DNA from: Pseudomonadales bacterium | Lineage (GTDB): Bacteria; Pseudomonadota; Gammaproteobacteria; Pseudomonadales; Azotimanducaceae | DNA length: 64,000 nucleotides | Direction of reading: 5' to 3' | Assembly: GCA_022827905.1 (NCBI GenBank) | Contig: JAJEIQ010000027.1 | Location: forward strand, 1-64,000 | In this document: piece by piece, positions 1 to 64,000 of the stretch | How the letters are laid out: every line of letters begins with the position of its first letter | Numbering within the stretch: the first letter of the stretch is position 1 | Program-made: the position numbers and the translations under genes | The notes under the pieces: generated by a model | What the model saw: the letters and a program-made list of their open reading frames with translations, nothing else | Told to the model about the DNA's origin: nothing | Database searches by the model: none

Positions 1-15
1 CCTCCAAGGGCCGCC

Positions 16-31
16 CTCCGCTTGCGCGGAG
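16..31. terminator. Hairpin near the window edge, possible terminator of an upstream gene
   Basis: A perfect 6-bp stem (CTCCGC / GCGGAG) with a TTGC loop lies in the non-coding lead-in (1-225). No U-tract follows, so a rho-independent terminator is uncertain. I see no gene in 1-225. Confidence 0.3.
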
Positions 32-225
32 CGCCCGGAGGGACCATCATCAGCGCTCAAACCAACCCCCGGAGACCGGCCCGGCAGGACTTCCCCGCAA
101 CCCCCTTCCTTCAGGCTCATTTCCATATTGGAAAACACTCCCGCCGCCCCCACGCGGGTAGTGGCTCATCGAGCCGTCCGGCAACAAGCTATAGTAGGCG
201 CCTTGCGTTGCGCATCGGATCGCTC

Positions 226-1956
226 ATGATCATTCTCGGCCTCTCCGGCGCCCTCGGCCACGATCCATCCGCGGCGCTGCTCGTGGACGGCGAGTTGGTG
301 GCAGCGGCCGAGGAGGAGCGCTTCGTGCGCGACAAGCACGCCAAGAACCGCATGGCGGTCGAGGCGGCCCGCTATTGCCTGGAGGCGGCTGGCCTTGGCG
401 GGGGGGATGTCGATGCCGTTGCTTTTCCCTATGCGCCCATCAGCCTCGCCAGCGCGGCTCGTTGGCGCTACGCCCAGCGGCATTGGTATGCGCCGGATCG
501 GGCGCTTGATGCGCTGGCCAACGGCAACCGTCGCTTTCGGCGCAATCGCCGCCGGGTGATGGAAGCGGGGCAACGTCTCGGCATCGACTGGTCAAAGACC
601 GAGTTCGTCCCCGTGGAGCACCATCTCGCCCATGCCGCCAGCGCCTACCATTGCAGTGGCTTTGCCGAGAAGACGGCCATCATGGGGGTGGACGGCAAGG
701 GCGAGTACGCCACCACCTTCTTCGGTTACGGCGAGAACGGGCGCATTCACGGCATTCGGCAGTTCTACGATCCGGACTCGTTGAGCGGCGTGTACGGCGC
801 GATGACCGAGTACCTCGGCTTTGAGATGCTCGACGGGGAGTACAAGGTCATGGGGATGGCGCCCTACGGCGACCCTCGGCGCTTCGACTTCTCCCGGCTC
901 ATCCGGCCGCGGGGCGACGGCTTCCGAGTCAACGCGCGCTATGTCAACACGGTGGGCCTGCGGCGCTACAAAGAGAACGGTGTGGGCTACTACTTCAGTC
1001 CCAAGCTGGTCGAGTGGCTCGGGCCGAAGCGGCGGGATGACGCCGCTGACGAGCCCTACATCCACTACGCCGCGGCTATGCAGCGGCTGTTTGAGGATTG
1101 GTGCCTGAAGCTGCTCGAAACCCACTTGGGCGGCCTATTGCGGGAGACCGGCAAGCTGGCCTTTGCCGGCGGCGGGGCGCTGAACGTCAAGCTCAACCAG
1201 CGCATCGTGGCGCTGGAGCACGTAGATGAACTATTCGTGCAGCCGGCCGCCGGGGATTCCGGCACTTCCCTGGGCGCCGCCGCCCACGTCGCTGCTGAAC
1301 GGGGCGAGCGGCTGGACCGAATGACCCACGTCTTCCTCGGCCCGGAATACGGCAACGACGATTGCGGGGCCGTGCTCGACGCTGCCGCTGACGCGGTCGA
1401 GTATCGCGCCTTGGACGACGTGCCCGAAGAGGCCGCGGCGCTCATCGCTGCCGGTCACCCGGTGGCCTGGTTTCAGGGCCGCATGGAGTTCGGCCCCCGC
1501 GCCCTTGGCGCCCGCAGCATCCTCGGCTGCCCCAGCGTGCCGGGCATGGCCGACCGCATCAACGAGCAAATCAAGTTCCGCGAGCGCTGGCGCCCGTTCT
1601 GCCCGAGCGTGCTCGACCGGGTGGCGCCGGAGATCATCGGCAGCCGCCATCCGGCGCCCTTCATGACCATTACCTTTGACGTGGCAGAAGCTTGGAAGGC
1701 GCGCATCCCGGAGGTGGTGCACGAGGACGGCACGGCGCGGGTGCAGGTCGTCGAACCCGAGGCCCACCCCCGCTACTATGCGTTGCTCGAAGCCTTGGAG
1801 CGGTTGACTGGCAATGCCGTGGTGCTGAACACCTCGCTGAACCGGCGCGGCGAACCGATGGTCTGTTCGCCGGCGGATGCCCTGGACATGTTTCTAGGCT
1901 CCGGCCTGCAGTTCTTGGTGATGGAAGACTTCCTGGTGACCAAGCGCCGTGGCTGA
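226..1956 (+). CDS. NodU/CmcH-family carbamoyltransferase
   Basis: This 576-residue protein matches the carbamoyltransferase family that moves a carbamoyl group from carbamoyl phosphate onto sugar or antibiotic hydroxyls. The N-terminal half shows HHLAHAASAYHCSGF (the HxxHA metal-site motif) and GVDGKGEYATTFFG. The C-terminal YrdC-like half shows GGGALNVKLNQRI, EFGPRALGARSIL and VLNTSLNRRGEPMV. An upstream in-frame extension to position 22 exists, but I chose the ATG at 226 because the family begins with the short strand MIILGLSGALGHDPSAALL. The gene overlaps the next glycosyltransferase by 8 bp, so the two are probably co-translated. In Pseudomonas a similar pair (carbamoyltransferase and glycosyltransferase) decorates heptose in the LPS core; that role here is inference from context. 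Confidence 0.9.
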   Translation: MIILGLSGALGHDPSAALLVDGELVAAAEEERFVRDKHAKNRMAVEAARYCLEAAGLGGGDVDAVAFPYAPISLASAARWRYAQRHWYAPDRALDALANGNRRFRRNRRRVMEAGQRLGIDWSKTEFVPVEHHLAHAASAYHCSGFAEKTAIMGVDGKGEYATTFFGYGENGRIHGIRQFYDPDSLSGVYGAMTEYLGFEMLDGEYKVMGMAPYGDPRRFDFSRLIRPRGDGFRVNARYVNTVGLRRYKENGVGYYFSPKLVEWLGPKRRDDAADEPYIHYAAAMQRLFEDWCLKLLETHLGGLLRETGKLAFAGGGALNVKLNQRIVALEHVDELFVQPAAGDSGTSLGAAAHVAAERGERLDRMTHVFLGPEYGNDDCGAVLDAAADAVEYRALDDVPEEAAALIAAGHPVAWFQGRMEFGPRALGARSILGCPSVPGMADRINEQIKFRERWRPFCPSVLDRVAPEIIGSRHPAPFMTITFDVAEAWKARIPEVVHEDGTARVQVVEPEAHPRYYALLEALERLTGNAVVLNTSLNRRGEPMVCSPADALDMFLGSGLQFLVMEDFLVTKRRG

Positions 1957-3064
1957 ACCCGCCTTCAACCAGTTGATCCAGATCTGCCCCAACGACGGCC
2001 CGCCCTTCCTCGACATCATCCGCGTATACCGCGAGGCGGCACACCGCCTCGGGCTCGGCGGGGCGGACTATTTCCTGAGCCCCCGCACGAAACAAACCGC
2101 ATTGGAGCGAGGGCATCCTGCCCTCGCAATTCCTGGGACTGAGAGCGTTCCCCTGCGAGGCAGTGCAGCGAACGCTCCTAGTCACGGGGATGCGCACTAC
2201 CTCGACTGCGACGACCTCAAGAACACCGCCGCCCTAGCGCGCCGATTGCGCCATGCCCTGCCCGATACCGGCGACAGCCTGGTGGTCTGCCATCGCTACC
2301 GGGCCTACAAGTCCTTCGTGGCGACCGGCCTCGACGCCGCCCGCCTAGTCGCCGTGGCCCACGAATACGGCTTCCTTCGACGCCGCCGGCGCCGTTGGGC
2401 CCGGCGTCTGTCCCGGCGCGACGCCCTCTTCGCCGGCGTCTCCCCCGGCGTGGCGGAGGAACTTAAGGAAGCCGTCGGCAGCGCCCTGGTCTGGCCCAAC
2501 GCCTTGGACCTCGACGCCTTGGATCCCCTTGACCGCACGGCCGCCCGCCAGGCGCTCGCCCTGCCGCGGGAAGGTTTGGTCATTGGCGTGGTTGGGCGCC
2601 TGCATTACAAAAAACGCCCGGAGCTGGCCCTGGAGGCATTCCGCCTATTCCTGGAACGGACCGGTGAGCGCAACGCCCACTTGGCGTTCGTCGGCGATGG
2701 CGCACTGCGCGAGCGCCTCGAACTGAGCAGCCGGGACCTGCCAGTGACATTCGCCGGTTTCACGCCCGGGGCGGCGCGGTTCATGAAGGCCTTTGACGCC
2801 CTGCTGATGGCCTCAAGCAACGAGCCCTTCGGGATGGTGCTGCTGGAAGCCATGGCGGCAGGCGTCCCCGTAGTCACCCCCCGGCAACCCGGACCACTCT
2901 GCATCCTCGCGGACCTAGGCCACTACTTCGACGGCTCCGAACCCCAAGCCATCGCCGCCGCCATGCAAGCCGCCCTCGAAGCACCGCCCGGAGAAGGCCG
3001 GGAAAGGGCGCAACGAGAGTTTTCCGTCGCCGCCGTGGCCGAGCGGCTTGAGGCGCTTCTGTAA
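1949..3064 (+). CDS. GT4-family glycosyltransferase (with in-frame repeat insertion)
   Basis: A 371-residue group 1 (GT-B fold) glycosyltransferase that probably adds a sugar to LPS core or a related surface glycan. The C-terminal nucleotide-sugar domain shows GRLHYKKRPELALEAF (around residue 216) and SNEPFGMVLLEAMAAGVP (around 291), which contains the E-x7-E motif. Translation starts at GTG 1949, overlapping the end of the carbamoyltransferase. Residues about 53-77 (TALERGHPALAIPGTE and the following stretch) are encoded by a palindromic repeat like those at 34.5 and 38.5 kb; they look unlike family sequence and probably form an inserted surface loop. Whether the enzyme still works is unknown. 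Confidence 0.85.
   Translation: MAEPAFNQLIQICPNDGPPFLDIIRVYREAAHRLGLGGADYFLSPRTKQTALERGHPALAIPGTESVPLRGSAANAPSHGDAHYLDCDDLKNTAALARRLRHALPDTGDSLVVCHRYRAYKSFVATGLDAARLVAVAHEYGFLRRRRRRWARRLSRRDALFAGVSPGVAEELKEAVGSALVWPNALDLDALDPLDRTAARQALALPREGLVIGVVGRLHYKKRPELALEAFRLFLERTGERNAHLAFVGDGALRERLELSSRDLPVTFAGFTPGAARFMKAFDALLMASSNEPFGMVLLEAMAAGVPVVTPRQPGPLCILADLGHYFDGSEPQAIAAAMQAALEAPPGEGRERAQREFSVAAVAERLEALL
2107..2177. repeat. REP-like palindromic repeat inside the glycosyltransferase gene
   Basis: The 21-bp palindrome GCGAGGGCATCCTGCCCTCGC (2107-2127, written here as GCGAGGGCA-TCC-TGCCCTCGC) is followed by a second inverted repeat, GAGCGTTC (2143-2150) with GAACGCTC (2170-2177). The first palindrome differs by one central base from the intergenic units at 34534, 38511 and 38551. 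The insertion keeps the reading frame open. Confidence 0.8.
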
Positions 3065-3112
3065 AAACTGCGTTTGGCGATGGCCCGATGCCGTTTGGCG
3101 CAATCTGAACCC

Positions 3113-4990
3113 TCAGGCTTTCGCTCCCCTGAGCAAGGCTACCTTTTCCTGTAGAACATTGGCCGTGACGCCCTCCGGCTGCAAGGCCTCGCCGGCCACC
3201 ACCTGCACCCGGCTCCAGAAGCGGCTCGGATTGCGGAAGGCACCGGCCTTGCGGCTGAAGAAGCTGCCCCAGAGGCCGCGCAGGGCCATGGGTATCACCG
3301 GTGCCGGGGTTTCGCGCAGGATGCGTTCGATGCCCGGGCGGAAGGCGTCGATTTCGCCGTCGCTGGTGAGCTGGCCTTCCGGGAAGATGCACAGCAGGTC
3401 GCCGGCGGCGAGTGCCTCGCGGATCTCGCGGAAGGCCGCCTCGAAGGTGTCTTGGTCCGCACTGCGGCCAGTGATCGGGATGGCGCGGCCGGTGCGAAAG
3501 ATGAAGTTGAGCACCGGCAGGTCGTAGATGGGCTTGAACATCACAAAGCGAATGGGACGGCGCACGGCCCCGGCGAGCAGCAGCGCATCCACGTAGCTCA
3601 CGTGGTTGCAGACGAGCACCGCTGCGCCCCGCTCCGGCACCCGCTCCAGCCCCTCGTGGGCCACCCGGTACATGGTGTGCGAGAGCAGCCACACCATAAA
3701 GCGCATGGCGAACTCCGGCACTTGGTGGAAGATGAAGCCGGCCACGGCGATGTTGGCGATGGCCACGGCCAGCAGCAGGGTCGGAATGGAGAAGCCGAAG
3801 ACGGCCAGCCAGAGGATGGCCAGGCCCGCGCCCACCACCATGAACAGCGAGTTGAGCACGTTGGCGGCGGCGATGATGCGCGCCCGCCGTTCTTCGGGCG
3901 TGCGGTGTTGGATCAGGGCTTGCAGGGGAACCACGAACAGGCCACCGAACAGGCCGAGCAGCAGCAGGTCCACGAGCAGCCGAATGCTGCCGCCGCCGAC
4001 TAGGAAGGCGCCGGCAGTGCGCAGGCCCTCGCCTTCGATCGCCTCGATGGCGAAGTAGGCGTCGATTCCGGCGATGCTAAGCCCGAGTGCGCCGAACGGC
4101 ACCAAGCCGATCTCGATGCGTCGCCGGGACAGTTTTTCACAGGCGAGCGATCCCAAGGCCACCGCCACGGTGAACACGGTGAGGATCAGCGTCACCACGG
4201 TCGGCCCACCGGCCAGATGCACGCGCGCCAAGTTCGGAATCTGCGCCAGGTACACGCCGCCGAGCAGCCAAAACCAGGAGATGCCCAGTATGGAAAGGAA
4301 CACGCTGCGCTGTAGCCTGGCCAACCTCATGAGGCGCAAAGTCTCCGTGATGGGGTTCCATCCGATCGGCTGATCGGGGTCGTTGGCGGGGGCGTCCGGG
4401 ATGTGGCGGCTGGCCAAGTACCCGGCTACGGCGACGCTTGCCACCAAGACGAACAGCCCCAGGGAGAGGCCCGTCCCGCCGCCGATCAGGCTGCCCACCA
4501 GCGTGCCGAGCAGGATGGCGACGAAGGTGCCCATCTCCACCAAGCCGTTGCCGCCCACCAGCTCGGTCTCATGCAGGTGCTGCGGCAGGATCGAGAACTT
4601 CAAGGGGCCGAAGAAAGTGGACTGCACGCCAAACAAAAACAGCACGGCCAGCATGGCGGCGGCATTTTGCAAGCACAGCGACAATCCCGCCAGCACGGCG
4701 ACGGCAATCTCGAAGACCTTGATGCGGCGGATCAAGCGGGATTTCTCGTACTTGTCGGCAATCTGCCCGGCGGTGGCGGAGAACAGGAAGAAGGGCAGCA
4801 CGAACAGCCCCGCAGCGGCGTTCACGGCGAAATCCGCCGATTCGGCGGCAACGATGCCGCCGTAAACGAACATCACCGATAGGGCCGCCTTGAACAGATT
4901 GTCGTTGAACGCGCCGAAAAACTGGGTGATGAACAACGGTGCCATGCGGCGCGTTGCGAGCAATTGGAATTGGCCTTGGGGTTCGACCAT
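3113..4990 (-). CDS. LplT-like MFS lysophospholipid flippase fused to PlsC-type acyltransferase
   Basis: A 625-residue membrane protein. Residues about 1-420 form a major facilitator domain with the LplT-type opening ITQFFGAFNDNLFKAAL and roughly 12 hydrophobic segments. The C-terminal 200 residues form a glycerolipid acyltransferase with the HX4D motif (NHVSYVDALLL) and the substrate motif FPEGQLTSDGE. The expected role is flipping lysophospholipid across the inner membrane and re-acylating it. The acyl-ACP synthetase domain found in Aas is absent. I chose ATG 4990 (MVEPQGQFQLLATRR) because the 32-residue upstream extension is low in complexity and unlike the family. It is convergent with the glycosyltransferase and divergent from the oxidoreductase at 5137. 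Confidence 0.85.
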   Translation of the reverse strand: MVEPQGQFQLLATRRMAPLFITQFFGAFNDNLFKAALSVMFVYGGIVAAESADFAVNAAAGLFVLPFFLFSATAGQIADKYEKSRLIRRIKVFEIAVAVLAGLSLCLQNAAAMLAVLFLFGVQSTFFGPLKFSILPQHLHETELVGGNGLVEMGTFVAILLGTLVGSLIGGGTGLSLGLFVLVASVAVAGYLASRHIPDAPANDPDQPIGWNPITETLRLMRLARLQRSVFLSILGISWFWLLGGVYLAQIPNLARVHLAGGPTVVTLILTVFTVAVALGSLACEKLSRRRIEIGLVPFGALGLSIAGIDAYFAIEAIEGEGLRTAGAFLVGGGSIRLLVDLLLLGLFGGLFVVPLQALIQHRTPEERRARIIAAANVLNSLFMVVGAGLAILWLAVFGFSIPTLLLAVAIANIAVAGFIFHQVPEFAMRFMVWLLSHTMYRVAHEGLERVPERGAAVLVCNHVSYVDALLLAGAVRRPIRFVMFKPIYDLPVLNFIFRTGRAIPITGRSADQDTFEAAFREIREALAAGDLLCIFPEGQLTSDGEIDAFRPGIERILRETPAPVIPMALRGLWGSFFSRKAGAFRNPSRFWSRVQVVAGEALQPEGVTANVLQEKVALLRGAKA

Positions 4991-5136
4991 GCGGATGCCG
5001 TTGTGGTGAGCGCTGCGACCATAACCCAGATTGCGCAACGAGGTGTAGCGGCTCGTTCCCGCACCGTCCGGTTGATGGCGGCCCACGAGGGAATTGGCTA
5101 AGCTGCCGTTCCATTTTGCAATCGAGAGGTGCCGCT

Positions 5137-6150
5137 GTGGAAAACCGCCAGATCGTCATTCAGTCGCTGCCCGAAGGCCAGCTCCGGGAGGACAACTTCG
5201 CCTTGCGGACCGAGGCCGCGCCGGTGCCTGGTGACGGCGAAGTGCTGTGCCGCACCTTGGCGCTGACCGTCGGCGCCGGGCAACGGGCCGGTCTGCAGGG
5301 CAGCGCCAGCTACGCCGGCGCGCCGAAGGCGGGCGTCCTGATGGGTGGCAGTGGCGTGGCGCGGGTGGAGGCATCCAACGCGGACGCCGTCACGGTGGGC
5401 GATCTGGTCACCTGCCAAACCGGTTGGCAGGACTATTCCGCCCATGCCGCCAAGTCGGTTCAAGTGGTCGCGCCGGCCGACGGTCCGGGCGGCGACCCGG
5501 CGCATCATCTGGGGGTGTACGGCACCAACGGGCTCACCGCCTACTTCGGACTGTTCGACCTAGGCGGGCCCCAGGTCGGGGACACCCTGGTGGTTTCAGC
5601 AGCGGCGGGCTCCGTCGGGCACTTGGTCGGCCAAATGGCCAAGATCAGCGGCTGCCGGACCGTCGGCGTCACCGGCAGCGACGAAAAATGCCAACGGCTC
5701 ACGGACGAACTCGGCTTCGACGCCGCGGTGAATCACCGCTCGCCGGATTTCCGGCACGAATTCCGGGACGCCTGCGCCGACGGCATCGGCATCTACTTCG
5801 ACAACACCGGCGGCGACATTCTCGGTGCCGCCTTGCGGCGCATGAAGCGGGGCGGACGCATCGTCTGCTGCGGCGTCGTTTCCCAATACGACACCAGCAA
5901 CCCGGCGCCGGGGCCGCGCGGTGTGCCGGGGCTGTTGATCAACAACCGGGTGCGCATGGAAGGCTTCTTGGTCTTCGACTACCTGGCCCGCTACGGCGAG
6001 GCGCGGGCCAAGATGAGGGGTTGGGTGGAGTCGGGCGATCTCAAGCCCATGCAGGACGAGTTCCGCGGACTTGAGGAAGCCCCCCGCGCTTTCGTTGATC
6101 TGCTGGCGGGCGGCAACGTGGGCACCCGCATCGTACGGATTGCGGAGTGA
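5137..6150 (+). CDS. NADP-dependent oxidoreductase, medium-chain (CurA / leukotriene B4 dehydrogenase-like)
   Basis: A 337-residue zinc-independent medium-chain reductase that probably reduces the double bond of enones or alkenals with NADPH. The cofactor-binding segment SAAAGSVGHLVGQMAKISGC and the family motif YFDNTGGDILGAAL are visible, as is NNRVRMEGFLVFDY near the C terminus. Start: GTG 5137 is preceded by a GAGAGG ribosome-binding site; the open frame extends further upstream without homology. It is a distant paralogue of the gene at 44417-45436. Substrate unknown. Confidence 0.85.
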   Translation: MENRQIVIQSLPEGQLREDNFALRTEAAPVPGDGEVLCRTLALTVGAGQRAGLQGSASYAGAPKAGVLMGGSGVARVEASNADAVTVGDLVTCQTGWQDYSAHAAKSVQVVAPADGPGGDPAHHLGVYGTNGLTAYFGLFDLGGPQVGDTLVVSAAAGSVGHLVGQMAKISGCRTVGVTGSDEKCQRLTDELGFDAAVNHRSPDFRHEFRDACADGIGIYFDNTGGDILGAALRRMKRGGRIVCCGVVSQYDTSNPAPGPRGVPGLLINNRVRMEGFLVFDYLARYGEARAKMRGWVESGDLKPMQDEFRGLEEAPRAFVDLLAGGNVGTRIVRIAE

Positions 6151-6224
6151 AGTGATGGGAGGGCGGAGTTTCGCGCAGCGAAACTCCAAACGCGACCGTC
6201 AGGTCGCGCACCCGCATCGTACGG
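6122..6224. repeat. 17-bp direct repeat flanking a hairpin block
   Basis: GCACCCGCATCGTACGG occurs at 6122-6138, at the end of the oxidoreductase gene, and again at 6208-6224 in the intergenic region, with two palindromes between. This looks like a short insertion that duplicated the gene end, or a slippage event. Confidence 0.7.
6165..6208. terminator. Two strong hairpins between convergent genes
   Basis: GGAGTTTCGC-GCA-GCGAAACTCC (6165-6187, perfect 10-bp stem) is followed by CGCGACC-GTCA-GGTCGCG (6191-6208, 7-bp stem). They lie between the convergent genes ending at 6150 and 6243, so a bidirectional terminator is plausible, although no U-tract is present. They may also be a REP-type element. 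Confidence 0.5.
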
Positions 6225-6242
6225 GTTTCGGACTGATTGCAG

Positions 6243-6776
6243 CTAGCCAGTTCGATCGAAGATCCGCTTGTAGCGCAGGGTCTTGCCCTTGCGCGGGTTG
6301 ATCGTCACCGACATCAGCAGAGTGCCGTCTCTCTGGACTTCCAAGCTGCGCTTCACCTTGCGTGTGGTGGATTCGTAGTTGGAGGTCAGCTTGCGCCGGG
6401 ACCATTGGCTGCGCATGCCACGATAGGCGCCGGGCCTGAGTTCCTCGCTGCCGACGCCTTGGTAGGTGAGCAGCAGGCTGTCGTCGAGCCGCTCAACGGT
6501 GAAGGCTTGGCAGCGCAGCATTTGCGGCGGTCCCGGGCTGCCGATCTCCGGCTCCGGGCCCGGTGAGCCAGTGGGCACGGGAATGCCGCCGACGCTGACG
6601 CTGGTGCTGAAATTTCCGCCGAGGCCTTCCCACCAGTGGCTGTTTGAATTGTCGGGCTGCACCGCCTCGGTGCGCTCGACGTTCAGCGCCCAAGCACCCA
6701 CCAAATCAAGCTCCCCGCCCCAGGCGGCGAGCGAAAACAGGGCGCACAGCGCCAGACTCAAGGCGCTTCGAATCAT
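6243..6776 (-). CDS. Small exported protein of unknown function
   Basis: A 177-residue protein with a clear signal peptide (MIRSALSLALCALFSLAAWG, cleavage near residue 20). The mature part opens with ELDLVGAWALNVERTEAVQP, a pattern seen in small periplasmic lipocalin-like proteins in which a modelled ligand-free tendency toward beta strands follows, and ends in a basic region (TLRYKRIFDRTG). I do not recognise a specific family. A Pro/Gly-rich loop (PVPTGSPGPEPEIGSPGPP) interrupts it. Start ATG 6776 is chosen for the signal peptide. It is divergent from glpS with only 23 bp between the starts, so the two share a promoter region. Confidence 0.65.
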   Translation of the reverse strand: MIRSALSLALCALFSLAAWGGELDLVGAWALNVERTEAVQPDNSNSHWWEGLGGNFSTSVSVGGIPVPTGSPGPEPEIGSPGPPQMLRCQAFTVERLDDSLLLTYQGVGSEELRPGAYRGMRSQWSRRKLTSNYESTTRKVKRSLEVQRDGTLLMSVTINPRKGKTLRYKRIFDRTG

Positions 6777-6799
6777 GGTTTGCAGTGTAGCATGGCCCC

Positions 6800-7750
6800 A
6801 TGCTGAACATCCGCGCACTCGATCTTGGGGGACCACAGGCCTTCAGCCACCGATTTGCCGAAGGCGCCATCACGGTGGTGCTCGGCCGCAACAACGCCGG
6901 TAAGACGCGGCTGGCGCGGGCAGTGGCCGGCTTGGATCCCTCACCGCCGGGCACCCTGTTCATCAACGGCAACGACGTCAGCGGCCTCAGTGCCCGGCGG
7001 CGGCGGGTGGGGCTGGTCTATCAGGCCTTCGTCAACTACCCAAACTGGAGCGTCTTCGACAACATCGCCTCTCCCTTGGCCGCAAAAGGCGGCAAGCGCA
7101 AAGAAAAAAGCGAGATAGCCCGCACCGTCAGGGCGTTGGCTGACCGACTGCAGATCGGCGAGCTGCTCGACCGTCGGCCCGAATCCCTGTCGGGAGGCCA
7201 GCAACAGCGGGTGGCCATCGCCCGGGCCCTCGCCCAGCAGGGGGACGTGCTGGTCATGGATGAGCCCTTGGTGAACCTGGACTACAAGCTGCGAGAGGAA
7301 CTGACGCTGCAACTGCGCGAGATTGTTCAGGCCGATGAACTGACGGTGCTCTACCTCACCTCGGACCCGAAGGATGCGTTCACGCTGGGCGATCAAGTGG
7401 TGCTGCTGCACGACCGCGCCAAACTGCAGAGCGGAACCCCCCTTGATCTGTACAACGCGCCGGTCTCGCCCGAGGCGGCGGACCTGATGAGCGACCCGGG
7501 CGTCAACCGCCTCGACGACCAAACGCTGGTGCGCCCGGAGCACCTGCGCCTCGCGCCGCAAGCGGACACCGACGTGCCCTTCGATGCCGAGGTCAACAGC
7601 GTCGAGACCAGTGGCGCGGAGACCTTCCTGCATTGCCGCGTCAACGAATCGGACTGCGTGGCCCGCCTGCCCGGCATGGTGCCGGTCGAGGCGGGCTCGA
7701 AGGTGCGCCTGTATGTCGGCCGGGATGACCTCATTCACATCGGCACTTGA
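6800..7750 (+). CDS. glpS: Glycerol-type ABC transporter ATP-binding protein GlpS
   Basis: A 316-residue MalK/UgpC-class ATPase with a C-terminal TOBE-like domain. Walker A is GRNNAGKT (29-36), the signature LSGGQ (130-134) is intact and Walker B is VLVMDEP (150-156). The switch histidine is replaced by Ser188 (YLTSDP), which fits GlpS of the rhizobial glycerol transporter GlpSTPQUV, where this position is also not His. The partner GlpT keeps His but has lost its signature, so the dimer would have one working ATP site. Its stop overlaps the glpT start (TTGA). The operon order S-T-P-Q-U supports the name; substrate (glycerol) is inferred from the family. Confidence 0.82.
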   Translation: MLNIRALDLGGPQAFSHRFAEGAITVVLGRNNAGKTRLARAVAGLDPSPPGTLFINGNDVSGLSARRRRVGLVYQAFVNYPNWSVFDNIASPLAAKGGKRKEKSEIARTVRALADRLQIGELLDRRPESLSGGQQQRVAIARALAQQGDVLVMDEPLVNLDYKLREELTLQLREIVQADELTVLYLTSDPKDAFTLGDQVVLLHDRAKLQSGTPLDLYNAPVSPEAADLMSDPGVNRLDDQTLVRPEHLRLAPQADTDVPFDAEVNSVETSGAETFLHCRVNESDCVARLPGMVPVEAGSKVRLYVGRDDLIHIGT

Positions 7751-8868
7751 TTCGCTTCACGCCCTTGGGCGAAAGTGACTCGGTCAATCAGTGGATTGTT
7801 GCCTTGGCTGCCATCACCGTTTCGGGGTTGCATCATCGCTATGAACCGGGCGCCGCGCCGGTTCTGGACGGCGTTGATCTCGAATTGGGCGACGGCGAGG
7901 CCCATGCCGTTCTAGGCGGTTCCGGGGCCGGCAAGACAACGCTGCTGCATCTGCTGGCCGGCCTGCTGCGCCCGAGCGCCGGAACCATCGAATTCGACGG
8001 GCGGGCGGTCACGGAGGCCAGCGCCGCGGAACGCCATGTGGCCCAGGTGTTTCAATTTCCCGTGCTCTATCCCGCCCTGGACGTCGCGGGCAATCTCGGC
8101 TTTCCGCTGGTCAATCGGGGCTGGGACGCAGCCGCGGTTCGCCGCCGGGTTGGCGAAGTGGCCGAGCTGTTGTCCATCGCCCCGCTGCTGTCTCGAAAGC
8201 CCAAGACGCTGTCACTCTTCGAGAAGCAGCTCACCGCCATCGGCCGCGCCTTGGTCCGCCCTGACGTCGCCTTGGTGCTGCTCGATGAGCCGCTGACCGC
8301 CGTCGAACCTGCCGCCAAGTGGCGGTTGCGGCAAGCCTTGAAGGCTGTTCAGAGCGAACTCGGGCTGACCATGATCTACGTTACCCACGATCAAACGGAA
8401 GCCCTGACCTTCGCCGAACGCATCACGTTGCTGCATCAAGGCAAGGTGCTGCAAACGGGCCCGCCCGAGGCCCTCTATGAACGCCCGGCCCATGAGGCGG
8501 TGGCCCGCTTCATCGGCTCGCCGGGCATGAACTTGCTGGACGGCGAGGTTGCGGCGGGACGGATTCGCCTGAACGCCCAGGCGCTCGGCACAACATCGGC
8601 TGCGGACGGCCGCTGCATCCTGGGGTTCCGTCCGGAATGGGCAGCGATTGGCGAACAAGGCGTTCCCGTCACCGTGCGCAGCACTCGGCCCTTGGGCTCT
8701 CTCGGCGGCGTGGCCACGGGGCTGGTGACCGCCAAGTTGGACGGCAGGGTGATTCATGTGCAGCAAGCACTTGATGGCTTGAGTGGTGGTCAGGCCCGTC
8801 TGCGCATCGACCCGGCCCGAATTCTGCTCTACCGCGACGGCTGGCTGGTGGACGATGCAGCGCACTAG
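7747..8868 (+). CDS. glpT: Glycerol-type ABC transporter ATP-binding protein GlpT (ATPase, not the antiporter)
   Basis: A 373-residue second ATPase of the transporter. Walker A GGSGAGKT (57-64), VFQFPVLYP around the Q-loop and the switch histidine His214 (YVTHDQTEAL) are intact, but the signature is degenerate (LSLFEKQ, 155-161) and the D-loop reads TAVEP. This is the complement of GlpS. The name follows the rhizobial ABC system and must not be confused with the E. coli glycerol-3-phosphate antiporter. The TTG start at 7747 overlaps the glpS stop; a shorter start near residue 18-22 (before ITVSGLHHRY) is possible. Confidence 0.82.
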   Translation: MIRFTPLGESDSVNQWIVALAAITVSGLHHRYEPGAAPVLDGVDLELGDGEAHAVLGGSGAGKTTLLHLLAGLLRPSAGTIEFDGRAVTEASAAERHVAQVFQFPVLYPALDVAGNLGFPLVNRGWDAAAVRRRVGEVAELLSIAPLLSRKPKTLSLFEKQLTAIGRALVRPDVALVLLDEPLTAVEPAAKWRLRQALKAVQSELGLTMIYVTHDQTEALTFAERITLLHQGKVLQTGPPEALYERPAHEAVARFIGSPGMNLLDGEVAAGRIRLNAQALGTTSAADGRCILGFRPEWAAIGEQGVPVTVRSTRPLGSLGGVATGLVTAKLDGRVIHVQQALDGLSGGQARLRIDPARILLYRDGWLVDDAAH

Positions 8869-9721
8869 CAACAAGGCTTGGCTGGCTGTGGCGCCGGTGG
8901 TGCTGGTGGTCGCCTTCACTGCCGTCGCACCCCTAATGACGGTCGTCAACTATTCCGTGCAGGACATCTTCGATGTGCAAACGCGCCTTTTCGTTGGCCT
9001 CGATTGGTACCGGGAGACCCTGCGTGACCCCCGTTTCCTGGAGGCGCTGGCGCGGCAGTTGGGATTCAGCGCGCTGGTGCTGGCCTTGGAGATTCCGCTG
9101 GGCATCTGGATTGCCCGCTGCATTCCCCTGCAAGGCCGGATGACGGTGGCCTTCCTCATCATTCTCGCGGTGCCGCTGCTGATTCCCTGGAACGTGGTGG
9201 GCGTCATTTGGCAGATCTTCGCCCGCCCAGACATCGGGTTGCTGGGCGCGGCGGTGAAGGCTCTTGGGGTGTCCTACAACTACACGAGTTCCGCGGTCGA
9301 TGCTTGGATCACCTTGGCGTTGATGGACGTGTGGCACTGGACGTCGCTGGTGGCGCTGCTCTGCTTCGCGGGCTTGGCGGCCATTCCGCCGGCCTACTAC
9401 CAAGCCGCCGAACTCGACGGGGCGAGCCGCTGGCAGGTGTTCCGCCATGTGCAGCTGCCGCACTTGAAGTCGGTGCTGACCATCGCCGTGCTGCTGCGGC
9501 TGATGGACAGCCTGATGATCTACACCGAACCCTTCGTGCTGACCGGCGGCGGGCCCGGCGCAAGCACCACCTTCCTAAGCCAGTACCTGACCAGCATGGC
9601 GGTCGGCCAGTTTGATCTCGGCCCGGCGGCGGCGTTCTCGGTGCTGTACTTCCTGCTGATCCTGCTGTTGTGCTGGTTGTTCTACACCAGCGTGATGAAG
9701 CGCGGCGATGAAGCGGCTTAG
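8855..9721 (+). CDS. glpP: ABC transporter permease GlpP
   Basis: A 288-residue inner-membrane permease with about six hydrophobic segments and the cytoplasmic EAA-type coupling loop YYQAAELDGASRWQVFRHV around residues 186-204. It would pair with GlpQ to form the translocation pore for glycerol or a similar polyol. ATG 8855 overlaps the end of glpT by 14 bp, fitting translational coupling. Confidence 0.85.
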   Translation: MQRTSNKAWLAVAPVVLVVAFTAVAPLMTVVNYSVQDIFDVQTRLFVGLDWYRETLRDPRFLEALARQLGFSALVLALEIPLGIWIARCIPLQGRMTVAFLIILAVPLLIPWNVVGVIWQIFARPDIGLLGAAVKALGVSYNYTSSAVDAWITLALMDVWHWTSLVALLCFAGLAAIPPAYYQAAELDGASRWQVFRHVQLPHLKSVLTIAVLLRLMDSLMIYTEPFVLTGGGPGASTTFLSQYLTSMAVGQFDLGPAAAFSVLYFLLILLLCWLFYTSVMKRGDEAA

Positions 9722-9736
9722 AAGGGGGCACGCCCC

Positions 9737-10545
<809 letters not shown>

Positions 10546-10546
<1 letters not shown>

Positions 10547-10818
10547 TGGCCTGGATGGCGTGGACTTGGCAGACGGCGCTGTTCTTCGGCGCGGTGGGCC
10601 TTGGCTTGACGGTGATGACGCTGGCGGAGATTCGCTGGCCGACCCAGGCCAGGCGCGGCTTCCTGCCCATGGCCACCACCCGCGGCGACCGCTTCTTCAT
10701 CAGCCTGCTGGGCAGCGCCTTCATCCACATCGCCTGGCTTTCGGCGACCGATCTGCCGGTCGCCTTGGCGGGCCTGCTGAGCTTGGCCTATGCCGCGCTG
10801 GTGATGAGCAAGGGGTAG
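10546..10818 (+). CDS. DUF2160-type small membrane protein, GlpU-like
   Basis: A 90-residue protein with two or three hydrophobic segments (TALFFGAVGLGLTVMTLAEI; AFIHIAWLSATDLPVALAGL) and a charged middle (RWPTQARRG, TTRGDRFF). Small DUF2160 membrane proteins occupy this position, after the second permease, in glycerol ABC operons; their role is unknown. The start overlaps glpQ. In related operons the binding-protein gene glpV follows directly, but here it is 6.3 kb away. Confidence 0.75.
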
Positions 10819-10827
10819 CTTGACCGC

Positions 10828-10849
10828 TCTACCTTCCCGGCGGGTTGCC
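10828..10849. repeat. Left copy of 22-bp direct repeat bounding the RecQ/DprA module
   Basis: TCTACCTTCCCGGCGGGTTG plus CC is repeated exactly at 14307-14328. This copy starts 9 bp after the DUF2160 gene stop. It may be the attL/attR-type scar or target duplication of the inserted segment. Confidence 0.85.
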
Positions 10850-10909
10850 TCGGTGCGGTTCTGTAAGCGGCATTGGGCTCGGCCAAGCGGCGCAGGCTAA
10901 AATCCATGG

Positions 10910-12961
10910 ATGAAGTTTGATCAGAGCCGTGCTTTATCGCTCTTGCGGACAGGGGTTGCCATCTCGAATGCGCAATTCCGAACCGGCCAAGAACGGGCAA
11001 TTCAATCCGTTGTGAGCAATATGGGCCGCCAGCTAGTTGTGCAGAAGACTGGCTGGGGGAAGAGCCTCGTTTACTTCATTGCAACGAAACTCCTCCGCGA
11101 AGCAGGTGAAGGACCGGGTCTTCTCATTAGCCCCCTGCTGGCGCTGATGCGCAACCAAATCGCGGCAGCGGAACGGATGGGAGTGCGCGCGGAGACGATT
11201 AACTCCGACAATTCAGAGAGTTGGCGGGATGTCGAGGAGGCCATTCGCCGCAACGAGGTGGACATCCTGCTGATCTCTCCGGAAAGGCTCGCCAACGAGC
11301 GCTTCCGGGGCCAAGTGCTGGCGGAAATTTCGGAGCGCCTTGCGCTTCTCGTGATCGATGAGGCTCATTGCATCTCGGACTGGGGCCACGATTTTCGTCC
11401 CCACTACCGACTCATCGAGCGGATCATCCGCGAAATGCCGCCCAACCTTCGCATTTTGGGCACCACGGCGACAGCGAATGACCGCGTAATGCAGGACTTG
11501 TCCACAGTCCTCGGTCCTGACTTGGATATTTCCCGAGGCGATCTCCACCGCCCCTCACTGGCCCTTCAAACGATTCGGTTGCCGAGCCAGGCGGAACGGT
11601 TGGCATGGCTGGCAGAGCAACTGCCAAGGCTGCCGGGCAGCGGCATTGTATACACGCTTACGGTACGTGATGCCAATCAAGTTGCTGCGTGGTTAAGGCA
11701 CCAAGGAATCAATGTGGAGGCCTACACTGGTCAGGCGGGAGACCGTCGCCCCGAGTTGGAACAGGCGTTACTCAATAATGACGTCAAAGCCTTGGTTGCG
11801 ACAACGGCCTTGGGGATGGGATTCGATAAACCTGACCTTGCCTTTGTCATTCACTATCAGACCCCCGGGTCTGTGGTGGCGTATTACCAGCAGGTCGGTC
11901 GCGCAGGGCGGGCTCTGGATGCGGCATACGGCGTGCTCCTAAGCGGACGAGAGGAAAAACAGATTACGGATTACTTCATTCGCAGCGCCTTCCCGACACG
12001 CGAAGAGGCCACTGAGGTTCTTGCCCAACTGGAAGAGGTGCCTGCCGGTCTTTCGGTTCGGGAGATCGAGTCAAAAGTAAACATCAGCCGAGGCCGCATA
12101 GAAAAGACGATTCAGCTGCTGTCGCTGGAGTCCCCCGCACCGCTAGCCAAGCTGGGGAACAAGTGGCAACTGACCGCGGCAAAGCTGACGGACGCCTTTT
12201 GGGAACGGGCGGGTCGGTTGACGGAATTGCGCCGCGAAGAACAGGCCCAAATGCAGGACTATGTAGCGCTGTCATCCGGCCACATGGAGTTTCTGATTGC
12301 GGCGTTGGACGGTGCCCCTGCCCGCTTTGCCCCGCCCGACCTACCAACCTTGCCGTCAGAACCCCCTCCGCAACTGGTTAGTGAGGCGATTACTTTCCTG
12401 CGCCGCTCCAGTTTGCCGATCAAACCACGAACCCAATGGCCACCCGGGAACTGGATTGAGAAGGGTCACCGTGCGCAAGCTGGCAGGGCGCTTTGCGTTT
12501 GGGGAGATGCAGGTTGGGGCGGCTTGGTGCGGCGCGGCAAGTACGACGAAGGAAAGTTCTCCGGTGACTTGGTGGAAGCCTGTGCAAAACTACTGGAAAA
12601 ATGGCGTCCGGACCCTTATCCGGAATGGGTCACCGCCATTCCATCTCTTCGCCACCTCACCTTGGTGCTGGATTTTGCCGAGCGTTTGGCAGAGTCATTG
12701 GGGCTGCCATTCAGTGAAGCGCTGGTCAAGAAGGAGCACCGACCGGAACAGAAGACCATGGAGAATAGTGACCAGCAAGCTCGCAATGTGCTGGGTTCAC
12801 TTGAAGTCAACAGAAAGGTTATTCTTCCGGGGCCAGTGCTATTGGTGGATGACATTGTGGATTCCCGATGGACTTTCACGGTTGCAGCTTGGGAATTGCG
12901 GCGCAAAGGTAGCGGCGAAGTTTGGCCGCTGGCGCTTGCTGATGCTGGCGGTGCCGGATGA
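10910..12961 (+). CDS. RecQ-like DNA helicase with C-terminal phosphoribosyltransferase domain
   Basis: A 683-residue protein. Residues 1 to about 350 form a superfamily 2 RecQ helicase: motif I QKTGWGKS (Lys51), motif [17 protein letters not shown] (150-153 DEAH), motif [11 protein letters not shown], motif [13 protein letters not shown] and motif [10 protein letters not shown]. The Cys-rich RecQ zinc domain is not seen; a winged-helix-like stretch follows ([20 protein letters not shown]). The C terminus carries a ComF-like PRPP-binding loop, [13 protein letters not shown] (643-655). The stop overlaps the DprA-like start (ATGA). PRTase plus DprA-like pairs are known from the ShosTA anti-phage/toxin system, so a defence role is likely but inferred. 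It is the first gene of the inserted segment. Confidence 0.85.
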
Positions 12962-14286
12962 CGAGTGAATTATCTCCCAACACTCAGGCCATCCTATTGC
13001 TGGCGGCACCCCTGATTGCGGGGGGAAGCTCACGAAAAGCACCCTGCCTTAGTGCCGGAGAGTACCGAAAGCTAGCAGGTTTCCTGCATCGGATCCAGGC
13101 TGAGCCAGCGGATCTGCTGGGACCGGAAGCGGACCGACTGATTGGGGAATGCCGCGGGTCAATCGAGCGGGATCGGCTCAAATCGCTATTGAACCGAGGG
13201 TTCCAACTTGCGCAAGCGGTTGAAAGATGGCGCACACGGGCAATCTGGGTGATTAGCCGAGCTGATGCCGACTATCCGAAGAAGCTTAAAGATCGTCTGA
13301 AAACCGATGCTCCTATTCTGCTCTACGGCTGCGGAGCTAAGGAAGTACTGCATACGCCAGGGCTGGCGATAGTGGGGTCGCGAAACGTGGACGAACCGCT
13401 CCTCAACTACACGCATGACGTTGCATCGACGGCCAGCAAGGCGGGGAGAACGGTGATCTCCGGCGCTGCAAAAGGGGTGGATCAAGCCGCTATGAGAGCT
13501 GCACTTGAAGTGGGCGGGAAGGCCACGGGGGTGTTGGCGGGGGATCTCGAAAGGACGACCATGAATCGGGAACACCGAAACCTCCTGCTTGAAGAACGGC
13601 TTGTGTTGATTTCTCCCTATGACCCAGGTGCAAGGTTTCAAGTTGGCCATGCCATGCAGCGAAACAAGACAATCTACGCCTTGGCGGATGCTGGGCTCGT
13701 GGTCAACGCGGAGGTCAATAAGGGGGGAACTTGGGCAGGCGCTCTGGAGCAGTTAAAGAAATACTCGTCAACCGTTTACGTCCGCTCCACAGGAAACTCG
13801 TGCGATGGCCTTAAAGCGCTATGCGCCCTGGGTGCCAAGCCTTGGCCAAATCCCAGTGACCCTGCCGGATTCGAGGAAGTCCTGAGTGGGGCTTTTGCCA
13901 GTCCCTCGCCGCAACTGACCCAAACCGACTTCTTCGAGCTTGGCGGTGAGCAAAGCACAAGCCACTCATCAGAGGATTCCGAGTCTGGGCTGGCGATTGG
14001 TGAATCAGCGGAAGGGAACTCGGACGCTGAGATTGACTACGCTGAAGAGCTCTATCAGAACGTACACTCATGGGCGCCTATGATATTTGCGGAACCTCGA
14101 ACGCTCGCTACCGTTGCAGAACAACTGAAGGTGACCAAGCCAACTGCAGACGTATGGATAAAGCGACTTGTTGCAGATGGAGTCCTTGTTAGGCAGGCCA
14201 AACCGGTTCGATACGTCGTGTGTCAAGAGTCGCTTTTGGAAAATGCGCCCGCCGGTTACTCCCCATCAGCGGCAGACAAGAACTGA
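12958..14286 (+). CDS. DprA/Smf-like Rossmann protein with winged-helix C terminus (ShosA-like)
   Basis: A 442-residue DprA-family protein. The central Rossmann core (about residues 135-290) shows [52 protein letters not shown] and [13 protein letters not shown], as in DNA-processing protein A. A Ser/Glu-rich linker (about 325-360) leads to a winged helix ([20 protein letters not shown]). It overlaps the RecQ-PRTase gene by 4 bp, so both are made together. This is unlikely to be the housekeeping dprA, which is usually near topA or smg. By analogy with ShosA it may restrain the PRTase partner; that is inference. Confidence 0.8.
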
Positions 14287-14306
14287 TTCCCTTTGGCGCA
14301 AGCCTT

Positions 14307-14328
14307 TCTACCTTCCCGGCGGGTTGCC
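14307..14328. repeat. Right copy of 22-bp direct repeat, over the end of the Rieske gene
   Basis: Exact copy of 10828-10849. It covers the last codons and stop of the minus-strand Rieske gene (NPPGR and stop). In this copy it is part of a longer palindrome GGCGGG-TTG-CCCGCC (14319-14333) that is broken in the left copy, so this is probably the original site. Confidence 0.85.
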
Positions 14329-15657
14329 CGCCAGATAGTCGTGCAGCGTCTCGTGGAAGCGGCGCACCCGGGTTTCCTGGGCTGCCAGATAGGGTTCCTG
14401 GTAGCCTCTTGAGCGCCAGCCGGTGTACTGGCCGGCATTCAGTTGCCAATCTTGGAACACCACTTGGTCGGACAGGTCGAGCACGCCTTGGCCGTTGTCG
14501 TACTCGCGATAGTCGAACTCCGCCTCCTCGAACTTCAAGGGATTGCGGGCCGTGCGGTTGATGATCTCGTTCTGGCCCTCAACCGGGTAGATCATCGACC
14601 ACAGATCGAAGTAGCACTTCTCCGGGTCTGTGGCGTGGGGCTCCCAGCGGAACAGGCCGAAGTTGTCGGCGGAGGCGCCGAAGGCGATGTTGGGGAAGAC
14701 GGTTTGGAAGGGGCTTTCGGTCAGCTCCTCATCGGTCAGGTGCTCGTAGTGCAGATAACCCATCTTCTTCCAGAGCTTGCGCTTGGCCGCCTTGAGGTCG
14801 TGCCAGCCCTGCATCGCCTTGGCTTCATAGTCCGGATAGCCGCCCGGGTCGATGCCCCAGCAGCGCAGCTCCTTGTCCCACGGGTGGGGCTTGCCCTCCG
14901 GCACCTGGTCGCGCAGCGACGGGCGGCCCATTTGGATGATGCGGGCATGGCCCATGGGGAACATCTCGTAGCGGGACGTGAAGTGGTCCTGGTCGATCAC
15001 CGGCGGCACTTGGGGGTGGGCGGTGCGGGTGTGGTAGGACTCGTTGAAGTTGTCCGACCAGAACTTCCAGTTGCAGTCGAGGGCGACGCGCATCCAGCGG
15101 GCGCGCACCGTCTTCTCGAACTGAAAGTTGCGGTAGATTTCCGGCAGCGGGGCCAGGTAGTCCCTCAGCGGCGGCGCTTCGTCGTCCATGGTGTACCAAA
15201 CCAAGCCCGCCCAGGTGGCCACCCGCACTTCCACCAGCTTCAGCTTGCCCACCGGGTCGCCTTGGGGAAAGTCGTCCCGGTCCGGACAGTCCTGCAGCAC
15301 GCCGTCCTTGCCCCACCGCCAGCCGTGGTAGGGGCAGTGCAGGCAGTCGTAGGGGCCGTCTTCCCAAACCAATCGCTGGGCGCGGTGGCCGCAGACGTTG
15401 TAGAACCCTTTGAGCGAACGGTCGGCCTGCTTGACGATGATGACCGATTCGCGCATGAAGTCGTGGACGATGGTGTCGCCGGGCTGCTCGAGTTGATTCT
15501 CCCGTCCGGCGATGTGCCAGATTTTGGTCCACAGATGGTCCCACTCCCGCTGCATGAAGTCGCGGCAGTAGTAGCGCTCCTGGGTGATCGGATCGTCCCG
15601 CAGCAGGCTCGGATCCTTGCCATCCATGGCCAGCGGGTGCCTTGCGATGCCTTCCAT
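14308..15657 (-). CDS. Rieske-type aromatic-ring-hydroxylating oxygenase, large subunit
   Basis: A 449-residue oxygenase alpha subunit. The [2Fe-2S] Rieske ligands are visible as CGHRAQRLV and CPYHGWRWG (CxH-x17-CxxH), and the mononuclear iron site as NFNESYHTRTAHPQV. It would hydroxylate an aromatic, terpenoid or betaine-like substrate using electrons from a reductase not encoded nearby. ATG 15657 is chosen because a GGGAGG ribosome-binding site lies 6 bases upstream. It lies between the DprA-like gene and an ATPase, not in an evident operon. Substrate unknown. Confidence 0.85.
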   Translation of the reverse strand: MEGIARHPLAMDGKDPSLLRDDPITQERYYCRDFMQREWDHLWTKIWHIAGRENQLEQPGDTIVHDFMRESVIIVKQADRSLKGFYNVCGHRAQRLVWEDGPYDCLHCPYHGWRWGKDGVLQDCPDRDDFPQGDPVGKLKLVEVRVATWAGLVWYTMDDEAPPLRDYLAPLPEIYRNFQFEKTVRARWMRVALDCNWKFWSDNFNESYHTRTAHPQVPPVIDQDHFTSRYEMFPMGHARIIQMGRPSLRDQVPEGKPHPWDKELRCWGIDPGGYPDYEAKAMQGWHDLKAAKRKLWKKMGYLHYEHLTDEELTESPFQTVFPNIAFGASADNFGLFRWEPHATDPEKCYFDLWSMIYPVEGQNEIINRTARNPLKFEEAEFDYREYDNGQGVLDLSDQVVFQDWQLNAGQYTGWRSRGYQEPYLAAQETRVRRFHETLHDYLAGNPPGR

Positions 15658-15728
15658 GACGCCTCCCCCTGCGTCCGAGCTTCCAAGGGCGATTGTAGCG
15701 CTGGCGAGCGGGAAAGTCGCGCAGGCGG

Positions 15729-16934
15729 CTAAGGCATTGGTGAGGATCGGGAATTTGCGCCAGCTTCTTTGGTGGCTATCCCTGTCAGTTCGCCCGACCA
15801 GAGTCGGTGCACAAAGGCCTCCGCGGGCAGAATGTCGATGCCATCCTCGGTGCACCGGGCGCGGGGTTCAAGACAGACCACCACCCGTCGCTCTGCATGG
15901 GGGTGGTCCTTCACCAAGCTGCGCAGCCCCTTTAAGTGCCGTGAACTGATCCGCTCGCTGCTTTTGGCCTCGACGGCCAAGCGCATGTCGTCCAGCACGA
16001 AATCCACCTCGGTGCCACCCGCCAGCCGCCAGTAGGTCAGCTGGCCATCCGGCTCCATGTAATCCAGGTAGGCTGAAAGTTCATGGAACACCCAGTTTTC
16101 GAAGGCCCTTCCGTAGGCCTCCGATCCCGGTGACATCCATCCTCGGCGGGCTAGTGAGTTGACCACGCCGACATCGGACAAGTAGAACTTGGACGCGGCC
16201 GTCACACGGCGCTTGGGGCGCATTCGATAGGCGGGCAGCCAGCGTCCAAGCAAGGTGTCCTCAAGGATTTCGAAGTAGGACTTAGCCGTATGGCTCGACA
16301 CGCCGCAGTCAGTGGCGACGTTTGAGAAGTTGATCAATTCACCGTCACTGAGGGCGGCGGCGTTGAGAAATCCCGAAAAGGAGGGGAGGTTGCGGACCAA
16401 ACCTTCCGCAGCCACTTCCTCTTTGAGGTAGTCCGATATGTAAGCACTGAGCAGCCGGGTGGGCTGGGCCGCCTGGGTCAGCCGCGGAAGATAGCCGTGA
16501 TTGAGAAGGCGGTTCAGATCAAAGTCCGCGCCCAGTTCCTCTGCCGTCAAGCCATGCAGTTGATAGCGCACCGCCCGGCCACCGAGCAGGTTGGCCGCGC
16601 CGCGGCGAAGCTTCCGCGCGCTCGACCCGCACAGCGCAAAGTGGATGCCGCGGTTTTCCATCAGCCAATGCACTTCGTCGAGCAGGGCCGGAACCTTCTG
16701 AATTTCGTCGATGACCACTTGAGTTCCGCCGCCCACGTTGTCCGCTTCGAGTTCCTCCCGCAGGAACTCCGGGTTGGTGAGGTAGCGCCGAAATTCGTCG
16801 GCCTTCAGCAAGTCTATCCAGCGGCTTTGGGAGTAGTGCGCCCTCAAAAGGGTTGTTTTGCCGGTTTGGCGTGGCCCCCAGAGGAAAAACGTCTGGGTTC
16901 CTGGTGCCGGCAGATTGAGCGTCCTTTTGAACAT
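15729..16934 (-). CDS. AAA+ ATPase with DUF4143 domain
   Basis: A 401-residue ATPase. Walker A GPRQTGKTT and Walker B VVIDEIQKVP lie in the first 110 residues, followed by the sensor-like ALCGSSARKLR. The C-terminal DUF4143 region has the nuclease-like pattern GTEVDFVL then LAVEAKSS, resembling a PD-(D/E)xK core. Members are common, often mobile accessory genes of unclear function, sometimes linked to defence or toxin-antitoxin loci. ATG 16934 is chosen over an in-frame TTG at 16943. The upstream region is unusually AT-rich and contains a perfect inverted repeat. Confidence 0.85.
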   Translation of the reverse strand: MFKRTLNLPAPGTQTFFLWGPRQTGKTTLLRAHYSQSRWIDLLKADEFRRYLTNPEFLREELEADNVGGGTQVVIDEIQKVPALLDEVHWLMENRGIHFALCGSSARKLRRGAANLLGGRAVRYQLHGLTAEELGADFDLNRLLNHGYLPRLTQAAQPTRLLSAYISDYLKEEVAAEGLVRNLPSFSGFLNAAALSDGELINFSNVATDCGVSSHTAKSYFEILEDTLLGRWLPAYRMRPKRRVTAASKFYLSDVGVVNSLARRGWMSPGSEAYGRAFENWVFHELSAYLDYMEPDGQLTYWRLAGGTEVDFVLDDMRLAVEAKSSERISSRHLKGLRSLVKDHPHAERRVVVCLEPRARCTEDGIDILPAEAFVHRLWSGELTGIATKEAGANSRSSPMP

Positions 16935-16937
16935 GTA

Positions 16938-16963
16938 CTTCAAAATATCATGAAATTTTGAAG
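16938..16963. promoter_or_regulatory. Inverted repeat in the AT-rich promoter of the DUF4143 ATPase gene
   Basis: CTTCAAAAT (16938-16946) and ATTTTGAAG (16955-16963) form a perfect 9-bp inverted repeat with an 8-bp spacer, immediately upstream of ATG 16934. The surrounding 16930-17000 stretch is AT-rich compared with the rest of the window. It could be an operator for autoregulation or another regulator. Confidence 0.5.
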
Positions 16964-17123
16964 TTGCAATTCAAATTTGCATGATTTTCCGACTGATTTT
17001 GGGGTTCTGGACGGAACCGCATGGCGGACCAGCGATTGCAGCCGTCACTGGTGGCCACCGCCGACGCATTCTCACTATACTTGCCCGCCACACTCTTCCA
17101 CTTGCCAGCATCAGGAATCCAAC

Positions 17124-18860
<1,737 letters not shown>

Positions 18861-18894
18861 TGGCGGGCCCGAGATCGGCCCTGAGCGGCATCCC

Positions 18895-21309
18895 GTGCTG
18901 CAACGCCTAGTCCGGCGCACCGAACAAGCCTACGTCCGGCTGCTCAACCGGCCCGGCTGGCTGCTCGTGGGCCTGACCGGCGCATTGCTGCTGGCGGCGG
19001 GCTACGCATCCCGGTTCAGCTTTGACGCTTCGGCCGACACCCTGGTGGTGCAGGACGATCCGGATCTGGCCCTCTATCGGGAGATTTCCGCGGTCTTCGG
19101 CGGCGATGACTTCCTGCTGGTCACGTTCACGCCCCACGACGGGCCCCTGCTCTCGATGGACAATGTGCGCCTACTCGCCGAGCTTCAAGAGCGCTTGGGC
19201 GCGATCGAAGGCGTCACTTCGGTGTTTTCCGTGCTTGACGCGCCCTTGCTGAAAAGCCCAGCGGTGCCGCTCGACGAACTCGCCGATGGCTTCCGCACGT
19301 TGCAGTCCCCGGACACGGACCGGGCGCTGGCGGTGGAGGAGCTGTCCGGCAGCCCGTTCTTCCGCGAATTGCTCATATCGGCCGATGGCCGAACCGCGGC
19401 CTTGCGGGTGGAGCTCATCCCCCTGCCTGTCCTCGAACGCGAGAACACCGCCGAACGCCGCCGCCAATTGGCCGAGCGCGCGGCGCTCATTGAAGCCGTG
19501 CGCGGGGTTCGGGCGGAGTTTTCCGACCGGGCCACGCTGCATCTGGGCGGGGTGCCGATGATCGCCGCGGACATGATCGCCTTTGTCAAAAGCGACCTGG
19601 CGGTGTTCGGCGGCTTGGTTTTGGTGTTGGTGATGGCCGTGCTCTACGCCGCCTTCCGGCAGCTTCGCTGGGTGGTCCTGCCCTTGGGCGCCGCCGCCGC
19701 CAGCATCGTCGCCACCATGGGCGCACTCGGCTTCCTGTACAAACCGGCCACCGTCATCTCCTCCAACTTCGTGGCCCTGCTGGCCATCATGACCATCTCC
19801 CTGAATATCCACCTCATCGTGCGCTACCGGGAGTTGACCCAGGCGCAAGGCGCCGACAGTGTTCGGGAACTCGTCGCCGCCACCATGACCAGCAAGTTCT
19901 CCCCCTGCCTGTACACGGCGCTCACCACCATGGCTGCCTTCGGCTCGTTGACGGCCAGCCGCATCGTGCCGGTGGAGGACTTCGGCCTGATGATGTGCAT
20001 CGGCGTGCTGTTCGCGCTGCTGATCGCCTTCACCTTGTTTCCCGCCGTGCTCATGCTGTTGCCGAGGGGCCGGCCCAAGGGCGGGCACCCCCTCTCAGCC
20101 GGCTTGGTGGGGGGTTTGAGCCGGTTGGCCGTGCAGCGGTCCGGCACCGTGGGGGCTGTGGCCGTGGCAGCGCTGGTCCTAATCGCCGCAGGGGTCGCCC
20201 AATTGTCCGTGGACAACCGCTTCATCGACTACTTCAAAGACGATACCGACATCAACCAGGGCATGGTCTACATCGACCAGCACTTGGGCGGCACCGCGCC
20301 TTTCGACGTGGTTCTCAATTTCGAGCCTTGGCAGGCATCAGCGGACGATTTCTTCGATGACTTTGGGGACGGGGACCTGTTTGCCGACGAGGCCGAGCAA
20401 GACCCCTTCCCGGAACGCTATTGGTTCACCCGGGACAAGCTCGACCGGATCAGGGCGGTGCATCGCCACCTCGAAGCCCGGCCGGAGGTCGGCAAGGTGG
20501 TGTCGCTGGCATCGCTGGATGATCTGGCCATGGAGTTCACCGGCGGCGAACCCCTGAACAACGTGCAGATCGCCGCCGTCCTGGCGGCGCTGCCGCCGGA
20601 TCTGCGCGAGGAGATCATTCGTCCCTACGCCGCGCCGGCCAGCGGCCGGGCGCGGCTTTGGGCGCGGGTGATCGAGAGCGGCCCCTACTTCGACCGCGAG
20701 GCGCTGGTCACGGACATCAAGCGCCATGCCGCCGCGGAAGTGGGCTTTGGCGAGGACAACGTGGCGGTGGCCGGCATGGTGGTGCTGTTCAACGCCATGG
20801 TGCAAAAGCTGGTCACCTCGCAAGTGGACACCCTAGGCTACGTGCTGCTGGCCACCTTCGCCATGTTCCTAGTGCTGTTGCGCTCGCCCCTGTTCGCCTT
20901 GCTGGGCTTGGTTCCCAACGTGCTGGCCGCCGCCGCCGTGCTCGCCGTCATGGGCTTCGCCGGCATCTCCCTGGACATGATGACCACCGCCATCGCCGCC
21001 GTCTCCGTGGGCATCGGCGTCGATTTCGCCATTCACTACCTGCACCGCTACCGCGTGGAGCGGGCCCAGGCGCCGGACGCCGGCACCGCCGTCGCCCGCA
21101 CCCACGGCGCCATCGGCCGGGCCCTCTTCCTGACCGGCGTGACCATCATGGTGGGCTTCTCGGTGCTCTGCTTCTCGAACTTCGTGCCCACCATCCTGTT
21201 CGGCCTGCTGGTCGCCTTGGCCATGGCGCTGGCCTTCCTGGCCAACCTGACCCTGCTGCCCAGCCTGCTGACGCTCACCGACCGCTTCGCCCGCGCCCGC
21301 TCCGGCTGA
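18895..21309 (+). CDS. RND/MMPL-family transporter (HpnN-like exporter)
   Basis: An 804-residue membrane protein with two repeats, each made of one transmembrane helix, a large periplasmic loop and a cluster of five helices. It carries the sterol-sensing-like helical bundles LALLAIMTISLNIHLIVRYR and VSVGIGVDFAIHYLHRYR, typical of MMPL/HpnN exporters of lipids such as hopanoids. The second periplasmic loop has a striking acidic stretch (DDFFDDFGDGDLFADEAEQD). GTG 18895 is the best start since the ATG at 18860 is out of frame. It follows glpV by 34 bp but is probably functionally separate. A lipid or sterol cargo is possible, since the genome has a sterol locus, but it is unproven. Confidence 0.75.
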   Translation: MLQRLVRRTEQAYVRLLNRPGWLLVGLTGALLLAAGYASRFSFDASADTLVVQDDPDLALYREISAVFGGDDFLLVTFTPHDGPLLSMDNVRLLAELQERLGAIEGVTSVFSVLDAPLLKSPAVPLDELADGFRTLQSPDTDRALAVEELSGSPFFRELLISADGRTAALRVELIPLPVLERENTAERRRQLAERAALIEAVRGVRAEFSDRATLHLGGVPMIAADMIAFVKSDLAVFGGLVLVLVMAVLYAAFRQLRWVVLPLGAAAASIVATMGALGFLYKPATVISSNFVALLAIMTISLNIHLIVRYRELTQAQGADSVRELVAATMTSKFSPCLYTALTTMAAFGSLTASRIVPVEDFGLMMCIGVLFALLIAFTLFPAVLMLLPRGRPKGGHPLSAGLVGGLSRLAVQRSGTVGAVAVAALVLIAAGVAQLSVDNRFIDYFKDDTDINQGMVYIDQHLGGTAPFDVVLNFEPWQASADDFFDDFGDGDLFADEAEQDPFPERYWFTRDKLDRIRAVHRHLEARPEVGKVVSLASLDDLAMEFTGGEPLNNVQIAAVLAALPPDLREEIIRPYAAPASGRARLWARVIESGPYFDREALVTDIKRHAAAEVGFGEDNVAVAGMVVLFNAMVQKLVTSQVDTLGYVLLATFAMFLVLLRSPLFALLGLVPNVLAAAAVLAVMGFAGISLDMMTTAIAAVSVGIGVDFAIHYLHRYRVERAQAPDAGTAVARTHGAIGRALFLTGVTIMVGFSVLCFSNFVPTILFGLLVALAMALAFLANLTLLPSLLTLTDRFARARSG

Positions 21310-21382
21310 GCTTCAGTCGTGTTGAAGGGGCTTGCCGGGCGAGTGTATGCTCGATTCAGCGCATTCGACTCGGATATTCATC

Positions 21383-21835
21383 ATGGCCTACAAGCAAATT
21401 CTGGTGGCAGTTGACTTAACGGAAGAGGCGGACGAGGTAATGGCCACGGCCCGTTCGGTGGCGGATCAGCAGGAGGCCCGGCTGCGGAGCGTCACGGTGG
21501 TCAAGCCCTTGACCCAGGCCTACGGCGGCTTGGACATGGCGCCCATGGCCAGCGACGCGGTCTCCTTTGAGGAGGAGGCCCTGCGCCAGGCGCGGGATCA
21601 ACTTCGCGAACTATCCGCCGAGTACGGCGTCGGGGCGGACGACGCCTTGGTGCGCCTTGGCTCCCCAGCCCACGAGATACGCGCCCTGGCAGCGGAGGCC
21701 GAAGCGGACCTGATCGTCATTGGCACCCATGGCAAGCATGGGTTGGGGCTGCTGCTCGGATCAACGGCCAACGCCGTGCTGCACGGCGTGCCCTGCGACG
21801 TGCTGGCGGTCAAGATCCACCCGTTGACTACCTAG
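21383..21835 (+). CDS. Universal stress protein (UspA family)
   Basis: A 150-residue single-domain UspA protein. It begins KQILVAVDLTEEADEV and ends with the ATP-binding motif GTHGKHGLGLLLGSTANAVL (G-2x-G-9x-GST), so it probably binds nucleotide. Usp proteins are induced under stress or growth arrest and act in the cytoplasm. It is a stand-alone gene 73 bp after the RND gene. Confidence 0.9.
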   Translation: MAYKQILVAVDLTEEADEVMATARSVADQQEARLRSVTVVKPLTQAYGGLDMAPMASDAVSFEEEALRQARDQLRELSAEYGVGADDALVRLGSPAHEIRALAAEAEADLIVIGTHGKHGLGLLLGSTANAVLHGVPCDVLAVKIHPLTT

Positions 21836-21848
21836 GGTTGACAGGGCA

Positions 21849-22382
21849 CTAGCGCGGCCCGAAGCGGCCTTTGACTGCCAACGTCAACCGCTCGCCCATC
21901 GACAGCAACGTGGTGGCGACCAGGAGCCAGGCGAGCACTGCGCCCAACACCTCCGCCAGCCACGCCCACCAAGCCAAGGCGTTTGGCACGATGACCACCC
22001 CAGCCAGGGCGAAGTAGCCGATCCCATTGGACTTGCCGATGCGGTTGGTGCGCAGGGGCTGGCCAGCTAGTGCGCGAGAGTCCAGCACGTACTGCACAAA
22101 GGCCAAGGGAATGAGGGCGGGCAGCAACCAGGGGACCCAGCCCGCGCTTGCCAACCCGCCTAGGGTGAAGGTGACGAAGGCGCAATCGGTGCCGTGGTCG
22201 AACAGGCCGCCGCCGCTCGACGCGGCGCCGAAGCGCCGAGCCAGGATGCCGTCGAAGACGTCGGTGACGATGGCCAGCGCCCACAGCAGCAACGCGGCCA
22301 GCCATTGTTCTCCAGCGGTGAACCACCCCGCCGCCGGGGCCGCCGCCAAGCGCGCGCCGGTCAGGACGTTCGCCCAATTCAC
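21849..22382 (-). CDS. CDP-alcohol phosphatidyltransferase family protein
   Basis: A 177-residue integral membrane enzyme that joins a CDP-activated lipid to an alcohol. The family motif D-x2-DG-x2-AR-x8-G-x3-D-x3-D is seen as DVFDGILARRFG, then GGGLFDHGTDCAF. The product could be phosphatidylglycerophosphate or another phospholipid headgroup; the sequence does not decide. GTG 22382 (MNWANVLTGARLAAAP when read as Met) is the start. It is convergent with the stress-protein gene. Confidence 0.85.
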   Translation of the reverse strand: MNWANVLTGARLAAAPAAGWFTAGEQWLAALLLWALAIVTDVFDGILARRFGAASSGGGLFDHGTDCAFVTFTLGGLASAGWVPWLLPALIPLAFVQYVLDSRALAGQPLRTNRIGKSNGIGYFALAGVVIVPNALAWWAWLAEVLGAVLAWLLVATTLLSMGERLTLAVKGRFGPR

Positions 22383-22445
22383 CGCACCCAGGTCCTCAGA
22401 GTGGGATTGACGCCCTTGGACAACCCGCCGGGTTCAATGGTCACT

Positions 22446-23348
22446 TCAGCCGCGGCGCTGCAGCAGCCAGCTACGCAGTGTCGCGGACACCAACTCGGCG
22501 GCGTCCTGCTGGACGAAGTGGCCGGCGCCGGGGACGGTCACCAAGGTCAGGTCGCGCTCCAGCCAGTTCCAAGTGCCGTTCAACGCCGCCGGCAGCAGCG
22601 CGGTGTCCTCGAGCCCGTGGAACATCAGCACCGGCATTTGCACCTTTGGGGGCGATGCAGGCGTTAGGCCGGCGTCGCCCGCGTCCGCGCGCGGGTAGTT
22701 GGCCTTGTAGTAGTTGAGCATGCCTTCGAAGTCGGAGCGTTCAAAGGCCTTGACGTAGCGGGCGCGGGCTTCCTCGTCGGACACCCACCCGGCCAAGCCT
22801 GCGGCGGTGAGCGCCTTGTGGGCGCCCGGTTGTTGAAAGTCACGGGCGTATTGGCTGTTGGCCTGCTGGGCCGGATTGTTCATCAACTCGCGGGCCAGCC
22901 CGTTGGGATGGGGCAGGTTGAGGATGACCAGCAGGTCCACCAGTTCTGGGCGGGCCATGGCGATGTTCCAAGCCACCGCACCGCCCCAGTCGTGGCCGAC
23001 CACGATGGCCTTCTGTGCGCCTTCGGCGGCGATGACCGCCGCCACGTCGGCGACCAGCAGCGGCATGGCGTAGTTGTCCACCCCTTGCGGCTGACCGCTT
23101 AGGTTGTAGCCGCGCTGGTCGATGGCGGCCACGGTGAAGCGGTCCTGCAAGGCGTTCATTTGGTGGCGCCATGAGTACCAGTAGTCCGGGAAGCCGTGAA
23201 CCATGACCACCAAGGGCCCTTCCCCGGCCACCGCGTAGTGGATGCGCACGCCGTCGCTGTCCGCGTAGCGGTGCTCGACTTCATCGGCCATGCCGGCCAA
23301 TGCCGATACGGCGGCCAAGCTGAACGAGAGGGCCAATAGCTGTTTCAT
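22446..23348 (-). CDS. Exported alpha/beta hydrolase, epoxide-hydrolase-like
   Basis: A 300-residue alpha/beta hydrolase with a signal peptide ([18 protein letters not shown]). The oxyanion motif [10 protein letters not shown] and nucleophile elbow [10 protein letters not shown] (Asp nucleophile) are those of epoxide hydrolases and haloalkane dehalogenases; the catalytic His is in GAGHFVQQD and the acid in [11 protein letters not shown]. It would act in the periplasm. Substrate unknown. ATG 23348 is chosen for the signal peptide. Confidence 0.85.
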
Positions 23349-23483
23349 GGACCGATACTCCGTTGGCTTTGAAACGGCGAGCATAGCGCGTCGAACCCAA
23401 AACGTCCCACCCTCGCCTCGAACCGAGGGAATCCCTTTGAAAACGGCAAAGGCCGCAGACAATGCCCCGGCCGGCTGAGGGGG

Positions 23484-25328
23484 TCACTTAGCCACAGCGA
23501 CAGCCGAGTCCGCTGCCTTCGTTTCATTGCGCTGTACCCCCAGCATGCAACCCGTTAGATCACTGGCTTTGCAGCCCTCGACCGGGCAATCGGTGTCGCC
23601 ATGTTGGCGCATCCGCCGCCAAGCGTATTGCAACGCATCCGCCCGGCTGTGAAAGAAGCGGTGCTCCCCCTCCTGCTCGATGAAGCCGGTGCGGCGCAGG
23701 GCGTCCATCACCGTGCCCTGCGCACGGGCAAACAGGACCGCGATGTCGCGGCTGGCGAGCGTTTCCGAGAGCGTGCGCAGCATGGCTTCGCCGGTGGCAT
23801 CGAGTTCATTGATCGCCACCGCATCGACAATGATGCAGGTCAACTGCGGCATGGCCGCCACCCGCTCGAGCACCTTATTTTCAAAATAGGTCGTGTTGGC
23901 GAAGAACAGCGCCCCTTCAAAGCGTAGGATCGCGATTTTCGGGCACTCCAGCCCATCGTCGCCGCCCGTTTCGCGCAAGCTCCCGTCCTGGTGGCGCGAC
24001 AGCGAGTAGATGCTCGGACTCATGGTGCGGTAGATATACAGCCCAAGCGACAGCAGCACGCCAGCTACGATGCCGGTTTCCAGGTTTGGCGCAAAGGCCA
24101 ACGTCAGCACGAACGTGGTCAGCGCTACGATGCCGTCGTGCCTTTGCGCCTTCCAAGCGTGAATCATGGGCCTCAGCTTTACCAGCCCGCCGACCGCCAT
24201 GATGATGATGATCGCCAGCGTCGCTTGCGGCAGGTGATGCAGCAGCGGCGTCAGCAGCAGCAGCGTCAGCCCCACGGTGGCGCTGGTGACCACCGCGGAG
24301 AAGCCGGTGACGGCGCCGGACTCGATGTTCACCGCTGAACGGGAAAAGGAGCCAGCGACGGCATAGCCCTGGAAGCAGCTCGCCGCGAGATTGCCGAGCC
24401 CTTGTCCGATCAGTTCCTGGTTGGCATCAAGGCGCTGGCGGGTCTGCACGGCCATGGCCTTGGCGATGGATATGGCTTCCATGAAGCCGATCAGGGCGAT
24501 GGTGATGGCGATGCCCAACAGTTGCGTGGTCCCGGCAAAGTCCATCTGCGGCCATTGGAAGTCAGGCAGCCCTCGGGGGATGTTGCCAACCACCTCGCCT
24601 CCGGCCCCCTCAAACCCCACGACCCACGACACCAGCGTGGTGACGGCGACCGCGATGAGCACGTTCGGCAAGTTCGGCGAATAGCGCTTGACCGCCAGGA
24701 TCACCGCCAGCGCCAGCAGGGTGATGCTGATGGTGGGCCAGTGCGGCGACTCGAACGCCAGCACCATCATCTGCCAGACGGCTTCGTATTGCTGATCCGT
24801 CGCCTCGGCTTGGACGCCGAACAGCTTCCCGAGCTGCGATGTGGCAATGATTATGGCGGCGGCGTTGGTGAAGCCGAGCACCACGGGGTGCGACAGGAAG
24901 GCAATCATGAAGCCCAGACGAATGATGCCGAGCGCCAACTGCACCAGCCCGACCAGCAGTGCCAAGGTGACTGCGTAGCCTAGGTAGGCGTCTGGGTTGT
25001 CGGCCGCCAACGGCCCCAAGGCGGAGGCGGTAAGCAGCGAGACCACCGCCACCGGGCCGGTGGCGAGTTGCCGTGAGGAGCCGAACAGGCTGGCGATGGC
25101 AACCGGCAGGAAGGAGGCGTACAGGCCGTAGTGGGCCGGCAAGCCGGCCAGTTGCGCATAGGCCATGGATTGCGGAACGAGCACCAGCGCCACGGTGATG
25201 CCAGCGGTGATGTCGGCCCGGCGCACGGCGGGATCCTTGAGCTCCCGGATCCAATCCAGAAATGGCGAGACGTTGCCCAGCAGGCCGCGGGCGAACTCAA
25301 GCGAGCGATTCAGAGCAGGGCTTGCCAT
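23484..25328 (-). CDS. SulP-family anion permease with STAS domain
   Basis: A 614-residue transporter. The N-terminal part has about 11-14 hydrophobic segments with SulP motifs (VPQSMAYAQLAGLPAHYGLY; SCFQGYAVAGSFSRSAVN). A cytoplasmic STAS domain follows (about 450-560; LTCIIVDAVAINELDATG). A short Cys-rich tail (CPVEGCKASDLTGC) lies beyond the STAS domain and is not a standard part of the family. Substrate may be sulfate, bicarbonate or a dicarboxylate. It is divergent from the TPR gene at 25451. Confidence 0.88.
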   Translation of the reverse strand: MASPALNRSLEFARGLLGNVSPFLDWIRELKDPAVRRADITAGITVALVLVPQSMAYAQLAGLPAHYGLYASFLPVAIASLFGSSRQLATGPVAVVSLLTASALGPLAADNPDAYLGYAVTLALLVGLVQLALGIIRLGFMIAFLSHPVVLGFTNAAAIIIATSQLGKLFGVQAEATDQQYEAVWQMMVLAFESPHWPTISITLLALAVILAVKRYSPNLPNVLIAVAVTTLVSWVVGFEGAGGEVVGNIPRGLPDFQWPQMDFAGTTQLLGIAITIALIGFMEAISIAKAMAVQTRQRLDANQELIGQGLGNLAASCFQGYAVAGSFSRSAVNIESGAVTGFSAVVTSATVGLTLLLLTPLLHHLPQATLAIIIIMAVGGLVKLRPMIHAWKAQRHDGIVALTTFVLTLAFAPNLETGIVAGVLLSLGLYIYRTMSPSIYSLSRHQDGSLRETGGDDGLECPKIAILRFEGALFFANTTYFENKVLERVAAMPQLTCIIVDAVAINELDATGEAMLRTLSETLASRDIAVLFARAQGTVMDALRRTGFIEQEGEHRFFHSRADALQYAWRRMRQHGDTDCPVEGCKASDLTGCMLGVQRNETKAADSAVAVAK

Positions 25329-25450
25329 GCCATCCTACGAAACAGATGAAGTTCTTGTTGAAAGGTACGATACCGCATTTCGCCAAAGGGCAATCCGGCG
25401 TCAATTGAGGCACTATTGCCGACTTGGTTCAACAATCGGGACAGGGACAC

Positions 25451-27070
25451 ATGCGAAGAGCACTGCACTATGCCTTGGGCCTGCTGCTGGCCGTGGCTGC
25501 GGGGGTTCAGCAAGCGGAAGAGCGACCGCTGGCGCCGCTGCTTGAAGGCATCGGCCCGCTGCATTTCGCCATCAGCACCGATGCGCCCAAGGCGCAGCGC
25601 TATTTCGACCAAGCCTTGACCTTGGCGTTTGGCTTCAACCACGCCGAGGCGGTCCGTTCCTTCCGCGCCGCCGCCGCCATCGACCCCACTTGCGGCATCT
25701 GCTATGCGGGGGCGGCCTTGGCGCTCGGGCCGAACATCAACGCGCCGATGAGCGAGGAGGCCATCGCGCCGGCTTGGGAGGCCATCGGCATGGCCGTGGC
25801 GCAAAAGGCCCATGAAACCGAGCGTGAGCGGGACTACATCGACGCGATTGCGACCCGTTATTCGGCGGACGGCGCAGACCGTGCCGCACTGGACGCCGCC
25901 TATGCGGAGGCGATGCGCGTGTTGGCCGAAAAGTATCCGGGCGACTTGAATGCCCGCACGCTCTACGCGGAAGCCTTGATGGACCTGGCGCCTTGGGCCT
26001 ACTGGCAGGACGACGGGTCGCCGAACGCGCACACCGCGGCATTGGTGGCTGCGCTGGAGCATGTGCTGGCCACCGACCCCAACCACCCGGGCGCCGCCCA
26101 TCTGTACATCCACGCCATGGAGCAGTTCACTCCGAAGAAGGCAGAGGCCGCCGCCGACCGGCTGGGCGGCTTGGTGCCGGTGGCAGGGCATTTGGTGCAC
26201 ATGCCGTCGCACATCTATCTGCGGCTCGGCCGCTATGCGGATGCGGTCACGGCCAATGAACGGGCGGCGGCAGCCGATGAGGACTACATCGCCCAATGCA
26301 ACGCCCAAGGCCTGTATCCAGCCGCCTACTATCCGCACAACCTGCACTTTCTGTGGTATGCGGCCATGATGGAAGGCCGCCGGGAACTGGCGCTGGCCAC
26401 CGCCGAGCGGCTCAGCGAGCGGGTCCCCCCGGAGATGGCCAAGGCCATGGGCGCCATCCAAGCCTATCTGCCGGTGCGCATGTACACATTCGTCCGCTTC
26501 GGCCTATGGGACGAAGCGCTGGCGGCGCCGGCGGTGGCCGAAGGGTTGCCCTACGCCGAAGCCATGCAGCACTACGGCCGCGGCCTAGCCTTCGCCGCCA
26601 AGGGCGATCTCGCGGCGGCGCAGGCGGAACTTGAAGCCCTGGAGGCGATCCGGGGCAGCGGCGAGCTGGAACTGGTGGTGCTGCGCCGCGCGGACATCAG
26701 CGACACCCTGGTCGGCATCGCCGCCCACTTGGTGCGGGCTGGAATGGCTAAGCAGCGGGGCGATGGCGAGGAGGAGATCAAGCAGTTGCGCGCAGCGGTG
26801 GCGGCCCAGCTCTCGCTGCCGTACTCGGAACCGCCGTTCTGGCATTACCCGATCCGCCAATCCCTGGGCACCGCCCTGCTGCGCCATGGCGATGCCGAGG
26901 CTGCGGAGGAGGTCTTCGCCGCCGACCTTGGCGAGTTCCCGGAGAACGGCTGGTCTCTGCACGGCTTAAGCCAAGCCTTGGCGGAGCGCGGCGAGTCCGA
27001 CCCGGCGGTTCAGGCTCGGTTGGAAGCGGCATGGCGCAACGCTGACATCGAGCCAAGCACCGGTTGGTAG
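25451..27070 (+). CDS. Exported TPR-repeat protein of unknown function
   Basis: A 539-residue protein with a signal peptide (MRRALHYALGLLLAVAAGVQ) and many helical repeats of TPR type, such as QRYFDQALTLAFGFNHAEAV and ATDPNHPGAAHLYIHAMEQ. The His-rich phrases AAHLYIHAMEQ and AGHLVHMPSHIYLRLGRY recur in a widespread family of periplasmic TPR proteins and may bind metal, but no enzyme activity is established. A Cys pair (DPTCGICYAG) is present. ATG 25451 is chosen for the signal peptide. It ends 17 bp before alr. Confidence 0.75.
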   Translation: MRRALHYALGLLLAVAAGVQQAEERPLAPLLEGIGPLHFAISTDAPKAQRYFDQALTLAFGFNHAEAVRSFRAAAAIDPTCGICYAGAALALGPNINAPMSEEAIAPAWEAIGMAVAQKAHETERERDYIDAIATRYSADGADRAALDAAYAEAMRVLAEKYPGDLNARTLYAEALMDLAPWAYWQDDGSPNAHTAALVAALEHVLATDPNHPGAAHLYIHAMEQFTPKKAEAAADRLGGLVPVAGHLVHMPSHIYLRLGRYADAVTANERAAAADEDYIAQCNAQGLYPAAYYPHNLHFLWYAAMMEGRRELALATAERLSERVPPEMAKAMGAIQAYLPVRMYTFVRFGLWDEALAAPAVAEGLPYAEAMQHYGRGLAFAAKGDLAAAQAELEALEAIRGSGELELVVLRRADISDTLVGIAAHLVRAGMAKQRGDGEEEIKQLRAAVAAQLSLPYSEPPFWHYPIRQSLGTALLRHGDAEAAEEVFAADLGEFPENGWSLHGLSQALAERGESDPAVQARLEAAWRNADIEPSTGW

Positions 27071-27087
27071 CGGATTGGGCCGAGGGC

Positions 27088-28137
27088 ATGACGGCTCGCC
27101 TGCGCATCGACCTTCAGGCCCTGACCGCCAACTACCGCACCTTTCGCGAGGCTGCAGCCGGTGCGGTGGGGGCGGTGGTCAAGGCCGACGCCTACGGGCT
27201 TGGCGCCGAAGCGGTGGGCCGGGCGCTGGCTGTGGCGGGCTGTGAGCATTTCTTTGTGGCGCGGGCATCGGAAGGTGCTGCGTTGCGCCTGGCGCTGGCC
27301 GAACCGGAGATCCACGTCCTGGAAGGCGTCTTTCCCGAAACGGTTGATGCGCTGCTCGAGCACGGGCTCAATCCAGTGTTGAACAGCCCGGAACAGTTGG
27401 CGATCTGGGGCGCCACCCGGCCCAGCGCCGTCTCGATCCACGTGGACACCGGGATGAACCGCCTAGGCTTCCCGTTCGACGTATCGCCGGAGGCGTTCGC
27501 CGGTTGCCAGGTCCTGCTTCTCATGACCCATCTGGCCTGCGCCGACGAGCCGGAACATCCGTTGAACGCCCTGCAATTGCAGCGCATTGAGCGCCTGAGC
27601 CAGCGCTTTCCCGGCACCAAGCTGAGCGTCGGCAACTCGGCCGGCATCCTGAACGGCGGCGATTTTCAAAGCGATCTGGCGCGTCCCGGCATTGGCCTTT
27701 ATGGCGGCAACCCGTGGACGGAACGTCAGAATCCCATGCGAGCGGTAGCTGCTTTAGAGGCCCAAGTCGTGCAGGTGCGCGAGGTCGAATCGGGGGAGAC
27801 CATCGGCTACGGCGCCAGCCACCAAGCGGCCGGAAGAATGTCGGTGGCCGTGATCGGCATCGGCTACGCCGATGGGCTGCCGCGCTTGCTGTCCGACTGC
27901 GGCGAAGTGTTCGCCAATGGACGCCGCTGCCCCATGTTGGGCCGCGTATCCATGGACTTAACCGCCATCGACGCCACTGGCGTTGGCCTGCAGGCGGGCG
28001 ATTGGGTGGAAGTGTTCGGCCCCAACCTGCCCGTCGACGAGGTGGCCACCCAGGCCAGCACCATCGCCTACGAGATTCTCACCGGCATCTCCAAGCGGGT
28101 CGAACGCAGCTACGAAGGCAAGTTCAACGCCGACTGA
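27088..28137 (+). CDS. alr: Alanine racemase
   Basis: A 349-residue PLP enzyme that interconverts L- and D-alanine for peptidoglycan. The PLP lysine is in [41 protein letters not shown] and the catalytic-tyrosine segment [10 protein letters not shown] are all present. ATG 27088 gives the usual short N terminus ([15 protein letters not shown]). The stop overlaps the stop of the opposite-strand pdxA by 14 bp. Confidence 0.93.
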
Positions 28138-29074
28138 AACCTTCCGCCAAGGCGATCGCCGCTTCGAGACTGCCGCAATCGGCTTTGCCGGTGCCTGCCA
28201 AGTCCAGGGCGGTGCCGTGGTCCACCGAGGTGCGGATGAAGGGCGTGCCTAGGGTGATGTTCACCGCTTCGCCGAATCCGGCGTGCTTGAGCACCGGAAG
28301 GCCCTGGTCGTGGTACATGGCCAGCACCGCGTCGGCATCCGCTAAGTGACTCGGGGTGAAGGCGGTGTCGGCAGGCAGCGGTCCGGTCAGCGCCTCGCCT
28401 TGGGCGCGGAAACGGGCGCAGACCGGTTCGATGGTGTCGATCTCCTCCCGGCCGAGGTGGCCCGCTTCGCCCGCGTGAGGGTTTAGGCCCGTGACGAGGA
28501 TGCGTGGCCGGGTGAATCCAAACTGCGCCCTAAGGCCACCAAGCAATAGCTTGAGCTTGGATTCCAGGAGGTCTTCGGTCACGGCTTTCGGCACCTCGGA
28601 CAGGGGGAGGTGGGTGGTTGCCAGCGCCACCCGAAGACCGCCTGCGACCAGCAGCATCAGCACGTCGGGGATGCCGCACCGGTCGCGCAGGAACTCGGTA
28701 TGCCCGGAGAAGGGAATGCCCGCCTCGTTGATGACCGACTTCTGCACCGGACCGGTGACCAGCGCCCTGAATCGGCTCTTCAGGCAGCCGTCCACGGCGC
28801 GGTCCAGGGCGGCGATGACGGCGGGCGCGTTGGCCGGATTCAACGTGCCCGGTTGGACGGGTTCGGCCAGCGGCACCGGCTCGATGTGCAGGCAACCGGC
28901 GCGCCGGGTGGGCTCGGCGGTTAGCGTCAGGGACAGGCCCAGCTGTCGGGCTCGGTCCTTCAGCGTTTCGGCATCGGCCAGCGCCACCCAATCCGAGGCC
29001 CGCTCCCGTTGGGCCAGCATGACGATCAGATCAGGGCCGATGCCAGCCGGTTCGCCTGGAGTGATGGCCAACAC
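28124..29074 (-). CDS. pdxA: 4-hydroxythreonine-4-phosphate dehydrogenase
   Basis: A 316-residue NAD-dependent enzyme of pyridoxal 5'-phosphate synthesis. Family landmarks are [13 protein letters not shown] at the N terminus, [12 protein letters not shown] (metal-site His), [16 protein letters not shown] and [16 protein letters not shown]. The GTG start at 29074 lies 12 bp after surA. The order lptD-surA-pdxA is the conserved gammaproteobacterial operon. Confidence 0.93.
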
Positions 29075-29086
29075 GGATTTGGGGGG

Positions 29087-30388
29087 CTAAAGCCGCAGTT
29101 CGACGAAGGCCTCGTCGCGGATTTCCTTCAGCCAGGCCTGCAGCTCCTCGTCGAAACGCCGCTGGTGGAGAATCTGCAGAGCCATGTTGCGGCGCGCCTC
29201 CTCGCCCATGTCCTGGGTGCGGCGCTCCAGCACTTCGATGACGTGCCAGCCGTATCTTGACTCGAAGGGGGCCGACAGCTCGCCGGTGGAGGTGGCGTTC
29301 ATCGCCTCGACGAAGGCTGGCACGAACTGTTGGCCGGTGGTCCAGCCGAGATCGCCGCAGTTCAGGGCGCTGCCCGGGTCTTCCGAATGCTCCTCCGCCA
29401 AGGCGCAGAAGTCGCCTCCCGCGGCCAGTTGGCCATGGATGTCGCCGATCAGCGCCTCGGTCTGTTCGGGGGTGCGGATGGCCGATGGCTGCACCAAGAT
29501 GTGGCGGGCCAGGGTTTGGTCTTCGGTTTGCATGCCGGCGCCGCGTTGGTCGAGCAGTTGAATGATGTGGAAGCCGCTGGCGCTCTTGATCGGGTCCGCC
29601 GTCTCGCCGATTTCCAGTTGCAGCGCCTCGTCGGCAAAGAGGCTCGGCAACTCCCCGGCGCGCCGCCAGCCTAGGTCGCCGCCCTCCAAGGCGCGGGCAC
29701 CCGCCGATTTGGCGATGGCGGTTTCCCTGAACTCGGCGCCGGCGCGCAGATCCTTGACGATTTGCTCGGCTGCCTCGGCGGCGGCGGCCACTGTGCCCTC
29801 CCCGGCCCCGGCCTCAACCGCCAGCAGGATGTGGCCCACCCGAAATTCATCGGACAGCAACTGCTGGTAGTAGGGCGAGTCGAGCAGATCCTCCACGTCC
29901 TGCTCGCTGATGCTGATGCGCCGGTTCACCATGTTGCGCTGCAGGCGCTGAATGAGCATTTCGCGGCGAATGTCCTCGCGGAACGAGCGGTAGCTCATGC
30001 CGTCCTCTGCCAAGGCCTGCTGGAATTGCTCGATGGTCATCTCGTTCTGCTCGGCGAAGGTGGCCACCGCCCGGGTGAGCGACTCATCATCGATTTCCAC
30101 GCCCCGGCGGCGCGCCTGCTGCAACTGAATGTTCTCCAGCACCAGCCGTTCCATCAACTGGCTGACCAGCACGTTGTCCGGGGGTGCCTGCACGTTGTCC
30201 CGGGCGATCTGCTCGCGCACCACTTCCAGGCGGCTGAGCAGTTCCGAGGCCAGCACCACGTCGTCATCGACGATGGCGACGATGCCATCCAGCTCCTGGT
30301 ACTCGGCCTGGGTTGCGCTCGCGCCGAGCAGGGCCAGCCCGATGCTTAAGCCGCGCAGACCGCTCTTCAAACTGTTTCCAAGGCCCAT
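29087..30388 (-). CDS. surA: Periplasmic chaperone / peptidyl-prolyl isomerase SurA
   Basis: A 433-residue exported protein with a signal peptide (about residues 1-28). It has the SurA N-terminal chaperone module (ELDGIVAIVDDDVVLASEL) and two parvulin domains (FRVGHILLAV, GGDLGWRRAGELPSLF; ARHILVQP, NCGDLGWTTGQQFVPAF). It helps outer-membrane proteins, including LptD encoded just upstream, reach the Bam complex. The gap to lptD is 40 bp, which fits a single operon. Confidence 0.93.
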   Translation of the reverse strand: MGLGNSLKSGLRGLSIGLALLGASATQAEYQELDGIVAIVDDDVVLASELLSRLEVVREQIARDNVQAPPDNVLVSQLMERLVLENIQLQQARRRGVEIDDESLTRAVATFAEQNEMTIEQFQQALAEDGMSYRSFREDIRREMLIQRLQRNMVNRRISISEQDVEDLLDSPYYQQLLSDEFRVGHILLAVEAGAGEGTVAAAAEAAEQIVKDLRAGAEFRETAIAKSAGARALEGGDLGWRRAGELPSLFADEALQLEIGETADPIKSASGFHIIQLLDQRGAGMQTEDQTLARHILVQPSAIRTPEQTEALIGDIHGQLAAGGDFCALAEEHSEDPGSALNCGDLGWTTGQQFVPAFVEAMNATSTGELSAPFESRYGWHVIEVLERRTQDMGEEARRNMALQILHQRRFDEELQAWLKEIRDEAFVELRL

Positions 30389-30428
30389 GTGCTTCTTCCT
30401 TTTCGATTCCCTTAAGCCGCCGCCGGCG

Positions 30429-32834
30429 TCACCGCCCCTCGGACAGCGAATAGGGGGTGGAGCGGTAGCCGCGAATGCTGCGCTGTAGTATTGAATCCAC
30501 TTGGCCGCCGAAGGCGCCGAGCCCCTTGAACAGTATCTGCAGATAAACGCCGCTGTCCGGGTCCACGCTATCTAGGCTACGCACCGCCGCATGGTCCAAG
30601 TGGCGGCGAACCACCAAGCGCAGCCGCCAGCAGCAGTCGTTGTACTCGATTCCGCCCAATCCCTCAATGGTTCGGCCCAACTTGAGGTCGTGGTTCCAGC
30701 GTCCGAAGACCGCATAGCGCCGCGCTACCGGCCAGTACAGGGACAGGTCTGTTTGGTCGATGCCGTTGGCCAAGCGGCGGTAGCCCAGGTTGAGAATGCG
30801 CCGGTCGTCCCGGCGGTAGGACAGGGTGGCGGCGGCCTCGTCGAGTTGGCTGTCGCCGGTGTCCCAGGCCAGGGCGCCGGCAAGCCGCCAGCGGCGGGCG
30901 AACTCGCCGCCGACTTCGCCGGTGATGGCCGATGCGCTGTGGCGCTCATCGTCGCTCAAGCGGCCATTGAGCGTGACCTGCCGGTCGCGGAAGTGGAAGG
31001 TCTGGCCTAGGCTCGCGTAGAGGTACTCGCGGCCGTTGGCGCGATTGAAAAAGCGACTGGTCACGCCCACCGACAGCTCGTCGGCATCGCTGATGCGGTC
31101 CAGTCCCGCGAATCGATTGTCGCGAAACAGTTGCCGATAGCTGAAGGTCAACGCCTTGGCGTCGAACAGAGGCAGCCCGTCCTGGTCCTCGTAGCCTTGG
31201 CGGAAATAGCGCACCCTGGGCTCTAGGGTTTGCACCAAGGGCGTTGCGAAAGCATCGAGATCGCGCTCGAAAATCAGGCCGCCGTCCAGGCTGCCGTATA
31301 AGATGCTCCGCTGGGGAGAGTCATCCTCCAGGAGTTCGGCCTCGGAGTCGAGCGCATAGGCCGTGTAGCGATAGCCGGCGCGGGCGGTGATGAAACCGAA
31401 TGGCCAGTGCAGCGGCACGCTCAGGCGGGGCTCCAGATGCAGGCGTTCGCCGGTCAGCGCGTGGATGCCCCTTAGGTCCTCGGTGTTGCGGTCGAAGGCA
31501 GCGCCCCTTGCATCCAGTGACAGCCGCAGCGGCCCGAGCGCCAAGCCTTGGTAGCCGATGTCGATTTCCGGCAGCCGGCGATACTCGGGGCGACGTATCT
31601 CGTCAAGGCGCTGGAAGCTCTGGCCCCAGAGGCGGGCGCTGAATCCGCCGTGGCGGTAGCTGATTTCGCCGTAGCGCTCCAGGTTGAAGCGCCCGCGGTC
31701 GGAGACGGCGCCATCGAACACCCTGAAGTAGTCGCGGTCGCTGACTGCGGCGTAGTTGATGGAGGAGCGGAAGCGTCCGGCCCGTCCGCGATGCTCGATG
31801 CCCGCAAACCAGCGTCCGGCTGGATCGAAGTCCTCCCCCTGAAAGGCGCCGGCGGCTTGCAGGTCCCGCCAGTCGTCCCGCTCCAGTTCGCCGTCGTAGA
31901 GCTTGTCGTTGGCCAGGTAGCCGCCGAACAGCCGGGTGCGGTCCCAGCGGGAAAGGTGACGCGCTTCCCCTTGCGCGCCGACGCCGCGCTTGCCGAGCAG
32001 CCGGGGGGTGATGGTGGCGTCGTAATTGGGGGCTAGATTCAAGTAGTAGGGCAGCGCCAAATCGAAGCCGTCCTCGCCGGAGACGCCGATGTGGGGAAAC
32101 AGGAACCCGGATTGGCGCTCGTCGGAAACCGGGAACTTTAGGTAGGGGAGCCAAGCCAAGGGAACGCCCTTGACCCGCAGCACGGCACTTCGGGCGGTGC
32201 CGAACACCTCGCCGTCGGGCAGGTGCAGGGAGCGCGCATCGATTCGCCAACTGCCGTTGCCGGGCTCGCAGCGGGTGAACCGGGCCTGGCTCAGCCGAAT
32301 GTCGCCGTCCCCTTGGCGCTCGACCGCATCGGCGTGGCCGCGCAGTTGGGGACCGGTGAGGAGGATTTGGGCGTCGTCGAGACGGGCCGCCCGGTTGTCC
32401 AGGCGCACTTCGGCGGAGGCGCCCTGCATCATGACGTCGGCATCGCTGATCCGCACGGTGCCGGGCGCTGTGGCGGTGTCGGCGTCCGGGTTGATGAGCG
32501 CCCGGTCGGTGCGCACCTGGCGGGCGCCCTGAGTGATGACCACGCCGCCTCCAAGCTCCACGGTACCGTCCGCAAGGTAGGTGGCGGAGTCGGATGCCGC
32601 CTTGACCTTCGAATCGCCGGGCTGGGCCTGTTGCGGCTGCGGAAATCGGTAGGCGCCGCTGCACCAAGCCGGGTGGCGCCGGCGTTCCGCGGGGGCCAGT
32701 TCTTCCCAATCGACCCAAAAGCGCTCGGCCAGCGGCGCGTCCGCGTCCGTTTCGGAGCCGGCTTCAGCGGCGAATGCGCAAGCGCCGATGGCCAGCGCCA
32801 AGCCACTGGCGACCACTTTCAACCGCCGACCCAT
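30429..32834 (-). CDS. lptD: LPS-assembly outer-membrane protein LptD
   Basis: An 801-residue outer-membrane beta-barrel that inserts LPS with LptE. It has a signal peptide, an N-terminal OstA-like jellyroll and a long barrel domain. All four cysteines of the LptD disulfide pairs are seen: Cys58 (PAWCSGAYRF), FTRCEPGNGSW, and the adjacent pair in NDCCWRLRLV. ATG 32834 is selected because it gives the signal sequence; the longer frame overlaps amgK. It is back to back with amgK, leaving only 23 bp between the starts. Confidence 0.92.
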   Translation of the reverse strand: MGRRLKVVASGLALAIGACAFAAEAGSETDADAPLAERFWVDWEELAPAERRRHPAWCSGAYRFPQPQQAQPGDSKVKAASDSATYLADGTVELGGGVVITQGARQVRTDRALINPDADTATAPGTVRISDADVMMQGASAEVRLDNRAARLDDAQILLTGPQLRGHADAVERQGDGDIRLSQARFTRCEPGNGSWRIDARSLHLPDGEVFGTARSAVLRVKGVPLAWLPYLKFPVSDERQSGFLFPHIGVSGEDGFDLALPYYLNLAPNYDATITPRLLGKRGVGAQGEARHLSRWDRTRLFGGYLANDKLYDGELERDDWRDLQAAGAFQGEDFDPAGRWFAGIEHRGRAGRFRSSINYAAVSDRDYFRVFDGAVSDRGRFNLERYGEISYRHGGFSARLWGQSFQRLDEIRRPEYRRLPEIDIGYQGLALGPLRLSLDARGAAFDRNTEDLRGIHALTGERLHLEPRLSVPLHWPFGFITARAGYRYTAYALDSEAELLEDDSPQRSILYGSLDGGLIFERDLDAFATPLVQTLEPRVRYFRQGYEDQDGLPLFDAKALTFSYRQLFRDNRFAGLDRISDADELSVGVTSRFFNRANGREYLYASLGQTFHFRDRQVTLNGRLSDDERHSASAITGEVGGEFARRWRLAGALAWDTGDSQLDEAAATLSYRRDDRRILNLGYRRLANGIDQTDLSLYWPVARRYAVFGRWNHDLKLGRTIEGLGGIEYNDCCWRLRLVVRRHLDHAAVRSLDSVDPDSGVYLQILFKGLGAFGGQVDSILQRSIRGYRSTPYSLSEGR

Positions 32835-32857
32835 GGCGCGGATGATACCATCGGGCC

Positions 32858-33829
32858 ATGGACGACGATCTGGCGAACTGGGTGGCGGCGAGCGTCGGCG
32901 CCGCCATCGAGCGGGTCGCGCCGTTGCGGGTGGAGGCCAGCCACCGGCGGTTCTACCGCATCTGGATGGCACGCTCCCCGTCGTCCGCCGTGGTCATGGC
33001 CTCGCCGCCGGAGCTTGAGCGCAATGACGCCTTCGTGGCCATGCAGCGCTTGTTCAGCGGCGCGCGGCTGCCGGTGCCGGAGATCGTCGCCATGGACAGG
33101 GAATTGGGCTATTTCCTGTTGAGCGACCTCGGCGAGCGGCACTTGGAGGAGGTCTACGGCGGTCCGGACGAAGGCCCCGCCCTTGAACTCGCCATCGCCA
33201 ACCTGGCGCGCATCCAAGAAATTGAAACCGAGGCGGTAGCGCCTTATGAGGAAAGCCGCCTGCGGGATGAGCTCGGCATCTTCAGCGAGTGGTTCCTGGG
33301 GCGCTGGCTCGGCGAAGCCCTCGACCCCGGCGCGCAAAGCGCCTTCGAGGCGCTGATCGACAATGCGCTTGGCCAGCCGCAGTGCCTGATCCACCGGGAC
33401 TACCACTGCCGCAACCTGCTTCTCGACGAGGATGGGCGCTTGGGGCTGGTCGATTTCCAGGACGCCCTGATCGGCCCGGCGAGCTACGATCTCGCCTGCC
33501 TGCTGTGGGATTGCTACCACAGCTTTGATGAGGCGTGCCTGCGCCACTGGCAGGAACGCTACCGGGTTCAGTCCCGGTTCGAATTCACGGCCGGGGCCCT
33601 TACGCGCGCCTTGGACCTCACTGGCCTGCAGCGCCAGTTCAAGGCGGTCGGCATTTTCGTCCGCCTCTGGTTGCGGGACGGCAAGGCCAGCCATCTCGGC
33701 CACATCGCCCCGGTGCTTGCCGCCATGCGACGCATCGTCGGCGGTTATGCCGAGACCCGCCATCTGTCGGCTTGGCTGCAGCGGCTTGAAGGACGCGCGG
33801 CCTTGGCCCTCAAGGCTGACGCACAATGA
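32858..33829 (+). CDS. amgK: N-acetylmuramate/N-acetylglucosamine kinase
   Basis: A 323-residue aminoglycoside-phosphotransferase-fold kinase. The catalytic loop IHRDYHCRNLLLDEDG and metal motif GLVDFQDALIGP are intact. AmgK phosphorylates anomeric MurNAc and GlcNAc in the Pseudomonas-type peptidoglycan recycling route. The assignment rests on the 4-bp overlap with murU and the divergent lptD, the same arrangement as in Pseudomonas. Confidence 0.88.
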   Translation: MDDDLANWVAASVGAAIERVAPLRVEASHRRFYRIWMARSPSSAVVMASPPELERNDAFVAMQRLFSGARLPVPEIVAMDRELGYFLLSDLGERHLEEVYGGPDEGPALELAIANLARIQEIETEAVAPYEESRLRDELGIFSEWFLGRWLGEALDPGAQSAFEALIDNALGQPQCLIHRDYHCRNLLLDEDGRLGLVDFQDALIGPASYDLACLLWDCYHSFDEACLRHWQERYRVQSRFEFTAGALTRALDLTGLQRQFKAVGIFVRLWLRDGKASHLGHIAPVLAAMRRIVGGYAETRHLSAWLQRLEGRAALALKADAQ

Positions 33830-34485
33830 AAGCCATGATTCTGGCCGCTGGCCAAGGCACCCGACTCAAGCCGCTGACCAATCATCGCCCCAAGGCGACG
33901 ATGGAAGTGGGTGGCGCACCCCTCATCTGCCATCAACTCCGTTGGTTGGCCAGCGCGGGCGTCACCGAGGTGGTGATCAACCTGCACCACTTCGGCGAGC
34001 AGATTGAAGCCTGCGTCGGCAACGGCGCGGCCTTCGGCCTGACCGTGCACTACAGTCATGAGCCGGTGCTGCTGGAGACCGGGGGCGGCGTGGCCAAGGC
34101 CCTGCCGCTACTGGGTGATGAGCCCTTTTGGCTGCTCTTGGGCGACATCTATACGGATTTTCCCTTTATTCAGTTTCCCCACCGACTCGGCGAGGATGCG
34201 CTGATTCACATGCTGCTGACGCCCACCCCGCCGTTCCGCCAACGGGGCGACTTCGAGTGGGACGGCGAACGGCTCACCGGGCGCGGCGACAGCTTGGTCT
34301 TCTGCGGCCTGGCGCTAATCCATCCGCGGCTGCTCGATGGCTGCGAGCCGGTGCCTTTTTCGCTCAGCGGCCTCTACTTCAAGGCGGTCGCCGCGGGCGC
34401 TGTCACCGGCCAGCTTTGGCAGGGCTTCTGGACGGACATCGGTTCGCCGGAGCAGCTTGAAGCGCTGCGGGAACGGCTGGCCTAG
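33826..34485 (+). CDS. murU: N-acetylmuramate-alpha-1-phosphate uridylyltransferase
   Basis: A 219-residue nucleotidyltransferase that makes UDP-MurNAc from MurNAc-1-phosphate, bypassing de novo synthesis. The sugar-nucleotide motif MILAAGQGTRLKPLT, HRPKATMEVGG and the terminal FWTDIGSPEQLEAL are diagnostic of this family. ATG 33826 overlaps the amgK stop (ATGA), so the two are coupled. Palindromic repeats follow the stop. Confidence 0.9.
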   Translation: MKAMILAAGQGTRLKPLTNHRPKATMEVGGAPLICHQLRWLASAGVTEVVINLHHFGEQIEACVGNGAAFGLTVHYSHEPVLLETGGGVAKALPLLGDEPFWLLLGDIYTDFPFIQFPHRLGEDALIHMLLTPTPPFRQRGDFEWDGERLTGRGDSLVFCGLALIHPRLLDGCEPVPFSLSGLYFKAVAAGAVTGQLWQGFWTDIGSPEQLEALRERLA

Positions 34486-34511
34486 AAGGCGCTTTGCAGC
34501 TGGATCCTTCG

Positions 34512-34594
34512 GAGCGAGGGCATACTGCTGGGGCGAGGGCATCTTGCCCTCGATTTGGACTTCGGGGGTTCGAATCGAGGGCAAGATGCCCTTG
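34512..34594. repeat. REP-like palindromic repeats, inverted pair (BIME-like)
   Basis: CGAGGGCA-TCT-TGCCCTCG at 34534-34552 and its near-exact reverse copy at 34576-34594 (CGAGGGCAAGATGCCCTTG) face each other around a partly palindromic centre. A degenerate third half-unit begins at 34512. They lie between murU and rpe. The same unit occurs at 38.5 kb and, in coding DNA, at 2.1 kb. Confidence 0.85.
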
Positions 34595-34619
34595 AGCTGA
34601 GGGTTTCCGCTGAGCATGG

Positions 34620-35339
34620 ATGTGGTACGGTATGGGCATGCTTCCGCAGCACGAACAACGCAACGGGGAGGCTTGGATCGCGCCGTCGATTCTCTCTGCG
34701 GACTTCTCCCGGCTCGGTGCTGAGATCGAGGCCGTGCTGGAAGCGGGTGCGGACGTCATTCACTTCGACGTCATGGACAACCACTACGTCCCCAACCTGA
34801 CCATCGGTCCGCTGGTGCTTGAGTCGTTGCGCCGGGCGGGGTTCGACTGCTTCTTCGACGTCCACTTAATGGTCAAGCCGGTGGACCGGCTGATTGGCGA
34901 CTTCCTAGACGCCGGGGCCAACCTCATCAGCATCCACCCGGAGAGCACGGAGCACCTGCACCGCACCTTGAGCCTTATCCGGGACGGCGGTGCCCAAGCT
35001 GGGCTGGTGTTCAATCCAGCGACCCCGCTGCAGGCGCTCGACGAGGCGGTCGAGTTGATCGATTTGGCCCTCATCATGTCCGTCAACCCGGGTTTCGGCG
35101 GCCAGGCGTTCATCGAGTCGAGCCTCGGCAAGCTGGCCGAAGCGCGGCGGCGCATCGACGCCGCCGATCGGCCCATCCGCCTTGAGATCGACGGCGGCAT
35201 CAAGGTGGACAACATCGCCCAAGCCGCGGTGGCCGGCGCCGACACCTTCGTGGCGGGCAGCGCCATCTTTGGCGCCGAGGACTACGCAGCCACCATCGCC
35301 GCCATGCGGGAGGAGCTGGCGGACCTTCGGTCCGTTTGA
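34620..35339 (+). CDS. rpe: Ribulose-phosphate 3-epimerase
   Basis: A 239-residue TIM-barrel enzyme of the pentose phosphate pathway. The motifs [29 protein letters not shown] (metal and catalytic residues), [18 protein letters not shown] and LEIDGGIK are complete. Three in-frame ATGs lie at 34620, 34632 and 34638; the true start is uncertain because none has a clear ribosome-binding site. The family core begins about residue 15. A hairpin overlaps the stop. Confidence 0.93.
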
Positions 35340-35358
35340 GTTGGGCTGACGCCCAACT
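35339..35358. terminator. Hairpin at the end of rpe
   Basis: AGTTGGGC-TGAC-GCCCAACT forms a perfect 8-bp stem with a 4-base loop right at the rpe stop codon. It lacks a U-tract, so it may attenuate transcription between rpe and gph or only protect the mRNA end. Confidence 0.45.
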
Positions 35359-35429
35359 CCTTTGACCTGCGGCACGGTTCCCAAGTGCAACGAAAGAACT
35401 GACGCGAACGCGGAGTAGTCACAAGCTTC

Positions 35430-36083
35430 ATGGGCAAACTCTCCAGATATGCGGGCTATCTCTTCGACCTCGACGGCACGCTCATCGACACCGCCCCGGA
35501 CTTGACCTTCGCCCTGAACCACGCGCTGGCCGAATTCGGCTTCGCCGGCGTGGATGTGGATGTCGCGCGCAACTGGGTGGGACAGGGTGCCCGCAGCGCC
35601 TTGGAGCGGGCGGTGGCGCACCGTGACGCCCCGGCCGATGCCGTGGATGCCATGCTGGCGAGTTTCCTCGACTGCTACCGGAACCACATCGCGGTTGCGA
35701 GCGCACCCTTCGGCGAAGTCGAGGAAACCCTCACCGCCCTCGCCGGACGGGGCGCCAAGCTGGCCGTGGTGACCAACAAACGCGGCGAACTGACCGACAA
35801 GCTGCTGAATGAGATTGGCTTCGCCGGCCACTTCGATGCGGTAGTGGCGGGCGACACCGCACGGCGGCCCAAGCCAGCCCCGGATCCGGCCCTAGCCGCT
35901 TGTGCGGCGCTCGGCCTCGGGGTGGACGAAGTGCTGTTCGTGGGCGACTCCTTGGCCGATGTGGGCTGCGCCCGAGCGGCGGGCTGCGCCGTGGTCTGCG
36001 TCGCCTACGGCTACCGCCAAGGGGTGGCGGCGGCGGACCTCGGTGCCGATGCGGTTATTGAAACCTTCCGGGACCTGCTTTAA
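35430..36083 (+). CDS. gph: Phosphoglycolate phosphatase
   Basis: A 217-residue HAD-superfamily phosphatase. Motif [15 protein letters not shown], motif II VVTNKRG, the motif III lysine in RRPKPAPDP and motif [14 protein letters not shown] are present. It removes phosphoglycolate formed in DNA repair or oxygenase side reactions. The order rpe-gph-trpE is common in gammaproteobacteria and supports the name over other HAD phosphatases. Confidence 0.88.
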
Positions 36084-36139
36084 CCTGCCGTCCGCTCCAC
36101 GCTCCGGGTGGCCAGCCCAACCGCTCCCGAGACCCGCCC

Positions 36140-37636
36140 ATGACTGCTGACGACTTGGCCGATCTGGCCGCCCAAGGATACAACCGGGTGCCGCTGGCGC
36201 TGGAGATACTGGCCGACCTCGACACGCCGCTGTCCGCCTACCTGAAGATTGCCCGGGGGCCTTGGTCCTATCTGCTGGAATCCGCCCACGGCGGGGAGAC
36301 CTGGGGGCGGTATTCCATCATTGGCCTGCCGGCCCGCACCGTGCTCAAGGTGTTTGGCCACCAGGTCGAAATCCACACCGACGGTGAATGCGTGGAGCAG
36401 GCGGAAGTCGAGGACCCGCTGGCGTTCGTTGAAGACTTCCAGGCCCGATACCGGGTCGCGCCGGTGCCGGACCTGCCGAGGTTTCACGGGGGCTTGGTGG
36501 GCTACTTCGGCTACGATTGCGTTCGCTACATCGAAAAGCGGCTTGCCGACAGCGCGCCCCCGGACCCCGTGGGCACCCCGGACATCGTGCTGATGGTTTC
36601 CGAGGAACTGCTCATCTTCGACAACCTGAAGGCGAGCATGCAGTTGATCCGCCTCGTGGACCCGGGCGAACCCGGCATCCGCGAGCGCACCTTGGCGCAT
36701 TTGAACGCCCTGGCCGGCAAGCTTACGGGCGCGGTGCCGCCGATCGCCGAGAGCGGCGCCAACGCCGAAGTGCTGGAAAGTGACTTCGTCTCCGAGTTCG
36801 GCGAGGCGCCGTTCAAGGCGGCGGTGGAGAAGATCCGCGACTACACCCAGGCCGGTGACGTGATGCAGGTGGTGCTCGCGCAGCGCATGTCCATTCCCTT
36901 TGGCGCGGACCCGATCAACCTGTACCGGGCGCTGCGCCACCTCAATCCCTCGCCCTACATGTACTTCATGGACCTTGAGGGCTTTCAGATCGTCAGTTCC
37001 TCGCCGGAGATCCTGGCTCGCTTGGAGGACGGCACCATCATCAACCGGCCCCTGGCCGGCACCCGGCGGCGTGGCCACACGCCGGAGGAGGATAAGGCCA
37101 TGGAGGAGGAGCTGGCCAATGATCCCAAGGAGACCGCGGAGCACCTGATGCTGATTGACCTTGGCCGCAACGACGTGGGCCGGGTGGCGGAGACCGGCTC
37201 GGTTCAGGTGACCGAGCAGTTCGCCATCGAACGCTACTCCCACGTCATGCACATCTCCAGCAACGTCATAGGAAAGCTCAAGCCCGGCAAGTCGGCCATG
37301 GACGTGCTGCGGGCGACGCTGCCCGTGGGCACCCTGTCCGGCGCACCGAAAATCCGCGCCATGGAGATCATCGATGAACTCGAGCCCGTCAAGCGGGGCA
37401 TCTACGGCGGGGCGGTGGGCTATCTCGGCTGGAACGGCAACATGGACACGGCCATCGCCATCCGCACCGCGGTGGTGAAGGACGGCACCCTGTACATCGA
37501 GGCGGGCGGCGGCATCGTCGCTGACTCCAGCCCCCGCCTGGAGTGGAAGGAGAGCATGAACAAGGGCCGGGCCATCTTCCGCGCCGCGGCCTTGGCAGAG
37601 TCCGGGCTCAAGGGCTTGGAGGAGGCCGAGCCATGA
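36140..37636 (+). CDS. trpE: Anthranilate synthase component I
   Basis: A 498-residue chorismate-utilising enzyme that makes anthranilate with the TrpG amidotransferase, the first step to tryptophan. Diagnostic segments are [45 protein letters not shown] and [14 protein letters not shown]. The N-terminal tryptophan-feedback region has [15 protein letters not shown] (LLES element). Its stop overlaps the start of an ion-channel gene (ATGA), which separates it from trpG. Confidence 0.95.
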
Positions 37637-38424
37637 TTGCCTTGCTGCGCCGCATCACCGGAAGCGGCTGGTTTCAGCACGGCATTACGACGGTCATCAT
37701 CGCCAACGGCGTCGTCATCGGCTTGGACACCTCGGCGGCGCTGCGCGAGGGCTATGCGGGGCTGTTCGCCGCCTTGAACCAGCTCTTCCTGGCCATCTTC
37801 GTCGTCGAAGCCATCATCAAGATCGCCGCCGAGCATCCCCATCCGAGCCGCTACTTCAAGGACGGCTGGAACCTCTTCGACTTCACCATCGTCGTCATCA
37901 GCCTGCTGCCGGCGACCGGCCAGTTGGCCACGCTCGCCCGCCTCGCCCGCCTGATGCGGGTGCTGCGGCTGGTGTCCGCCCTGCCGGAACTGCGCCTGAT
38001 CGTCGCCACGCTGGTCCGCTCGATACCCAGCATGGGCCATGTGATTATCCTGATGTCGATCATTTTCTATGTGTACGGGGTGGCGGGCTACCACCTGTTC
38101 CACGAGGCGGACCCCACGCATTGGCGCAATCTCGGCATCTCGCTGCTGTCCCTGTTTCGCATCGTGACGCTGGAGGACTGGACCGACATCATGTACGCCG
38201 CCATGGCGACCTATACCTGGGCTTGGGCGTATTTCGTGAGCTTCGTCGTGTTGGGCACCTTTGTGGTGATCAACCTGTTCATCGCAGTGGTGTTGAACAA
38301 CCTGGACGAGGCCAAGCAGGAACGCCTGCGCGAGCTGGAGACCACGCCGGGCCGGGAGGAGATTCTGCGCGAGCTGAAGACCACCCAGGAGATGCTCAGC
38401 CGTTTGGAGCGACGATTGAAATGA
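37633..38424 (+). CDS. Voltage-gated-type cation channel (NaChBac-like, one-repeat)
   Basis: A 263-residue six-helix ion channel subunit expected to form tetramers. S4 shows arginines every third residue (Arg103, 106, 109, 112 in [14 protein letters not shown]). The pore loop reads TLEDWTD (179-185), close to the TLESW filter of bacterial sodium channels but with Asp in place of Ser. A charged C-terminal helix ([20 protein letters not shown]) may form a tetrameric coiled coil. It overlaps trpE by 4 bp and is therefore likely translated with tryptophan genes. Ion selectivity (Na or Ca) is not decided by sequence. Confidence 0.85.
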
Positions 38425-38460
38425 TGCAGCCCGATGCAACGCACTGCCGTGACTCCCAAT

Positions 38461-38569
38461 CGAGGGCGGGACGCCCTCGGTCCGGACTTCGTTCGAGGCC
38501 ATTCCCGGACCGAGGGCATCTTGCCCTCGAAATGGAGCGTTCCCCCGGAGCGAGGGCATCTTGCCCTCG
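38461..38569. repeat. Three REP-like palindromes between the ion-channel gene and trpG
   Basis: CGAGGGCGGGACGCCCTCG (38461-38479) and two identical units of CGAGGGCATCTTGCCCTCG (38511-38529 and 38551-38569) are separated by an inverted repeat (GGTCCGG 38479-38485 with CCGGACC 38505-38511). They match the units at 34.5 kb. They could affect mRNA stability within the interrupted trp cluster. Confidence 0.88.
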
Positions 38570-38593
38570 AAGTATTGAGTGCTTAGGTGACCC

Positions 38594-39184
38594 ATGCTGC
38601 TGATGATCGACAACTACGACTCCTTCACCTACAACGTGGTGCAGTACCTCGGCGAGTTGGGCGCGGATGTGGCCGTGCATCGCAATGACGAGATCAGCTT
38701 GGCTGACATCGACGCCATGGCCCCGGAGCGCATCGTGCTCTCGCCGGGTCCATGCACGCCCAATGAGGCGGGCGTTTGCCTGGATGTGGTGCGCACCTTC
38801 GGGCCGCGCCTGCCGCTGCTCGGCATCTGCCTCGGCCACCAGTGCATCGGCCAAGCCTTTGGCGGCGACGTGGTGCGCGCCGAAGCCGTCATGCACGGCA
38901 AGACCTCGCTGGTCCACCATGAGGGGGAAGGCCTGTTCGCGGGCTTGCGGGCGCCGCTGCAGGCCACCCGCTACCATTCCTTGGTGGTGGCGCGGGATTC
39001 ACTGCCGAGCTGCTTGGAAATGACCGCTTGGACGGAGCGCGACGGCGCGGTCCACGAACTGATGGGCTGCCGGCATCGCGAATTCCCCATCGAAGGCGTG
39101 CAGTTCCACCCGGAGTCGATCTTCACCGATTCCGGGCATGACCTGTTGCGCAACTTTCTCAATCTTGAACATCCGGGAGCTTGA
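38594..39184 (+). CDS. trpG: Anthranilate synthase component II (glutamine amidotransferase)
   Basis: A 196-residue class I glutamine amidotransferase that feeds ammonia to Trp[15 protein letters not shown], the nucleophile elbow [16 protein letters not shown] and the C-terminal [10 protein letters not shown] (His-Glu) are intact. A GGTGA ribosome-binding site lies just upstream of ATG 38594. It starts 25 bp after the REP-like block and ends 5 bp before trpD. Confidence 0.95.
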
Positions 39185-39188
39185 AGGC

Positions 39189-40229
39189 ATGGACATTCAA
39201 ACCGCCTTGGCGGCGCTGGTGGAGGGAAAGGACATCAGCCAAGGGGACGCTAACGCCGTGTTTCGGCAAGTGATGTCGGGCGAGGCGGAGGCGGCGCAAA
39301 CCGGTGCCCTGCTGACGGCGCTGCGCATGAAGGGCGAAACCCCCGCCGAAGTCGCGGGCGCCGCCGAGGCCATGCGGGCGCTGTCGCTGCGAGTGGAGGT
39401 GGAGGCCGAGCATTTGGTCGATACCTGCGGCACCGGCGGCAGCGGCGCCAAGCTCTTCAACATCTCCACCGCCGCCGGCTTCGTGGCTGCCGCTGCCGGG
39501 GCGCGGGTAGCCAAGCACGGCAACCGCAAGATGACCGGGTTCAGCGGCAGCGCCGACGTGCTCGAAGCCGCCGGTGTGAACTTGGAGTTGACCCCGGCGC
39601 AGATCGCCCACTGCATACGCGAGATCGGCATCGGCTTTCTATTCGCCCAGCGCCACCACGGCGCCATGCGCCACGCGGCGCCGGTGCGCCAGGCGCTCGG
39701 CTTTCGCACCTTGATGAACGTGCTCGGGCCGCTCACCAATCCGGCGGGCGCCCGCCGTCAGGTGATCGGCGTGTTCAGCCCCGATTGGCTGCGGCCGCTG
39801 GCGGAGGTGGCCGAGCGGCTTGGCAGTGAACAGGTGCTCATCGTCCATGCCGGCGGGCTGGATGAATTGGCGATAGACGGCCCGAGCCAGGTTTGCGAGC
39901 TAAAAAATGGGCGCATCGAGCAATACGAAGTGGTTCCCGAGGACCTAGGGCTAGTCCGCCGCGACGCCGCCGGGCTGCGCGCGGATTCCACCGAGTCCAG
40001 CCTGTCGCTGGTGCGTGAATCCCTGACCCAGCCGGACTCCGCGGCGGCGGACATCGTCGCCTTGAACGCCGGCGCTGCCATCTACGCTGCCGGAGTCGCC
40101 CTCAGCCACGCCGCCGGCGTCGAAATGGCGCAGGATGCCATTGCCGCTGGGCTCGCCAAGGAGCGGCTGGACGAGTTGGCGCGGGTCAGCCGCATGATGG
40201 GCCGGGCTGGCGACGACTCGCCTTCATGA
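39189..40229 (+). CDS. trpD: Anthranilate phosphoribosyltransferase
   Basis: A 346-residue enzyme that transfers phosphoribose from PRPP to anthranilate. The fold landmarks are present ([55 protein letters not shown]). Two PRPP-binding segments deviate from the usual form: CGTGGSG (79-86 region) has Ser85 where GTGGDG is typical, and HGNR is followed by KMTG instead of the usual (S/A)xSG/S. ATG 39189 is chosen over an upstream frame that overlaps trpG. It overlaps trpC by 4 bp. Confidence 0.92.
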
Positions 40230-41023
40230 CCATCCTCGACCGCATCATCGCCCACAAGCGCGAGGAGGTGGCCGAACGCCGACGGCAGCGCAGCGTAGCC
40301 GAACTCGAGGCCGAGGCCGATCGGCAATCCGCACCGCGGGGCTTCGCTGCGGCCCTTGATCGCAAGATCGCCGGAGGCCAGCCGGCGGTGATTGCGGAGC
40401 TCAAGAAGGCCTCGCCGAGCAAGGGCCTGATTCGGGCCGGCTACGACCCCGCCGCCATCGCGCCGCAATATGAAGCGGCGGGCGCCGCCTGCCTGTCGGT
40501 GCTGACCGACGAAGCCTTCTTCCAAGGCGCGGACCAGCACTTGCAGGCCGCTCGCGCGGCCTGCTCCCTTGCGGTGCTGCGCAAGGACTTCATGGTGGAC
40601 GGCTATCAAATTCTGGAGTCCCGGGCACTCGGCGCGGACTGCGTGCTGCTGATCGTCGCTGCGCTCGATGCCGCGCAACTCCAGGCGCTTCACCAGCAGG
40701 CGCAAACGTTGGGACTCGATGCGTTGATCGAAGTGCATGATGCCGACGAACTCGAAACAGCGCTCAAGCTGAATCCACGGCTGGTGGGCATCAACAACCG
40801 CAACCTCAAGACCTTCGAGACGCGCTTGGAAACCACCTTGGACCTGCTTGGGCAGATTCCGGATGGCGTCCGGGTGGTGACCGAAAGCGGCTTCCATGAA
40901 AGCAGCCAGGTGCGCATGATGCGCGAACGGGGGGTGGGCGCGTTCCTGGTCGGCGAGGCCTTCATGCGGGCGGAAGATCCCGGTGCCGAGCTTAGATTAT
41001 TGTTCGACAATTCAAAAGGTTAA
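40226..41023 (+). CDS. trpC: Indole-3-glycerol phosphate synthase
   Basis: A 265-residue TIM-barrel enzyme closing the indole ring. Motifs: [14 protein letters not shown] (catalytic Lys), [45 protein letters not shown] and [15 protein letters not shown] 40226 overlaps the trpD stop. It is not fused to TrpF. The trp genes end here; trpF, trpB and trpA are not in the window. Confidence 0.95.
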
Positions 41024-41034
41024 GGGAGGAGCAA

Positions 41035-42003
41035 ATGACCGGCGTTTACCGAATGCACCAAGCGGGCGGACCGGAGGTGATGCAGTGGGAGCAGGACGAT
41101 CTCGGCGACCCCGGCCCCGGTCAGGTCCGCGTTCGCCACACCGCCATCGGGCTGAATTTCATCGACACCTATCACCGCAGCGGCCTGTATCCGCTGCCGC
41201 TGCCGACCCGCTTGGGCGTTGAGGCGGCCGGCGTGGTGGAGGCCGTAGGCGCGGACGCGGACCTAAGTCTTGGCGACCGGGTGGCCTATGCCGGCAATCT
41301 GGGTGCCTACGCGGAAGCGAGCCTGGTGCCGGCCAGCCGGTTGGTGAAGCTGCCCGCTGGGGTGGCCGACGATCAGGTCGCCGCCAGCCTGCTCAAGGGC
41401 CTGACCGCCTGCTACTTGGTCACGCGAACCTTCGCCTTGCGCGCGGAGCATAGCGCCTTGGTGCATGCCGCGGCCGGTGGAGTGGGCCTCATCCTGTGCC
41501 AATGGGCGCGGCACATCGGCGCCACCGTCATCGGCACCGCGGGCAGCGCCGAGAAGGCGGAACTGGCGCGGCGCAACGGGGCCGACCATGTGATCCTGTA
41601 TCGGGAGGAAGATGTGGTGGCGCGGGTGAAGGAACTCACCGACGGCCGGGGCGTCAACGTGGTCTATGACGCGGTGGGCAAGGACACCTACCAAGCCAGC
41701 CTCGATTCGCTGGCGCCCTTGGGCATGTTCGTCAACTACGGCAATGCATCCGGGTTGGCGCCGGCGGTTCAACCCCAGGACCTGATGCAGCGCGGTTCCT
41801 TGTTCTTCACCCGTCCCTCGCTGGCGGCCTACGCGGCCACCCCGGAGGATCAGCAGGCCATGGCCGACCAGCTCTTCCGCCTGATGATGGACGATGCAGT
41901 GGCCATTCACATCAACCAGCGCTATCCGTTGGCGGACTTGGTGCAGGCCCACCGGGACCTCGAAGCTCGCGCCACCACCGGCTCCACCGTCATCGATCCC
42001 TAG
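41035..42003 (+). CDS. NADPH:quinone oxidoreductase, medium-chain
   Basis: A 322-residue QorA-like reductase. The N terminus GGPEVMQWEQ, the segment IGLNFIDTYHRSGLYP and the nucleotide-binding HAAAGGVGLILCQWARHIGA are typical; no catalytic zinc cysteines are present. It reduces quinones one electron at a time or acts on small enones. An excellent AAGGGAGGAG ribosome-binding site precedes ATG 41035. It lies 11 bp after trpC, possibly read-through transcribed. Confidence 0.9.
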   Translation: MTGVYRMHQAGGPEVMQWEQDDLGDPGPGQVRVRHTAIGLNFIDTYHRSGLYPLPLPTRLGVEAAGVVEAVGADADLSLGDRVAYAGNLGAYAEASLVPASRLVKLPAGVADDQVAASLLKGLTACYLVTRTFALRAEHSALVHAAAGGVGLILCQWARHIGATVIGTAGSAEKAELARRNGADHVILYREEDVVARVKELTDGRGVNVVYDAVGKDTYQASLDSLAPLGMFVNYGNASGLAPAVQPQDLMQRGSLFFTRPSLAAYAATPEDQQAMADQLFRLMMDDAVAIHINQRYPLADLVQAHRDLEARATTGSTVIDP

Positions 42004-42024
42004 TCCATAGTTTCGGGAGGCCCC

Positions 42025-43236
42025 ATGGACAGAAACGCTTTCTTCGCCAATGCCCGCAGCGACCTAGACGGGCCGCTGCACGGGGTCAAGGTGGTCGAGG
42101 CCACCACCACCTGGGCCGGCCCCATGGCGGCCTGCGTCCTCGCCGACTTGGGCGCGGACGTGGTGAAGGTGGAACTGCCCGGCGGCGAGGTGGCGCGGCG
42201 CATGCCGCCGCTGCTGCCGGATTCCAAGCTCACGGTGGCCCACGAAACCGTCAACCGCAACAAGCGCAACCTCACCTTGGACCTGCGTCAACCGGCTGGG
42301 CGGGAGGCGTTTATCACGTTGATCGCCTGCACCGACATCTTCATCGAGAACTTTCGTCCCGGCGTGCTAGCGGATTGGAAGCTGGGTTACGACGATCTCA
42401 CCGAGGCCAAGCCGGACCTCATCTACGTGTCGATTTCCGGGTTCGGCCAGTTCGGCACCCTATCCGCGCGGGCCGGCTACGACCCCCTCGCCCAATCCTA
42501 CTGCGGTTGGACGTCGTTGAACGGCGAGCCGGAGGGTGGGCCGACCAAGGCGCCCACTTGGCTCGGCGACGACTTGGCGGGGCTGCACGGCGCCCTTGGC
42601 GCCATGGCGGCGCTGCGTCACCGGGACCAGACCGGTGAAGGGCAGCGCGTCGATGTGGCACTGGTGGACTGCCTCATGTTCCAAAGCAACGGCTATCCCA
42701 CCTCGGGCGCACTCGGCATCCCCCTGGAGCGCTGGGGCAACCAGTTCAATTTGGCCGCGCCCTCCAACAGCTACGCCTGCAGCGACGGGCAGGTCTATGC
42801 CGGGGTGCTGCTCGACTCTCACTGGCAACGCTTGGCGGCACGTCTCGGCCGCGCCGATTTGGCGCATCTGACCACCGCGGAGCGGCTTCCGCGGCGCGAT
42901 GAGCTCAATGCGCTGCTCGGCGACTATTGCGCAGCCCGAACCGCCGCTGAGGTGGTGGCGGATTTTGCCGAAATGGGGCTGCCCGCCACCCGCATCAACA
43001 CCTACGCGGAATTGGCGAAGGAAGCGCACGTCGCCTCCAGGGCGATGCTCACGGACACTGAACTCGCCGACGGCCAAAGCGCCCCCCTGACGGCCCCGCC
43101 GGTGAAGTTCTCCCGCACCCCCACCCGCATCCGCGCCAGGGCGGCGCGCCTGGGCGAGCACAACGAGCAGATCCTCTCCGGCCTGGGTCTGACGTCAGCG
43201 GAAATCGCGGCGCTAACAGACGAAGGTGCTGGCTGA
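42025..43236 (+). CDS. CaiB/BaiF-family (class III) CoA-transferase
   Basis: A 403-residue CoA-transferase that moves CoA between carboxylic acids. The N-terminal GVKVVEATTTWAGPMAACVL, ADLGADVVKVE, NRNKRNLTLDLRQ and the catalytic-aspartate segment WLGDDLAGLHGALGAM fit formyl-CoA/carnitine-type transferases. Substrate cannot be read from sequence. A CGGGAGG ribosome-binding site precedes the start. It follows the quinone reductase by 21 bp. Confidence 0.9.
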   Translation: MDRNAFFANARSDLDGPLHGVKVVEATTTWAGPMAACVLADLGADVVKVELPGGEVARRMPPLLPDSKLTVAHETVNRNKRNLTLDLRQPAGREAFITLIACTDIFIENFRPGVLADWKLGYDDLTEAKPDLIYVSISGFGQFGTLSARAGYDPLAQSYCGWTSLNGEPEGGPTKAPTWLGDDLAGLHGALGAMAALRHRDQTGEGQRVDVALVDCLMFQSNGYPTSGALGIPLERWGNQFNLAAPSNSYACSDGQVYAGVLLDSHWQRLAARLGRADLAHLTTAERLPRRDELNALLGDYCAARTAAEVVADFAEMGLPATRINTYAELAKEAHVASRAMLTDTELADGQSAPLTAPPVKFSRTPTRIRARAARLGEHNEQILSGLGLTSAEIAALTDEGAG

Positions 43237-43248
43237 GCGGTTTGATTA

Positions 43249-43706
43249 GTGACGCGCCCCATGGCTTCGCCGCAGGGAAACACAGAGGTGTTCCGGACCA
43301 AGATCGGGGCGTTCTACGCCGTCTCAGCGATGTTGGTCCTGATGGTCAACGTGGGGGTGCTGCTTGACAATTGGGGCCATGGAACGACGGGGGAGAGCGT
43401 TCTAATGCTGCTCGCCTCGGGCTCCGTGGTCGTCATTATCGTTTGGTGCACCTTTACGAAGTACGTCATTGAAGCCCGCACGTTCTTTGTTCGCTGCGGG
43501 CCATTTCGTTGGCGAATTCCCCTCGCATCCATTGTCAGCCTTGACCAGCTCTGGCGATGGACCGGTTGGAAGTGGCCCACACCAAGGGCCGGGTCATCAT
43601 TTCACCGCATAGGAAGATGGCCTTTGCCGAGGCGCTTAAGCGCGCAGTCGCGTCAGCTGGCGGGCCTGAGCTGGATATCAGCAAGGTGGACGAAAGACGG
43701 ATTTAA
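43249..43706 (+). pseudogene. Frameshifted small membrane protein with PH-like (DUF304-type) domain
   Basis: From GTG 43249 (or ATG 43261) the frame encodes two transmembrane helices (IGAFYAVSAMLVLMVNVGVL; VLMLLASGSVVVIIVWCTF) and the start of a bacterial PH-like domain (FFVRCGPFRWRIPLASIVSLDQL). After about 43550 the frame becomes a Trp/Arg/Ser-rich nonsense-like tail, while another frame from 43557 continues the domain sensibly (MDRLEVAHTKGRVIISPHR ... EALKRAVAS) to TAA at 43706. A frameshift, probably with a small deletion, at 43545-43560 explains this. A sequencing error is also possible. Confidence 0.65.
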
Positions 43707-43834
43707 GCCGAGTTGCCTCAAGTAGAAGCGATCCTCCTTTTCAGAGGCGAAATTGAACGGCTGAGGTGTTGATTATCCGATCTGGGCCGTGGACAATGAG
43801 CTAGATTTGGATCAACCAAAATATAGGTCAACTC

Positions 43835-44098
43835 ATGAAAGTGATGTCCCTGTCGGAAGCCAAAATCAAGCTGAGTGCATTGATAGAGGCAATTGGCGTG
43901 TCAGGCGAGGAAGTCGTCATCACCAAAAACGGAGCACCGGCGGCGGTGCTCGTTTGTCCAAACGAATTCGAAAGCTGGCAGGAAACGGCCGCAATAAAAT
44001 CCGATGCCGAATTGATGGACGAAATCAAAGTAGGGCTACGCAGGTTGAAGGAAAACAAAGCTCGGCTCTACACGCTGGACGAGTTGGTGGGCGAGTGA
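43835..44098 (+). CDS. Phd/YefM-type antitoxin
   Basis: An 87-residue antitoxin. The N-terminal DNA-binding part has MSLSEAKIKLSALIEAI and VVITKNGAPAAVLV, typical of the Phd/YefM fold; the charged C-terminal half (ELMDEIKVGLRRLKENKA) would bind the toxin. It is expected to repress its own promoter in the AT-richer 43707-43834 stretch. The toxin gene follows 24 bp downstream. Confidence 0.88.
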   Translation: MKVMSLSEAKIKLSALIEAIGVSGEEVVITKNGAPAAVLVCPNEFESWQETAAIKSDAELMDEIKVGLRRLKENKARLYTLDELVGE

Positions 44099-44122
44099 CG
44101 CGCAACTCGTTTGGTTTTCCGC

Positions 44123-44395
44123 ATGAGGCTCAAGGTCCCTGAAGAAACAGCCGCGCTGATTCGCCATTCGCATCCCGAGCTGAGGCGTCGAATAAGAGAA
44201 GCGCTACGCACAATTGCTGAAGACCCAACAGTTGGAAAGCCACTGGTGGACGAACTTATGGGATTGCGAAGTTTCCGTTTGGGGAAGATCCGCATTGTCT
44301 ATGCCATCAATGAAGGCGGTGGCATAGACATCGTTGCCATCGGGCCCAGAAAGCGGATCTACGAGGAAACCTATAGGCTCATCAGCCGGAAGTAG
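44123..44395 (+). CDS. RelE/ParE-superfamily toxin
   Basis: A 90-residue small toxin. The core ELRRRIREALRTIAEDPTVG, LRSFRLGKIRIVYAI and the C-terminal IVAIGPRKRIYEE fit RelE/ParE toxins, which cleave mRNA at ribosomes or poison gyrase. ATG 44123 is chosen; a TTG at 44111 is also open. Its partner is the Phd/YefM antitoxin just upstream. Confidence 0.88.
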   Translation: MRLKVPEETAALIRHSHPELRRRIREALRTIAEDPTVGKPLVDELMGLRSFRLGKIRIVYAINEGGGIDIVAIGPRKRIYEETYRLISRK

Positions 44396-44416
44396 TCAGA
44401 ACGCTGCGCACTCCTC

Positions 44417-45436
44417 TCAGGCCGGGTCGGCGATTTTCAGCAGTTGCTTGCCTCGATTTTGGCCCGTGAACAGCCGGGTCAGGGTTTGGGGAATGTTCTC
44501 GAAGCCCTCCTGAATGTCGTTCTGATAGACCAGTTCGCCGGATTGAATCCAACCCATCAGGTCGTTTGCCGCCTGCGCCATGCGGTCGAAGTAGTCGATG
44601 ACGATGAAGCCCTCCATGCGGGCGCGATTGATCACCAGGTTCATCAGGTTGGCCGGGCCGGGCACCGGTTCGGTGGCGTTGTAGCTAGAGATGCCGCCGC
44701 ACAGCACCACCCGGGCGCGCATGTTGATGTGGTTGAGGGCGGCTTCGAGAATACCGCCGGCCACGTTGTCGAAGAACACGTCCACCCGGTTCGGGCAGAG
44801 TTCGCCGATACGGGCGTCCACGTCCTCGCTCTTGTAATCGATGGCGCCGTCGAAGCGGGCCTCGTCGACCAGCCAGGCGCACTTCTCCGGCCCGCCGGCG
44901 ATGCCGATCACCCGACAGCCCTTGATGCGGGCGATCTGCCCGGCCACGGAACCGGTGGCGCCGGCGGCGCCGGACACCAGCACGGTCTCGCCGCTCTGCG
45001 GCTTGCCGAGGTCCAGCAGGCCCCAGTACGCCGTCAGGCCGGTGGTGCCCAAAACGGAGAGCATCAGCTCGGGATCGACGCCGGACGGCAGCTTGGTCAG
45101 TCCCGGCAGTCCTTGGGCGGGCTTGACCACCACGAAGTCCTGCCAACTGCCTAAGGTTTGCACTAGATCTCCGACCGAGAAATCGGGATGGTTGGACTCC
45201 GCCACCTGGCCCACCGATCCCGCCCGCATCGGTTCGCCCAACTGCACTGGTGGCATGTAGCTCTCCCGGTCCTCCATCCAACCCCGCTGGGTGGGATCGA
45301 AGGAGAGGTAGAGATTGCGCATCAGCACCTCGCCGTCGCGGGGGGTGGGAATCGGCACCTCCCGATACTCAAAGTTCTCCGGGCCGACCATGCCGAAGGG
45401 GCGTTTGGCGAGAGTCCATTGGCGATTGGTGTTCAT
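44417..45436 (-). CDS. NADP-dependent oxidoreductase (CurA / 2-alkenal reductase-like)
   Basis: A 339-residue medium-chain reductase. Visible features are the N-terminal ENFEYREVPIPTPRDGEVL, LSFDPTQRGWM, VSGAAGATGSVAGQIARIKG (NADP site), DVFFDNVAGGILEAAL and NRARMEGFIVIDYFDR. It probably reduces alpha,beta-unsaturated aldehydes or ketones. It is related to, but clearly different from, the gene at 5137-6150. It is convergent with the toxin gene. Confidence 0.9.
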   Translation of the reverse strand: MNTNRQWTLAKRPFGMVGPENFEYREVPIPTPRDGEVLMRNLYLSFDPTQRGWMEDRESYMPPVQLGEPMRAGSVGQVAESNHPDFSVGDLVQTLGSWQDFVVVKPAQGLPGLTKLPSGVDPELMLSVLGTTGLTAYWGLLDLGKPQSGETVLVSGAAGATGSVAGQIARIKGCRVIGIAGGPEKCAWLVDEARFDGAIDYKSEDVDARIGELCPNRVDVFFDNVAGGILEAALNHINMRARVVLCGGISSYNATEPVPGPANLMNLVINRARMEGFIVIDYFDRMAQAANDLMGWIQSGELVYQNDIQEGFENIPQTLTRLFTGQNRGKQLLKIADPA

Positions 45437-45493
45437 GGCGTGTCCTTGTGTTGTGCGCAGGCAGGAGTGAAGGCGGCGACTATACCCGAATGG

Positions 45494-46369
45494 TCAGTCG
45501 CCATCCTCCTTCGGCCGTTCGCCGTAGTCGCCCCAAGGCTGGTCCCGGTCGCGGATGGTCTGGCGGAAGCCCTTGTCGGCGAAGTCCTCCACCCAACGAT
45601 AGGCCTCCTCGGTGTGGCGCGTCATGCCGTCGAACAGGGTGCCGAGCAACTGGGTGGTGCGCAGCCCCATGTTTTCGTAGGCCTGGTTGATGAGCAGCTT
45701 GTTGAGCGCGAGCTGATTGGCCGGAATATTGCGGAACAGGCGCGCCTCCGCCTCCACGAACTCAGACAGGGCCTCGGGCTCGACGACTTGGGACACCAAG
45801 CCGATCCGGTAGGCGGTGGCGGCGTCGATGGCGCGCCCGGTGAGCAGGAACTGCTTGGCGTGCTCCAGCTTCAAGCGGTACACCCAGAGCATGGTGGTCG
45901 GGGTGCCGTAGATGCGGCTCGGCGCATAGCCGATGTGGGCGTCGCTGGCCATGTAGAGTTGGTCGCAGCAGAGGATCAGGTCCGTGGCCCCGCCGATGGC
46001 CCAGCCCTTGATCTCCCCCAACACCGGCTTCGGACAATGCCAGATGCGCATGAAGCGGCGCACGTTCTCGCCCATGAAGTGCAGGTCGCGCACCGGATCC
46101 CAGGCGCCGGGCCGAGCGTCGATGTCCGGCGCCCCGTAGGGCGTCTCCCAGTCGCTGCGGTTGGCGGTGAGGTCGTAGCCGGCGGTCAGGGTGTCGCCGA
46201 TGCCGCGCAGCACGACGGCTGAGACGTCCTTGGCTCGGCTCGCCCGGTCGATGCCGTCCTCAATCCCCTGAATGACGCTGTTGGTCAGCGTGTTCTTCTT
46301 CTCCGGTCGATTGATGGCGATGATGGCGATGCCATCGGCTTCTTCGTAGAGGGTCTCGTCTGCGGCCAC
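45494..46369 (-). CDS. Enoyl-CoA hydratase/isomerase (crotonase) family protein
   Basis: A 291-residue crotonase-fold enzyme. The family core is seen in IAIIAINRPEKKNTLTNSVI, VVLRGIGDTLTAGYDL (oxyanion-hole strand) and EIKGWAIGGATDLILCCDQ. The usual catalytic Glu pair of hydratases is not obvious: the second motif reads APSRIYGTPTT, so another crotonase reaction is possible. GTG 46369 is preceded by AGGAG. Neighbours suggest CoA-ester catabolism. Confidence 0.85.
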   Translation of the reverse strand: MAADETLYEEADGIAIIAINRPEKKNTLTNSVIQGIEDGIDRASRAKDVSAVVLRGIGDTLTAGYDLTANRSDWETPYGAPDIDARPGAWDPVRDLHFMGENVRRFMRIWHCPKPVLGEIKGWAIGGATDLILCCDQLYMASDAHIGYAPSRIYGTPTTMLWVYRLKLEHAKQFLLTGRAIDAATAYRIGLVSQVVEPEALSEFVEAEARLFRNIPANQLALNKLLINQAYENMGLRTTQLLGTLFDGMTRHTEEAYRWVEDFADKGFRQTIRDRDQPWGDYGERPKEDGD

Positions 46370-46612
46370 CGTGCGGCGCTCCTGTTGGGGTGGGCTTGGG
46401 ATTGTGGCGGGCGAGTGGGTTGGCGGCAAGCGGTGAGTTCTGCGATCAATGGACCGGGGTGGTGATTTGTTGATTCCCCATACGCACACCGATAGCATCG
46501 CTGAGCGATGGGATGATGAAAGGGGTATCGGCTTGCTCATGCTCTTGCGGTTTCCGCTCTTGCGTATCATTCGCAGGGAGGCGGTCGGGATCATGCCGGG
46601 GTTTGCGCCGTT

Positions 46613-47290
46613 GTGACGGTTCGCGTCGCATCAGTCGCCGTCTTGGTGGTCGCCTTGCTGGCTTCGCTGGGGCTCGGCGCGCGCTGGTACACATACGGGC
46701 ACTTCGATCCAATCCACGCCGCCTTCGCCCTGTTTTTCTCGATCAACCTGCTGATCTGCTATTGGGAGGCCTGTCTGTTCCTGCGCCGGGACTACATCGA
46801 GACGCGGGCGGAGCATTGGCGTGAGCGGCAGCGTGAAACGGGCCGGATTCCCGCCTTCGAGTTTCTTGCCACCAAGATTCCTGTGGCGCGGGTGCTCTCA
46901 CCCACGGTTTGGGCCGACGTGTGGGCCACCTACGCTCAGTATGACGGCGCCTTCGCCGACCGGCGGACATTTGGCTTCAACGTCGACACCGCTAACGGCT
47001 TTGTGACGCTGGTGCCGACGGCGATTCTGTTGGCGGCGTATTCCGTCGGCTTCCTGCCTGCGCTTGTGGCGGGCATGATCGGGCTCATGCTGTTCTGGGT
47101 GTGGACCTACAACACATCCGTGTACTTGGCCAGCTTCTTCATAGCGAAGCGGCATCGGCGCCTCAGTGGACGCGAGTTGGCCTTGGCCGTCGTGGCGGTC
47201 AACTCCCCGTGGATTTTGTTCCCCCTGCTCGGGCTGTACGTCTCCGTTCGCCTGGTTGTGGACGGCGACTACCGCGTCATGGGGCTGTGA
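46613..47290 (+). CDS. Membrane protein of unknown function, possibly EXPERA-like
   Basis: A 225-residue protein with about five hydrophobic segments. I do not recognise a bacterial family with certainty. Its pattern resembles EXPERA-domain proteins such as the sterol Delta8-Delta7 isomerase EBP: a Glu at the end of an early helix (NLLICYWEACLFLRRDY), then a W-x4-Y-x2-YD segment (VWADVWATYAQYDGAF), then a final helix shaped NSPWILFPLLGLYVSVRLV. The sterol operon begins 39 bp downstream on the other strand, tail to tail. If correct it would be a sterol isomerase or sterol-binding protein; this is inference from visual similarity only. Confidence 0.4.
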   Translation: MTVRVASVAVLVVALLASLGLGARWYTYGHFDPIHAAFALFFSINLLICYWEACLFLRRDYIETRAEHWRERQRETGRIPAFEFLATKIPVARVLSPTVWADVWATYAQYDGAFADRRTFGFNVDTANGFVTLVPTAILLAAYSVGFLPALVAGMIGLMLFWVWTYNTSVYLASFFIAKRHRRLSGRELALAVVAVNSPWILFPLLGLYVSVRLVVDGDYRVMGL

Positions 47291-47329
47291 ACCCCCAACC
47301 AGAGCGAGTCAGCGGCGCTTTGACTTGGA

Positions 47330-48688
47330 TCACGCCTTCTTGAAGCGGTAGCCGTACATGAGGCGGCCGAAGAAGTTGAACCACTTCCTGGCTTCGGCGT
47401 CCTGAAACGGGTAGTCCGCGCCCATCTGCCGGGCAGTCGCCAGACCGGACAGGAAACAGTGTTCCTGGCTGTTCATCAGCGTGTGCGCCCCGCAGTGCCA
47501 TGTCCGCCGTTTGCCCTGCGCGAAGCGGAACAGATGGACCAGCAGGGCCACGTGGCGCACATCGTGGACGACGTGTTGAAACCACCATGTCTTGACGATC
47601 TTGTCCTTGTCGATTGGGCTGATTGGGTTGTAGGTCACCAAGCAGGGCTTATCTGAGCCATGTGCCCACGGCTGCTGGTTGTGCATGATGTAGGTGATTT
47701 CGTAGTTGTCGGGCCGCGCGCCGTACTGCGCGATGTGGTTGCTTCGGGTGGCCAGCGGCTCGGCGGCGTTGTCCGGCAGCACGCTGGCGTCCGAATGGAC
47801 GATGGCGTGGTTGTGCAGTTCGCTCTCGTAGCGAATCGAGGAGAGCAGCCAGGCCTCAAAAAAGGTCGGCTTGTCCAAGGCCATCAGCGTTTGGTTGGCG
47901 TTGCAGGCGAACACCACGTCATCGAAGGTCTCGCGGTTGCCCTCGGCGTCCTCGACGATCACGTGGTCGGCGAGCCGATGCACTTTGCGGACCGGCCGGT
48001 TGAGATGGATCCTGTCTTGAAAGCCCGCCGACAGTTCCTTGTATATGCGTCGTGTGCCGCCTTCCCAGGTCTGCATCGGCGTTGCCGTGACGATGTCGAA
48101 GAACTCCAGGTAGCGGCAAAACAGCGAGGCGGGCATGTCGAAGACGTTGGTGGCCATCAGGAAGTTGACGAACATCGGCTTGAGGACCTTGTAGCGGAAG
48201 TCCCCGGAGTACCGGCCGAAGTTGAGGACCGCGCCCATGCTGATGTAGTTGAAGGGGTTGAGGGCGTTGAGCAGCTTCGACCGGGTCTTGTTGAGTTGGG
48301 CGAACCACTGCAGGCGCTTCAGGAGCTTCTGGAACCGGTCGATCTCCGGCTGCAGCGCCCGGGCAATCTCGCTGTCCATGTCGTGGGCGTAGATCTGGTC
48401 GTGGTACTTAACGCTGTAGCTGAACCGAGTGCGCAGGAGGTCAATGCCGAATTGCTGCGTCAGGAGCAGGATGTGGTGGTACAGCGAGGGGATGCAGGCG
48501 GTGACCGAAATGTCGAACGGAATCGAGCTGCCGTCCTCCTGTAGCATGTCCGCGGTGATGGCGTTGCCGCCGATTTGGGACTGGGCCTCGAAAAGTTGAA
48601 ATTCGAACAGGTCGGGCCGCTGATGCAGCGCCCAGGCCACACCGAGCCCCGACACGCCGCCGCCGACAATGGCAATTCTTCTTGGCAT
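47330..48688 (-). CDS. FAD-dependent oxidoreductase (amine-oxidase/COG2907-like), last gene of sterol operon
   Basis: A 452-residue flavoprotein. The N terminus RIAIVGGGVSGLGVAWAL is a dinucleotide-binding GxGxxG fold followed by an ExxxxxGG element (FEAQSQIGGNA), as in amine oxidases, desaturases and carotenoid-type oxidoreductases. A C-terminal FAD closing motif is weak. It follows the epoxidase-cyclase gene by 59 bp on the same strand, so it probably acts on sterols, for example double-bond reduction, desaturation or C3 oxidation. Which step is unknown. Confidence 0.75.
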   Translation of the reverse strand: MPRRIAIVGGGVSGLGVAWALHQRPDLFEFQLFEAQSQIGGNAITADMLQEDGSSIPFDISVTACIPSLYHHILLLTQQFGIDLLRTRFSYSVKYHDQIYAHDMDSEIARALQPEIDRFQKLLKRLQWFAQLNKTRSKLLNALNPFNYISMGAVLNFGRYSGDFRYKVLKPMFVNFLMATNVFDMPASLFCRYLEFFDIVTATPMQTWEGGTRRIYKELSAGFQDRIHLNRPVRKVHRLADHVIVEDAEGNRETFDDVVFACNANQTLMALDKPTFFEAWLLSSIRYESELHNHAIVHSDASVLPDNAAEPLATRSNHIAQYGARPDNYEITYIMHNQQPWAHGSDKPCLVTYNPISPIDKDKIVKTWWFQHVVHDVRHVALLVHLFRFAQGKRRTWHCGAHTLMNSQEHCFLSGLATARQMGADYPFQDAEARKWFNFFGRLMYGYRFKKA

Positions 48689-48747
48689 CTCTGGGCCCCG
48701 GTATTCGTTGATTCCAGTTTATCAGTGGGCAATGTCAGTTCAACGCT

Positions 48748-51700
48748 TCAGCCCGCTGCCGCGGCGGCGGCGGGCGGCTTCACGGCAGGCTGCCGGGCGA
48801 GGCGCCGCCGCTCGTAGAGGCCGAGTGCGTGCAGGGGGAAGTACTGCCGATACAGGGCGTAGTCTAGGAGCGCAGTGCGGAAAAACACGCCGGCCATGTC
48901 CTGCCGGGGCCATGTTCCATCGACGCTTTGGGTGTCAGTCAAAAACTGGGCGCCACGGGAAATCGCCGTCCAGTTGGGGTCGCCCGCTTCCAGGAGCGCG
49001 ATCAGCGCCCACGCCGTATGGATGACTTGGCTTTCCTCGTGCGCGACGTAACGGCCAGCCACGCATCCGCTGTGGTGCTCACCCCATCCCCCGTCGTTGT
49101 GCTGGCGGTCCAGCAGCCATTGACAGGCCAAGCGCACCGCGGGGTCGCTCAGGCTGGCTTCGGCGGCAATCAGACCCTTGATGCCGAAGTAAGTGCCGTA
49201 GATGAACTGCACACCCCAGGCGCCGCGCCAGGAGCCATCGCTGGCTTGTGTTCGGCGCAGCCAGGCGTTGGCCCTGGCAATGGCGCCTGTCGTTGCCTGG
49301 TCCACGACCTCGGGAGAGTGCGCTTTGCAGGCGGCAAGCGCCGCAAGGCAGGAGGCGGTGCACTCGACGTAGGAGTGTTCGGTCATCGAATCAGCAAACA
49401 TCTCGGCGGGATTGAGCCACTCCAGGCTCACTCGGGAGCGTTTCGATTCGTAGCTCCCAAAGCCGCCGTTCGCGTTCTGGCCCCGCAGCATGAACTGAAC
49501 CGCATCGCGCAGTGCGCCGCTGTCCACCGCCTCCCGGTTGGCCGAGACCATTCCGAGCACCGCCTCCGCCGTGCAGTCCGACACTGGCCAACCATGCCAG
49601 GCGCCAGGGAAGCACCAGCCGCCCTTGGGGTCGGCCCGATAAGCTTCGCGAAAGCCGGCGAAGCGGTCGGTGATCTGTTGGCGGCGCAGGAAGTCAGCGC
49701 CCCGTCGGAGCGCGTTCTGCACACCGGCAAGATCAGGCGCCGTTGCCAATGCCTGCAGGGCGAACCCCGTATCCCAAGTGACGCTTCGGGCCCCCGTGAC
49801 TCGGGTGCCCTGCGCCTCGTCCTCCCAGATCCAACCTTCAAGCTGCGCCAGTGCGGCCTCGCAATCGGCGTCATTCGGATCATGCAGCCATAGGGCTAGG
49901 ATGTTGAGGAAGCCGCTGACGGGCGAAATGCTCGCGTGGTTGGAATGGCGCAGTTCCCATCGAATGTGCCGGATGAGCGCCTCGACGCATCGCCCACGCA
50001 AACCCTTTAGGCCAATCCGCTCGAAGGCGCGCGCCATCGCGTACCCGGCCCGCAGCCAAATGCTGGGCTTGGCGTAGAGATCGCCCTCCCGCAAGCGGTT
50101 GCGGCTGGCGGGGAAATTGACGTTGGCAAACCCCTCTGGAAACAGTTCTCCTCGCAACGCGTCGATCAACGGCGTAACGGGCATCTGGAAGCGATTCGAG
50201 TAGACCGCAGCCATCGCCGCGTAGATGAGGCGAGTGTGGCAATACCAGTTCGAAGGATGCAGCGGCAGCCAGCGCGGCAGGCGCCATAGTTCCGGCACAA
50301 CGGGATTCACCCCTCGCCAGTCCCAAAGATTGAGCAGGGCCAGCCAGAACTTTCCCCAGCTTGGTATGGACGATACCCGCTCGGCCCGCATGAACCGTCC
50401 GGCCCGTTGGATGAGCGCGTCGTCCGGCTCAACGCCGAGCAGTCGCGCGGCAACGTAAACCAAGGTGGTGACGAAGAGGTAGGGCGATGAGTGCGCGTGC
50501 AAACCCCAAAGGCCGCCTTCCAGCCGGGTCCGCTCGAACTGGCGCAGCACCAGCCGGCGCCGCTCCGCTGGGAGTGGCCGGTCGATGATGTGGTGCAATA
50601 GGACGTATTGCGCGGTGAGCATGGGGCACCAAACCATTTCGCCTTCCCAAGCCCCGTCCGCGTCTTGCAGAGACAGCAGGCGTTGGGTTGCCCGCTGCAG
50701 GGCGGTGTCAGCGGCGACTGGCGCACCGTCAGAAGGGCGCGACGGCCGGGGAACGGGAACTTGCGATGGCATGGTGGTCAGAAACGCTCGGGCCAGGTTG
50801 TCTTGGGCCCGCTGAGCCCTTTCATTGCTCGCGTCGGCCCTGTTGCGCAATTCCCGGACGCCGCGCAGAAAATGCCCGACGCGCACCGCTAGGGACCGAA
50901 CGATGTCGCGGGCTTGGTGCCACGCAATCGCATGGTAGGACCGCAAGATCGTCCCGACAACGGTGCGGACGACGATCGTGTAGAACGTGAGACCCAGCCT
51001 GGAGAGTGAGGTGTCTTCACAGGCGAGCAGGTTCATGGCCTGGTCCCGGAGCTTGGGATTGGCCCGCCAGTTCCGGTAAATCGTTTGCCTAAGTGCCGAC
51101 GCTTCCATCCGGTGATCGGCGAAGACCTCGTACAAGCCCATGGCGAGGATCTCGGGAGCGCGGATTTCCAGCGAACGCTGGGCAACGAACTCGTCAAAGC
51201 TCTCTGCGTCAGCCAGCGTGAGCGCATCGCCGAAACCTAGGGTCATGCCCACCGCGGTCAGCGGGTGGTAGTGCCCCGCCGCGTCGCCAATAAGGACTCG
51301 ACGCGAGTTCCCGTAGGTCAACCGAGGTCTCAGCTCGTTGGCAGCGGCTTGGTACTTCCCCTCCCGCAGGGCTTCAACAAACCCGGAACGAACCGACTCG
51401 GGGATCAGGCTGGCGTAGGACTCCGAGAGCATGCTCACCCGGTCTCGAGGATTCCAGTGGTTCAATGGGACGTCGGCGATGATGCGGACGCGGTGCGCGC
51501 CTAGGCGAAACATGAAAATCGGCCCTGGCCCGCCCAGCACCACGTGCCCGTATCCCTCGTAGGGCAGGGTCGCCCCTTCCGCCACAAGGCCGACCATCCG
51601 GGAACAGGTCATGCGCTTGGTGTTCAGGCCCAGCGACTGACGGACGACCGAGGCGCGGCCGTCGGCACCGACAATCCGTGCGGCCGGCAAGGATTGCATG

Positions 51701-52122
51701 GTGCCATTCAACGCAAATGTAAGCTGGCCGTCTTCGACTGACCGCACCCGTGCGCCTAGGTAGAAGTCCACTCCGGATTCGTTCTCGACCGCGGCGTGCA
51801 GTTTCGAGATGAGCGCCTCATGCTCGTAGGCCAAACCGAGGGTTCCGTCCGGATAAGGGAGCACGATCGGTTCCGAATGATCTTCCGGAAACACCACGAA
51901 TCCCTTGCCCATGTTGTCGTTGGGCCGGGCGTCGAAGTCGATCTCGAGATTGCGCAACATGCGCAGGGCGGTTGGGTGGAGCCACTCGCCGGCCAATCGA
52001 CGAGCCCCCTTGGGATTGGCTTCGAGCAGAGCGACCCGGGCGCCCTTGCGGGCGTGGGCGAGTGCGCAAACGCTGCCCACCGGGCCGGCGCCGACGACGG
52101 CGATGTCGTAGCGCGCCTGCAC
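48748..52122 (-). CDS. Fused squalene epoxidase - oxidosqualene cyclase
   Basis: One uninterrupted 1124-residue reading frame. Residues 1 to about 440 form a flavin monooxygenase of the squalene epoxidase type: GAGPVG (11-16) and RVLIGDAAGHYHPLTAVGMT (275-294). A low-complexity linker (about 440-475; PVPRPSRPSDGAPV) leads to a cyclase domain (about 475-1110) with QW repeats (QDADGAWEGE, QNANGGFGS, QASDGSWRGAWG, QHNDGGWGE, QSVDGTWP) and the catalytic motif WPVSDCTAE (Asp849), which marks an oxidosqualene rather than squalene-hopene cyclase. It would convert squalene to a protosterol such as lanosterol in one protein. The start is GTG 52122 or TTG 52140, which overlaps the CYP51 stop. An internal ATG (50772, Met451) has no clear ribosome-binding site. 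Confidence 0.9.
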   Translation of the reverse strand: MQARYDIAVVGAGPVGSVCALAHARKGARVALLEANPKGARRLAGEWLHPTALRMLRNLEIDFDARPNDNMGKGFVVFPEDHSEPIVLPYPDGTLGLAYEHEALISKLHAAVENESGVDFYLGARVRSVEDGQLTFALNGTMQSLPAARIVGADGRASVVRQSLGLNTKRMTCSRMVGLVAEGATLPYEGYGHVVLGGPGPIFMFRLGAHRVRIIADVPLNHWNPRDRVSMLSESYASLIPESVRSGFVEALREGKYQAAANELRPRLTYGNSRRVLIGDAAGHYHPLTAVGMTLGFGDALTLADAESFDEFVAQRSLEIRAPEILAMGLYEVFADHRMEASALRQTIYRNWRANPKLRDQAMNLLACEDTSLSRLGLTFYTIVVRTVVGTILRSYHAIAWHQARDIVRSLAVRVGHFLRGVRELRNRADASNERAQRAQDNLARAFLTTMPSQVPVPRPSRPSDGAPVAADTALQRATQRLLSLQDADGAWEGEMVWCPMLTAQYVLLHHIIDRPLPAERRRLVLRQFERTRLEGGLWGLHAHSSPYLFVTTLVYVAARLLGVEPDDALIQRAGRFMRAERVSSIPSWGKFWLALLNLWDWRGVNPVVPELWRLPRWLPLHPSNWYCHTRLIYAAMAAVYSNRFQMPVTPLIDALRGELFPEGFANVNFPASRNRLREGDLYAKPSIWLRAGYAMARAFERIGLKGLRGRCVEALIRHIRWELRHSNHASISPVSGFLNILALWLHDPNDADCEAALAQLEGWIWEDEAQGTRVTGARSVTWDTGFALQALATAPDLAGVQNALRRGADFLRRQQITDRFAGFREAYRADPKGGWCFPGAWHGWPVSDCTAEAVLGMVSANREAVDSGALRDAVQFMLRGQNANGGFGSYESKRSRVSLEWLNPAEMFADSMTEHSYVECTASCLAALAACKAHSPEVVDQATTGAIARANAWLRRTQASDGSWRGAWGVQFIYGTYFGIKGLIAAEASLSDPAVRLACQWLLDRQHNDGGWGEHHSGCVAGRYVAHEESQVIHTAWALIALLEAGDPNWTAISRGAQFLTDTQSVDGTWPRQDMAGVFFRTALLDYALYRQYFPLHALGLYERRRLARQPAVKPPAAAAAAG

Positions 52123-52136
52123 TAGGGCGGCGCCGT

Positions 52137-53534
52137 TCAACGAAAAACGCTCGCTTGCGAGCGACGGCGGTAACGGATCCGGCACGGCGTGCGAGGCCCG
52201 GTCACCCAGCTGCCGTAGTTCGGCCCGGGAAATGCGCTGTCGAGGGAAAAGTCGAACCGTTCCGATAGCACCGTCCAGATGGCCTTGATTTGCATGATGG
52301 CGAAGTGCTTGCCCATACACCGGTGCCGTCCGCCGCCAAAACCGATCAAGGCATACTGGTGCTGTTTTTCTTCGGAGTCGGGCCCAGCGAAACGATCCGG
52401 GAGGAATCGCTCGGGGTCGGCGAACACCTCGGGCAGCCGGTGGGAGACCGCCGGCGACACCATCGCCAAGGTGCCGGCGGGCACTAGGCGGTCCCGGTAC
52501 TGCAGGGGCCTGAGCACCTTGCGGATGAGCAGGATCAGCGGCGGGTGCAGCCGCTCGCACTCACGCACGGCGTTTTCCAACTGCGGTTGCTGCTTTAGGC
52601 CCGCGAAGCTCATGGCGCCCCCTTCGCCGTACGCCGACCGCACCTCCTCCCGGACTCGTTCGAGGTGGGCGGTTGCCCTGAACAGCTCCAATCCGGTCCA
52701 AGTGGCGAGGACCGCGCTGGTGTGTTGGCCGGCGAACAACGCCGACAGCAGGATTCCGGTCACCTCTTCGTCGGTCAGCGCCCGACCGTCCTTGTAGCGG
52801 GCTTGCATGAGCGTCTGCATGAAGTCGTGGGACTGCGCGCCGGAACGCCGCCGCTCCCGCATGATGCGGCTGAAGATGTCGGTGACTTTGCGCCGTGCCC
52901 GGTCGCGCTTTCGATGTGCGGGGATGGGCAGTCTGGGGAGGAAGAAACCCAGCGTGTTGATGCCGTTTTGAAGGTCGTGATAGGCCTCGGCGAAACCGGC
53001 GTCCACCTCATTCCTGACTTCCTCGCCGAGGAAGCAGCGGCTGGCGATGTTGACCGTGAGTTGGTTCATCGCCACCGGAAGATCCAGCTCCCCTTCCTCG
53101 TCCAGGGAGTCGGCGAACAGGTTCGACTCCTCGAACATGATGCGCGCGAACCTTTCCATCGCCGATTCGCGCAACGCCGGAAAAAGGAATCCGATTTGCT
53201 CGCTCATGAGTTCCGGTGAGACGTCGTAAGCCACGCCGCGGCCGAAGATCGGCACGGTGAACTGATAGACGGATTTGGCGTCCAGTTGATCGTCAGGCGC
53301 CTTGAAATAGGCGGTGTGGGCGTCGGGCCCGGCGAACAGAACGAATTTCTGGGGACCGAGCCGGAACCGGTAGAGGTCACCGAGTTCGCGCGAGCCGCGG
53401 GCCAGCATCGAGACCGGGTTCCTCTGGAACTCGCCTAGATGGCCGAGCAGCGGCCAGCCCCCAGACAGCTCCGGAACGGCGCTGGCCGCCTGCTTCGAAC
53501 GCAGGGTTGCGGCTCCGTTGGATCCGTACGCCAT
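52137..53534 (-). CDS. Sterol 14alpha-demethylase, cytochrome P450 CYP51
   Basis: A 465-residue P450. The CYP51 substrate-recognition signature is clear: YQFTVPIFGRGVAYDV (B'-region) and LFAGQHTSAVLATW (I helix). The ExxR helix is ECERLHPP and the haem loop is FGGGRHRCMGKHFA with the Cys ligand. It removes the 14alpha-methyl group of lanosterol-type sterols, giving a Delta14 double bond for the next enzyme. No N-terminal membrane anchor is evident, as in other bacterial CYP51s. ATG 53534 lies 8 bp after the reductase stop. Confidence 0.93.
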   Translation of the reverse strand: MAYGSNGAATLRSKQAASAVPELSGGWPLLGHLGEFQRNPVSMLARGSRELGDLYRFRLGPQKFVLFAGPDAHTAYFKAPDDQLDAKSVYQFTVPIFGRGVAYDVSPELMSEQIGFLFPALRESAMERFARIMFEESNLFADSLDEEGELDLPVAMNQLTVNIASRCFLGEEVRNEVDAGFAEAYHDLQNGINTLGFFLPRLPIPAHRKRDRARRKVTDIFSRIMRERRRSGAQSHDFMQTLMQARYKDGRALTDEEVTGILLSALFAGQHTSAVLATWTGLELFRATAHLERVREEVRSAYGEGGAMSFAGLKQQPQLENAVRECERLHPPLILLIRKVLRPLQYRDRLVPAGTLAMVSPAVSHRLPEVFADPERFLPDRFAGPDSEEKQHQYALIGFGGGRHRCMGKHFAIMQIKAIWTVLSERFDFSLDSAFPGPNYGSWVTGPRTPCRIRYRRRSQASVFR

Positions 53535-53542
53535 CGCCGCCC

Positions 53543-54619
53543 TCAGTAGATGTAAGGCAGCATCGAAAAACGTGCCCGCTGCCGGTACTGTTCCCAGAGA
53601 GCGCCGTATTTGGCGTGGCAGCGCCGGTCGTCGCGCCGGGACCGGTGCCACAGCAATCCCGTGAGCCAGAGGGGCAGCAGCCAAGGCACCCAGGACTCGA
53701 ACCCGGTGGTCAGCATGAAGGCGACGTAGATGCAGATCTCGCCGGTGTAGTTGAGGTGGCGTCCGATGCCCCAAAATCCGGACACTAGGAGCCGCCCCTC
53801 AAGGGTCTCGGCCGGCCGGCCCCAGATGCTGACATTGGGATTCTGCCTGAAGCGGTGCTTCTGCTCATTGGCGCCCCGGAACAGCCAGAAGCCGAACGCA
53901 AACAACGCCACCAGCAGGGCGGCGGCAGTGGGTGAAAGCGTATCCGGGGCGTGAACCAGCCACCAGCCGGCGATGCAATAGAAGAACGGCACGAGCACGA
54001 AGTTCCCCCATGTGAGCATCCACCCGAAACGCTCGCTGACGATGTCCCACGTGTGGATCATTCCGTATTCGAACTGGAAGTAGTTGAGCACGTAGAGGAA
54101 GGTGAAAATCTGGTAGAGCGTCATCGCCAACGTCAGCTCGCCGTAGGTTTCGTATTGGACGGCGGCAAACGACAGGTTGAACAGCGCCAGGCCAATGAGG
54201 GATGGACGGTAGCTGTAGAACTTCAAATCCATGCCGAGCCAAGTGGGGTTGAGGGTCCGGCCGAAGAAGAAGCCGCGCCAGAATCCCGCCGGCGCGCCTT
54301 GGGCGCCGGCGCCTTGCCAATAGAGCCAACCGGAGAGCGCGAAGGCGAATACGTTGGCCACGACCAACAGGGGGACGAAGTACGCATGCAGCACGGACAG
54401 GGAGAACCAACCCGCAAACTGGGCAAGGCCGGCTGCGGCCAAGGTGGCGAGGAACAGGGCGAGGCCGTTGAGCTTGCAGGTGCGCGACGCGTTGTCGCCA
54501 TCGGTCAATTCAAACCGCCGTCCGGGTAGCACCAGGGAACCGATGAACAGCACGGCGACGAACGCCAGCAGCATGGCCGCCGCCCCGAGGAGAGCGCCAG
54601 CGGACAGCGGGGACAGCAT
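53543..54619 (-). CDS. Delta14-sterol reductase (ERG24/ERG4 family)
   Basis: A 358-residue multi-pass membrane reductase. The ERG4/ERG24 signature is visible as LLVSGFWGIGRHLNYTGEI, and the NADPH-binding C terminus as RRDDRRCHAKYGALWEQYR and SMLPYIY. An upstream family element is PTWLGMDLKFYSYRPSLIG. It would reduce the Delta14 bond left by CYP51; Delta7 or C24 reductase activity cannot be excluded from sequence. The start ATG 54619 directly follows the sdmA stop and has a GGAG upstream. Confidence 0.88.
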   Translation of the reverse strand: MLSPLSAGALLGAAAMLLAFVAVLFIGSLVLPGRRFELTDGDNASRTCKLNGLALFLATLAAAGLAQFAGWFSLSVLHAYFVPLLVVANVFAFALSGWLYWQGAGAQGAPAGFWRGFFFGRTLNPTWLGMDLKFYSYRPSLIGLALFNLSFAAVQYETYGELTLAMTLYQIFTFLYVLNYFQFEYGMIHTWDIVSERFGWMLTWGNFVLVPFFYCIAGWWLVHAPDTLSPTAAALLVALFAFGFWLFRGANEQKHRFRQNPNVSIWGRPAETLEGRLLVSGFWGIGRHLNYTGEICIYVAFMLTTGFESWVPWLLPLWLTGLLWHRSRRDDRRCHAKYGALWEQYRQRARFSMLPYIY

Positions 54620-54620
54620 G

Positions 54621-55727
54621 TCAGCCCGCTCCAGCCCGGGCATGGCCGTTTTCCGCTTCACGCGCCAGATGCTCCCGCCACTTGCGGACGGTCACGGTCT
54701 GGAAGGCCTGTACCGCCGGGCTCAATTCGACGGGCGTGGCGTCCCAGTGCCGCTCGTAACCGGCTTGCTCCGCTTCAACCGCAACGCGATCCTGATCGAG
54801 CAGGGGCGCGATCAGCAGGCGGTTGGAGAGCTTCAGGACGGCCTCCATGGCGAACCGGGGAATCCGCACCGGCAACAGGGGCAACTTTAGCGACTTGAAG
54901 TAGAACAGAAAGAACACGCGGGTGGTGCGTTCGTTGATCGGCAGCACGAACAGCCAGTGCTTGATGGCACCATCCGTGTTCGACCACTGATAGGGGTACT
55001 CGAAGCAAAGGTCCATGTGGCTGGTGTCGATCCGGTCGTGTTCGACGAAACGCCCGGAGATGCGCCCCCGCCCCACCTGTGCGTCGTAGGCGACGTGCAC
55101 ATCGTCGCCGACCGTCTCGCAGCGGGTGAGCTTGGCGTTGTCGAATGGCCGGTAGCGGCGGTGCAGATGCGCGTGGGAGAAGTCGCTCACGTTGTCGATG
55201 ATCATGGAATGGTGGGCTGACCAAGTGAAGACCAGCGGCACGCAGGCCCATCGATTGGGGCCTTCGAGCTCGGGGATGTCCGGAATCTTGTGCGTCTGCG
55301 CCAACTCCGGGTCGCCGGGAAACAGCCAGACCAAGCCGTAGCGCACCTTCACGGGATAGGTTTTGAGGCGCAGTTTCGGGAAGCTTCGTCCGTACCGCTC
55401 GTGCGGGATTTCGACGCACTGCCCTTGTTCATCGTATTCCCAGCCGTGGTAGGCGCACACCAACCGGCAGCCCTTGACCTCGCCCAAGGAGAGCTTGATC
55501 TGGCGATGCGCGCAACGGTTGTCGACCGCGTGGAACGAACCGTCCTCAGAGCGGAACAGCGCGATGGAGCGCTTCCAGAAAACCACTTCGACCACGGTGC
55601 CCGGCGCCACTCGGCGGACTTCCTCGACCGCGTACCAGTAGTTGGGGTCCATGCCAGCGGCGCGCGCCTGCTGGCGCAATCGCGGGGCGTCCTCGAAGGC
55701 GGGTGGCGGGTGCGGTGCGATGTTCAT
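54621..55727 (-). CDS. sdmA: Rieske oxygenase, SdmA-like sterol C4-demethylase
   Basis: A 368-residue Rieske non-haem iron oxygenase. [2Fe-2S] ligands are Cys72/His74 (CAHRQ) and Cys91/His94 (CAYHGWEYD); the iron-site segment is DNVSDFSHAHLHRRYRPF. In Methylococcus capsulatus SdmA oxidises the C4 methyl group of sterols and works with the SDR SdmB. The assignment rests on the Rieske family plus the location between sdmB-like and Delta14-reductase genes. ATG 55727 overlaps the upstream SDR stop (ATGA). Confidence 0.85.
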   Translation of the reverse strand: MNIAPHPPPAFEDAPRLRQQARAAGMDPNYWYAVEEVRRVAPGTVVEVVFWKRSIALFRSEDGSFHAVDNRCAHRQIKLSLGEVKGCRLVCAYHGWEYDEQGQCVEIPHERYGRSFPKLRLKTYPVKVRYGLVWLFPGDPELAQTHKIPDIPELEGPNRWACVPLVFTWSAHHSMIIDNVSDFSHAHLHRRYRPFDNAKLTRCETVGDDVHVAYDAQVGRGRISGRFVEHDRIDTSHMDLCFEYPYQWSNTDGAIKHWLFVLPINERTTRVFFLFYFKSLKLPLLPVRIPRFAMEAVLKLSNRLLIAPLLDQDRVAVEAEQAGYERHWDATPVELSPAVQAFQTVTVRKWREHLAREAENGHARAGAG

Positions 55728-56848
55728 GTCGGCGGGACGCTGGCCGCTAGGCCGGCCTCGCCGGAGGTGGCCGAATGGGCCATTCGATCCTCCGCGTTCA
55801 AGTTGGGTGGCTTGGCGCGCGGGTTCTTGATGGCGTTGCGCTGGTAGTGAAACGCGTACGCTTCCTGAACCGCGGCCCGAATGCTGGTCGGCTGGTAGCC
55901 CAGCTCGCGCTTGGCCTTTTCGTTGTTGGCATGGCGGCGCTGCTTCAGCAGCCGGATGGCGCCGGGCGTGAAGCGCTGGGGAAAGCTGGGGTGGTAGCGG
56001 CTCAGATAGAAGCTCGCCACTTCGGAAAAAACGTACATCAGGGGCGTCGGAATCCGCCGATTCGGCCGGGGAATGCCCGAGACCTCCTCGTAGAGGTCGA
56101 TGATGTCGGAAATGGTCTTGTATTCGGTGCTGAAGATGTACTTCTCGCCAGTGCGGCCCTTGCTCATGCACAACAGGTGTCCTTGCACGATGTCCCGGGC
56201 CGCGACGAACGCGAATCCGCCGTCCACGTAGGCATGCAGCTTGCCGTGGCTGTAGTCGCACAAGGTTCTTCCCAGACGCGAGGGGACGAAGTCGGCGCCG
56301 CCGACGACCGCGCAGCAGGTTGCGATGACGACATCCTGGCCTGCCGCGACGGCGCGCAGGCACTCGTGTTCAACGAGAACCTTGCTGCGCTCATAGGGCA
56401 TCGTGCGTTGCATGGGGTAGAACTGCATCGTCTCATCGCTGGGTGCCGACGGGTCGTCAAGGTCGTAGCCCACTGCGCTGAAAGACCCGGTGACCACCAC
56501 GCGGCCGGCCTCGGCCTCCCGTGCGGCCTGAAGGACGTTGCGGGTGCCGAGCACGTTGCACTCAAACACTTCCCGGCGGTGGGCGTCGTTGCCGTCGATG
56601 GTGGAAACCATGGCGGCGCAGTGATAGACGCCTTGGCAACCTTCGATGGCGCGCCGGGTGGCCGCAAGGTCGCGGATGTCCGCGTAGGCCTGTTCCACGT
56701 CAAGGCCCTCCAACGCCTCGTTGCGGCTCTCCCGTCTCAACAGCACCCGAACCCGGACGCCGTCGGCCAGGAGCCGGCGCACGAGATTGGCGCCAACGTG
56801 TCCGGATGAGCCTGTGACCAAAACCGTATCTGACATATTTATTGTCAT
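55724..56848 (-). CDS. sdmB: NAD(P)-dependent sterol dehydrogenase/decarboxylase, SdmB-like SDR
   Basis: A 374-residue extended short-chain dehydrogenase of the 3beta-hydroxysteroid dehydrogenase type. The cofactor loop VTGSSGHVGANLVRRLL and the catalytic Tyr-Lys (PYERSKVLVEHE) are intact. In sterol C4 demethylation it would oxidise the 3-hydroxyl and promote decarboxylation of the C4 acid made by SdmA. It is the first gene of the sterol operon. The start is ATG 56848 or 56836; neither has a clear ribosome-binding site, which hints at a leaderless or weakly initiated message. Confidence 0.85.
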   Translation of the reverse strand: MTINMSDTVLVTGSSGHVGANLVRRLLADGVRVRVLLRRESRNEALEGLDVEQAYADIRDLAATRRAIEGCQGVYHCAAMVSTIDGNDAHRREVFECNVLGTRNVLQAAREAEAGRVVVTGSFSAVGYDLDDPSAPSDETMQFYPMQRTMPYERSKVLVEHECLRAVAAGQDVVIATCCAVVGGADFVPSRLGRTLCDYSHGKLHAYVDGGFAFVAARDIVQGHLLCMSKGRTGEKYIFSTEYKTISDIIDLYEEVSGIPRPNRRIPTPLMYVFSEVASFYLSRYHPSFPQRFTPGAIRLLKQRRHANNEKAKRELGYQPTSIRAAVQEAYAFHYQRNAIKNPRAKPPNLNAEDRMAHSATSGEAGLAASVPPT

Positions 56849-56952
56849 TTTTTTTCAAAGGCACAATCTACGCATTGCTGCAAGGAAACGCAACATCGGG
56901 TAACTTACGCCGCACCCGCGCCATCCGCCCCCGTCCACCCGGAGTACCAACC
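56849..56952. promoter_or_regulatory. Divergent promoter region between sterol operon and amidase gene
   Basis: A 104-bp intergenic stretch separates the sterol operon (minus) from the amidase gene (plus). Its left end is AT-rich, with a run of eight T on the plus strand near 56849. It must hold the promoter of the six-gene sterol operon. I see no operator palindrome I can defend. Confidence 0.5.
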
Positions 56953-58410
56953 ATGAGCGACACCGCCTTCCTTTCCGCCACCGAACTGGCGGCCAGAATC
57001 CGCGCCAAGGCGGTCGGCTGCGAGGAGGTGCTGCGGCACTACCTGGACCGGGTGGACCGTTACAACGGCGAACTCAACGCGCTGGTGGTGGACGTGCGGG
57101 AACAGGCCTTGGCCGATGCCCGCGCAGCCGACCGGGCCATCGCCCAGGACGGCGAACTCGGCCCCCTGCACGGGGTGCCGATGACGGTGAAGGAGTCCTA
57201 CAACCTGGCGGGCACGCCCACCACCTGGGGCAACGTGGATTGGAAGGACAACATCGCCGCTGAGGACGCCGAGCCGGTGCGCCGGCTGAAGGCGGCCGGC
57301 GCGGTGGTGTTCGGCAAGACCAACGTGCCCCTGATGCTGGCGGACTTTCAGAGCTACAACGACATCTACGGCACCACCAACAATCCCTACGACTTGAAGC
57401 GCATTCCCGGCGGCTCCTCCGGGGGTTCGGCGGCGGCGCTGGCGGCGGGCCTCACGGGCATTGAGACCGGCTCCGACATCGGCGGTTCCATCCGCAACCC
57501 GGCGCACTTCTGCGGCGTCTTTGGCCACAAGCCCACTTGGAATCTGCTCTGGATGCGCGGCCACGCCCCGCCGGGGGACGTGCGCAGCAAGCCGGACATC
57601 TCCGTGATCGGCCCGTTGGCCCGTTCGGCCGCGGACTTGGAGACCGCCCTGCTGGCCATGGCCGGGCCCGACGACATCATGGCGCGGGGCTACCGCTTGG
57701 ACCTGCCCACGCTCAATGGCCGCACACTCAAGGACCTGAAGGTGGCCGTCTGGATCGATGACGACATGGCCCCGGTCGATGCCGAGGTGCGGCGGCGGGT
57801 GGAGCAGGTGGCGGCGGCCTTTCGCGACGGCGGCGCTGCGGTCAACATGGAAGCGCGGCCTGGCTTCGATCCCACCCACAGCCACGCCACCTACCAGAAC
57901 CTGCTGCAAGCCACCATGGCGGCGCGCATGCCGGAGGCGGAGTACGACAAGATCAAGCGCCATGTGGAGACCTTGGCCGCCGATGACGACAGCGCTTCGG
58001 CGCGCATCTTTCGCGCCCAAGTGTCGTCGTTCAAGATGTGGAAGCAAAACGATGAGCAACGATCGCACCTGCGCTGGAAGTGGCATGAGTTCTTCAACGA
58101 CTACGATCTGCTGGTCGCCCCCATCATGGCCACCGCCGCCATGCCCCACGATCAGCGGCCCTTCAGTGAGCGCACCATCACCGTCAACAACGAGCAGCGC
58201 CCCTACTTCGAGCAGGTGTTCTGGGCTGGGCTGACCGGCGGCAGCTACCTGCCGTCCACCGTCATTCCCACCGGGCTGAATGCCGATGGGCTGCCCATCG
58301 GCGTGCAGATCGCCGGTCCGGAGTACAGCGATCTCATCACCATCGGCGCCGCCAAGCTGATGGAGGCGAGCGGCTTCGTCTTCACGCCGCCGCCGGCCTA
58401 CGGGGGCTGA
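56953..58410 (+). CDS. Amidase (amidase-signature family)
   Basis: A 485-residue Ser-cisSer-Lys hydrolase. The catalytic Lys is in PMTVKESYNLAG, and the Ser pair in GGSSGGSAAALAAG and TGSDIGGSIRNPAHFCG. Members hydrolyse amides or act as transamidases; the standalone context argues against GatA. ATG 56953 is chosen over an upstream frame that runs through the promoter. It lies between the sterol operon and the mevalonate genes, but no link to isoprenoids is evident. Confidence 0.9.
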   Translation: MSDTAFLSATELAARIRAKAVGCEEVLRHYLDRVDRYNGELNALVVDVREQALADARAADRAIAQDGELGPLHGVPMTVKESYNLAGTPTTWGNVDWKDNIAAEDAEPVRRLKAAGAVVFGKTNVPLMLADFQSYNDIYGTTNNPYDLKRIPGGSSGGSAAALAAGLTGIETGSDIGGSIRNPAHFCGVFGHKPTWNLLWMRGHAPPGDVRSKPDISVIGPLARSAADLETALLAMAGPDDIMARGYRLDLPTLNGRTLKDLKVAVWIDDDMAPVDAEVRRRVEQVAAAFRDGGAAVNMEARPGFDPTHSHATYQNLLQATMAARMPEAEYDKIKRHVETLAADDDSASARIFRAQVSSFKMWKQNDEQRSHLRWKWHEFFNDYDLLVAPIMATAAMPHDQRPFSERTITVNNEQRPYFEQVFWAGLTGGSYLPSTVIPTGLNADGLPIGVQIAGPEYSDLITIGAAKLMEASGFVFTPPPAYGG

Positions 58411-58424
58411 CCCTTCGGCTGGCC

Positions 58425-59366
58425 ATGGGAACGACGGCCATCGCCCATCCCAACATTGCCCTGCTGAAGTACTGGGGTAAGCAGGATGGGCCGGGAAACT
58501 GTCCGGCGACGCCATCGCTGTCCATTACCCTGGATGGCCTGACCACCACCACCACCGTCGAGGACGCCGATGCCGATGCGCTGCGGCTGAATGGGTGCCC
58601 GGTCCGCGACGCCAAAGTCGAAAGGGCCCTGGCCGACTGGCGAAGGGAATACGCGATCGGCCCGTTGGCCGTTTCGAGCCGCAACGACTTTCCGACGGCG
58701 GCCGGGCTGGCTTCGTCGGCGTCCGGCTTTGCCGCCTTGGCGACCGCCGTCGACGCCCATTGCGGATTGGGCTTGAGCGACGGCGAGCGCTCGGCCCTGG
58801 CCCGGCGCGGCTCGGGTTCCGCAGCCCGCTCCATTCATGGCGGCTTTGTGGCGCTGGCGGCGCCGGATTGGCGTGGCGTTCAAGTGCTGGCCCCGGAGGC
58901 GTGGCCGCTGGCCGTCGTCGTCGCCATCACCACCTCGGAGTCGAAGGCGGTGTCATCGACGGCGGGCATGGATCATTCCAAGACGACCTCCCCCTACTTT
59001 GCGGCTTGGACCGCCGCGGCCGACGCGGACTTTGAGGCCATGCAGGCGGCCGTCGCCCAACGTGATTTCGAGGCCTTGGCGGAACTTGCCGAGGCCAGTT
59101 GCCTGAAAATGCACGCGCTCATGCTGAGCAGCCGGCCACCGCTCATCTATTGGCGCGGCGCCACGGTGGAGTGCCTGCGAGCCATTCGCGAACTGCGCGC
59201 CGACGGCTGCCGGGTCTTCGGCACCGTGGATGCGGGCCCCCAGGTCAAGGCCGTTTGCGAGCCTGGAGATGCGGAGCGGGTAGAAGTTGCCCTCAAGGCC
59301 GTTCCGGGCGTGGTGAGCACGTTGCGTTCGGGGCTTGGCGGCGGCGCTCGGGTCGTCGATTCGTGA
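58425..59366 (+). CDS. mvaD: Diphosphomevalonate decarboxylase
   Basis: A 313-residue GHMP-superfamily enzyme that converts mevalonate diphosphate to isopentenyl diphosphate. Diagnostic motifs: AHPNIALLKYWGKQD at the N terminus, NDFPTAAGLASSASGFAAL (ATP loop) and RGSGSAARSIHGGFVAL. The catalytic Asp is expected in the C-terminal FGTVDAGPQVK region. It starts 14 bp after the amidase and overlaps the next kinase by 4 bp (GTGA). Confidence 0.93.
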   Translation: MGTTAIAHPNIALLKYWGKQDGPGNCPATPSLSITLDGLTTTTTVEDADADALRLNGCPVRDAKVERALADWRREYAIGPLAVSSRNDFPTAAGLASSASGFAALATAVDAHCGLGLSDGERSALARRGSGSAARSIHGGFVALAAPDWRGVQVLAPEAWPLAVVVAITTSESKAVSSTAGMDHSKTTSPYFAAWTAAADADFEAMQAAVAQRDFEALAELAEASCLKMHALMLSSRPPLIYWRGATVECLRAIRELRADGCRVFGTVDAGPQVKAVCEPGDAERVEVALKAVPGVVSTLRSGLGGGARVVDS

Positions 59367-60278
59367 TCGTTGGCCGAGCCCCCGGCAAGGTGGTGCTCTG
59401 GGGCGAGTATGCCGTTCTGGCCGGGGCGCCGGCGGCCGTTCTGGCGGTGAACCGGTACGCAACCTGTGAGCTGACGTCCAGCACCACGTATCGGTTCATC
59501 GCCACGGGCTTCGAGGCGCCGGCGGCCGAATTCAGCCAGCTGCCTTCCGACCCGCCCCACGCCGAGCCTGCTGCGTTGTTGGCTTGGCAGGTGTTGCGCG
59601 CCTTTGCAGGCCAAACCCTCCGCCCGGCCAGGTTTCGGCTCGATACCGCCCGCTTCCATTCCCAAGGGCGCAAGCTCGGGCTCGGCTCGAGCGCCGCCCT
59701 TTGCGCCGCCATCGAAGGCGCTTGCGCCCATTGGCTGGGCGAGGCGCCGAACTATGAGCGGGCACTGAACGCCCACCGCCGGTCTCAAGGCGGACGGGGC
59801 AGCGGCATCGACGTGGCGGCTGCCCACTTCGGCGGGGCGCTGCGCTTTCAGGACGGCAAGGCGCAACAACTGGGCGTCGCCTTGCCCGAATGCCGTTTCG
59901 TCTGGACCGGGCGGAGCGCCGATACCGGGCAAGGCATCGATCGCTTTGCCGCCTACCTCAAGGGTGGTGATACCCGGGCGCTGGATCGGCTCGCCGATTG
60001 TTCCGAAGCGCTCTGTCGGGCACCCTGCCTCGACGCGCTCCACGACTATGCCCAAGCGTTGCGGCGACTGGACCAATCCGCAGGCCTTGGCATCTACAGC
60101 GATGCCCATCGACAGGCGGAAGCGCTTGCAAAAGTCTATAAACTTGACTATAAACCCTGTGGCGCCGGCGGCGGTGACGTCGGTGCGGCGTTTGGTGACT
60201 CGGCTGCACAGTGGGACGACTTCGAAGCCGCCGCCGGGTCGTCGGGGTTGACTGTTCTGAACTTGGAGGCCGCTCCTC

Positions 60279-60301
<23 letters not shown>
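59363..60301 (+). CDS. Phosphomevalonate kinase (GHMP family)
   Basis: A 312-residue GHMP kinase. The N terminus APGKVVLWGEYAVLAGAPAA, the glycine loop GLGSSAALCAAIE and the C-terminal PCGAGGGDVGAAFG are all seen. Its place between mvaD and the HMGR-mevalonate kinase gene assigns it to the phosphomevalonate step. GTG 59363 overlaps the mvaD stop; its own stop overlaps the next gene by 23 bp. Confidence 0.87.
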
Positions 60302-62522
<2,221 letters not shown>

Positions 62523-62645
62523 CGCGAACGTCATTTCCCACTCCTCTAGGGATTCCGGACGGGGGCTGGACACAGCGCGGACGAATTGCCATTTACCGCT
62601 GAACTGTTCAAGATGAAACGTTTGGGGGACGGAGTAGGCGCCGCA

Positions 62646-63542
62646 ATGGCGAGCGCGCAAATCGACGACTCAACGCAGTTGGCTGGCGACAGCATCGCGG
62701 CCCGCTTTCGCTATACGCCGGGGACGGCGATTTTCGACTATCCCACCCGTGTTGACCTCTTTGCCGACCCGCGGCCCGTTTTGCAGGATCGGGTGATGGC
62801 CCTTTCGGAACTGCAGCAAAAGCTGTATGCGGAACAGCGCACCTCGCTGCTGATCGTCTTCCAGGGCATGGATGCGGCGGGCAAGGACAGCACCATCAAG
62901 CACGTCACCAGTGGCGTCAATCCGCAAGGCTTCCAGGTTTTCAACTTCAAGCAGCCTACCTACAAGGACATCGACCACAACTACCTGTGGCGCTATTGGG
63001 GGGCCATGCCGGAGCGCGGGCGCATCGGCATCTTCAACCGCTCCCACTATGAGGAGGTACTGGTGGTGAAGGTGCACCCGGAGATTTTGGAGGCGCGCCG
63101 CTTGCCCCAACGGTCATTCGACGAACGCTTCTGGCGCAACCGCTACCACGACATCCGCACCTTGGAACGGCACCTGAACGAAAACGGCACCAAGGTGGTC
63201 AAGTTCTTCCTGAATGTATCCCGCACGGAGCAGAAGCGGCGCCTGCAAAAGCGGCTGGACAACCCGGAGAAATTCTGGAAGTTCGATCCTCGGGACATCG
63301 ATGAGCGCCAGCGTTGGGACGACTACCAAAACGCCTACCAGGAAGCCGTCACCGCCACCCACACCGATGACGCACCTTGGTACCTGATCCCGGCGGACCA
63401 CAAGTGGACCATGCGGGCCATTGTCGCCGCCATTGTCACGGTGGAGTTGGCCGGCTTGAATCCACGCTATCCCGATCCCACCGAAGAGCAGTTGGCGAAG
63501 ATCCACTGGGCCCGGGAGCAATTGGCCGCAGAGGAGGCGTAG
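62646..63542 (+). CDS. Polyphosphate kinase 2 family protein
   Basis: A 298-residue PPK2. Walker A GMDAAGKDSTIKH, the second motif DIDHNYLWRYWGAMPERG, and the lid NRSHYEEVLV are intact, followed by FFLNVSRTEQKRRLQKRL. It transfers phosphate between polyphosphate and nucleotides (NDP or NMP; class not decided). I chose ATG 62646 (MASAQIDDS) with GGAG upstream; longer starts at 62613 and 62586 exist. Confidence 0.9.
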   Translation: MASAQIDDSTQLAGDSIAARFRYTPGTAIFDYPTRVDLFADPRPVLQDRVMALSELQQKLYAEQRTSLLIVFQGMDAAGKDSTIKHVTSGVNPQGFQVFNFKQPTYKDIDHNYLWRYWGAMPERGRIGIFNRSHYEEVLVVKVHPEILEARRLPQRSFDERFWRNRYHDIRTLERHLNENGTKVVKFFLNVSRTEQKRRLQKRLDNPEKFWKFDPRDIDERQRWDDYQNAYQEAVTATHTDDAPWYLIPADHKWTMRAIVAAIVTVELAGLNPRYPDPTEEQLAKIHWAREQLAAEEA

Positions 63543-63549
63543 GCTAGAA

Positions 63550-63954
63550 TCACTGCTTGGCGATGGTCGGCACCCCTTCTTCCAACGTCACCCAGTCCTG
63601 CTTGCTGTCGCACCAAGCGTGGAACATGGGCTTGAAGCCCGAGGTGTCGTCCAGCGTGCCGGTCTTTAAAATGAGAGTGTCCGGCTGCGCTTCAATGGCT
63701 GAATAGATGGGCGAGCCGCAGTTGCTGCAGAAGTAGCGCAGCACCGGGTTGCCGCTGTTGGTGTCGCGGTCCTCGAAGAGCTTGGGCTCGCCAGCGGTGA
63801 ACGCGAATTCCGTCTTGGGCACGCTGGCCAAAGTCGAAAACGCGGACCCGGCTTGGCGTTGGCAGTTCTTGCAGTGGCAGACGCCGGTCATGGCCGGCGG
63901 GCTCTGGATTTCGTACTTGATGGCGCCGCAAAGGCATTGGCCAGTGATTGCCAC
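63550..63954 (-). CDS. GFA-family (CENP-V/glutathione-dependent formaldehyde-activating-like) protein
   Basis: A 134-residue zinc protein of the Mss4-like fold. The ligands are CLCGAIKYE, VCHCKNCQRQAGSAF and RYFCSNCGSPIYS. Members are called glutathione-dependent formaldehyde-activating enzymes, but most have unknown substrates. The GTG start at 63954 is favoured by an AGGGGAG ribosome-binding site 6 bases upstream over a longer TTG start at 63984. It is convergent with ppk2, 7 bp apart. Confidence 0.9.
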   Translation of the reverse strand: MAITGQCLCGAIKYEIQSPPAMTGVCHCKNCQRQAGSAFSTLASVPKTEFAFTAGEPKLFEDRDTNSGNPVLRYFCSNCGSPIYSAIEAQPDTLILKTGTLDDTSGFKPMFHAWCDSKQDWVTLEEGVPTIAKQ

Positions 63955-64000
63955 GGAAACTCCCCTTGTCGATGTTGCTGCCAAGCATAACGAATTCTGG

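Follow-up and report, generated by a model that had tools for sequence, protein, structure and literature searches.

Does one gene of the window (the whole stretch of 64,000 nucleotides of Pseudomonadales DNA analyzed here) encode both a squalene epoxidase and the cyclase acting on its product, and if so, is this union an artifact, an oddity or a regular form of bacterial sterol synthesis? The minus strand from 52122 down to 48748 is a single frame of 1124 codons plus a stop, with zero internal stops, and the plus strand across 48748..52122 contains several stops. The earlier note had claimed one open frame of 1124 residues but named no strand; the claim holds on the minus strand. A chance open frame is ruled out by the strong homologues of both halves. 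Of the boundaries proposed earlier the stop at 48748 stands and the start at 52122 probably does not. As the GTG at 52122 is missing from the nearest relative (L033), while L033 and L034 both retain the TTG at 52140, which overlaps the stop codon of the preceding gene as TTGA, the TTG is preferred and the GTG is probably not the true start; the predicted protein would then have about 1130 residues. This TTG itself has a Shine-Dalgarno match of 3 bases only, and the host bacteria may not depend on such sites. The features discussed below are:

48748..52140, minus strand: whole fusion gene; start TTG 52140 preferred, GTG 52122 alternative; stop 48748-48750
50785..52122, minus strand: squalene epoxidase domain, residues 1-446 (PF01494, PF08491, 6c6n, conserved positions)
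50704..50784, minus strand: linker, residues ~447-473, with the internal ATG 50772 (Met451) inside it (length kept, sequence free; pN/pS)
48811..50703, minus strand: oxidosqualene cyclase domain, residues 474-1104, with DCTAE at 849-853 and Val847 (PF13249, PF13243, TIGR01787, 1w6k, conservation)
47330..48688, minus strand: FAD-dependent amine-oxidase-like protein, next gene downstream (PF01593)
52137..53774, minus strand: cytochrome P450, CYP51-like sterol 14-demethylase (PF00067); open frame, ATG at 53534; stop overlaps the TTG of the fusion
53543..54661, minus strand: sterol C-14 reductase, ERG4/ERG24 family (PF01222)
54621..55727, minus strand: Rieske oxygenase, MsbB-like, sterol tailoring; likely start ATG 55727 (PF00355, PF19112)
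55724..56848, minus strand: NAD-dependent epimerase/3beta-HSD-like dehydrogenase, MsbA-like (PF01370, PF01073)

The N-terminal half matches FAD_binding_3 (PF01494) at residues 5-304, above the Pfam cut-off, and SE (Squalene epoxidase, PF08491) at residues 151-391 with 89.7 bits against a gathering score of 20.1; residues 6-300 further align with the human squalene monooxygenase 6c6n (E 7e-24). This half displays GAGPVG, Glu34, DG at 154-155 and GD at 279-280, and its C-terminal region ends at about LARAFL. The FAD positions 11, 13, 16, 34, 154, 155, 279 and 280, those of the GxGxxG motif, the Glu closing the first Rossmann repeat and the DG and GD motifs, are invariant in all 56 aligned fused proteins. 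In the C-terminal half the N- and C-terminal squalene cyclase domains (PF13249 and PF13243) match residues 476-769 and 781-1104 with 168.4 and 196.7 bits, both above the Pfam cut-offs, and residues 479-1105 align with the human lanosterol synthase 1w6k (E 3e-128). The squalene/oxidosqualene cyclase subfamily model TIGR01787 scores 509.2 (cut-off 322.7), and the NCBI 2,3-oxidosqualene cyclase model TIGR03463 scores 715.8 bits, below its cut-off of 851, and is still the top-scoring model. The acid motif DCTAE contrasts with the DXDD of squalene-hopene cyclases; positions 847, 849, 850, 852 and 853 are invariant (56/56) and T851 is found in 55 of the 56 proteins. The domain matches, the alignments and the conserved residues together bear out the view that an epoxidase and a DCTAE-type cyclase, both of them complete, are fused here.

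The gene neighborhood is that of a sterol operon. Among relatives with enough flank the order dehydrogenase, Rieske oxygenase, C-14 reductase, CYP51, fusion recurs: the four upstream genes are present in 53/63, 52/63, 56/68 and 58/69 loci respectively, with CYP51 directly ahead of the fusion in the last of these counts and no CYP51 adjoining it in 10 of the 69. The name CYP51 rests on this context and on published clusters (PMC7074536, PMC9531527), the profile match being to PF00067. In 13 of 68 loci an amine-oxidase-like gene lies on the downstream side of the fusion, whether adjacent to it or farther along the locus. Elsewhere in the same genome there is a squalene/phytoene-synthase-family gene, and the only match found to the sterol-methyltransferase C-domain sits on another contig. 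The fusion is the only cyclase match of this genome, the two other matches being weak ones to FAD-monooxygenases, with 26 and 30% identity.

The same domain pair has been reported before. MsbE (record MT026193.1), from the msb sterol cluster of a gamma-proteobacterium living in symbiosis with the sponge Melophlus (Mohanty et al. 2020, Mar Drugs 18:124, PMC7074536), is by its published description a single protein with an N-terminal epoxidase, a C-terminal cyclase and the lanosterol-type key valine. That cluster is described as encoding an NAD(P) oxidoreductase, a Rieske oxygenase, a sterol reductase and a C-14 demethylase, the same kinds of enzymes as are encoded upstream here; it differs in having a sterol methyltransferase gene (msbF), whereas here an amine-oxidase-like gene comes next. 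The present locus has the features of the MsbE type, namely epoxidase then cyclase in one frame, within a sterol operon that also encodes a C14 reductase, a C14 demethylase and a Rieske enzyme. 'Fused SMO/OSC homologs', the same domain pair, are also mentioned by Brown et al. 2023 (PMC10070321) in one methods sentence on trimming cyclase sequences for a tree, given in that text without sequences or a count. Hence the earlier suggestion of a new architecture was mistaken: since MsbE was already known from a bacterium living in a sponge, the gene studied here is a well-conserved further example of a published architecture, one that the papers found treat only briefly. The clusters of steroid genes in MAGs from Ircinia sponges are likewise related; Kelly et al. 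2022 (PMC9531527) describe an operon of C14 reductase, CYP51 and 'LSS' in 115 of 537 MAGs from 10 phyla and report signs of horizontal transfer. At 3765 nt, their 'LSS' alignment is as long as a fused gene, the five enriched genes that they list do not include a squalene epoxidase, and the main text does not contain the words fused, fusion or bifunctional. We infer that this 'LSS' is the SE-OSC fusion; annotation with one name per gene would label such a fusion lanosterol synthase and leave the epoxidase recorded as absent.

Could the union nevertheless be apparent only, at the level of either the DNA or the protein? An assembly or sequencing error that fused two neighboring genes has a negligible probability: the source genome is a draft assembly in 81 contigs, but both enzymes lie in one unbroken frame in 78 of the best 80 of the 230 relatives found by a genome scan, a set with 57-85% identity that is biased towards full-length matches, and in 13 of the 18 genomes of the same family with a match (some contigs being shared with the scan). 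The same join in these relatives and in the published msb cluster refutes such an error. In the two broken loci among the best 80 both breaks are outside the linker. Thus a stop or frameshift at the linker, the outcome that the earlier note had set against a fusion, is seen by comparison in none of the 80 scan loci. The exception lies outside this set: in G942 (L141), a member of the same family, the gene is split exactly at the linker into two overlapping frames. Separate halves in this member therefore suggest that the fusion is not essential everywhere, though that genome is a poor assembly (74% completeness, 600 contigs). The earlier note described a short Pro/Ser-rich linker, but in the alignment of 56 proteins Pro/Ser richness is not a conserved trait; linker length is 53 residues in 34 of the 56 (range 48-59) and the sequence is variable. 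The pN/pS of the linker is 0.58, that of the two domains 0.23 and 0.18; its codons thus seem to be translated, though under loose constraint. That two proteins are made, either by the cyclase starting at an internal codon such as the ATG at 50772 or by the chain being cut within the linker, is very unlikely. This ATG is in frame, and some ATG is found within the 50 codons before the cyclase in 61 of 77 relatives, but the remaining 16 have none there and the ATG at 50772 has no Shine-Dalgarno-like sequence upstream. Further, a Shine-Dalgarno match of 4 bases, lying 3-13 bases upstream, occurs at 3/76 ATG, 4/33 GTG and 10/117 TTG codons and at 292/2400 random codons, so that such matches are no commoner at candidate internal starts than at random codons. 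An independent start of the cyclase at ATG 50772, the other outcome raised against a fused product, is disfavored, as this ATG is not conserved among the 77 relatives.

The one-chain reading thus being preferred, the sequence and its context suggest that the gene in all likelihood encodes a bifunctional enzyme converting squalene to a lanosterol-type sterol that feeds the other enzymes of the operon. The N-terminal FAD monooxygenase half would epoxidize squalene to 2,3-oxidosqualene, Asp849 of the C-terminal half would protonate the epoxide and trigger cyclization to a lanosterol-type sterol, and this product would then pass to the CYP51, the C-14 reductase and the Rieske/dehydrogenase pair encoded upstream. 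The fusion would fix a 1:1 ratio of the halves and hold two enzymes with water-insoluble substrates side by side at the membrane. We infer both activities, the lanosterol-type product and the co-location at the membrane. As to the product, Val847 corresponds to position 453 of 1w6k (counted by hand on the alignment); the residue at this position is reported to split lanosterol from cycloartenol producers among tested bacteria, and it alone of the product-specific positions is cited as conserved in bacterial cyclases (PMC4919349). Another triterpene, e.g. one resembling cycloartenol or parkeol or rearranged in some other way, is improbable as the product. In its favor, Thr381 and Cys/Gln449 of lanosterol synthases (human numbering) are not matched, Ala778 and His843 being found instead, the latter a cycloartenol-type letter and the former uncertain by one in the alignment because its column adjoins a gap, and the TIGR03463 score lies below the cut-off; against it, Val847 is found in 56/56, genes of the CYP51 and C-14 reductase kinds, for 14-methyl sterols, lie upstream in most of the loci whose flank is long enough, and MsbE is called a lanosterol cyclase on its key valine (PMC7074536). 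With regard to the transfer of the intermediate, the earlier suggestion that 2,3-oxidosqualene could be channeled directly between the two sites is a hypothesis. On this point alone, we lean slightly towards the fusion as a tether of independently working halves, with oxidosqualene leaving into the membrane and the gain lying in co-expression and equal dosage. The variable, loosely constrained linker, the split version in G942 and the unfused pairs of other bacteria speak for this, whereas the narrow range of linker lengths and the retention of the fusion throughout most of the full-length-biased scan set hint, indirectly, that geometry matters.

Homologous unfused pairs are found in L127 and L129, both of the same class, on plasmid p2 of Planktothrix agardhii (L149) and on the Streptomyces plasmid pSSP121038 (L150), with cyclase identities of 47, 32, 55 and 42% respectively. 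In L127, L129 and L150 the cyclase gene precedes the epoxidase gene, the reverse of the order in the fusion, and in L149 the epoxidase is on the opposite strand. A search of plasmids for carriers of the fusion returned 2 records, both with an unfused cyclase. In the cyclase tree a main clade of 29 rows is supported (99/98), and the unfused Planktothrix copy falls, weakly supported (86/65), beside the fused L119 and the unfused L120. The epoxidase tree has its root on a single long branch; in it the unfused L149 and L150 group (97/100) with the fused L119 and with L126, which stops at a contig edge, and this group falls among fused rows. Such a placement is at odds with a clean single origin and may be an effect of the rooting.

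Carriers of the fusion span nine phyla, with the phylum taken from the record title. The counts given above suggest that the fusion, far from being an oddity, is the standard arrangement in one large clade of bacterial sterol operons. It offers a test case for whether enzyme fusion helps with insoluble intermediates, with a naturally split relative available for comparison, and if oxidosqualene passes directly from site to site the gene could be used as it stands for making sterols. A bolder proposal, which we regard as speculative and rather unlikely, is that the fusion might be a natural channeling unit of one or very few origins, spread as a cassette mainly via sponge bacteria to at least nine phyla and still gaining parts. 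If true, it would explain why the survey of Ircinia symbionts lists lanosterol synthase but no squalene epoxidase among the enriched genes (PMC9531527). A single frame of 1581 codons in Candidatus Versatilivorator vitaminiformans (L093), unconfirmed, from a single MAG and with a C-rich stretch at 13.3-13.5 kb of the locus, combines epoxidase, cyclase and sterol methyltransferase, and on the same proposal one chain would take squalene all the way to a side-chain-methylated sterol.

The minus strand of the window reads from 52122 to 48748 through 1124 codons with 0 internal stops, which confirms the earlier note's proposal that squalene epoxidase and oxidosqualene cyclase occupy a single open frame. 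TTG 52140 is a likelier start than GTG 52122, judging from its overlap, in the bases TTGA, with the stop codon that ends the upstream P450 gene, its conservation in the relatives L033 and L034, and the absence of GTG 52122 from L033. Taking TTG 52140 as the start gives a fusion protein of about 1130 residues; unless stated otherwise, residue numbers count from GTG 52122. The protein contains the following Pfam domains, all scoring over their cut-offs:

Residues 5-304, FAD_binding_3
Residues 151-391, SE (squalene epoxidase)
Residues 476-769, N-terminal cyclase domain
Residues 781-1104, C-terminal cyclase domain

The epoxidase half (residues 6-300) aligns with the squalene monooxygenase structure 6c6n (E 7e-24) and the cyclase half (residues 479-1105) with the lanosterol synthase structure 1w6k (E 3e-128). 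The cyclase half also exceeds the cut-off of TIGR01787; the oxidosqualene cyclase model TIGR03463 is the top-scoring NCBI model, yet at 716 bits it remains below its cut-off of 851. Across 56 aligned fused proteins, D849, C850, A852, E853 and the tested FAD positions are invariant, and T851 is conserved in 55. Beside the unfused epoxidase and cyclase of locus L127, in a reading by eye rather than a computed alignment, the epoxidase half appears whole up to its C-terminal region, and the unfused cyclase has a long N-terminal extension that the fusion lacks. Overall, the function is predicted to be that originally proposed: most likely, the N-terminal half would epoxidise squalene and the C-terminal half would cyclise the epoxidised product, both within one protein. 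A tether that does not channel the intermediate is at least as likely as a direct hand-over of oxidosqualene. Position 453 of 1w6k, which told apart lanosterol and cycloartenol producers among tested bacteria in the sections consulted of Wei et al. 2016 (PMC4919349), corresponds in the alignment to Val847. Ala778 and His843, at the other two product positions, do not fit eukaryotic lanosterol synthase, and owing to this misfit we regard a lanosterol-type product as quite probable, short of firmly predicted.

The suggestion that this architecture might be new is refuted by the fused epoxidase–cyclase MsbE of a sponge symbiont (Mohanty et al. 2020, PMC7074536) and by Brown et al. 2023 (PMC10070321), the consulted text of which mentions "fused SMO/OSC homologs" trimmed ahead of tree building. 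In the portion consulted, Kelly et al. 2022 (PMC9531527) describe an operon of C14 reductase, CYP51 and LSS, present in 115 of 537 MAGs; at 3765 nt, the LSS alignment of that study is consistent in length with a fusion gene, squalene epoxidase is absent from their enriched-gene list, and the words fused, fusion and bifunctional do not occur in the main text. Word searches of the accessible text of PMC4919349, PMC13277303, PMC10202945, PMC10942540 and PMC12004948 found no mention of an epoxidase–cyclase fusion, the fused protein met there being the C-14 demethylase–ferredoxin of Methylococcus. The fusion is thus already known and little described, and the window gene is a further example.

Relatives bear out the join. 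A search of 58 genomes, including its own, at a threshold of E 1e-30 matched six, five of them full-length in one frame (identity 100, 85, 73, 68 and 59%) and the sixth over the cyclase only (29%). Scanning a single genome for each species gave 302 pattern matches and 230 relatives, and we analyzed the best 80, which include three of the four kin from the first search; ranking by the full-length query skews this set to fused genes, and the counts cover these 80 of the 230. When the join was tested for a break at the linker, 78 of these best 80 (57 to 85% identity) proved to be one unbroken frame across the matched stretch, and the stops in the other two, near query residues 651 (L105) and 1012 (L116, which begins at a contig end) in the 1130-residue numbering, are far from the linker. 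Two loci are matched only from residues 38 (L108) and 46 (L111, at a contig edge) of the 1130-residue form.

The span from residue 425 to 478 is 53 long in 34 of the 56 aligned sequences and 48-59 overall, and its letters are highly variable. Across 16 chosen sister pairs the uncorrected pN/pS is 0.58 for the linker (413 codons), 0.23 for the epoxidase and 0.18 for the cyclase. From this ratio and the kept length, the linker looks translated, its sequence being weakly constrained and its length visibly so. The alternative raised in the earlier note, that the cyclase is translated independently from ATG 50772, finds no Shine-Dalgarno-like stretch upstream of that codon, and 16 of 77 relatives have no ATG within the 50 codons before the cyclase WEGE motif. 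Over those 50 codons a 4-base Shine-Dalgarno match precedes 3/76 ATG, 4/33 GTG and 10/117 TTG codons, against 292/2400 random codons, a weak test because the gene's own TTG start matches over 3 bases only. A separate cyclase start is unlikely as the general case.

The P450 encoded upstream of the fusion, on its strand, is CYP51-like; the other upstream genes there code for a C-14 reductase of the ERG24 type, a Rieske oxygenase and a dehydrogenase resembling 3beta-HSD. Among the best 80 of 230 relatives, CYP51 lies within 200 bases upstream of the fusion in 58 of the 69 loci whose flank reaches 2 kb or more; ERG24 is upstream in 56 of the 68 with 3.5 kb, and the Rieske and dehydrogenase genes in 52 and 53 of the 63 with 6.5 kb. 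The 11 loci lacking a CYP51 match comprise four titled Acidimicrobiia or Acidimicrobiaceae (L045, L058, L087, L098), three Alphaproteobacteria (L069, L085, L100), a Gemmatimonadetes (L095), L046, L099, and L050, where CYP51 is there but was filtered out because of a 7-base overlap between its alignment and the fusion; conversely, L092 was counted on a short 39% alignment only. Downstream of the fusion, an amine-oxidase-like FAD protein (window 47330-48688, minus strand) and a protein without a Pfam match (46613-47290, plus strand) recur in 13 and 17 of 68 loci respectively, on either strand, and are possibly unnamed sterol-related genes. The genome has one squalene/phytoene-synthase-family gene, one partial sterol-methyltransferase C-domain match on a different contig and two weak FAD-monooxygenase matches; a search of it found no second cyclase match. 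Mevalonate-pathway genes lie further along the window, where HMG-CoA reductase and a GHMP (mevalonate-type) kinase share one 747-residue frame (60279-62522, plus strand; PF00368 at 21-393, PF00288 at 509-590). Single matches of about 2.26-2.28 kb to it occur in L055, L056, L057 and L083 (62-63% identity), and the portions of the literature consulted make no mention of such a fusion.

The fusion is patchily distributed. Four of nine genomes of its genus carry the gene, and 18 of 200 in the family match, 13 of them fused and full-length; four others are incomplete away from the linker, being cut by contig ends (G897, G934), ending 48 bases from one (G898) or having a frame break near residue 1018 (G914), and in the last, G942, the break is at the linker itself. 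This patchiness is consistent with the operon having been gained and lost as a unit. At the class level 6 of 369 genomes match, with the fusion in G000, G620 and G476 and an unfused cyclase in G614, G580 and G688. Of 398 genomes sampled across the phylum only its own has the fusion; the other 46 matching genomes are weaker (best E 1e-56), and among the matches listed these cover the cyclase half only, a few extending back to about residue 426. Record titles, which give phylum labels for 76 of the best 80 of 230 loci, place 48 in Pseudomonadota, 9 in Actinomycetota, 6 in Chloroflexota, 5 in Nitrospirota, 2 each in Binatota, Acidobacteriota and Gemmatimonadota, and 1 each in Rhodothermota and Bacteroidota. 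Two of the titles, those of L060 and L070, mention a sponge. Judging from bin names, most other bins are presumably sponge-derived.

In the cyclase tree labels group by phylum (9 label changes across 9 groups, against a shuffled mean of 27.1), and other phyla are nested among Pseudomonadota rows (6 changes, 1 forced by starred branches), a nesting that hints at transfer. Horizontal spread of such clusters is argued in the part consulted of Kelly et al. 2022 (PMC9531527). With unfused cyclases as root, the 29 rows of the main clade group together at a support of 99/98. Within it lies the split copy L141 (G942:C366, 6684-10237), in which a break precisely at the linker leaves epoxidase and cyclase in two frames that overlap: the epoxidase frame stops there at a TGA overlapping a GTG from which the cyclase frame might start. 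The locus has no matches to the usual operon neighbors, and its genome is 74% complete in 600 contigs. Read most simply, the copy would be secondarily split or carry a frame error. A short tandem repeat is present at the epoxidase end. Its neighbor in the tree, L142 (G924:C114, 7130-9238), is a partial second fusion copy that begins near residue 413 and is interrupted by two in-frame stops, in a genome with an intact copy elsewhere. The unfused cyclase L120 pairs with the fused L119, and on a different contig its genome carries the usual operon, that contig ending exactly where the cyclase would come next. In the epoxidase tree unfused plasmid copies fall among fused rows. The fusion probably arose once.

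A further joining is seen in L093 (9998-14503), from Candidatus Versatilivorator vitaminiformans, Acidobacteriota by title, in which epoxidase, cyclase and sterol methyltransferase form one 1581-codon frame, with PF08241 and PF08498 (69.7 against 21.7 bits) in the tail. Such a tail occurs only here among the best 80 of 230 loci, and a search of 61 genomes around L093 found the triple frame in its own genome alone. The joint contains a C-rich tract, where a frame error is possible. As a separate methyltransferase gene follows the fusion within 100 bases on the same strand in six loci (L050, L051, L053, L054, L063, L070), the candidate triple fusion is nonetheless plausible.

Plasmid p2 of Planktothrix agardhii (L149, NZ_LR882940.1) carries near transposases a triterpene or sterol cluster with an unfused cyclase (55% identical), a separate epoxidase-like gene, a phytoene/squalene synthase family gene and three P450 genes.
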